A stretch of DNA of 34,997 bases from Oscillospiraceae bacterium (GTDB taxonomy: Bacteria > Bacillota > Clostridia > Oscillospirales > CAG-272), in the NCBI GenBank assembly GCA_015065135.1, contig SVQY01000023.1:1-34997 (forward strand). Direction: 5' to 3'. Positions within the stretch are counted from its first letter, which is position 1, and each line of letters starts with the position of its first letter. Shown one piece after another: positions 1 to 34,997 of the stretch. The notes beneath the pieces are model-generated. The model saw only the letters and a list, made by a program, of their open reading frames with translations, made no database searches and was not told the DNA's origin. The position numbers and the translations under genes are program-made.

Positions 1-2517
1 CCCTTGTTCAAGGTCGAGGAGGGCGTGCTCTACGTCTCCTACGATAACCGTGACAGCTGGCAAGCGCTTGGCAATGTGAGCGGCAGCGACGGTGACAACG
101 GCGAGAACGGCATCACCCCCTTGTTCAAAGTCGAGGAAGGCGTTCTCTACGTTTCCTACGACAACCGTGACAGCTGGCAAGCGCTTGGCAATGTGAGCGG
201 CAGCGACGGTGACAACGGCATTGACGGCGAAGACGGCACGATCATCACGATCGGTGAGAACGGCAACTGGTTCATTGACGGCGTGGACAGCGGCATTTTC
301 GCGGGCTTTGTCAATCCGCAGGGGCTTGATTTCTATCCTCTACCCGACGGCACATGGGCGGTAGCTGCCGGTAAAGCGAAATACCAAAGCGAGATCGCGA
401 TCCTTTCCGAATACGGCGGTAAGCCGGTTACAGCCATCGCCGCAGACGGGTTTGCAAACTGCCCCAATCTTACCAAAATCACCATCCCGAACAGCATCAC
501 TTCCATTGGAGACGGTGCATTTGCCGACTGTGCTTCGCCTATCAAGGTCACCTATACCGGCAGTCAGACCCAGTGGTGGCAGATCCGGCTCGGTGCCAAT
601 AACGACGCGCTGAGCAAGGCCCTTTTCACGTATCAAACGCAAGGACGTCTGGATGCGGGTACGATGATCTTCCACGAGGATTTCGAGGGCTACAGCACGA
701 CCACTACCAACACCGATACCTTTACGGCATTGAAAAACGGGAATGGCGGTGTCTGGACTCTGGACAGCACGGGAAGCCCCTATTACGAATCCGCTTACAC
801 AACCAATACCAACAATAAATATACCATCGAAAACGGACAGTTAAATATCGTTGGCAAGGGTGCCTCGAATGACGCTTATCTTGTCATTGCCGACGAAACG
901 ACGCTTTGGGAGCTACAAAACACGCAGTACACCATTCAATACGATATTGAATATTCCGACTACGCATACAATGCCAAACGCTATATTGCCTTGATGTGGG
1001 AGTATTGCGGTAGCCACTACTCCTCCTTCTTCGTACGTGTCAACGGCTCCGGCAATTATCAGATGCGCCGCGGTGCCAATGCTTGGCTGGAAATGGAGAG
1101 CTATGACGTAAATGATCTGTACGCCGGCTCCGTGGATAAGACAGACACCGAGGACGGCACCTCCATCATCAATAAGCTCTACGGCATCGATATGGGCGGT
1201 GTCGAAGACACCAATCGTATGCTGAACACCTCTCTTACCGTCCGTATTCAAATCGACACCGACGGCAGTGCCGCGATCTTTGTGCGCGCCAATTCCGAAA
1301 CTTGCCAAGGTAGCAACAGGTTGAGCGATGACTTTGTGCAGGTGTCCCGTTTCAAGGCCAACGCCACCAACAGCGCTTATCTCAATGCAAGCAACGCATT
1401 CCTCGGCGGCGCGCTGTGCCTCAAGGTGGGTGGACCCATCAACGGCTATATGGATAACATTATGGTCTATACCGGTCACGGTGACGTGCCCACCAATACG
1501 ACTGTTTCCTATGAGGCACCGACCCCCTATCTCACCCAAGAAACCGTGGAAGCGCGCAATTACTATACCGGTTATGATGAATACAACGCAGCCGCCGACG
1601 CGACCCTGCTGGTGCCGGGTCTGAAGCAGGGCTTTGTTCCCCAGGGCATGGACGTATGGGAGGAAGAAAATCTGCTGCTGATCGCCGGTTATTTCAAGTC
1701 TAACCGTGCCATTCCCTCCTCTATGCTTGTTGCCGTGGATATGACCACGGGCAAGCTGGTCAAGCAATTTTATTTGAAGTATTATAACGGCTCTTATTAC
1801 AAGGGACATGCCGGCGGCATCGCTGTGACCGAGAAAAATCTGTTTTTGGCAAATCACGATAACAGCGGTGATTTCCTGTACCGCATTCCCCTCTCCGCCA
1901 TTGCCAACGCAGAGGAGATCGATACCCTGACCCTGGAATCCAAGCGAATCGGCGTACCGGTAAACGCCTCCTTCTGTAACTATTCCGACGGCGTTCTCTG
2001 GGTAGGCGACTTCTATGATCCGAGCAACGGTTATAACATCAGCCACACGACTGTTGGCGTGGAAGGCCGCGAAGGCTGGGCCGTAGGCTACGTTTTAGCG
2101 GATACCGAGCAGGAGTTCGGCAATGAGGATGTATGGAACCAGACCGCAAAAGCTCCGGCCACCCCCGACTATGTGATTGCCATTGCGGGACAGGTGCAAG
2201 GCTTTACCATCGTGGGCGATTACATTGCTTTGAGCCGTTCCTATGGCAGAACAAACGATTCCCACATCGAGTTGTATGAGAACGTGCTGGATACGTCGGC
2301 GACCCAAACGGTAATGATCAATGGCACCGCCGTGCCCACATGGGTATTGGGCGACCCCGCGCACACCTATACGGCTCTGCCGATGTCTGAAGGAATCACG
2401 GCGTATGACGGCAAGCTGTTGGTTCTTTACGAATCCGGTGCATCCTATTATAAAGACAACGGCGGCAAGAATCCCACCGACCACGTTTGGGAGCTGACCC
2501 TTTCCGCGGCGCAATAA
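1..2517 (+). CDS. Repeat-containing surface/secreted protein, C-terminal part (5' end outside window)
   Basis: The reading frame is open at the left edge: bases 1-3 are an in-frame Pro codon inside a repeat unit, so the TTG at position 4 is not a real start. In order, the visible 838 residues show two 39-residue repeats (LFKVEEGVLYVSYDNRDSW...), resembling the tandem modules called DUF4988/PL29-lyase N-terminal in Bacteroidota and found in clostridial surface proteins. Then come a Gly-Asp-rich linker, a short BspA-type leucine-rich segment around residues 115-180 (KITIPNSITSIGDGAFADC), and a jelly-roll or LamG-like region from about residue 221 (HEDFEGYS). A final region from about residue 513 to the end has WD/beta-propeller character. 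No LPXTG motif or C-terminal membrane segment is present, so any anchor must lie in the missing N-terminus. A role in adhesion or polymer binding is inference. Confidence 0.6.
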   Translation, partial: PLFKVEEGVLYVSYDNRDSWQALGNVSGSDGDNGENGITPLFKVEEGVLYVSYDNRDSWQALGNVSGSDGDNGIDGEDGTIITIGENGNWFIDGVDSGIFAGFVNPQGLDFYPLPDGTWAVAAGKAKYQSEIAILSEYGGKPVTAIAADGFANCPNLTKITIPNSITSIGDGAFADCASPIKVTYTGSQTQWWQIRLGANNDALSKALFTYQTQGRLDAGTMIFHEDFEGYSTTTTNTDTFTALKNGNGGVWTLDSTGSPYYESAYTTNTNNKYTIENGQLNIVGKGASNDAYLVIADETTLWELQNTQYTIQYDIEYSDYAYNAKRYIALMWEYCGSHYSSFFVRVNGSGNYQMRRGANAWLEMESYDVNDLYAGSVDKTDTEDGTSIINKLYGIDMGGVEDTNRMLNTSLTVRIQIDTDGSAAIFVRANSETCQGSNRLSDDFVQVSRFKANATNSAYLNASNAFLGGALCLKVGGPINGYMDNIMVYTGHGDVPTNTTVSYEAPTPYLTQETVEARNYYTGYDEYNAAADATLLVPGLKQGFVPQGMDVWEEENLLLIAGYFKSNRAIPSSMLVAVDMTTGKLVKQFYLKYYNGSYYKGHAGGIAVTEKNLFLANHDNSGDFLYRIPLSAIANAEEIDTLTLESKRIGVPVNASFCNYSDGVLWVGDFYDPSNGYNISHTTVGVEGREGWAVGYVLADTEQEFGNEDVWNQTAKAPATPDYVIAIAGQVQGFTIVGDYIALSRSYGRTNDSHIELYENVLDTSATQTVMINGTAVPTWVLGDPAHTYTALPMSEGITAYDGKLLVLYESGASYYKDNGGKNPTDHVWELTLSAAQ
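4..222 (+). repeat. 117-bp tandem coding repeat, two visible copies
   Basis: Copy 1 begins at 4 and copy 2 at 121, an exact 117-bp (39-codon) period. Over the first 33 codons the copies differ at only five third-codon positions, all synonymous and all within the first 14 codons. The next 19 codons are identical. After about base 222 copy 2 diverges into the linker. Because base 1 is already inside a unit, more copies probably lie to the left. Confidence 0.9.
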
Positions 2518-2532
2518 AACCATTTCTCCAAA

Positions 2533-2580
2533 ACCAAAGGCGCAACCGCTCAACTGAGCGGTTGCGCCTTTGGTCTTTTT
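2533..2580. terminator. Hairpin terminator between convergent genes
   Basis: The arms at 2533-2552 and 2555-2574 form a perfect 20-bp inverted repeat with a 2-nt centre, followed on the plus strand by CTTTTTT. It lies 15 nt past the stop of the left-hand gene. Its T-run touches the stop codon of the convergent symporter gene, so it probably serves both strands. The minus-strand T-run is weaker. Confidence 0.85.
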
Positions 2581-3917
2581 TATTGACAGATATGTTGTTT
2601 TTGGGGCGCAGTAGCAGCCCCCGTACCGCCGAAATACCGCTTTGTTTCCGCCACCACCGCGCGGCGCTGTATGAGCAGCGCGGTGATATTCAAAACCGCC
2701 ATTAAGGCAACCACAAGGTCGGTGAGCTCCCACAAAAGGGCGGGGGCTGTCACCGCGCCCACCACAGAAGCGGCCAGCACCAAGGGCATCATCCATTTCC
2801 CCGCCCGCGGCTTACCCGTCAGATAATAAAGGCACTCGACACCATAGTGAGACCAGCAAAGCACCGTGGCAAAGGCAAAAAGCAGTACCGACAGAGCCAG
2901 CACCGGTGGCGCGATACCGCCCAGCACCGCCGCGAAGGCATCTACTGCCAGCATCACGCCCCCCTCGCCTGCAAGGGGCACCCCTGATACCAAAATGACC
3001 AAAGCAGTCAGCGTACAAAGCAAAATCGTATCCACAAAAACCTCTAAAATCCCCCACACGCCCTGTGCCGCCGGGCTTTCGGTCTTGGCGGCCGCATGCG
3101 CGATCGGGGCGGTGCCGCATCCCGCCTCATTGGAAACAAGCCCCCTGGCCACCCCATAGCGAAGCGCTTTAGAGGTCAGAAATCCCAGCACTCCCGCCCC
3201 CGCGGAAAGCGGCTGAAAAGCGCCCTTGAAGATAGCGGAAAAGGCGGCGGGAAGCAATTCTCGGCGTAAGATCAGCACCGCCAGTGCCGCCACCGTAAAG
3301 AGTAAGCAGACAAACGGCACCAGCAAATTGCAGGCACGCTCTACCTGTCCGCCCCCCTTTCCCACAATCAGCGCGGCAGCAAACCCCATTCCAAGACCTA
3401 CAGCCAACGGCGGCAGACGAAAAACCCCCGCCATTGCCTCGGCGGCGGCACTGCTTTGAATGACGCCGCCCAAGGTAAAGGCGCAAAAAAGGCAAAGCAC
3501 CGCAAATAAGGCGGCAAGCCCCCCTCCCGCCTTGCCACGAATGCTTTCCTTTATATAATACATCGCGCCACCGTGGGGAGATCCCGCGGCATCATAAGCT
3601 TTGGTACGCATTGCCAGCAAAATCTCGGCATATTTTAAAAGCATAGCCAGACTTGCCGACACCCACATCCAGAATACCGCTCCCGGACCACCTAATAAAA
3701 TAGCGGTGGCCACACCCGCGATATTCCCCACTCCAAGTGTACCTGCTAGCGCCACTGTCAGGGCGCCCAGGGCGCTTTTTCGCTCTCCGGGTTCGCCAAA
3801 AAGGGTTGCATACAGGCGACGTGGATGCAAAAAAATCAGAAAACCGCATCGAATAAAAAACCAGAGCCCAGCCCCCATCAGAAAAATCGGCAGGATCACT
3901 CCTGACAACAGTGCCAT
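2580..3917 (-). CDS. Sodium:alanine/glycine symporter (AGCS family)
   Basis: This is a 445-residue polytopic membrane protein of the alanine or glycine:cation symporter family, which imports small neutral amino acids with Na+. The family hallmarks are present: GALTVALAGTLGVGNIAGVA near residues 50-70, and GGPGAVFWMWVSASLAMLLK, which fits the AGCS signature, just after it. Further on are EAGCGTAPIAHAAA and many hydrophobic segments consistent with about ten membrane helices. Length is normal, at the short end for the family. The ATG at 3917 has GGAGG about 10 nt upstream. It is transcribed divergently from groES and convergently with the surface-protein gene. Substrate (alanine, glycine or other) cannot be decided from sequence. 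Confidence 0.93.
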   Translation of the reverse strand: MALLSGVILPIFLMGAGLWFFIRCGFLIFLHPRRLYATLFGEPGERKSALGALTVALAGTLGVGNIAGVATAILLGGPGAVFWMWVSASLAMLLKYAEILLAMRTKAYDAAGSPHGGAMYYIKESIRGKAGGGLAALFAVLCLFCAFTLGGVIQSSAAAEAMAGVFRLPPLAVGLGMGFAAALIVGKGGGQVERACNLLVPFVCLLFTVAALAVLILRRELLPAAFSAIFKGAFQPLSAGAGVLGFLTSKALRYGVARGLVSNEAGCGTAPIAHAAAKTESPAAQGVWGILEVFVDTILLCTLTALVILVSGVPLAGEGGVMLAVDAFAAVLGGIAPPVLALSVLLFAFATVLCWSHYGVECLYYLTGKPRAGKWMMPLVLAASVVGAVTAPALLWELTDLVVALMAVLNITALLIQRRAVVAETKRYFGGTGAATAPQKQHICQ

Positions 3918-3969
3918 CCTTTCTGCCCTCCAAAAAATGTTAACATTGCGTGAACAATGGAAAATTCTC

Positions 3970-3997
3970 TTGATTTTTCCAGTATTTGTAGTACAAT
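3970..3997 (+). promoter_or_regulatory. Sigma-A promoter of groESL
   Basis: A -35 box TTGATT (3970-3975) and a -10 box TACAAT (3992-3997) are separated by 16 nt. The CIRCE operator begins 11 nt downstream, covering the expected transcription start, as is usual for HrcA-repressed groE promoters. Confidence 0.8.
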
Positions 3998-4008
3998 AAT
4001 CTTATGAT

Positions 4009-4035
4009 TTAGCACTCCAATATTATGAGTGCCAA
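4009..4035. promoter_or_regulatory. CIRCE operator (HrcA binding site)
   Basis: TTAGCACTC, nine spacer bases, then GAGTGCCAA match the CIRCE consensus TTAGCACTC-N9-GAGTGCTAA with one mismatch in the right half. In Bacillota HrcA binds this site and represses groESL until heat or misfolded protein titrates GroEL away. hrcA itself is not in the window. Confidence 0.96.
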
Positions 4036-4107
4036 ATTTCGAGAGGATGCCCCCTATTTCGGGGTCTTCACCGTTTATCCGGGCAAGTGCCCAAAAGGAG
4101 GAAAAGT

Positions 4108-4392
4108 ATGACCATTAAACCCTTAGCTGACCGCGTTGTTGTCAAACTCGTGGAAGCAGAAGAAAAAACCAAAACCGGCATCATTCTCACTGCCGCTTCG
4201 CAGGAGAAGCCTCAAATCGCGGAGGTCGTGGCTGTAGGCCCCGGCGGACTGGTTGACGGCAAGGAAGTTGTTATGACCGTTAAGGTTGGTGATAAAGTCA
4301 TCACCAGCAAGTATTCCGGTACAGAAGTCAAGTGCGACGGCACCGAGTACAACATCGTTCGCCAGAGCGACATTCTGGCAATTGTAGAATAA
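4108..4392 (+). CDS. groES: Co-chaperonin GroES
   Basis: This is a 94-residue Cpn10, the heptameric lid of the GroEL chamber in the cytoplasm. It opens with MTIKPLADRVVVKLVEAEEKTKTGIIL: the mobile loop (EEKTKTGI) is at about residues 16-24, and VGDKV and the C-terminal DILAIVE are typical. The ATG at 4108 is chosen over the in-frame ATG 21 nt upstream because AGGAGG at 4096-4101 sits 6 nt before it and the family begins at this residue. The roughly 110-nt leader holds CIRCE and two small hairpins, one being GGGC-AAGT-GCCC at 4081-4092 just before the ribosome binding site. groEL follows after 15 nt. Confidence 0.98.
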   Translation: MTIKPLADRVVVKLVEAEEKTKTGIILTAASQEKPQIAEVVAVGPGGLVDGKEVVMTVKVGDKVITSKYSGTEVKCDGTEYNIVRQSDILAIVE

Positions 4393-4404
4393 GCGAGGTA
4401 TTAA

Positions 4405-6054
<1,650 letters not shown>

Positions 6055-6058
6055 TATT

Positions 6059-6106
6059 CCCAACACAAAAGGACGATTCCGTTTGGAATCGTCCTTTTGT
6101 GTTGGG
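6059..6106 (+). terminator. groESL terminator
   Basis: Arms 6059-6080 and 6085-6106 form a perfect 22-bp inverted repeat around a GTTT loop. The inner GC-rich stem 6071-6080/6085-6094 is followed by TTTTGTGTTG and preceded by ACACAAAA. It can therefore act as an intrinsic terminator for groEL and possibly for the gene reading in from the right. Confidence 0.85.
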
Positions 6107-6185
6107 AGCGATATAGATCCCTTGCAGTATCTGGATATATCGTTACACGATGCGATATAGTCTTCCTTCCCGAAAAATTCAAGCA

Positions 6186-6731
6186 TCAGATAGAAACCGT
6201 GTAATATACGCGCATTTCCGTGCATTCGTGATTCTTTGCATTCCGCCGCGCAACGCGTATCGGCATAATTCCAACATTGATCCACTCATTCGAGCACAAT
6301 TCTTCTATTCTTTTGGAAAACACCGTGCCAAATTGTCCCAAACGGTAGATGCGGCCGTCATTTCGGCGCAAGCCATCAAAATGCAGGCGCTTATTCCCAT
6401 CGGGCAATACCGTACACCGCAGCTCACAGTACTTTTTTAGCAAGGCTGTTTTTTCCATTTCCAAAAGAACCGCGTAAAAGGCGGAATCGAACGTAAAATC
6501 CCCGCACAGTTCACCATACTCTCCCTCGAGATAGCGCGTTCTGCCGACAAACGTGAATTCCCCTGTTTGCGCCTTTTGCAAAATTTCCTTTTTAATACCG
6601 TTAAAGATCTTCTGCGACCAAGCTTCAATCTGCTTTAACAAGGCTTCCTCAAAACGCTGTTGCAGTGCCTCCGCCTTTTCCTTGGTCAGAAGCGTGCTGT
6701 ATAATTCCCGCCAAAAGTCCATATCCGCCAT
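6186..6731 (-). CDS. Hypothetical protein, 181 aa, downstream of a structured leader
   Basis: I do not recognise this family. The protein is soluble, with no signal peptide or membrane segment. The N-terminal third is charged and probably helical (residues 1-55, rich in Glu, Lys and Gln). The C-terminal two-thirds alternate short strands and helices and end in a strand-like EMRVYYTVSI. The ATG at 6731 has GAGGG at 6738-6742, 6 nt upstream; a second ATG at 6722 is possible. It is a single-gene unit. It reads toward groEL and is preceded by a promoter and an attenuator-like leader (6750-6913), which suggests its expression responds to a specific signal. Coding is supported by the good ribosome binding site and intact frame, not by homology. 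Confidence 0.6.
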   Translation of the reverse strand: MADMDFWRELYSTLLTKEKAEALQQRFEEALLKQIEAWSQKIFNGIKKEILQKAQTGEFTFVGRTRYLEGEYGELCGDFTFDSAFYAVLLEMEKTALLKKYCELRCTVLPDGNKRLHFDGLRRNDGRIYRLGQFGTVFSKRIEELCSNEWINVGIMPIRVARRNAKNHECTEMRVYYTVSI

Positions 6732-6749
6732 GCTATTCCCTCAAACAAT

Positions 6750-6777
6750 AAAAAAGTGCGCAGCGTGAGCTACGCAC
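6750..6777 (-). terminator. Intrinsic terminator inside the 5' leader (attenuator)
   Basis: On the minus strand GTGCGTAGC (6777-6769), loop TCAC and GCTGCGCAC (6764-6756) form a 9-bp stem with one G-T pair, followed by TTTTTT (6755-6750). It ends only about 19 nt before the ATG of the downstream gene and 7 nt before its ribosome binding site. That is the usual place for a regulated leader terminator. Confidence 0.75.
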
Positions 6778-6913
6778 CGAAAAACGCATAGCTCCGATTG
6801 CTGCGACACAACTTTTTAACAACACGCACAAAGGTATGCTAAAAATGAGCATGCATTTTTACCATAGGTAAAAATACACACCTCTGTACGTTTTTATGCA
6901 GTTGTGCCGCAAC
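6750..6913 (-). ncRNA. Candidate riboswitch/attenuator leader RNA, class not recognised
   Basis: Reading the minus strand: stem P1 pairs 6913-6901 with 6812-6800 (13 bp, two wobble pairs), then comes an asymmetric internal loop. Stem P2 pairs 6891-6880 with 6835-6824 (12 bp). P2 closes a junction with hairpins 6878-6867/6863-6852 and 6852-6848/6840-6836. The 3' part holds two alternatives. One is the terminator 6777-6769/6764-6756. The other is an antiterminator in which 6794-6785 pairs with 6776-6767 (10 bp) and the P1 3' strand (6809-6800) pairs with the terminator 3' arm (6764-6756), one base bulged. Forming P1 would free the terminator, giving an OFF-switch logic. I see no T-box, lysine, TPP, SAM, FMN or cobalamin signature. 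A 6S-like RNA is the main alternative for the 5' domain. Confidence 0.6.
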
Positions 6914-6916
6914 ATC

Positions 6917-6945
6917 ATTTTAGCACAAATGGGTGGAATTGTAAA
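6917..6945 (-). promoter_or_regulatory. Sigma-A promoter of the structured leader
   Basis: On the minus strand TTTACA (6945-6940), a 17-nt spacer and TAAAAT (6922-6917) with an upstream TG (extended -10) make a strong promoter. The predicted start near 6910 coincides with the beginning of stem P1. Confidence 0.8.
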
Positions 6946-6981
6946 GGGTTAAATGGAAATTTACCGAAAACGATATGTTTT

Positions 6982-7050
6982 GTGTCATCCTGAGCGGAGT
7001 CGAAGTTTTGCTCCGCTCAGGATGACACGCTGATGGTGACAGGATGACAC
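6982..7050. repeat. Palindromic dispersed-repeat-like element
   Basis: Arms 6982-6999 and 7011-7028 form a perfect 18-bp inverted repeat built on GTGTCATCCTGAGCGGAG, with an 11-nt loop. CAGGATGACAC is repeated again at 7040-7050. From memory, elements built on TGTCATCCTGAGCGGAG are scattered in many gut bacterial genomes; copy number here is unknown. It lies outside genes. There is no T-run, so it is not a normal terminator. The remaining stretch 7051-7121 holds nothing I can identify. Confidence 0.6.
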
Positions 7051-7121
7051 GTAGCAGCATAGTAGGTCACGGACAAGGGAGACTCCCCTCCCCGCTGCCG
7101 TGCGGTGCGGTTGCCCTATCA

Positions 7122-7167
7122 CAAAACCCCCGCGCCATCCGCAAAAGCGAATGGCGCGGGGGTTTTG
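7122..7167 (-). terminator. Terminator of the lipoprotein gene
   Basis: Arms 7122-7138 and 7151-7167 are a perfect 17-bp inverted repeat (CAAAACCCCCGCGCCAT). A small inner CGC-AAAA-GCG hairpin lies in the loop. The stem ends in TTTTG on both strands, and the element begins 7 nt past the lipoprotein stop codon. Confidence 0.85.
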
Positions 7168-7173
7168 CTCTCC

Positions 7174-8262
7174 TCAAGGCAGGAGGGTGTGGTAGCTATA
7201 GATCCGATAAGACCACAGACTTTGAGGGCCCGTGACCGAAACGGTGTAAAAGGCCGTGAGATACGGGTCGGGCAGGTGGCCGTAGGCATCTCGCAGGAGG
7301 CCTGCGTTATGGTTACGGGCGAAGCCGCTCTCGCTTTCTCCCACAGTACACACGTTTTGCCATGAAATGCTCCGAAGGTCAGCAGAATAGTCAAAGCAGG
7401 TGATGCGGAAATGGGAGGAAATGTAATCCGGCTCCTCTGTGGGGTTGGGATGGCAATCCGACACGGCAAAAAAGCGCTCGCCTGCGGCATCGTACACAAA
7501 ATCCGCGTTATTGATAAAATCCTGCTGCCCCTCCAGATTTTCCAGCCCCGTTGCGGGCAACGTCTCCGAGCTGCTTCGCACAGGCGCGGAAAGGTCGGAA
7601 AGCGCCCATTGCTCTACCACGGTACGGGTGCCGTTGCGGTCACCGCGCGTATAAAACAGCATCACGCTGCCCTTTTTATCCAGGCTGACAAGGCTGGGCT
7701 GACCCACGCCCCATTCCCACACGTCCGCGCTGCCCTCAAATTCAAAATCCACCAGCGGCGCATCCCCCACCTTGATAAAGGGTCCCTCGGGGCTTTTGGC
7801 CACGGCGATGCCGATCTTATTATCCTGATTGTCACAGGAGGTACAGCCCAGATACGCCATCAGATAGGTATACGTCTCCCCTTCATAGCAAAACTTCCCT
7901 GCCACGACCGAGGGATCGCAGGTATGGTGCGCATCCCACTTCCCCGCCGTGGGTGAAAGAACGATCCGCTCCGCCCCCCAGCTCCACGTGCCATTCTCGC
8001 TTCGCGTGCCCTTGCGGCAGCCGATGTGATCAACCACCGCCCGCTCTGCACGGTTGGTGCAATAGTAGATATACGCCGTATTTTCGTCGGTTTGCATCAC
8101 GGTGGGACAATAGTTATAGATGCCCTCGCCGGCATCAAATTGTGGGAGATGGGAGGGCGGGAGCGTCACGCTCTCCGGCTCTTCGGAGGGATCGCTCGGC
8201 TTGCAGCCCACAAGCATCAACAAAATGGTCGCCAGCAGCATGCAAAGAACACGTTTTTTCAT
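7174..8262 (-). CDS. Lipoprotein with probable GH43-like five-bladed propeller
   Basis: The 362-residue product begins MKKRVLCMLLATILLMLVGC, a lipoprotein signal with lipobox LVGC. Cys20 would be lipidated and is followed by a Pro/Ser/Glu linker. The mature part shows repeated strand motifs with acidic and aromatic residues (YIYYCTNRAERA, HTCDPSVV, WEWGVGQPSLV, VMLFYTRGDRNGT, FINNADFVYDAAGERFFAVSD). These are reminiscent of GH43/GH32-type propeller hydrolases or related sugar-binding proteins. The family assignment is tentative and catalytic residues are not certain. The ATG at 8262 has GGAG 7 nt upstream. It is transcribed divergently from the sugar operon, so a role in capturing or trimming the same glycan outside the membrane is a reasonable inference. 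Confidence 0.6.
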   Translation of the reverse strand: MKKRVLCMLLATILLMLVGCKPSDPSEEPESVTLPPSHLPQFDAGEGIYNYCPTVMQTDENTAYIYYCTNRAERAVVDHIGCRKGTRSENGTWSWGAERIVLSPTAGKWDAHHTCDPSVVAGKFCYEGETYTYLMAYLGCTSCDNQDNKIGIAVAKSPEGPFIKVGDAPLVDFEFEGSADVWEWGVGQPSLVSLDKKGSVMLFYTRGDRNGTRTVVEQWALSDLSAPVRSSSETLPATGLENLEGQQDFINNADFVYDAAGERFFAVSDCHPNPTEEPDYISSHFRITCFDYSADLRSISWQNVCTVGESESGFARNHNAGLLRDAYGHLPDPYLTAFYTVSVTGPQSLWSYRIYSYHTLLP

Positions 8263-8297
8263 TATGCTTCTCCGCTCCTCTCTTGAAGTACACCTTC

Positions 8298-8326
8298 ATT
8301 ATAACTCAAAACAAGGGAGAATGCAA
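8298..8326 (-). promoter_or_regulatory. Promoter of the lipoprotein gene
   Basis: On the minus strand TTGCAT (8326-8321), a 17-nt spacer and a perfect TATAAT (8303-8298) lie 36-64 nt before the lipoprotein ATG. The -35 box is weak, which is compatible with activation. Confidence 0.65.
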
Positions 8327-8348
8327 CGGGTACTTTGGCAAAACGTTG

Positions 8349-8363
8349 TCTACGAAACGTAGA
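8349..8363. promoter_or_regulatory. Palindrome between divergent promoters (possible operator)
   Basis: TCTACG-AAA-CGTAGA is a perfect 6-bp inverted repeat spaced by 3 bp. It lies between the lipoprotein promoter and the sugar-operon promoter, 44 bp upstream of the latter's -35 box. It could be the site of the XRE-PfkB regulator or another repressor/activator. No second copy was noticed. Confidence 0.35.
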
Positions 8364-8406
8364 TTTCAAAAATGCGTTTTCTCTGCATCGTTCTACCAAA
8401 AGTCGC

Positions 8407-8435
8407 TTGACAGGTCGCCGAAATGGGGGTATAAT
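8407..8435 (+). promoter_or_regulatory. Consensus promoter of the sugar operon
   Basis: TTGACA (8407-8412), 17 nt, TATAAT (8430-8435) are a full consensus sigma-A promoter. The start codon of the first gene follows 32 nt after the -10 box, with AAGGAGG at 8455-8461. Such a strong promoter on a catabolic operon implies repression when the substrate is absent. Confidence 0.93.
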
Positions 8436-8467
8436 CAAGGTAGGAATCACCGAAAAGGAGGACTCTT

Positions 8468-9694
8468 ATGAACAAAAAGGCTTCCGAGCTGCAAATGGGC
8501 GCCAGCATTGCCCGTCTGCGCAAAAAGCAAGGACTGACCCAGGCTCAGCTTGCCGAAATGCTGTGCGTCAGCAACAAGACGGTCAGCAAATGGGAGCGCG
8601 GTGCGGGCTACCCCGAGATCACCCAGCTCTATTCCCTTTCCCGCATCCTCGGCACCACCGTGGATACGCTTATCATGAGCGAGCGGCAAGGCATTACCGT
8701 GGCGGGCAGCCTTGTGGCAGACCGCATCAAGCTGATCAGCTCCTATCCCGAAATGAATATGCTCTCTACCATTTACGGCATCTCCAATGCCGTGGGCGGC
8801 AGCGTGCCCAACGTTGGCATCGATCTGGCGAGGATCGACCGCAAGCTGAAGGTCAGCGCCATCGGGCGTGTGGGCAACGATGCTGACGGTCGTTATCTGA
8901 TCGACGAGCTGCGCAAAAACGGCATTGACGTTGGCGGTATACTGACCTCCACCACGGCAGGCACCAGCTTTACCGACGTGATGACCGTGCATGACACGGG
9001 CGAGCGGACCTTCTTCCACTATCGGGGCGCCAATGCGGAATTCGTGCCCGAGGACGTGGATATTCCCACCCTGAACTGCAAAATGCTGCACGCGGCATAC
9101 ATTCTGATGATGGATGCCCTGGACGCCGAGGACCCCGAGTACGGCACGGTGATGGCACGCTTTTTGAAGGACGTGCAGGCCGTGGGCATCCTCACCTCTA
9201 TCGACGTGGTCAGCGACAGCAGCGGCCGTTTTGCCGAAAAGGTGATCCCTGCCCTTCGCTACACCGACAACGCCTTTATGAACGAGATCGAGGCCTGCGG
9301 CATCTCGGGGCTGCCGCCACGGGATGAAAACGGCAGACTATTGGTAGAAAACATCCGCCAAACCATGGAGCAGATCATGGCCGAGGGCGTGGGCGCCCGT
9401 GTGATCGTCCATTGCCCCGAGGCGGGCTTTTGCCTGAACAAGAACGGAGAGTTCACCGTTGTACCCTCGCTGAAGCTGCCCAAGGGCTACATCAAGGGCA
9501 CCGTTGGCGCGGGCGACGCCTTCTGCGCAGGGTGTCTGTACGGCATCTACGAGGGCTTTGACGACAAAGCGATCCTGGAATTTGCCTCGGGTGCTGCCTG
9601 CTGTAACCTTGCCGCCGTGGATTCGGTCAGCGGTATGAAGGACAAGGATGCTATTTTTGAAATGATCCAAAACGCCGAGCGCGTGGAGATCTGA
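8468..9694 (+). CDS. XRE-type HTH fused to PfkB-family sugar kinase
   Basis: Residues about 10-65 form a Cro/CI-type helix-turn-helix (GLTQAQLAEMLCVSNKTVSKWE at 22-43). Residues about 75-400 form a ribokinase/PfkB domain. The kinase part has the substrate-binding GG...N motif (GGSVPNVG, residues 110-117), DNAFMNEIEA, and the C-terminal anion hole GTVGAGDAFCAG with catalytic Asp350. The kinase residues look intact, so the protein may both phosphorylate a sugar and sense it to control its own operon. The first Asp of the usual DT(T/V)GAGD signature is Gly344. The ATG at 8468 has AAGGAGG 6 nt upstream. It is the first gene of the operon, and the aldolase follows after 23 nt. The DNA target and sugar are unknown. 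Confidence 0.85.
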   Translation: MNKKASELQMGASIARLRKKQGLTQAQLAEMLCVSNKTVSKWERGAGYPEITQLYSLSRILGTTVDTLIMSERQGITVAGSLVADRIKLISSYPEMNMLSTIYGISNAVGGSVPNVGIDLARIDRKLKVSAIGRVGNDADGRYLIDELRKNGIDVGGILTSTTAGTSFTDVMTVHDTGERTFFHYRGANAEFVPEDVDIPTLNCKMLHAAYILMMDALDAEDPEYGTVMARFLKDVQAVGILTSIDVVSDSSGRFAEKVIPALRYTDNAFMNEIEACGISGLPPRDENGRLLVENIRQTMEQIMAEGVGARVIVHCPEAGFCLNKNGEFTVVPSLKLPKGYIKGTVGAGDAFCAGCLYGIYEGFDDKAILEFASGAACCNLAAVDSVSGMKDKDAIFEMIQNAERVEI

Positions 9695-9717
9695 TAATAC
9701 GATAAGGAGATAAAAAA

Positions 9718-10551
9718 ATGCTTGTAAATTTGAATGAAGTTTTGAAGGATGCACAGAAAAACAAATACGGTGTTGGACTTTTCAACACCACCGATACCGA
9801 CATGGCAGAGGCCGCCATTGCCGCAGCCGAGGAGCTGCGTGCGCCTCTGATCGTGGGCACGGCAGAGATCCTGCTGCCCGGCGGCGAGCTGAAGCTGATC
9901 CTGCCCTCCATCATCGAGGCGGCAAAGCGTGCCACCGTGCCCGTAGTGGTGCATTACGACCACGGTCTGACCTTTGCGCGCTGCATGGAGGCGCTGCAGC
10001 TGGGCTGCACCAGCGTGATGTTTGACGGCTCGGTCACCGACTACGCCCAAAATGTTGCCGACACCCGTGAGGTCGTGAAGATCGCCCACGCCTTCGGCGC
10101 CACCGTGGAGGGCGAAATCGGCCACGTGGGACAGGCCGCCAACCCCGACGCGCCCGACGATCGCTACACCACTGTTGCCGAGGCGTTGGACTACGCGAGT
10201 GCCACCGGCATCGATGCTCTGGCCGTGGCCATCGGCACCGCCCACGGTGCTTACAAGAGCGCCCCCAAGCTGGATCTGAACCGCCTGCAGGAGATCCGCA
10301 ACGCGCTGGATATTCCCCTGGTGCTGCACGGCGGATCGGGCCTGACCGACGACGATTTCCGCAACACCATCGCTCACGGCATTTCCAAGGTGAACATCTA
10401 CACCGACCTCTGCCTTGCCGGCGTGCGCGGTATGCAGGAGGGCATCGAAAAGGGGCTTTCTTACCTTGATATCCGCAACCTGAAGGTACAGCGCATCAAG
10501 GAGGAGGTCATCAAGAAGATGCTGGTATTCGGGTGCCAGAACAAAGCATAA
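9718..10551 (+). CDS. Class II (zinc) fructose/tagatose-bisphosphate-type aldolase
   Basis: The 277-residue protein belongs to the FbaA/GatY/KbaY class II aldolase family, which splits ketose (bis)phosphates to dihydroxyacetone phosphate and an aldehyde using Zn2+. Asp81 (YDHG) is the catalytic acid. His82, Glu133 (EGEIG), His176 (GTAHGAY) and His204 (LHGGSG) fit the metal and active-site positions, and VNIYTDL near residue 225 is the phosphate-binding strand. It is slightly shorter than typical FBA (about 285 aa). AAGGAG lies about 9 nt before the ATG. Its place after a sugar kinase and before an isomerase argues for a catabolic ketose-phosphate substrate rather than glycolytic FBP. The exact substrate is unknown. 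Confidence 0.9.
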   Translation: MLVNLNEVLKDAQKNKYGVGLFNTTDTDMAEAAIAAAEELRAPLIVGTAEILLPGGELKLILPSIIEAAKRATVPVVVHYDHGLTFARCMEALQLGCTSVMFDGSVTDYAQNVADTREVVKIAHAFGATVEGEIGHVGQAANPDAPDDRYTTVAEALDYASATGIDALAVAIGTAHGAYKSAPKLDLNRLQEIRNALDIPLVLHGGSGLTDDDFRNTIAHGISKVNIYTDLCLAGVRGMQEGIEKGLSYLDIRNLKVQRIKEEVIKKMLVFGCQNKA

Positions 10552-10570
10552 TAAAAAAAGGAGCCCCGTC

Positions 10571-11926
10571 ATGAAAGTTACACAATATACAACGGGCTTT
10601 GGACTCACGTTTCAGGAATGCCCCGTTTTCCCTGCCGCCTACGTACCTGCAGCCTCTACTCTGACCCCCGGCGCAACACCCGTATCCGAGGATCTCCTCG
10701 GCATCGGTGTTGCCATTACGGGCAGCTCCTGCTACACGCTTTCTCTCATGAAGCCCGACGAACGCCGCACCTTTTTGGAAAGCATTTATACCAAAAAGGG
10801 GCTCGGTCTTTCCATAGGCCGCCTTTCGGTCGGCTCCAGCGACTACTCCGCTGAGCTGTACTCCTACGACGACGTGGCGGGCGACGTGGAATTAAAGCAC
10901 TTTTCCATTGACCGTGACCGCGCCTATATCATCCCCATGATCAAGGAGATCCTTGCGGTCAACCCCGACCTTTATCTGTACGCCTCTCCCTGGAGCCCTC
11001 CCGCATGGATGAAAACGGGCAATTCCCTTTGTGGCGGCTTTATGCTGGAGGAATTTATCGACTGCTACGCCGATTATTACATTCGCTTTTTGCAGGAATA
11101 CGAGAAATGCGGCATCCATATTTCCGCACTCACCCCGCAAAACGAATGCGAAACTCACCAAAAGGGCCGTATGCCCGCTTGCATGTGGCACCCCGTGACC
11201 GAGGCAAAATTTATCAAGGTGCTGCGCCGCAAGCTGCGCGAAAACGGCATGGACGTAAAGATCTGGATGTGCGATCACAATTTCAACGTCGCCGACTACC
11301 GCGTGCGTTGGCAGCTGGATCATTGCGAAGGGCTGAAGGACGACTGCGACGGCATCGCCTTCCATTATTACGAGGGGGCCGTTGAGGACACCGCAGCGCT
11401 TCACCGGGCCTATCCCGCTCACCGTATGCATTTTACCGAATGCAGCCCGTTTTTGATCGATCATTATGACAGTGATTGGTGCAGATGGGAGCTTTTGCTC
11501 TCCAAGGTGCTGAATCACGGCTATGGCTCCTTTACGGGCTGGAATCTGATGCTGAACGAAACGGGAAGCCCTAATTACGGCTACTTTTTCAGCGGCGGCC
11601 TGGTCACCCGAAACAGCCAAACGGGCGAGCTTTCTTATAGCGGTCAGTACCACGCATTCCGACACATCGCCAAATTTATAAACAGAGATTCCAAGGTCTA
11701 TGCCCTGGATATTTCTCACAACGCAGCCGATCTTGCCACCTATCCGACCACCTTCCTGCCCTTGCAGGCGACTATGATCGAAAACAGTGACGGCACACGC
11801 ATTTATCTGCTGGTCAATCCCGACAAGAAGAAAAAGCAGGTGCAATTTGAGGTGGACGGCACCTATTATTACGTAGAAATGTTCCCCGACACGGTCTCTA
11901 CCGTGGTGGTGGAAAGAAACGGATAA
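10571..11926 (+). CDS. GH30-family glycoside hydrolase, cytoplasmic
   Basis: A TIM-barrel plus beta-sandwich enzyme of 451 residues matching family GH30, whose members include glucosylceramidase, beta-1,6-glucanase, beta-xylosidase and beta-fucosidase. Visible hallmarks are SIGRLSVGSSDYS, YASPWSPPAWMKT (138-149), the acid/base in TPQNE (Glu192) and the nucleophile in HFTEC (Glu290), then GWNLMLNETGSPN. A short beta domain closes the protein, starting near residue 400. It has no signal peptide, so it should act on imported oligosaccharides or glycosides. GGAG lies 7 nt before the ATG. It starts 20 nt after the aldolase gene within the same operon. Specificity within GH30 cannot be read from the sequence. 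Confidence 0.88.
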   Translation: MKVTQYTTGFGLTFQECPVFPAAYVPAASTLTPGATPVSEDLLGIGVAITGSSCYTLSLMKPDERRTFLESIYTKKGLGLSIGRLSVGSSDYSAELYSYDDVAGDVELKHFSIDRDRAYIIPMIKEILAVNPDLYLYASPWSPPAWMKTGNSLCGGFMLEEFIDCYADYYIRFLQEYEKCGIHISALTPQNECETHQKGRMPACMWHPVTEAKFIKVLRRKLRENGMDVKIWMCDHNFNVADYRVRWQLDHCEGLKDDCDGIAFHYYEGAVEDTAALHRAYPAHRMHFTECSPFLIDHYDSDWCRWELLLSKVLNHGYGSFTGWNLMLNETGSPNYGYFFSGGLVTRNSQTGELSYSGQYHAFRHIAKFINRDSKVYALDISHNAADLATYPTTFLPLQATMIENSDGTRIYLLVNPDKKKKQVQFEVDGTYYYVEMFPDTVSTVVVERNG

Positions 11927-11974
11927 CAAAAAACATCGTTTGCCGCCAAAATATCTGGAAAGGAAAACTCGCTT

Positions 11975-13459
11975 ATGCTGATGAAAAACATTCCCTCCGT
12001 AAAGCCGGCGATCATTGCGGTCAGCCGCGATTGCTTTCCGCGCACCCTGTCCGAGCGCAGAAGAAGGGCTGTGGTTGAGGCCTGCCGCGCAAAAGGCGTT
12101 TCTCTGTTTGAGTGCAATGTGACGGTTGAGACCGAAAGAGAGGCGGATGCCGCGCTTGCCGAGGTAAAGGAGGCAGGCTGCAACGCGCTTGTCGTGTATC
12201 TCGGCAATTTCGGCCCCGAAACGCCCGAGACCCTGCTTGCCAAAAAGTTTGACGGCCCCGTCATGTACGTCGGCGCAGCCGAGGAGACCGGAAACGATCT
12301 CATCGGCGGTCGCGGAGACGCCTATTGCGGTATGCTGAACGCCAGCTATAATCTGGCGCTCCGTAACATCCGCGCATACATCCCCGAGCGCCCCGTCGGC
12401 ACGGCGGAGGAGGTAGCGGAGAATATCCGCGCATTCCTGCCGCTGGCAAGAGCCGTCCTGGGTCTTCGCGAGCTGAAGGTCATCTCCTTCGGCCCTCGCC
12501 CCAAGGATTTTCTCGCCTGCAACGCCCCGATCAAGCGCCTGTACGATCTTGGCGTGGAGATCGAGGAAAATTCCGAGCTGGACCTGTTTGAGGCCTATCA
12601 CGCGCACAAGGGGGATGCACGCATTGCCGATGTTGCCGCAGATATGGCACGGGAGCTGGGAGACGGAAACAAGCACCCCGGGGTGCTGGAACGCCTTGCA
12701 CAGTACGAGATCACGCTGCTTGACTGGATCGAGGAGCATCGGGACGGCAGAAGCTACGTGACCCTGGCAAACAAATGCTGGCCCGCCTTCCAGACCCAGT
12801 TCGGCTTTGTTCCCTGCTACGTCAATTCCCGTCTTACCTCCCGCGGCATTCCCGTTGCGTGTGAGGTGGATATCTGGGGCGCACTCAGCGAATATATCGC
12901 CGCCTGCATCACCGAGGATGCGGTAACGCTGCTTGACGTCAACAACACCGTTCCGCACGATCTTTTTGACGAGAATATCTCCGGGAAATTCGCCTATAGC
13001 AAGGGAGACGTGTTCATGGGCTTCCATTGCGGCAACACCCCCTCCTGCAAGCTGGTAAAGCCCGAAATGCGCTATCAGCGCATCATGTACAATTCGCTGG
13101 AGCCCGGCAAGGAGCCCGATATCACCCGCGGCACCCTGGAGGGCGATCTTGCCCCCGGCGCCGTGACCCTTTTCCGTTTGCAAAGCACGGCGGATGCGCA
13201 GCTGCGCGCCTACGTGGCCGAGGGCGAGGTGCTGCCCGTGGCGACCCGCTCCTTCGGCTCCATCGGCATCATTGCCATTCCCGAAATGGCACGCTTTTAC
13301 CGCTATGAGCTCATCGAGCACCATTATCCCCACCACGGCGCGGTTGCCTTTGCCCATATCGGCAACACGCTTTACGAGCTTTTCCGCTATCTCGGCGTGA
13401 CCGAGATCGGCTACAACCGCCCCAAGGGAGATCGCTATCCCGCCGAAAAGCCCTTTTGA
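11975..13459 (+). CDS. L-fucose/L-arabinose isomerase-like protein
   Basis: The 494-residue product resembles the fucose/arabinose isomerase superfamily, Mn2+ enzymes that interconvert aldoses and ketoses. It has an N-terminal Rossmann-like part (NALVVYLGNFGPET, residues 70-83) and a central-to-C-terminal domain. The candidate metal ligands are Glu297 (CEVDIWGALSEY) and Asp321 (TLLDVNN), with His351 (GFHCGN) or the HHYPHHG cluster nearby. It is shorter than classical FucI (about 590 aa) and close to AraA (about 500 aa) in length but not a clear AraA. AAAGGA lies 10 nt before the first ATG; an in-frame ATG two codons later is less well spaced. The operon position supports the first, isomerising step of sugar breakdown. 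Confidence 0.8.
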   Translation: MLMKNIPSVKPAIIAVSRDCFPRTLSERRRRAVVEACRAKGVSLFECNVTVETEREADAALAEVKEAGCNALVVYLGNFGPETPETLLAKKFDGPVMYVGAAEETGNDLIGGRGDAYCGMLNASYNLALRNIRAYIPERPVGTAEEVAENIRAFLPLARAVLGLRELKVISFGPRPKDFLACNAPIKRLYDLGVEIEENSELDLFEAYHAHKGDARIADVAADMARELGDGNKHPGVLERLAQYEITLLDWIEEHRDGRSYVTLANKCWPAFQTQFGFVPCYVNSRLTSRGIPVACEVDIWGALSEYIAACITEDAVTLLDVNNTVPHDLFDENISGKFAYSKGDVFMGFHCGNTPSCKLVKPEMRYQRIMYNSLEPGKEPDITRGTLEGDLAPGAVTLFRLQSTADAQLRAYVAEGEVLPVATRSFGSIGIIAIPEMARFYRYELIEHHYPHHGAVAFAHIGNTLYELFRYLGVTEIGYNRPKGDRYPAEKPF

Positions 13460-13483
13460 CCAAGACGATTCGAGGAAAACACA

Positions 13484-14737
13484 ATGAAAACCAAAGCTGT
13501 TCGTCTCCACGGCGCAATGGATCTCCGACTGGATGAGTTTGAGCTCCCTGCCCTTGGAGAAAAGGAAATACTGGTTCATTTTATCACCGATTCGCTTTGC
13601 GCGTCCACCTACAAAGCGGTCAAGCTTGGCACCGACCACAAGCGTGTGCCCCCCGACGTGGCTGAAAATCCCGTTATGGTGGGGCACGAGATGTGCGGCG
13701 TGATCGCCGAGGTCGGCTCTGCCGTTGATCCCAAATGGAGGATCGGGCAGAAGATCATCATTCAGACCGCGCTGAAGCTGGAGAGCGGCTACGATCCGGG
13801 CTACTCCTACCCTTACATCGGCGGTGCCTCCACCTACGCCATCGTGCCCGAGCTGGTGCTGGAGCGCAACTGCCTCATTCCCTATGAGGGCGAGGGCTAT
13901 TTCAAGGCATCCATGGTAGAGCCCCTTGCCTGCTGCTATCGCGGCTTTCTCGGCTGCTATCACACCGATTACACCACCTACACCCGTACCGACGGCACCA
14001 AAAGGGGCGGCAGGCTTGCCATTCTCGGCGGCTCCGGCCCTATGGGGCTTGGCTGCGTGGAGCTGGCATACGGCTTCGCTGAAACGTCGCAGGTAGTGGT
14101 AACGGGGCGCAACCGGGCAAGACTGGACGGCGCCGCCGCCAAGTGCCCTCCTGCATACGCCAAGGAAAAGGGCTGCGAGCTGATCTATCTTTGCACCACG
14201 GAATTAGAGGATCCTGTTGCCAAGCTGCTGGAGCTATCCGATGGCGGCTTTGACGACGTATTTGTGATGGCACCCTCGGCAGAGCTATTTCAAATGGCGG
14301 AGCAGATCTGCCGCGAAGACGGCTGCATCAACTTTTTCGCAGGCCCGCCGCAGCACGACCTGCAGGGCTCGCTCAACCTCTACCGCATCCATTACGACGG
14401 CATTCACGTGCTGGGCACGGGCGGCAGCATTCCGCAGGATATGCGGGACGTGCTGAAGCTGATCGAGGGCAACGCCATCCGCCCCGCCGCGCTGATCTCT
14501 CACATTCTGGGGATGAACGCCTACGTAGATACCATGATGTCTATGGCTACCCCCAGCGGTGCCAAAAAGCTGTGCTACACGGGGCTGGATATTCCCCTCA
14601 TCGCCATTGACGAGTTGGACGAATGGGGCAAAAAGGACCCACTTTACGCAGAGCTTGCCGGGATCGTCCGGAAAAACGGCGGGCTTTGGTGTGTGGAGGC
14701 AGAGGAATATCTGCTTGCCAACGCGCCGAGGATCTGA
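13484..14737 (+). CDS. Zinc-binding medium-chain dehydrogenase, sorbose-1-phosphate reductase-like
   Basis: At 417 residues this is an MDR-superfamily NAD(P)-dependent oxidoreductase. Cys39, His68-Glu69 (VGHEMCG) and Glu146 (VEPLAC) match the catalytic zinc site. GGSGPMGLG (182-190) is the nucleotide-binding loop. The four-Cys structural zinc lobe is absent. The N-terminus (KAVRLHGAMDLRLDEFELP, DSLCASTYKA, HKRVPPDVAENPVMVGHE) closely resembles L-sorbose-1-phosphate reductase (SorE) as I recall it, which reduces L-sorbose 1-phosphate to D-glucitol 6-phosphate. It is the last gene of the operon, 24 nt after the isomerase-like gene and followed by a terminator. A sugar phosphate or a product aldehyde is the likely substrate. 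Confidence 0.85.
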   Translation: MKTKAVRLHGAMDLRLDEFELPALGEKEILVHFITDSLCASTYKAVKLGTDHKRVPPDVAENPVMVGHEMCGVIAEVGSAVDPKWRIGQKIIIQTALKLESGYDPGYSYPYIGGASTYAIVPELVLERNCLIPYEGEGYFKASMVEPLACCYRGFLGCYHTDYTTYTRTDGTKRGGRLAILGGSGPMGLGCVELAYGFAETSQVVVTGRNRARLDGAAAKCPPAYAKEKGCELIYLCTTELEDPVAKLLELSDGGFDDVFVMAPSAELFQMAEQICREDGCINFFAGPPQHDLQGSLNLYRIHYDGIHVLGTGGSIPQDMRDVLKLIEGNAIRPAALISHILGMNAYVDTMMSMATPSGAKKLCYTGLDIPLIAIDELDEWGKKDPLYAELAGIVRKNGGLWCVEAEEYLLANAPRI

Positions 14738-14782
14738 CAAGCTGCCCGTATATGTGAGCTGCCCAAATTTCACAGCAGTACA

Positions 14783-14813
14783 AAAAAGCCACCCTGTCGG
14801 GTGGCTTTTTATT
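14783..14813. terminator. Terminator closing the sugar operon
   Basis: AAAAAGCCACCC (14783-14794), loop TGTC and GGGTGGCTTTTT (14799-14810) make a perfect 12-bp stem with A- and T-runs on either side. It can work for the plus-strand sugar operon and for the convergent cyclase-family gene. Confidence 0.92.
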
Positions 14814-14821
14814 ATACCAAC

Positions 14822-15415
14822 TTATTCTTTTACCAAAATAGCACGGCAGGGTGCGCCATCGGCACCACCGAGGCTGAGCGGTGCGGCAAAGAGCAGATAT
14901 CTGCCCTCGGGCACGCAGTCAAGCCGTATTCCTTCAAGCAAAGCGATCTCGGCAGAGAGCAAGGTGCGGTGCACCGCCATCGGAGCATCGGCAGGACCAA
15001 CACTTTGCGTTTCGGTACCGATCAGTAGCGTGCCGTATGCGACAAATACTGCGGCAGCATCGGCAGTAACAACGGCATTTCCCTTCAATAAAATGCGCTT
15101 GGCCGCATCGGCATCAACTGCCCTCGCCCTCGTCAAAATGTCACGGGCATCGGCGGCGGTCAGCTCACCCATAGCCGCGACAACGGTGGCATAGCCCACC
15201 GTTTTATCCAACGGCAACCTCTCGACCGTTCTGCCATCCGGCAAGAAATGGGCGGGCGCATCCACATGCGTACCGTTGTGGGCGCACATCGAAAAAGCGG
15301 TAAGATTATAGAGATCGCCCCGCTCCATCGCGCAAAGGCGCTCATATGACGGCTTTGGATCTCCCGGATAAACGGCGCAGGAAAAGATCTCCTGCGAAAT
15401 ATCAAGGATCTGCAT
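14822..15415 (-). CDS. Cyclase-family metal hydrolase (kynurenine formamidase-like fold)
   Basis: The 197-residue protein has the family metal motif HNGTHVDAPAH: His46, His50, Asp52 and His56. It shares the DISxxI...YPGDP start with KynB-type formamidases and other cyclase-family amidohydrolases or lactonases. No other tryptophan-degradation gene is nearby, so kynurenine is not a supported substrate. The ATG at 15415 is only 5 nt past the stop of the GH127 gene, so the two are co-transcribed and probably translationally coupled. The ribosome binding site (AGAGAA) is weak, consistent with coupling. A role in hydrolysing a lactone, ester or amide linked to sugar catabolism is inference. Confidence 0.82.
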   Translation of the reverse strand: MQILDISQEIFSCAVYPGDPKPSYERLCAMERGDLYNLTAFSMCAHNGTHVDAPAHFLPDGRTVERLPLDKTVGYATVVAAMGELTAADARDILTRARAVDADAAKRILLKGNAVVTADAAAVFVAYGTLLIGTETQSVGPADAPMAVHRTLLSAEIALLEGIRLDCVPEGRYLLFAAPLSLGGADGAPCRAILVKE

Positions 15416-15420
15416 TGCGA

Positions 15421-17295
15421 TCAGTTCTCTGTCGCACGGCGGTAGAGCCAGGCGGCGCAGCGGCTCTCCTCGGTCCAGGTCTTGCCTGCGGAGGCGTAGT
15501 CGATGAGGCGCACCTTTTCGCCGCTTACGAGCGACACCTCAAGGCAAAGGTGGGCGTCGCGGATCTCGGGACAATAGACCTCGCGGGAGGCGGCGTAGCC
15601 CTTTTCGTCAACGGCAATATCCAAAACCGCATCGGGATCGGTGATCCGCTTATCGGCGGCCATCACCAGCGGTCCGTAGGTGTAGGCGGCGAAAATATCG
15701 GCGTTTACGGCCCCCTCGGGGGGCAGGACGCGCTTCACTGCCATCGGCAGTTCCAGCAGCACGGTATCGCCGTTTTTCCACGCTGCGGCACGGGTCACGT
15801 AGCCGGCAGGCACGCGCTCGGTCTTGCCGCCAACGGTCAGAGTGGCATTCTCGCACCAGGCGGGCACGCGGAAGGTCAGCTCAAAGGCCTCGGGCTCCTC
15901 CAGAGAAAGGGTCAGCTGCACCCTGCCGTTATAAGGATAAGCGGTATCCATCCGAATACTAAGCGCCTTGCCCGTGGGGGTCAGGGTCTCGATGCTTCCC
16001 TGCTCATAAAGATTGAACACCAGTCCCTTTTCGCTCTTCATCAGCGCCACCTGGGGGAAGGTGCCCGCGCCTGCCGCACCGATGCAGGCGCAGCAGCCGT
16101 AATAGGTCTTATCCTCAAAAATGTTATAGCCGCCCACCTTGCGTCCGCGCGTATCGGAGACCAAAGGTGAATAGCTGTCAAAGGGCAGCACCTGGGGAAT
16201 GCCCTCCTTGGAGCTTTCGATTCTTGCTACACGGTGGGTATTGAAGGCACCCACATAGGCGTTATAATAGGAGCGCTCGATATGATCGGCATAGGCCACG
16301 TCGCCCGAAAGCTCTAGCATAGCCATGGCAAATTTCATCCAAGTGACGGTGACACAGGTCTCCTGCACGATGCCCTCGTAATCGGTCTGGGTCTGACGCA
16401 CGGCGGTGTGGTCAAACAGCTCGTGGGTGCAGCCGCTGCAGCCGATAATGCTGAGCTCACCCTCCATGATCCGACGGCCGAAATTCAGCAGGGCGGTCTT
16501 GTATTTTTCGTTACCCGTTACATAGTAATACTGCAAAAGTCCTTCGAAGCAGGACATCATCTCATAGGCCTTGACCACGGGATATTCGTGGGGAGTGACC
16601 TCGTCGGCGAAGGCAAGCTCAATGATGTTGGCGGACTGGATAAAGCCGGTGGAGATGATATACTCGGCAAACTCCAGATAGCGCTTTTCGCCCGTCAGAC
16701 GGTACAGGCGCACCATAGGCTCCAGAATAGAGCAGGAGTTCATACCCTCCCAGTGCTTGGAGCAGGTACGGATATCCAGCTTTCCCTCCCCCACGTGCTC
16801 CAGGATATAGTCGGCGTGGCGGCGCATGGCGGCCACCATCTCGGCGTTCAGCGCCTCGTCACGGCTGATCTCCATAAAATACATCATGCCCAACATCACG
16901 TATTTTCTGCCCCACAGATCCCAACGGGTGAACTCGCTTTCCACGGGATAGCCGGAAATGCGGCCGTGCTCGTCGGCGGTGGTCAACAGATCGCGGACGG
17001 CAGCCTCCAGAATGCGATACATACCGTCGTCCTGCGTATATTTGACCACCATGGAAGCGCCGCGCATCATCTTGCCCCAGAACTCACCGCGCCAGGTCGT
17101 CTTCCAGGAGTCAACACCATCCACGTGATCGCGGAAGATCTGCACGCACTTCTGCCAGAGTCCCACATCGGTGATCTGGTTGCGCTCGATGAAGGTAACA
17201 GCCTCGGCAAGAGTTCCCTCCAGCTTCATTTTCAGGGCGGCTTCCTTATTCAGTACGCGAGCGTTCTGCAGCTCGCTGACAACATTGTTTACCAT
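15421..17295 (-). CDS. GH127-like beta-L-arabinofuranosidase (DUF1680)
   Basis: The 624-residue enzyme is of the GH127/DUF1680 type, with an (alpha/alpha)6 barrel followed by beta-sandwich domains. The unusual Zn-cysteine active site of Bifidobacterium HypBA1 (Glu338, Cys340, Cys417, Cys418) has clear counterparts: Glu312-Thr-Cys314 (QETCVT) and Cys401-Cys402 (YYGCCAC). One of the paired cysteines would be the nucleophile. There is no signal peptide, so it acts in the cytoplasm on short arabinosides or related sugars. AAGGAAAA precedes the ATG at 17295. A strong promoter with palindromes lies just upstream. The related families GH142 and GH146 share this fold, so the exact linkage is uncertain. 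Confidence 0.88.
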   Translation of the reverse strand: MVNNVVSELQNARVLNKEAALKMKLEGTLAEAVTFIERNQITDVGLWQKCVQIFRDHVDGVDSWKTTWRGEFWGKMMRGASMVVKYTQDDGMYRILEAAVRDLLTTADEHGRISGYPVESEFTRWDLWGRKYVMLGMMYFMEISRDEALNAEMVAAMRRHADYILEHVGEGKLDIRTCSKHWEGMNSCSILEPMVRLYRLTGEKRYLEFAEYIISTGFIQSANIIELAFADEVTPHEYPVVKAYEMMSCFEGLLQYYYVTGNEKYKTALLNFGRRIMEGELSIIGCSGCTHELFDHTAVRQTQTDYEGIVQETCVTVTWMKFAMAMLELSGDVAYADHIERSYYNAYVGAFNTHRVARIESSKEGIPQVLPFDSYSPLVSDTRGRKVGGYNIFEDKTYYGCCACIGAAGAGTFPQVALMKSEKGLVFNLYEQGSIETLTPTGKALSIRMDTAYPYNGRVQLTLSLEEPEAFELTFRVPAWCENATLTVGGKTERVPAGYVTRAAAWKNGDTVLLELPMAVKRVLPPEGAVNADIFAAYTYGPLVMAADKRITDPDAVLDIAVDEKGYAASREVYCPEIRDAHLCLEVSLVSGEKVRLIDYASAGKTWTEESRCAAWLYRRATEN

Positions 17296-17311
17296 AATTT
17301 TTCCTTTCCCC

Positions 17312-17325
17312 TGCTCATATGAGCA
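17312..17325. promoter_or_regulatory. Perfect 14-bp palindrome in the GH127 leader
   Basis: TGCTCATATGAGCA is fully palindromic. It lies about 17-30 nt downstream of the predicted transcription start and just before the ribosome binding site of the GH127 gene. This is a typical roadblock-operator position. Confidence 0.45.
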
Positions 17326-17340
17326 CTGTGCAAAGAATGA

Positions 17341-17365
17341 TTATTATCATTTTAAACGATAATAA
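17341..17365. promoter_or_regulatory. 25-bp near-palindrome overlapping the GH127 -10 box
   Basis: The outer arms TTATTATC (17341-17348) and GATAATAA (17358-17365) are perfectly complementary, and the AT-rich centre adds three more pairs with one mismatch. It covers the -10 box (17349-17354), so a bound protein would block RNA polymerase. Partial resemblance to a Fur-type TGATAAT half-site is noted, but the second half fits poorly. Confidence 0.5.
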
Positions 17366-17377
17366 CAGAAAAGTCAA
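17349..17377 (-). promoter_or_regulatory. Promoter of the GH127-cyclase operon
   Basis: On the minus strand TTGACT (17377-17372), 17 nt, TAAAAT (17354-17349). The start is expected near 17342, leaving a leader of about 45 nt. Confidence 0.85.
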
Positions 17378-17466
17378 CCCTTACAGGACCCGACCGGCAC
17401 CGTGTTCACACTTTCGTCACAAGTAGGCGATATACTGTATTTATCAACCAGTAAAGGAGCTATCAT

Positions 17467-18252
17467 ATGAATCCGGATATCAAAATTCTGCAAGAAAAAA
17501 AGGCGTTTATCTGCGATATGGACGGTGTTATCTACCACGGCAACCGCATTATTCCGCACGTTGCCGAATTCGTGGACTGGCTCCTCGCCAACGACAAGAA
17601 ATTTTTGTTTCTGACCAACAGCTCTGAGCGCTCGCCCCGAGAGCTGAGTATGAAGCTCTCCCGCATGGGCCTTTCGGTCAGCGAGGATCACTTCTACACC
17701 AGTGCCTTGGCTACCGCCTCCTTTCTCGCCTCACAATGCCCCGGTGGCTCGGTGTATGTGATCGGCGAGCCCGGCCTTACCTATGCCCTTTACGAGGCAG
17801 GGCTTTCGATGAACGATGTAAATCCGGACTACGTGGTGTTTGGAGAAACACGCTCACTGAACTACGAAAAGATCGAGAAGGCGGTTAAAATGGTGCAGAA
17901 CGGCGCTAAGCTGATCGGTACCAACTCGGATCTGACCGCACCTGCCGAAAACGGCATTATTCCTGCCTGCCGCGCGCTCATTTCCCCCATTGAGATGACT
18001 ACCGGCAAGAACGCCTATTACGTGGGAAAGCCCAACCCGCTGATGATGCGCCACGCACTCAAAAAGCTGGATTGCTCCCGCCGCGATGCTGCCATTATCG
18101 GAGATCGTATGGATACCGACATCATCGCAGGCATTGAAAGTGAGCTGGACACTGTTCTGGTGCTTTCCGGCGTCAGCACGCCGGAAAATATCGAACGCTT
18201 CCCCTACCGCCCGATGTATATTCTCAAGGATGTCGGCGACATCATCGGTTGA
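17467..18252 (+). CDS. HAD-IIA sugar-phosphate phosphatase (NagD/AraL-like)
   Basis: This is a 261-residue cytoplasmic phosphatase with all four HAD motifs: DMDGV (nucleophile Asp17, acid/base Asp19), TNSS (50-53), Lys188 (GKPNP) and GDRMDTD (Asp213, Asp216). The C2-type cap between motifs II and III marks the NagD/PGP/AraL subfamily, which hydrolyses small sugar or nucleotide phosphates. AAAGGAG (17453-17459) lies 7 nt before the ATG. A -10-like TATACT at 17431-17436 has no good -35 box. It stands alone, divergent from GH127 and convergent with the his operon. Histidinol-phosphate phosphatase is conceivable because the his operon lacks one, but nothing in the sequence shows it. Confidence 0.88.
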   Translation: MNPDIKILQEKKAFICDMDGVIYHGNRIIPHVAEFVDWLLANDKKFLFLTNSSERSPRELSMKLSRMGLSVSEDHFYTSALATASFLASQCPGGSVYVIGEPGLTYALYEAGLSMNDVNPDYVVFGETRSLNYEKIEKAVKMVQNGAKLIGTNSDLTAPAENGIIPACRALISPIEMTTGKNAYYVGKPNPLMMRHALKKLDCSRRDAAIIGDRMDTDIIAGIESELDTVLVLSGVSTPENIERFPYRPMYILKDVGDIIG

Positions 18253-18261
18253 CCCAACGAC

Positions 18262-18293
18262 AAAAAGCGAGAGCTTGCGGCTCTCGCTTTTTT
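18262..18293 (+). terminator. Terminator of the HAD phosphatase gene
   Basis: AAAAAGCGAGAGC (18262-18274), loop TTGCG and GCTCTCGCTTTTT (18280-18292) form a perfect 13-bp stem with an extended T-run, 9 nt after the stop codon. Confidence 0.93.
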
Positions 18294-18525
18294 CTTTGCG
18301 GGAAAATCGGGCAAGGCAAAAAACGGCAAATTTCTCCTTTTTTCAAGAATTCTAAACATTTTTTAATATTTTCCAATTTTAATATGCACTCTTTCCACTT
18401 TCATTTTCCGTTATTTTCAATTTTTGTTCGTCCGTATTCTTCTTTTTTCAACATTTCTCTGTTTTCCCTCTTTTTTTCGTCAAAGCTCCTTCCCTTTACG
18501 CTTTCTTTGTAAAAAAGCAAAAAAT
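18294..18525. other. Gene-free AT-rich, strand-asymmetric spacer
   Basis: About 230 bp between convergent genes. From about 18330 to 18510 the plus strand is almost entirely pyrimidine and A, with many TTTT and CTTT runs, unlike the GC-rich surroundings. Small open frames here lack ribosome binding sites and coding character. I see no RNA gene, repeat or promoter that I can support. Confidence 0.6.
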
Positions 18526-18557
18526 AAAGGCACCGCCCAACATCAGACGGCGCCTTT
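18526..18557 (-). terminator. Terminator of the histidine operon
   Basis: On the minus strand AAAGGCGCCG (18557-18548) pairs with CGGTGCCTTT (18535-18526), 10 bp with one wobble. A T-rich tract (18525-18511) follows. It lies 9 nt past the hisIE stop. The plus-strand reading also ends in GCTTTTTTG, so it may work in both directions. Confidence 0.85.
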
Positions 18558-18566
18558 GCTTTTTTG

Positions 18567-19226
18567 TTACTTGGTCATTTTCTCCTGCTTGACCTTGTGG
18601 TCAATGACGTGACGGGAGGCAAGCTCACGGTGCACATCCTCCAGGGAGATACCCATCTGGATCATCAGCACCATCACGTGGTAGGCAAGATCGGCGATCT
18701 CATAAATAGTCTCCTTCTTGTCGTCTGCCTTACCTGCAATGATGACCTCGGTGCATTCCTCACCGACCTTCTTGAGAATTTTGTCGATACCCTTTTCAAA
18801 AAGATAGGTGGTGTAGGAGCCCTCCTTCTTTTCCACCTTTCTGCCGACCAGCATTTCCATCAGCTGCTCCAGCGAGAACTCATGGCGCTCCTCGCTCTGA
18901 TACACGGGATTCTCAAAGCAGGAGGTTGTACCCAAATGACAAGCGGGGCCCTCGGGCTCTACCATCACGACAAGAGCATCCTTGTCACAGTCAGCGGTGA
19001 TGGAAACGATGTGCTGCACGTTGCCGCTGGTCTCTCCCTTCAGCCACAGCTCCTGACGGGAGCGGCTCCAGAAGCAGGTCAGCTCCTTTTCCATAGAGAT
19101 CTGCAAGCTTTCCTTATTCATGTAGGCAAGGGTCAGCACGCGCTTGGTGATGGCATCCACCACGATGGCAGGGATCAGGCCCTTCTCGTCAAACTTCAAT
19201 TCATCGATATTAATATTGGTCTTCAT
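18567..19226 (-). CDS. hisIE: Bifunctional phosphoribosyl-AMP cyclohydrolase / phosphoribosyl-ATP pyrophosphatase
   Basis: The 219-residue fusion catalyses steps 2 and 3 of histidine synthesis. The HisI domain (residues about 1-105) has [30 protein letters not shown] and CHLGTTSCF, which supply the Mg/Zn ligands. The HisE domain (about 115-219) has [14 protein letters not shown] and [13 protein letters not shown]. The ATG at 19226 is preferred: it has AAGGA about 7 nt upstream and begins [16 protein letters not shown] as in the family. The frame stays open for 18 codons upstream, into the hisF end. It is the last gene of the operon, 16 nt after hisF. Confidence 0.97.
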
Positions 19227-19242
19227 AAGCATTTCCTTTCCT

Positions 19243-20007
19243 TCAGCGCAGGATCCGCATCGGGATCCCCTCGCCGGCAAGCTTAGTTTTGAGATCGGAT
19301 ATTTTCACCTCTCCGAAGTGGAAGATGGAGGCTGCAAGACCTGCATCCACTCCGGGCAGGGTTTGAAACAGAGTCGTAAAATGCTCCATACAGCCAGCGC
19401 CACCCGAGGCGATCACGGGAACCGAGACGGCATCACAGACCGCCTGCAGCATCTCCAGATCAAAGCCGTTCTTCACACCGTCGGTGTCGATGGAGTTGAC
19501 TACGATCTCGCCGGCGCCGTCTTCAACGCAACGCTTGATCCAGGAGATCGCCTCCATACCGGTGTTCTCACGGCCGCCCTTGGCAAACACACGGAACACG
19601 CCGTCCACACGCTTCACGTCAACGGAAAGCACCACGCATTGATCACCGTAGCGTTTTGCCGCCGAGCAGATCAGGGAGGGATTGCGGATCGCGCCCGAAT
19701 TGACACTGACCTTATCCGCGCCGCATTTGAGCACGCGGTCAAAGTCCTCCAACGTATTGATGCCGCCGCCGACCGTCAGCGGAATGAAGATGGTAGAAGC
19801 CACCTCTCGCAGGATGTCGGTAAAGAGAGCGCGCCCCTCCACCGATGCGGTAATATCATAAAATACCAGTTCATCCGCGCCGTTCTCGCTATAGTAGCGC
19901 GCCAGCTCCACGGGTGAGGAAACGTCGTTCAGGCCTTCGAAATTCACGCCCTTGACCACACGGCCATTCTTCACGTCCAGACACGGGATAATTCGTTTTG
20001 TAATCAT
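19243..20007 (-). CDS. hisF: Imidazole glycerol phosphate synthase cyclase subunit
   Basis: HisF (254 residues, TIM barrel) takes ammonia from HisH and closes the imidazole ring, giving imidazole glycerol phosphate and AICAR. The catalytic Asp11 (IIPCLDV) and Asp130 (LSVDVKR) and the phosphate loops TVGGGI and ASGGAG are present. The start codon overlaps the hisA stop by 4 nt (ATGA), so translation is coupled. It works as a heterodimer with the HisH encoded two genes upstream. Confidence 0.98.
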
Positions 20008-20738
20008 TTTTTCACCCCGTTTCGTTTTTTTGCGTACAAAACCGCTTCCTTCAGATCAATGGCACCTGTATAATACGCCTTGCCGATGATGGCACCGTAG
20101 ATATCCAACGCCGCCAGCCTTTGCACATCATCCATGGAAGAAACGCCGCCCGAGGCGATGATCTGCACACCAAAGCGCTTGGCCATCTCACGGTAAAGCT
20201 CATGATTGGCGCCCTTCATGGCACCGTCCTTGGAAATGTCGGTGCAGATGATGGTCTTCACGCCGAGCGCTTCCATTTTTGCGCAGAATTCCATCGCATC
20301 GTATTCAGATTTTTCGACCCATCCCTTGATGGCAACGTAGCCATCCTTGATGTCCACGCCAACGGCGATCTTGTCGCCGTGCTTGGCAAGAGCCGCCTTC
20401 AGGAAATCTTCATCCTTCACGGCAGCGGTGCCGAGAATGACACGGCTGACACCTGCTGCAAGATAGCGGTCCACGACCTCCATACTGCGGATGCCGCCGC
20501 CCACCTCTACAAACAGTCCCGAACGGCGGGCAATGGCCGACACGGTATCGATATTCGGCGTCTCACCGCTTTTGGCCCCCTCCAGATCCACCACGTGGAT
20601 GTGATCGGCGCCTGCCGCCACAAAATCCATAGCGACCGCGACGGGATCCTCATTGTAAACCGTCATCTGCGCATAGTCGCCCTTGAAAAGGCGGACGGCT
20701 TTGCCCTCAAACAGATCGATTGCAGGAAAAATTAACAC
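20004..20738 (-). CDS. hisA: ProFAR isomerase
   Basis: HisA (244 residues) opens the ribose of 5'-ProFAR in an Amadori rearrangement. The residues Asp8 (FPAIDLF) and Asp129 (VGVDIKDG) and the phosphate-binding VGGGIR and ASGGV motifs fit the family. The start is a GTG at 20738: no ATG precedes the conserved LIFPAIDL, and AGGAGG lies 7 nt upstream of the GTG. The hisH stop is 2 nt before it. The unusual start codon could lower translation relative to its neighbours, offset by coupling. Confidence 0.97.
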   Translation of the reverse strand: MLIFPAIDLFEGKAVRLFKGDYAQMTVYNEDPVAVAMDFVAAGADHIHVVDLEGAKSGETPNIDTVSAIARRSGLFVEVGGGIRSMEVVDRYLAAGVSRVILGTAAVKDEDFLKAALAKHGDKIAVGVDIKDGYVAIKGWVEKSEYDAMEFCAKMEALGVKTIICTDISKDGAMKGANHELYREMAKRFGVQIIASGGVSSMDDVQRLAALDIYGAIIGKAYYTGAIDLKEAVLYAKKRNGVKK

Positions 20739-20740
20739 CG

Positions 20741-21358
20741 TTACGCCTCCTTTTCACAAAACGCGCGCAGGATATTCATGCCGACCTCGCCGCTCTTTTC
20801 CGGATGGAATTGGCAGCCGTACACGTTATCATGCGCCACGGCAGCGGTCAGCTCCGCGCCGTATTCGGCGGTGGCGATCACAGACTCGGCGCATTTTGCG
20901 CCGTAGAAGGAATGCACGAAATAAACGAAGTCACCCTCCTCGATATAACGGAACAGGGGGCTTTTTTTGCCGCCGAAATGCAGGGCATTCCAGCCGATGT
21001 GGGGGATCTTCAGCTCCGCGGGGATCACCTCCGCAATGGGGCGTACCTCACCGGGGATCAGGCCGAGCCCCGCATGCTCGCCATATTCCAGACTCTTATC
21101 AAAAAGCAGCTGCATGCCAAGGCAGATGCCAAGCAGAGGCTTGCCCGCCTTTGCCTCCGCAACCACCACGTCGGCAAGGCCGGAATCGCGCAGCTTTTTC
21201 GCCGCATCGCCAAAGGCGCCCACGCCGGGCAGCACGATCCGATCGGCGGCGTGCAACACGGCAGGATCCGAGGTCACCACCGTTTCCACACCTATAGAGA
21301 GAAAGGAGGAGCGCAAGGAAAACAGATTTCCCACACCGTAATCCACAATGGCAACCAT
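20741..21358 (-). CDS. hisH: Imidazole glycerol phosphate synthase glutaminase subunit
   Basis: HisH (205 residues) is a class I glutamine amidotransferase that feeds ammonia to HisF. The triad is visible: Cys79 (GICLGMQ), His185 and Glu187 (QFHPEKS). The ATG at 21358 is chosen: it shares one base with the hisB stop (TGATG), and AAAGGAG lies 7 nt upstream. A TTG one codon earlier is less likely. hisA follows after 2 nt. Confidence 0.97.
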   Translation of the reverse strand: MVAIVDYGVGNLFSLRSSFLSIGVETVVTSDPAVLHAADRIVLPGVGAFGDAAKKLRDSGLADVVVAEAKAGKPLLGICLGMQLLFDKSLEYGEHAGLGLIPGEVRPIAEVIPAELKIPHIGWNALHFGGKKSPLFRYIEEGDFVYFVHSFYGAKCAESVIATAEYGAELTAAVAHDNVYGCQFHPEKSGEVGMNILRAFCEKEA

Positions 21359-21945
21359 CAAAGAACTCCTTTCGTTGAGGGGATCTCGTTGGCAAATTCG
21401 GGATCCACCTTCACGGCGGCGCGCAAAGCGCGACCAAAGGCCTTGAAGGCGCCCTCGATGATGTGGTGCGTGTTATGTCCCGCAAGCTGTACGAAATGCA
21501 CCGTAGCCGATGCGTTACGCACAAAGGCAAGGAAAAACTCCTCCACAAGCTCGGTATCAAAGCTGCCGACCTTGCGGGAGGGCAGCTGCAGCTCTCCGTA
21601 CAATCCGCAGCGACCGGACAGATCCAGCGCGCACATAACAAGCGCTTCATCCATCGGCAGGGTCACGGTGCCGTAACGGGTAATGCCCTTTTTGTCTCCG
21701 AGCGCCTTGGCAACAGCCTGACCGAGGGCGATGCCCACATCCTCTACGGTGTGGTGATCGTCCACCTGGGTGTCACCCTTGCAGGTAACGGTCAGATCAA
21801 GCTTGCCGTGACCGGCAAGCAGGGTCAGCATATGATCCAAAAATCCGCAACCGGTATCGATTTTTGCGACACCCTTGCCGTCCAGATCCAGCCGCAGCAG
21901 GATCTTGGTCTCAGCGGTATCTCTTCTGATCTCCGCAGTTCTCAT
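21358..21945 (-). CDS. hisB: Imidazoleglycerol-phosphate dehydratase
   Basis: This 195-residue monofunctional HisB is a Mn2+ enzyme that dehydrates IGP to imidazole acetol phosphate. The metal motifs DHHTVED and GHNTHHIIE are intact, and GCGFLDHML near residue 35 is typical. It has no fused histidinol-phosphatase domain, unlike the enterobacterial protein. The ATG overlaps the hisC stop by 4 nt. Confidence 0.98.
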   Translation of the reverse strand: MRTAEIRRDTAETKILLRLDLDGKGVAKIDTGCGFLDHMLTLLAGHGKLDLTVTCKGDTQVDDHHTVEDVGIALGQAVAKALGDKKGITRYGTVTLPMDEALVMCALDLSGRCGLYGELQLPSRKVGSFDTELVEEFFLAFVRNASATVHFVQLAGHNTHHIIEGAFKAFGRALRAAVKVDPEFANEIPSTKGVL

Positions 21946-23006
21946 CTGTTCTCCTCCAGTATCTGCCGCACGGCATCCACCAACGCTTGCATCTGCTCGC
22001 GAGTGCCGACGGTGATGCGGTTATATTCTCTGATGCGCGGCTTCTCAAAATGGCGCACCAAAATACCTCTTTCCTTCAGCTTGGCGTACAGCTCGCCGCC
22101 GTCAAGCACAGGATGCTTTGCAAAAATAAAGTTTGCCTTGCTGTCGGTCATTTCAAAGTCAAGTTTCTTCAGCTCTGCCATGGCAAATGCGCGGTTTTCG
22201 CATACCGTTTGGCAGTTTTTCTGCGTATACGCCTCATCGCAAAGCACGCCGTAGCCGGCCGCCAGCGTCATGGAATTGACGTTGTAGGGGTTGGTGGAAT
22301 AGCGGATCGTATGCAAGTCGGCGATCAGCGCCTTGGAGCCGATACCAAATCCAAGACGGGCACCTGCCAGCGAGCGAGATTTGGAAAAGGTCTGGGTGAC
22401 CAGCAGATTGTCATACTTGCGCGTAAGCGGCACACAGCTCTCGCCGCCGAAATCCACATACGCCTCGTCGATGACCACCACGTTATCGGGATTGCTTTGC
22501 AGAATGCGCTCCACATCCGCGGGCGAGATCGTCATGCCCGTGGGGGCATTGGGATTGGCAATGAAGATGGTCTTATGAATGCCGATGTAATCCTCTACGC
22601 CCACAGAAAAATCCTCGCGCAGCGGGATCTTTTCATAAGGAATGTTATGCAGCTCGGCAAACACCTCATAAAAGCCATAGGTGATATCCGGGAAGACAGC
22701 AGGATGACGTTTGTCGCAAAACGCCATAAAGGCAAAATTCAGCACCTCGTCCGAGCCGTTGACCAAAATGACCTCATCCGGTGAAATCTCATACCGTTCT
22801 GCCACTTTTTCAGTAAGTCGCTTGCAGGTGGGATCCGAATAAAGCTGCAAATTTTCCGCAGCCTCGGCCGCTGCGGCGATCGCCTTTGCCGATGGCTGAA
22901 AGGGCGACTCGTTGGTATTAAGCTTGATAAATTTTCGTTCACGGGGCTGCTCGCCCGGCGTGTACGGGGTGAGAGATGCGAATTTTTCGCTGAAAAAGCG
23001 GCTCAT
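21942..23006 (-). CDS. hisC: Histidinol-phosphate aminotransferase
   Basis: HisC (354 residues) is a fold-type I PLP enzyme that transaminates imidazole acetol phosphate with glutamate. It shows the N-terminal LNTNESPF, NPNAPTG (151-157), the DEAYVDF strand and the PLP lysine Lys209 in TFSKSRSLAGARLGF. The ATG overlaps the hisD stop by 4 nt. Operon context makes the histidine role clear, although HisC-type enzymes can also act on aromatic substrates. Confidence 0.97.
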   Translation of the reverse strand: MSRFFSEKFASLTPYTPGEQPRERKFIKLNTNESPFQPSAKAIAAAAEAAENLQLYSDPTCKRLTEKVAERYEISPDEVILVNGSDEVLNFAFMAFCDKRHPAVFPDITYGFYEVFAELHNIPYEKIPLREDFSVGVEDYIGIHKTIFIANPNAPTGMTISPADVERILQSNPDNVVVIDEAYVDFGGESCVPLTRKYDNLLVTQTFSKSRSLAGARLGFGIGSKALIADLHTIRYSTNPYNVNSMTLAAGYGVLCDEAYTQKNCQTVCENRAFAMAELKKLDFEMTDSKANFIFAKHPVLDGGELYAKLKERGILVRHFEKPRIREYNRITVGTREQMQALVDAVRQILEENR

Positions 23007-24286
23007 TGCTCCTCCTCCTCGAAGCGGACCACAGCGCTTCTCGCATGGGCGGTAAGTCCCTCCTTGCGCGCAAAATACGCCACATCCTCCGCAACACGCG
23101 CAAGCGCGTCACGGGTGAAATAGGTGTACTGGGTCTTCTTTACAAAATCATCTACAGACAAGGGGCTGGAGAACTTGGCGGTGCCGCTGGTGGGCAGGGT
23201 GTGATTGGGGCCTGCCAGGTAGTCGCCCAACGCCTCGGGACAATTCTTACCCATAAAGATGGAGCCTGCATGACGGATCTTGTCCAGATAGTCAAAGGGG
23301 TTATCCACACAAAGCTCCAGATGCTCGGGGGCGATCTCGTTGGTGATCTCAATGCCCTTTTGCAGGTCGGGGGCCACAATGATCTTGCCGTTGTTGTCGA
23401 TGGACGCGCGGGCGATCTCCTCCCGCTCCAGGAGGGGCAGCTGGTGCTCGATCTCTACCTGCACCTGCCCTGCCAGCTCTGCGGAATCGGTGACCAGCAC
23501 GGCGCTTGCCAGCTTGTCGTGCTCTGCCTGAGAAAGCAGATCCGCCGCCACGTGTCGGGGATTGGCGGTACCGTCAGCCAGAACAAGGATCTCGCTGGGA
23601 CCTGCGATCATATCAATGGAAACGGTGCCGAACACCTGCTTTTTGGCCTCTGCCACAAAGGCGTTGCCGGGACCCACGATCTTATCCACCTTGGGCACGC
23701 TTTCGGTACCGTAGGCAAGGGCTGCGATCGCTTGGGCGCCGCCCAGCTTGAAGATCTGATCCACTCCTGCGATCTTGGCGGCAGCCAGAATAACTGCGGG
23801 GATCTTGCCGTCCTTGCCGGGAGGCGATACCATTACCACCTGCGGCACACCCGCGATCTTGGCAGGGATCGCATCCATGAGCACTGTGGAGGGATAGGCC
23901 GCGGTGCCGCCGGGCACGTAAAGCCCGGCACGATCCACGGGGATCACCTTCTGCCCCATCACGATGCCATCCTGCTCGTTCAGAATAAAGCTGTTGCGCT
24001 TCTGTTTTTCGTGAAAGCGACGGATATTCTCTGCCGCCAAGCGCAGAATGCGCAGGAAATCCTCGGGGACCTCGGCAAAGGCCGCCTCGATCTCCTCGGG
24101 GCTGACAGACAGCGCATCCAGCTTGACCTTATCAAATTTTTCGCAATATTCATACAGAGCCTTGTCGCCGTTTTTACGCACGTTTGCAATGATGTCGGCG
24201 ACGATCTCCTCTACATTAACGGTGGGGGTAACACGGGCAAAAATATCGTTATTTGCCACCTCGCCGTATTTCAGGATCTTAATCAT
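23003..24286 (-). CDS. hisD: Histidinol dehydrogenase
   Basis: HisD (427 residues) is a Zn2+ and NAD+ enzyme that carries out the last two oxidations to histidine. Visible are VPGGTAAYPSTVLM, KIVGPGN, the signature IDMIAGPSEILVLAD, AADLLSQAEHD, and the C-terminal NHTLPTSG and ARSAVVRFEE. Length is standard. The ATG overlaps the hisG stop by 4 nt. Confidence 0.98.
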   Translation of the reverse strand: MIKILKYGEVANNDIFARVTPTVNVEEIVADIIANVRKNGDKALYEYCEKFDKVKLDALSVSPEEIEAAFAEVPEDFLRILRLAAENIRRFHEKQKRNSFILNEQDGIVMGQKVIPVDRAGLYVPGGTAAYPSTVLMDAIPAKIAGVPQVVMVSPPGKDGKIPAVILAAAKIAGVDQIFKLGGAQAIAALAYGTESVPKVDKIVGPGNAFVAEAKKQVFGTVSIDMIAGPSEILVLADGTANPRHVAADLLSQAEHDKLASAVLVTDSAELAGQVQVEIEHQLPLLEREEIARASIDNNGKIIVAPDLQKGIEITNEIAPEHLELCVDNPFDYLDKIRHAGSIFMGKNCPEALGDYLAGPNHTLPTSGTAKFSSPLSVDDFVKKTQYTYFTRDALARVAEDVAYFARKEGLTAHARSAVVRFEEEEQ

Positions 24287-24912
24287 TTCTGCTCCTTTGC
24301 CATCCTTGCAAGGCTCTGCAAAATGGCCTCAATGGGTTCGCTTTTGAATTTATAGCTTGCTTTGTTGGCGATCAGTCTCGCGCTGATCGGCACGATGGTC
24401 TCAAAGACCGACAGGTTATTTTCCTTCAGAGTAGTACCCGTCTCCACGATATCCACGATCACATCGGAAAGCCCCAGAATAGGTGCGATCTCGATCGAAC
24501 CGTTCAGGTGGATGATATCGATATCACGCCCCTTGGAGGCATAATAATTGCGGGCGATATTGGAAAACTTAGTCGCCACACGTAACGTCTTTTGGGGATC
24601 GTCACGGAAATCGTTCTTGGCGGCCACAGCCATACGGCACTTGCCGATGTCCAGATCAAACAGCTCATAGATATCCGGCTCGTACTCCAGCAAAATATCC
24701 TTGCCCGCCACGCCGATATCGGCAGCACCGCGCTCCACATAAATGGCGACGTCAGAGGGCTTGACCCAGAAATACCGAACGCCGATCTCCTCATTTTCAA
24801 AGATCAGCTTGCGATTCTGCTCCTTGATAGAGGGGCACTCAAAGCCTGCCGCCTCAAACATCGCATAAACCTTTTCACCAAGGCGGCCCTTGGGTAGTGC
24901 AACATTCAACAT
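24283..24912 (-). CDS. hisG: ATP phosphoribosyltransferase, short form
   Basis: HisG catalyses the first committed step, joining ATP and PRPP. At 209 residues it is the short form, without the C-terminal ACT-like regulatory domain, so it needs HisZ for activity and feedback inhibition. ALPKGRLG, AADIGVAGKD and the PRPP loop DIVETGTTLKEN are visible. The ATG at 24912 gives the family-typical start MLNVALPKGRL, with AGGAGG about 11 nt upstream. An ATG at 24921 would lie only 2 nt from that site and would overlap hisZ. The gap to hisZ is 1 nt. Confidence 0.96.
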   Translation of the reverse strand: MLNVALPKGRLGEKVYAMFEAAGFECPSIKEQNRKLIFENEEIGVRYFWVKPSDVAIYVERGAADIGVAGKDILLEYEPDIYELFDLDIGKCRMAVAAKNDFRDDPQKTLRVATKFSNIARNYYASKGRDIDIIHLNGSIEIAPILGLSDVIVDIVETGTTLKENNLSVFETIVPISARLIANKASYKFKSEPIEAILQSLARMAKEQK

Positions 24913-24913
24913 A

Positions 24914-25999
24914 TCACGCATTCCCTCCTGCCGTCAGCTTTACAAGACGCTTATAGCGCAATGTGCCCGCATCACTCTTGCAGACCATCACACTCTCGCC
25001 GCCCTCCTCGATGCTCTTTGCAGCTGCCAAGAGCTGCTCCAGCGCTACGCTTTGCTCGTAGAGCAAAAGCACGTCAACGTCATAGGTGCGGTCACTTTCA
25101 TACAAGCGCTCCAGCAGATCCAGATACACGGCAAAGCCGATGGCACCCGATCGCTTACCCATCTTATTCATCAGCTTGTCATATTGGCCGCCGGAAAGCA
25201 CACCGGCAGGCACCCCATTGACAAAGCCCTTGAACACGATGCCGTTGTAATAGTTCATATCGTCGATCACGGAAAAATCAATACGGATCTTATCGCCGTA
25301 GCCGACAACACGCAGCGCCTCAACGATATGGGCGAAGCGCTCCACGATCGCGAGCGCCCCACTGCCCACAAGCAGCTCACGCAGCTCGCCGATCACGCGC
25401 TGCGGCGCTCCCTGCAGCGTGACCAGACGGCACAGCGTCTCTGCATTTTCGCAAAGTGCGCGGATGCCGTGCAGATTCTTTTCGCCCACCGCCTGTAAAA
25501 GTGCGGCACGGGTCTCCTCGCTGACACCCATCTCGTCGATCACGGCAGAGACCACATCAAGCTGAGAGATATCCAACACGAAGTCGTCGGAAATGCGGGC
25601 CAGACTCTCGGCTGCCAGCATCAGCACCTCGGTAACGGCATAATCGTCAATATCGCCGATGCACTCCAGACCCGTTTGCATAATTTCGCGATAAGCGCGG
25701 CTGCTACCCGAGATACGGTAGACATTTTCGTCATAATAGACCTTATGCAGTCCCTCCTCGTCCTTGGTGTTCTTGACGATGGAAAGGGTCACGTCCGGCT
25801 TTAATGCCATCAGCTTGCCATTTGTATCGGTAAAGGTTATGACATTATCCGAAACAAGGAAATCCTTGTTTCGGGCATAGAGGTCATACTCCTCAAATTT
25901 GCTCATTTTATATTGGTGGTAGCCATAGGTGCGGTAAAGATCACGCAGCCGCAGCGCTACACGCTCATCGTTTTTGAGAACGCGCTCATTGATATTCAT
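24914..25999 (-). CDS. hisZ: ATP phosphoribosyltransferase regulatory subunit
   Basis: HisZ (361 residues) is a catalytically dead histidyl-tRNA-synthetase paralogue that forms a hetero-octamer with short HisG. It has class II synthetase features such as LKPDVT, VYYDENVYR, QTGLECIG, YYNGIVFKGF and LSGGQYDKLM, and lacks an anticodon-binding domain. The ATG at 25999 is chosen because it overlaps the yerC stop by 4 nt, has AGGAG about 7 nt upstream, and starts MNINERVLK. The frame is open for 23 codons more upstream but those overlap yerC. Confidence 0.95.
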   Translation of the reverse strand: MNINERVLKNDERVALRLRDLYRTYGYHQYKMSKFEEYDLYARNKDFLVSDNVITFTDTNGKLMALKPDVTLSIVKNTKDEEGLHKVYYDENVYRISGSSRAYREIMQTGLECIGDIDDYAVTEVLMLAAESLARISDDFVLDISQLDVVSAVIDEMGVSEETRAALLQAVGEKNLHGIRALCENAETLCRLVTLQGAPQRVIGELRELLVGSGALAIVERFAHIVEALRVVGYGDKIRIDFSVIDDMNYYNGIVFKGFVNGVPAGVLSGGQYDKLMNKMGKRSGAIGFAVYLDLLERLYESDRTYDVDVLLLYEQSVALEQLLAAAKSIEEGGESVMVCKSDAGTLRYKRLVKLTAGGNA

Positions 26000-26295
26000 T
26001 GAATGTCTCCTCTGTTCTCGGCATCGGCAACTGCCTTGCGGTATCCGCCGCTGCCGTAGACCAAGCATTTTTTTACGCGGCTGATGGTGGCTGTAGAGGC
26101 ACCGGTCAGCGCGCAGATCTCCTGATAATTTTTGCCCTCGTGCAGCATAAACGCTACCTCGAGGCGCTGTGCGATATCCTGCAGCTCCTTGATGGTGCAG
26201 ATATCTTCAAAAAAGGCTGCGCACTCCTCTTCTGTTTTCAGATCCAGGATCGCTCTGTAGAGTGCTTGGATCTCCGACGTATGCAAAGCATTCAT
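25996..26295 (-). CDS. yerC: YerC/YecD-family TrpR-like DNA-binding protein
   Basis: The 99-residue protein matches the YerC/YecD family related to the tryptophan repressor. Helices in residues 1-50 (EIQALYRAIL, TIKELQDIAQRLEVAFML) lead into an HTH at about 55-78 (NYQEICALTGASTATISRVKKCL). It is the first gene of the his operon and is translationally coupled to hisZ, so the likely role is autoregulated control of histidine synthesis. This is inference: no ligand is shown by the sequence. The ATG at 26295 is preceded by AAAGGGG and AAGAGG elements. Confidence 0.9.
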   Translation of the reverse strand: MNALHTSEIQALYRAILDLKTEEECAAFFEDICTIKELQDIAQRLEVAFMLHEGKNYQEICALTGASTATISRVKKCLVYGSGGYRKAVADAENRGDIQ

Positions 26296-26326
26296 CCTCT
26301 TGAACCCCTTTATAGAAATTGGTTAC

Positions 26327-26355
26327 ATTTTATCACGTTAAAGCACTAAAGTCAA
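26327..26355 (-). promoter_or_regulatory. Promoter of the yerC-his operon
   Basis: On the minus strand TTGACT (26355-26350), 17 nt, TAAAAT (26332-26327) preceded by TG. The leader would be only about 25 nt, too short for a T-box or peptide attenuator. Confidence 0.88.
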
Positions 26356-26361
26356 GTGCTT
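26341..26361. promoter_or_regulatory. Inverted repeat over the his -35 box (probable operator)
   Basis: AAGCACT (26341-26347), seven bases, then AGTGCTT (26355-26361) form a perfect 7-bp inverted repeat spaced by 7 bp. It spans the whole -35 hexamer. Binding here would block transcription. The YerC protein made from this promoter is the obvious candidate ligand. Confidence 0.55.
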
Positions 26362-26384
26362 TTCATAAAATAATAGAGGTTTTT

Positions 26385-26434
26385 GTAAAAAAGCAAAGGC
26401 GTTGCCCCTTCGGCCTTTCACCGAAGGGGCAACG
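26385..26434 (-). terminator. Terminator of the ilv-leu cluster
   Basis: Arms 26400-26413 and 26421-26434 are a perfect 14-bp inverted repeat (CGTTGCCCCTTCGG) with a 7-nt loop. On the minus strand it is followed by CTTTGCTTTTTTAC, 13 nt past the ilvE stop. Confidence 0.92.
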
Positions 26435-26446
26435 ATGTAAAAAAGA

Positions 26447-27466
26447 TCACTCGCAGATCGTTTCGATCCAGCCCTCGGGCGCCTCGATCTCACCCATCTG
26501 CATGCCGCGCAGCGTGTCATACAGCTTCCGGATCACAGGGCCCATGCCCTCCATACCGTATACGATCTCCTTGCCATGGTCCACGATCTTGCCTACGGGC
26601 GAGATCACGGCGGCGGTGCCACAGAGTCCGCACTCCACAAAATCAGCCAGCTCATCCACACGAACCTTGCGCTGCTCCACCTTCATACCCAGCACGTGCT
26701 CAGCCACGTGCATCAGCGAACGACGGGTGATGGAGGGCAGGATCGTATCCGACTTGGGGGTCACAACGGTGCCATCCTTGGTGATAAAGATAATGTTTGC
26801 GCCGCCGGTCTCCTCAATATAGGTACGGGTCGCGGAGTCGGGATAAATGTTCTCGTCAAAGCCCTTTTCGTGGGCATCGGTAATAGCGTAGAGGCTCATC
26901 GCATAGTTCAGACCCGCCTTGACATGACCGGTTCCGCGGGGAGCGGCGCGGTCAAAATCGCTGATACGTACCGTCAAAGGCTTGACGCCTCCCTTGAAAT
27001 AAGGGCCGACGGGGGTAGCGAAAATGCGGAACTGATACTCGTTTGCGGGCTTGACACCGATGACCGCATCATAGCCGAACATGAAGGGGCGCAGGTAGAG
27101 AGAAGCGCCGGAGCCGTAGGGGGGCACCCACTCCTTGTTTGCTGCAACGACCTTCTTGACTGCATCCAGAAAGCGTTCCTTGGGGAAGGTAGGCATGATC
27201 AGCCTCTCGCAGGAGTCGATCATACGCTCTGCGTTCAGGTCAGGGCGGAAGCAAACGATCTTGCCGTCCTTAGTGGTGTAGGCCTTCAGACCCTCAAAGC
27301 AGGTCTGCGCGTACTGCAGCACGCCGGCGCACTCGCTCATGGTGATGGTGCCATCCTCGGTGAGGGTGCCCTCGTCCCATTTGCCATCCTTATAATTTGC
27401 CACATAGCGCCAGTCGGTCTTCATATAACCAAAGCCGAGACTGGACCAATCAATATTCTTAGACAT
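26447..27466 (-). CDS. ilvE: Branched-chain amino acid aminotransferase
   Basis: IlvE (339 residues) is a fold-type IV PLP enzyme that makes valine, leucine and isoleucine from their keto acids with glutamate. The PLP lysine is Lys183 (GHVKAGLNY). EETGGANI (219-226) and LPSITRRS are family motifs, and the length fits the roughly 340-residue group shared with eukaryotic BCATs. AAAGGA lies 9 nt before the ATG at 27466. It is the last gene of the cluster, 68 nt after ridA. The 68-nt gap shows no terminator or promoter that I can defend. Confidence 0.97.
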   Translation of the reverse strand: MSKNIDWSSLGFGYMKTDWRYVANYKDGKWDEGTLTEDGTITMSECAGVLQYAQTCFEGLKAYTTKDGKIVCFRPDLNAERMIDSCERLIMPTFPKERFLDAVKKVVAANKEWVPPYGSGASLYLRPFMFGYDAVIGVKPANEYQFRIFATPVGPYFKGGVKPLTVRISDFDRAAPRGTGHVKAGLNYAMSLYAITDAHEKGFDENIYPDSATRTYIEETGGANIIFITKDGTVVTPKSDTILPSITRRSLMHVAEHVLGMKVEQRKVRVDELADFVECGLCGTAAVISPVGKIVDHGKEIVYGMEGMGPVIRKLYDTLRGMQMGEIEAPEGWIETICE

Positions 27467-27534
27467 GATCTTATCCTTTCAAATATCCGCCCTGTGGGCG
27501 AAAAAGTAGCATAACGGTATGCGTTTTTCGTACT

Positions 27535-27918
27535 TTAGCCGATCTTTGCAATGACCTCTACCTCAACGAGAGCCCCCTTGGGCAGCGCCTTGGCAGCTAC
27601 GCAGCTGCGCGCGGGCTTGGAGGTGAAGTACTTGCCGTAGATCTCGTTAAATGCCGAAAAATCGGCGATGTCTGCGAGGAAGCAGGTGGTCTTGATCGCA
27701 TGCTCCATAGAGGTGCCTGCCTCGGCAAGCACGGCACAGAGATTTTTCATAACCTGCTCTGTCTGTCCCGCAATATCCTTTGCCACGATATTACCCACAG
27801 CAGGATCAATGGCGATCTGCCCCGAGGTGAATACCATATCACCGCAGATGATGGCCTGGGAATAGGGACCGATAGCGGCAGGAGCCTTTTCGGTTGCGAC
27901 TTTCTTCAATTCAGACAT
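27535..27918 (-). CDS. ridA: RidA-family enamine/imine deaminase
   Basis: This 127-residue RidA/YjgF protein is a trimeric enzyme that hydrolyses the reactive enamine released by threonine dehydratase. IGPYSQAI (16-23), SGQIAIDP, the key Arg104 (KPARSCV) and Glu119 (LVEVEVIA) are present. AAGGAG lies 7 nt before the ATG. It starts 11 nt after ilvA stops, so producer and quencher of the toxic intermediate are made together. Confidence 0.96.
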   Translation of the reverse strand: MSELKKVATEKAPAAIGPYSQAIICGDMVFTSGQIAIDPAVGNIVAKDIAGQTEQVMKNLCAVLAEAGTSMEHAIKTTCFLADIADFSAFNEIYGKYFTSKPARSCVAAKALPKGALVEVEVIAKIG

Positions 27919-27929
27919 AACAGTTCTCC

Positions 27930-29126
27930 TTATTCGATCACGTGCAGGCCGTTTTCGGCGAGCGCTGCGCGAATTTCGTTGATATGTTCAAAGTTACGGG
28001 TCTCCAGAGTGACGCGCAGATAGCAGCCGTTGACGTCGGAGCCGCCGCGGGAGTGCTCGTGGTGGACCTCGATCACGTTACCGCCGCGCTCGGCGATCAC
28101 GCGGGCAACTGCCATCAGCTGACCGGGCTTATCCATAAGCTCAATGGTCATCTGGCAGGTCCTGCCGGACATCAAGAGACCGCGCTGGATCACACGGGAA
28201 AGAATGGTCACGTCGATATTACCGCCGGAGCAAAGGCAAACCGTCTTTTTGCCCTTCAGATCCACCTTACCGAACATAGCAGCGGCCACCGCAACGGCAC
28301 CCGCGCCCTCGGTGACCAGCTTGTGCTGCTCCATCAGGGCAAGGATCGCGGCGGAGATTTCATCATCGCTGACGGTGACGATGTCATCCACGTATTTGCT
28401 GCAGATCTCGTAGGTCAGGTTTCCCGGTACCTTGACGGCGATGCCGTCCGCGATGGTGGAAACGGCGGGCAGCTCCTCGATCCGGCCGTGATGCACCGAA
28501 TTGGCCATAGAAGGCGCACCTGTTGCCTGCACGCCGTAGACCTTGACGCTCGGATTGAGGGTCTTGAGGGTATAGGCCACGCCGGAGATCAATCCGCCGC
28601 CGCCCACAGGCACCAGCACCACATCAATATCAGAAAGCTGCTCGGTCAGCTCCAGGGCGATCGTTCCCTGGCCTGCGATCACGTCCTCATCATTGAAGGG
28701 GTGAATAAAGGTGTATCCCTTTTCGTCACGCAGCTCCAATGCCTTTCTGTAGGCATCGTCATAGACACCCTCTACCAGGCAGACCTCGGCGCCGTAGCTC
28801 TTGGTGGCCTCCACCTTGGAGATGGGGGCACCGGCGGGCAGACAGATCACGGCCTTGATGCCATTCTTTTGCGCACCCAGCGCCACGCCCTGGGCGTGGT
28901 TGCCTGCGGAGCAGGCGATGACACCGCGTGCGCGCTCCTCTGCAGTGAGCTTGGACATTTTGTAATAAGCGCCGCGCACCTTGAAGGAGCCGGTGACCTG
29001 CAGATTCTCGGTCTTGAGGTACAGCTCGGTTCCGGGGCAAAGCTTGGGCGCATAGATGACGTCGGTTTTTCTCACAACGTCCTTCAGTACATAACTTGCA
29101 CGGTAAACATTATCCAGCGTTAGCAT
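27930..29126 (-). CDS. ilvA: Threonine ammonia-lyase with C-terminal ACT domain
   Basis: IlvA (398 residues) deaminates threonine to 2-oxobutanoate for isoleucine synthesis. The PLP lysine is Lys49 (GSFKVRGA). The catalytic domain continues with SAGNHAQGVA and the phosphate-binding VPVGGGGLISG, and a single ACT domain (about 322-398, MTIELMDKPGQLMAVARVIAERG) may bind an amino acid effector. This is the roughly 400-residue form, not the 500-residue two-ACT form. The ATG at 29126 is preferred (family start MLTLDNVYRA, GAGAG nearby). An in-frame ATG at 29180 overlaps the preceding gene and adds non-conserved residues. Confidence 0.95.
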   Translation of the reverse strand: MLTLDNVYRASYVLKDVVRKTDVIYAPKLCPGTELYLKTENLQVTGSFKVRGAYYKMSKLTAEERARGVIACSAGNHAQGVALGAQKNGIKAVICLPAGAPISKVEATKSYGAEVCLVEGVYDDAYRKALELRDEKGYTFIHPFNDEDVIAGQGTIALELTEQLSDIDVVLVPVGGGGLISGVAYTLKTLNPSVKVYGVQATGAPSMANSVHHGRIEELPAVSTIADGIAVKVPGNLTYEICSKYVDDIVTVSDDEISAAILALMEQHKLVTEGAGAVAVAAAMFGKVDLKGKKTVCLCSGGNIDVTILSRVIQRGLLMSGRTCQMTIELMDKPGQLMAVARVIAERGGNVIEVHHEHSRGGSDVNGCYLRVTLETRNFEHINEIRAALAENGLHVIE

Positions 29127-29163
29127 TTTTTCACTCTCTTTCGGGGAGATACCTCCCGATAAA

Positions 29164-30345
29164 TTACAAAAGACTTTCAATAAATTGCTCGGCGCAGCGC
29201 GCGGAGCGAGTGCCGCGATTCAGAGCAAAGGCCTCAGCCTTGACCTCCAGCTCGGCGATATCCATCGTCACGTGGTGCTTGGCAGCCAGCTCGCGGATGA
29301 TCTCCAGATACAACTGCTTGTTGGGCCTTGCAAAAAGCACCGTCATACCAAAGCGCTCGGAAAGAGACAGGGTCTCCTGCATCGTGTCGTTGCGATGCAC
29401 CTCGCCGCCCTCGCGGTCGGAGAAGGTCTCGCGCACGATGTGGCGGCGGTTACTGGTGGCATAGATCACCGCATTATCCGCCTTGGCGGCAGCGGATCCC
29501 TCCAGCGCGGCCTTCAGCATACTGAAATGGTCGTCGCTCTTATTAAAGGAAAGGTCATCGATAAAGATGATGAAGCGCAACGGATTGCTGCGGATCTTAC
29601 CCATAACAAGGGGCAGGAGCGAGAGCTGATCCTTGCGGATCTCGATCAGGCGCAGACCCTGCTCAAAGAAATGGTTGGTCACGGCCTTGACGGTAGAGGA
29701 TTTACCGGTGCCTGCATCGCCGTAAAGCAGTACGTTGGCGGCAGGGCGACCCTCCAGGAAGGCGGCGGTATTATCCAGCACCTTGCCTCGCTCCTCCTCG
29801 TAGCCGATGAAGGAATCCAGGGATACGCGATCGGCAGAGGCGATCGGCTCGATCTGAGAGTCGTCGGAAAGGCGGAACATGGCATTGGCGGCAAAAATGC
29901 CGTAGCCGTGCTTGTTGATATCCTGCATCCGCTCCTCATATTCAGCCAAAAGGTCGATCTGCTTTGAACCAAAGGGAGGTAAGTAGGGGGCGTTTTCAAA
30001 ATAAGCCGCAAAATTAGCAGGAGTAAGAGAGGCAAAGCGGGAAAGGATCTCCAGCTCACGCTTGACCGCCTCCTCGATGGAGGGATCGCACTTCCCCTTT
30101 CCGGCGCGCATACGAACGTAGGGATTTTCATCCTCCAGTACCGTGCGGCGCACGGCGGCGGCGAAATCGCCACCCTTTTCGTAGACCTCGTGCACCAAAG
30201 CACCGTAGGCGCGCAGCGCCCTTCCCTCCTCCTCACATTCCGCAAGGGTCAGGAAATGCGCAAAAAGCGGCTTTTGCAAAAGCCCCGCAAACACGCCCAG
30301 CCCCGAAAGGGACAGGGCTAACGTTCTGATCTCGTTTTTATCCAT
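29164..30345 (-). CDS. DUF815-type AAA ATPase
   Basis: At 393 residues this is a P-loop ATPase of the DUF815 group. A roughly 170-residue N-terminal region is followed by an AAA module with Walker A GDAGTGKS (209-216), Walker B FIIFIDDLS (258-266), and a sensor-like VIYATSNRRH. The ATG at 30345 has GAGG about 6 nt upstream; a TTG 12 nt earlier overlaps the leuB stop. Function is not established for the family. It sits between leuB and ilvA with the tight spacing of a true operon member, yet has no known role in branched-chain amino acid synthesis. Confidence 0.88.
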   Translation of the reverse strand: MDKNEIRTLALSLSGLGVFAGLLQKPLFAHFLTLAECEEEGRALRAYGALVHEVYEKGGDFAAAVRRTVLEDENPYVRMRAGKGKCDPSIEEAVKRELEILSRFASLTPANFAAYFENAPYLPPFGSKQIDLLAEYEERMQDINKHGYGIFAANAMFRLSDDSQIEPIASADRVSLDSFIGYEEERGKVLDNTAAFLEGRPAANVLLYGDAGTGKSSTVKAVTNHFFEQGLRLIEIRKDQLSLLPLVMGKIRSNPLRFIIFIDDLSFNKSDDHFSMLKAALEGSAAAKADNAVIYATSNRRHIVRETFSDREGGEVHRNDTMQETLSLSERFGMTVLFARPNKQLYLEIIRELAAKHHVTMDIAELEVKAEAFALNRGTRSARCAEQFIESLL

Positions 30346-30353
30346 GTCAGACC

Positions 30354-31421
30354 TCAAAGACGCGCCAGGATGGCATCGGTCATCTCCTCGGTAGTCATAG
30401 CGGGGGCGCCGTGGGCAAGATCAGCCGTACGGCAGCCTGCCTCCAGCACCGCATCCACCGCGTTCACGATGGCATCTGCCTCCTCGCTCATACCGAAGGA
30501 ATAGCGCAGCATCATACCTGCGGAAAGGATGGTTGCAATGGGGTTGGCGATATGCTTGCCCGCAATGTCGGGGGCAGAGCCGTGGATCGGCTCGTACAGG
30601 CCGCGCTTGGTACTGCCGAGGGATGCGGAGGGCAGCATACCGATAGAGCCGGTGATCTGAGAGGCCTCGTCGGAGAGGATATCACCGAACATATTGGAGG
30701 TGACGATCACATCAAACTGGGCGGGATTGCGCACCAGCTGCATGGCGGCATTATCCACCAGCATATCGGAAAGCTGTACGTCGGGGTACTCCTCGGCAAG
30801 CTCGTGCATGATCTTTCTCCAGAGTCTGGAGGATTCCAGCACGTTGGCCTTGTCGATGCTGCAGAGCTTCTTGCCGCGCTTTTGTGCGGTCTCAAAGGCC
30901 ACGCGACCGATGCGCTCGATCTCCATACGGCTGTAGCACTCGGTATCGTATGCCTCCTCGCCGTACTTGCCCTCTCTCATACCGCGCTCACCGAAATAGA
31001 TGCCGCCGGTCAGCTCACGCACGATGACCATATCAAAGCCGTTGGCCACGATGTCGGCGCGCAGGGGGCAGTCACCTGCCAGAGCGGGATAGAGCTGCGC
31101 GGGGCGCAGGTTGGTAAAAAGCTCCATAGCGGCACGGATGCCGAGCAACGCCTTTTCGGGGCGGATATTGCCGGGAAGGCTATCCCACTTGGGGCCGCCC
31201 ACGGCACCCAGCAGCACGCTATCCGATGCAAGGCAGCCCTTGACCGTTTCCTCGGGCAGGGGAGCGCCTGTGGCATCGATGGCGCAGCCACCGATCAGAT
31301 AAGAGGTAAAATTGAACTTATGTCCGTATTTTGCAGCGATCGCCTCCAGCACGCGCACCGCGCTGTCCACGATCTCGGGGCCGATGCCGTCGCCCTTCAG
31401 CAAAGCAATATTCTTTTCCAT
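30354..31421 (-). CDS. leuB: 3-isopropylmalate dehydrogenase
   Basis: LeuB (355 residues) oxidatively decarboxylates 3-isopropylmalate in leucine synthesis using NAD+ and Mg2+/Mn2+. [10 protein letters not shown] at the N-terminus, the [11 protein letters not shown] loop, [13 protein letters not shown] and the signature [25 protein letters not shown] are intact. GAGG lies about 8 nt before the ATG. It follows leuD after 13 nt. Confidence 0.98.
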
Positions 31422-31434
31422 AATCAGTTCCTCG

Positions 31435-31929
31435 TCAGTTAAAATCGCCCTTCTGAATGGATGCGACCAGGCCGCCGTTGGTGATCATCTTCTGGATGAA
31501 GGGCGGGAAGGGGTTGGTCTTGAAGCTCTTGCCGGTGGTGAGATCGGTGATCACGCCTGCATCCAGGTCTGCCTCCACCTCGTGGCCGTTCTCAATGGCC
31601 TCTGCCGCCTCGGGGCACTCCAGAATGGCAAGACCGATATTGATGGCATTGCGGTAGAAGATACGGGCAAAGCTCTTGGCAATGACCAGAGAAATGCCGC
31701 TTGCCTTGATGGCAATGGGAGCGTGCTCACGGGAGGAGCCGCAACCGAAGTTGAGGCCCGCGACCATGATGTCGCCCTCCTTGATCTTTTTGTGGAAATC
31801 CTTATCGATATCCTCCATGCAGTGAGAGGCAAGCTCCTTCACGTCGATGGTGTTCAGGTGACGGGCGGGGATGATGACATCGGTATCCACATTGTCACCG
31901 TATTTGATAACAGTTCCTGTAAATTTCAT
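31435..31929 (-). CDS. leuD: 3-isopropylmalate dehydratase small subunit
   Basis: LeuD (164 residues) is the swivelling small subunit that completes the isopropylmalate isomerase active site with LeuC. The substrate loop [10 protein letters not shown] (62-71) and NTDVIIP-like [12 protein letters not shown] are present. It is of the short archaeal/clostridial type that pairs with the roughly 420-residue LeuC found just upstream. GAGGGGG lies about 9 nt before the ATG. Confidence 0.97.
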
Positions 31930-31948
31930 TCTTCTCTTCCCCCTCTCA

Positions 31949-33208
31949 TCAGACCTTTGCGGGATCCGCGATCTTACCTGCGATGGCGCTGGCGGCAGCC
32001 ACAGCGGGGCTGGCGAGATACACCTCGGAGGTCACGTGACCCATACGGCCCACAAAGTTACGGTTAGTGGTGGCAACAGCACGCTCGCCTGCGGCAAGAA
32101 TGCCCATATGACCGCCGAGACAAGGACCGCAGGTGGGGGTAGAGACCACGCAGCCTGCCTCCACAAAGATCTTGACAAGACCGTTCTCCACAGCCTTCAG
32201 ATACACATCCTGGGTGGCGGGAATGATGATGGCGCGCACGTGGTCGGCGATCTTCTTGCCCTTCAGGATCTCGGCTGCCTCGGCAATATCCTTATACTGA
32301 CCGTTGGTGCAGGAGCCGATGACCACCTGGTCGATCTTCACCTCACCCACCTCGTCGATCGTCTTGGTATTCTCGGGCAGATGAGGGAATGCCACGGTGG
32401 ACTTGATCTCGGAAAGATCGATATCGTAGGTCTCGTCATAGACCGCATCGGGATCGGCCTCGTACACAACGGGCGCTCTGTCGCTGTGCTCCTTCACGTA
32501 AGCAAGGGTCTGCTCATCCACGGGGAAGATGCCGTTCTTGGCACCCGCCTCGATGGCCATATTGGAGATGGTCAGGCGGTCGTAGATGGAAAGTGCGGCA
32601 ACGCCCTCTCCGGCAAACTCCATGGAGCGGTAAAGTGCGCCGTCCACACCGATCATACCGATGATGTGCAGGATCACGTCCTTACCCGAAACAAAGGGGT
32701 TCAGCTTACCTTTCAGATTGAATCTGATGGCAGAGGGCACCTTGAACCAGGCCTTGCCGGTCGCCATGCCGCAGGCCATATCGGTAGAGCCCACACCGGT
32801 GGAGAATGCACCCAATGCACCGTAGGTGCAGGTATGGGAGTCGGCACCGATGACCACGTCACCCGAAACGACCAGTCCCTTTTCGGGGAGCAGGGCGTGC
32901 TCGATGCCCATGCGACCCACGTCATAGAAATGGGTGACCTCATATTCGTTGCAGAAATTGCGGCACATCTTGCACTGCTCTGCTGCCTTGATGTCCTTGT
33001 TGGGTGCAAAGTGATCCATGACCATGGTCACCTTGTCCTTGTCATAAACTGCGGTGGCACCGATCTTTTCAAACTCGCGGATCGCCACGGGAGAGGTAAT
33101 ATCGTTGCCCAGCACACGGTCCAGATCCACCAGGATCAGCTGACCTGCCTCTACCTTATCGAGACCTGCGTGTGCGGCAAGGATCTTTTGCGTCATTGTC
33201 ATTGCCAT
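31949..33208 (-). CDS. leuC: 3-isopropylmalate dehydratase large subunit
   Basis: LeuC (419 residues) is an aconitase-family protein holding a [4Fe-4S] cluster on Cys300 (GSCTNG), Cys360 and Cys363 (CGPCLGG). It isomerises 2- to 3-isopropylmalate with Leu[20 protein letters not shown] and VGSTDMA are typical. The length marks the short LeuC/HacA branch, which sometimes also acts on homoaconitate or citramalate-derived substrates; the leuB-leuD context supports leucine. The ATG at 33208 follows a GAGGAA site. Confidence 0.97.
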
Positions 33209-33229
33209 TGGTTTATTTCCTCGCTTTTC

Positions 33230-33997
33230 TTATGCTTCAAGAGATTTCAGGAAATCGATGCAGCGCTTGACCTCCTCGGGGCCGGTGGGATCCAGACCCT
33301 CGGACTCGATGACCATCAGCACGTTGTTCTTTACCGCCCAGTCACGGACTGCCACAACGGGAGCCATACCGCTGCCCACAGACTTGCCCTCGGCGCCGTT
33401 GCGGGCGTTCTCGAAGGAGCCGTTGCCGTCACGGAGCACGATACCGTCCTTCAGGTGGATCACCTTGATGCGATCCTTGTGCGCCTCCAGATAAGGCACA
33501 GGGTCGATGCCCGCATTGAAGAGCCAGAAGGTGTCGATCTCAATATCAATGGAGGTGCGTGCCATGATCTCATCCTCTACGATCTTGCCGTAGGGAGTGG
33601 GATAGAACTCGCCCGAATGATTGTGGTAACCGAGATCGATCCCCTCGGCAGCCAGCTTCTTCTGAGCGTAGTTGAAAAGTGCGATGTAATACTCCATCTC
33701 CTCGGGAGTCTTCCATCTGGCACTGGGCACAATCAGATTGGTGCAGCCGATGGTCTTGTGATAGGCAATGGTTTCCTTGATGGCATCGGGGGTGATCATG
33801 TCGCCCTTGGTGTGAGTGCCGCTGCACTTCAGACCGTATTCATCCAACCAGGCCTTTACGTCCTCGGCGGTGTTCCCGAAAAAGCCTGCAAACTCTACGT
33901 ACTTGTAGCCCATTTCGGCAACCCGACGCAGGGCATCCTTCAGATTTTCCTTGGTGATGTCGCGCACGCTGTACATCTGCAATCCGTATTCGATCAT
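33230..33997 (-). CDS. Sugar phosphate isomerase/epimerase-like TIM barrel
   Basis: The 255-residue protein belongs to the xylose-isomerase-like/IolE superfamily, which handles sugars or inositols at a divalent metal. Metal-site strands are recognisable: GYHNHSGEF (His/Glu), DIEIDTFWL (Glu/Asp), KVIHLKDG (His) and MVIESEG (Glu). It starts with LQMYSVRD as in many such epimerases. GAGG lies 8 nt before the ATG. It sits between ilvD and leuC with gaps of 33 and 21 nt, so it is co-transcribed with amino acid genes although no step there needs such an enzyme. The substrate is unknown. Confidence 0.87.
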   Translation of the reverse strand: MIEYGLQMYSVRDITKENLKDALRRVAEMGYKYVEFAGFFGNTAEDVKAWLDEYGLKCSGTHTKGDMITPDAIKETIAYHKTIGCTNLIVPSARWKTPEEMEYYIALFNYAQKKLAAEGIDLGYHNHSGEFYPTPYGKIVEDEIMARTSIDIEIDTFWLFNAGIDPVPYLEAHKDRIKVIHLKDGIVLRDGNGSFENARNGAEGKSVGSGMAPVVAVRDWAVKNNVLMVIESEGLDPTGPEEVKRCIDFLKSLEA

Positions 33998-34030
33998 GAT
34001 AATTTCCTCACTTATATGTAGTTTTCAGAC

Positions 34031-34997
34031 TCAATAATTCAGAATCGCGCCCTTATCGGCGGAGCTGACCATAGCGGCATAGCGCTTCAGATAGCCGGAA
34101 ATATTCTCTTTCTTCTTGATCGGCATTTCGGCACGGCGCTGCTGCATTTCCTCGTCGCTGACCTTCAGCTCGATCTTGTAATCGGGGATATTGATGGAGA
34201 TGATGTCGCCGTCCTTCACATAGGCGATAGGGCCGCCGCTGACCGCCTCGGGAGAGCAATGTCCGATAGAGGCACCGCGAGTAGCGCCCGAGAAGCGACC
34301 GTCGGTAATGAGGGCCACGTCAGAGCCGAGGCCCATACCCTGGATAGCAGAGGTGGGGTTCAGCATCTCGCGCATACCGGGACCGCCTGCGGGACCCTCG
34401 TAGCGGATGACCACCACATCGCCCTTGACGATCTTGCCGCCGTGGATGGCCGCAATGGCATCCTCCTCGCTCTCAAATACCTTGGCAGGGCCCTCATGCA
34501 CCAGCATTTCGGGAGCCACGGCGGAGCGCTTGACCACGCAGCCGTCGGGGGCAAGGTTTCCCTTCAGCACGGCAATACCGCCGGTGGAGCTGTAGGGATT
34601 GGAAACGCGGCGGATCACGGTATCATCCAGAATATCCGCATCGGCAATATTCTCCGCCATGGTCTTGCCGGTACAGGTCATAACAGAGGTGTCCAGCAAG
34701 CCGAGGGTGGAGATCTCCTTCAGCACGGCATACACGCCGCCCGCCTCGTTCAGATCCTCCATGTAAGTGGGGCCTGCAGGGGCCAGGTGGCAGAGGTTGG
34801 GGGTCTTTTCGCTGATGGCGTTGACCTCTTCAAGGTCAAAATTCACGCCGCACTCATTGGCAATAGCGGGCAGGTGCAGCATCGAGTTGGTGGAGCAGCC
34901 CAGTGCCATATCGGCGGTGATGGCATTGCGGATCGCCGCTGCCGTCATGATATCGCGGGGACGGATGTTCTTTTTCACCAGATCCATGACCTGCATA
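34031..34997 (-). CDS. ilvD: Dihydroxy-acid dehydratase, C-terminal part (5' end outside window)
   Basis: About 322 C-terminal residues of IlvD, an Fe-S enzyme that dehydrates dihydroxyvalerate and dihydroxymethylvalerate to the keto acids used by IlvE. Visible are [33 protein letters not shown] and the signature [14 protein letters not shown] followed by IGHCSPEA. The frame runs off the right edge. The apparent first residue, an internal Met in the GMQVM(D/E)L region, is not a start. It is the most upstream visible gene of the cluster, so the promoter and any leader lie outside the window. Confidence 0.96.

Follow-up and report, generated by a model that had tools for sequence, protein, structure and literature searches.

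The element described here lies on the minus strand of a 34,997-nt window, that is, the whole stretch of DNA that was analysed, immediately upstream of a gene for a 181-aa protein. This gene is convergent with groES/groEL (window 4087-6054, from ORF reading, with GroEL identified by Pfam), and the minus strand between 18.5 and 35 kb carries histidine genes followed by branched-chain amino-acid genes (ORF reading). An inverted repeat (tgtcatcctgagcggag...ctccgctcaggatgaca, window 6982-7028) is found directly upstream of the leader promoter; a sequence resembling it also directly precedes the leader promoter in locus L030, and it is probably a dispersed repeat. The parts of the leader and its surroundings are the following.

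6945-6917, minus strand: promoter, with -35 TTTACA (6945-6940), a 17-nt spacer and the extended -10 TGC TAAAAT (6925-6917; -10 proper 6922-6917), read in the sequence
6750..6911, minus strand: structured leader RNA of about 160 nt, matched by covariance model R1 with 161.9 bits, R1 having been built from an alignment (A1) that includes the window sequence
6900..6911, minus strand: 5' strand of helix P1, by covariation
6802..6813, minus strand: 3' strand of P1, by covariation; complementarity between its last bases and the terminator 3' arm would give the outer antiterminator
6876..6886, minus strand: 5' strand of helix P2 with its apical extension, by covariation
6829..6839, minus strand: 3' strand of P2, by covariation
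6855..6875, minus strand: P3 hairpin AUUUUUA...UAAAAAU, by covariation, 93.8% paired
6847..6860, minus strand: apical switch strand AAAAAUGCAUGCUC, whose partner is 6794-6780
6780..6794, minus strand: switch strand GAGCUAUGCGUUUUU, whose partner is the apical strand or (6794-6785) the terminator 5' arm
6756..6777, minus strand: intrinsic terminator stem-loop with arms 6777-6769 and 6764-6756, 99.7% paired, with double changes in 6 of 9 pairs
6750..6755, minus strand: terminator run of six T, read in the sequence
6738..6742, minus strand: GAGGG, the likely ribosome-binding site of the downstream gene, read in the sequence
6186..6731, minus strand: gene of the 181-aa protein, start codon at 6731

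The leader thus ends 18 nt before the start of the gene. The promoter, P1, P2 and six-T terminator that a sequence-only reading of this DNA had pointed out are all present in the sequence, the promoter being of the extended -10 type as claimed, with TTTACA, spacer and TGC-TAAAAT elements. The leader that it had observed is real also by its folding strength, the 166-nt RNA reaching -73.9 kcal/mol against -43.8 +/- 3.6 for 200 shuffled versions, none of which was as low (z -8.4). An extended -10 adjoins the element in 129 of 156 related leaders, at a median distance of 5 nt, compared with 47 of 785 random places, so that the RNA should start with P1. In the window, transcription would be expected to start at about 6910, as predicted from the -10, and P1 would begin at +1. 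This start falls within the 13-bp P1 drawn originally, which stood as a covarying helix.

A DNA search of 59 related genomes gave similar stretches in 27, up to 8 in a single genome, and reading of the loci revealed a recurring anatomy of promoter, P1, apical motif, switch motif and terminator, mostly followed by a gene. P1 is of the type GCgACACAA/TTGTGTCGC, with bases that change together among loci, and the family motifs are an apical GGUAAAAAYGCnnnCUC and then CAAUCGGAGnnnGCRUUUUUCGG before the terminator. From 58 candidate loci, three that were not the element and one devoid of P1 (L043) were set aside, and the 54 leaders analysed, among which L064 was retained with a wrongly chosen apical segment, fell into a short subtype of about 160 nt (32 leaders, alignment A1) and a long subtype of about 210 nt that has one more helix (22 leaders, alignment A2). 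Model R1 was made from the short-subtype alignment. About 270 nt behind one long-type leader, a match to Gut-1 RNA (RF01706) was found on the minus strand (L022:1837-1916, 51.8 bits against a cut-off of 50).

Seventy short-type leaders, with a median pairwise identity of 0.67, were aligned to R1 and used to assess the nested helices. In P1, P2, P3 and the terminator taken together, 95.8% of cells are paired and double changes occur in 29 of 39 pairs; the nested structure holds 377 double-changed cells versus 104 +/- 9 after shuffling (0/500 shuffles reach the observed number), and pairing falls to 34-50% when the structure is slid, figures that come from an alignment fitted to that structure, and not to the apical/switch or inner antiterminator pairings discussed below. 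Duplex energies of each leader's own strands were also compared with those of swapped partners, permutations that leave kinship among leaders in place (n=70): z was -14.3 for P1, -11.0 for the terminator and -9.2 for P3, against -0.4, +0.3 and -0.2 for negative controls and -2.2 (80/5000) for the control pairing of the P1 5' strand with the terminator 5' arm. Lack of covariation among homologues had been named beforehand as what would speak against the leader; homologous leaders were found, and they do covary. The 12-bp P2 held as well, and the second of the two hairpins placed on top of it did not, since its bases extend P2 across the family (93.1% paired and with double changes in the 70 leaders). 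As judged from these comparisons, the 5' leader contains a conserved structured domain of the kind generally expected of riboswitches.

The same alignment supports pairings that are incompatible with one another. The apical motif AAAAAYGCnnnCUC can pair over 14 bp with the strand located just 5' of the terminator, which is also the strand that forms the antiterminator. For this apical-switch pairing, 94.7% of cells are paired and 33 are double-changed versus 9.6 +/- 2.5 in shuffles (0/500); the double changes are distributed over 7 of the 14 pairs, an extent reached by 14/500 shuffles. Own partners were better than swapped ones with a z of -11.3 (n=70), and of -9.2, -6.7 and -5.9 in reduced sets of 36, 19 and 14 leaders, the smallest comprising leaders under 66% alike. 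By comparative analysis, the pairing of 6860-6847 with 6794-6780 is the best-supported alternative pairing of the leader, and it was missing from the sequence-only reading.

That reading had instead proposed two antiterminator helices. The inner one (6794-6785 with 6776-6767) is present in the sequence and held in the short subtype, where 91.5% of cells are paired (0/500 shuffles), with 20 double-changed cells (1/500) compared with 21 when the pairing is slid by +2, and with both-side changes in 5 pairs, a number reached by 180/500 shuffles; own versus swapped partners gave z -7.9 (n=70), and -6.1, -5.2 and -4.2 for the sets of 36, 19 and 14. It was not supported in the long subtype, in which own partners were no better than swapped ones (n=22, z +0.4, 1339/2000 as low), even as RNAalifold draws it there; the apical pairing gave z -2.9 (9/2000) in the same 22 leaders. 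The outer antiterminator, between the end of the P1 3' strand and the terminator 3' arm, exists as complementarity, and its comparative signal is weak, going from z -4.7 (n=70) to -3.5, -1.7 (92/2000) and -1.9 (68/2000) upon thinning to 36, 19 and 14. Docking of the apical strand is a more general pairing than P3, because the P3 5' strand is incomplete in three or four of the 70 leaders and the apical A-run is nearly invariant, each of its first four positions being A in 69 or 70 of 70. An A-U-A between P1 and P2 and the GG before the A-run are also mostly conserved and may be candidate contacts for a signal. Base-pair conservation therefore indicates that the expression platform of the short subtype can adopt mutually exclusive folds.

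In the model that best accommodates these pairings, the leader would act in cis by transcription attenuation, with the polymerase either stopping at the leader terminator or reading into the gene 18 nt downstream. Five strands would form a chain in which each can pair with its neighbour, namely the P3 5' strand, the apical strand, the switch strand, the terminator 5' arm and the terminator 3' arm. In the predicted OFF state, with P1 closed, the apical strand (6860-6847) docks on to 6794-6780 and so hides the antiterminator strand; the terminator would then form. In the predicted ON state the apical strand is engaged in P3 and 6794-6780 pairs with the terminator 5' arm, which would allow read-through, and the end of the P1 3' strand may then pair with the terminator 3' arm. 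The signal tipping this balance would be a small molecule or an ion, less likely a protein, favouring the docked fold in the manner of a SAM-I-like OFF switch. Termination in vivo, signal binding and the direction of the response are here predicted from the sequences.

Unconstrained minimum folds of the 70 leaders agree with the link between P1 formation and termination that had already been suspected. Whole leaders gave the terminator in 44 cases and the antiterminator in 26, whereas folds that began only at the P1 3' strand, and so lacked the P1 5' strand, gave the antiterminator in 64 and the terminator in 5. P1 and termination thus look coupled, as the P1 3' end can extend the antiterminator. 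For the window leader, whose minimum folds are nested and do not represent docking, the terminator was obtained when folding began at 6915 and the antiterminator when it began at 6911 or 6910; the outcome hangs on a few 5' bases, which suggests that terminator and antiterminator are near balance.

Searched at its curated cut-offs, Rfam 15 gave no match in the window and none at the element in 38 loci, so the hit to a known class that had been named beforehand as a refutation did not appear. With laxer E-values (in the window up to 10, over 6600-7060), the overlaps at element loci were far below the cut-offs, as exemplified by mir-5014 (19.6 of 101 bits). The element was present in none of the searchable RNA catalogues checked. 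Among the papers listed, no title or opening of an abstract was found that describes it; the motif may figure in a supplement (e.g., PMC8040213). The proposal of an undescribed riboswitch or attenuator is supported by this absence of an Rfam family at cut-off together with homologous leaders that covary and mostly stand right before ORFs.

Two known RNAs nevertheless share features with the leader. 6S RNA forms an extended hairpin interrupted by an internal bubble, an outline that the leader also presents, and T-box leaders set a terminator against an antiterminator and occur in many copies per genome, as the leader does. RF00013 is not matched at the element, the Rfam T-box model is unmatched in the window and in related loci, and the only 6S-like match of the window genome lies elsewhere (C13:60373-60599, 42.5 bits, cut-off 46.4). 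The element is moreover multicopy and mostly placed before genes, and the 25 Pfam families listed for its targets include no amino-acid or tRNA-synthetase family. A 6S or T-box variant is thus hardly credible, being already refuted at the sensitivity of the models used.

Other classes resemble the leader in part. In OFF riboswitches of the SAM-I type, the P1 3' strand takes part in the antiterminator and the terminator lies just before the ribosome-binding site. The leader has the same folded 5' domain, use of the P1 3' strand and terminator placement, but differs in having no Rfam match, an apical docking strand, an adjoining promoter and mostly surface-type or orphan targets. The leader-peptide attenuators of the trp type rely on a chain of competing strands (1:2, 2:3, 3:4) comparable to that of the leader. 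Unlike them, none of the 70 leaders contains an AUG with a ribosome-binding site (GUG and UUG starts were left uncounted), and a leader-peptide attenuator was rejected on this count. The c-di-GMP (GEMM) riboswitches are multicopy and precede unrelated genes, surface proteins included, again as the leader does, whereas the leader has another size and fold and lacks an Rfam match.

The position of the leaders relative to genes was examined in 157 distinct copies, which remained from 176 matches once weak reverse-strand, contig-end and same-DNA repeats were dropped. An ORF with a ribosome-binding site, called with a permissive pattern, follows within 160 nt in 142 of them (median 20 nt; 109 of the 142 at 30 nt or less), and 15 have no recognised ORF behind, a further copy coming next in some of these. 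Sequence comparison establishes the helices, the short-subtype competing pairings and this tight position before genes. The arrangement bears directly on the possibility that the element is an independent gene for a small RNA, transcribed from its own promoter to its own terminator and merely neighbouring the next gene. The promoter-like sequence before 129 of 156 copies and the terminator would suit such a gene, as would tandem copies with no gene between them, four in L110 and three R1 matches on G191:C48; in L110:886-1667 each of the four has a promoter-like sequence and a terminator and only the last has a gene behind it. The regular succession of ORFs that are largely unrelated to each other argues against it, however, and one would not expect a plain small RNA to have an antiterminator pairing, which makes this explanation distinctly unlikely.

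The targets of the leaders include lipoprotein-like, BspA-type LRR, Cys-rich and other proteins. A lipoprotein-like signal, scored by a simple rule of our own, was found in 29 of 68 targets of at least 150 aa, taken from all loci, versus 20 of 302 control ORFs, taken from the other ORFs of 80 named-MAG loci (odds ratio 10.5). Pfam searches were performed on 111 of the 125 proteins starting within 60 nt, leaving out 14 fragments or repeats of a Cys-rich protein; the families listed include BspA LRR (18), DUF6809 (6), AMP-binding (3), YspA-like SLOG (2) and MazE/AbrB-like (2). A small Cys-rich protein, with a motif resembling FECCCDECDYxLLCFPEF, recurs outside the short set, where it stands behind 16 of 68 leaders, for example in the long-subtype loci L022, L037 and L052; within the short set it follows 0 of 57. 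In three loci (L013:1584, L190 and L194) the leader precedes an AMP-binding enzyme with GxPSIDKPWLKYY near its start. Seven of the 10 matches in genome G296 were inspected by eye, and behind each of the seven lies a protein of secreted, lipoprotein-like or membrane type. No shared pathway that would name a ligand was apparent among the targets.

The 181-aa protein itself belongs to no Pfam family above cut-off. It has four relatives with 63-65% identity, and an AlphaFold model built from six sequences has a mean pLDDT of 60.8. The predicted protein P0003 starts upstream, its extra residues reading like a translation of the leader (SCVAAIGAMRFSVRS..CALFYC in both). A distant relative occurs behind the leader copy of L028 (25% identity over 110 aa, E 2e-7 in a single comparison), and similarity to the protein behind L025 was not significant (E 0.084). 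The leader had been presented as the control of this gene; a specific tie between the two had to be rejected, given that the protein is found in 2 of 98 related genomes and R1 matches occur in 103 of the order's 295 sampled genomes (E 1e-4 or better, with at most 9 candidates scored per genome).

When 12 chosen genomes were searched again in full, 3 to 16 R1 matches were detected in each; the window's own genome, 84% complete, has one. In a phylum-wide sample searched with stricter filters, an R1 match was present in 1 of 299 genomes, the window's own, 3 of the 21 genomes listed belonging to the order. A search of public genome contigs with a tight DNA pattern gave 105 stretches, and the 80 of these listed bear titles such as Clostridia, Oscillospiraceae, Ruminococcaceae and similar, many from ruminant hindgut. 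Two of them are the same DNA as loci of G001 and G027 (L067/L050 and L070/L016) and thereby link the order to the Oscillospiraceae of NCBI. Phage or plasmid cargo was rejected as an origin, the exact pattern being found 0 times in viral contigs, in no plasmid and in 2 of 50,697 phage records. Both of these (L200 and L201) are unannotated human-faecal scaffolds named Bacteriophage sp.; read by ORFs with no family scan, L200 looks bacterial and L201 has an integrase-like ORF near the leader copy. Taken at the level of sequence, this is a real, multicopy family of attenuator-like RNAs spread across one order, and the up to 16 matches per genome together with the enrichment in lipoprotein-like targets fit a regulon.

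Such numbers before unrelated genes would also be produced by a mobile promoter-leader cassette spread by recombination, providing constitutive attenuated expression with no sensing, and the common flanks of the tandem copies in L110 and L095 are in line with this. Nevertheless, the competing pairings are kept by compensating changes among leaders that diverge to the median identity given above, which points to selection on switching, and the cassette is considered very unlikely. A protein-binding attenuator, in which an RNA-binding antiterminator protein and not a metabolite selects the fold, would have an identical two-fold anatomy, and many unrelated targets in one genome are also usual for protein regulators. 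Known sites of the BglG/LicT type need less than about 160 nt of conserved structure, however, and the leader, starting beside its promoter, exceeds such requirements; this explanation is unlikely, although it deserves some weight.

The reading that we favour is that of a conserved RNA that can pair in either of two mutually exclusive ways and is likely to act as a cis transcription attenuator of the downstream gene. That it works like a transcriptional riboswitch is well supported by the comparative evidence, the binding of a ligand being putative. A more specific proposal, to be held tentatively and with somewhat less than even confidence, is that the leaders constitute a new riboswitch class of one order of gut Clostridia, answering to one common signal and determining the composition of the cell surface in lipoproteins and BspA-type LRR proteins, in which the apical strand docks on the antiterminator strand in a three-way competition with no counterpart in Rfam.

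A regulatory RNA with no match in Rfam 15 is present in about a third of the sampled genomes of one Clostridia order. Since predicted surface lipoproteins are over-represented among its targets, the identity of the signal would show how the contact surface of these mostly uncultured, mostly gut Clostridia is set.
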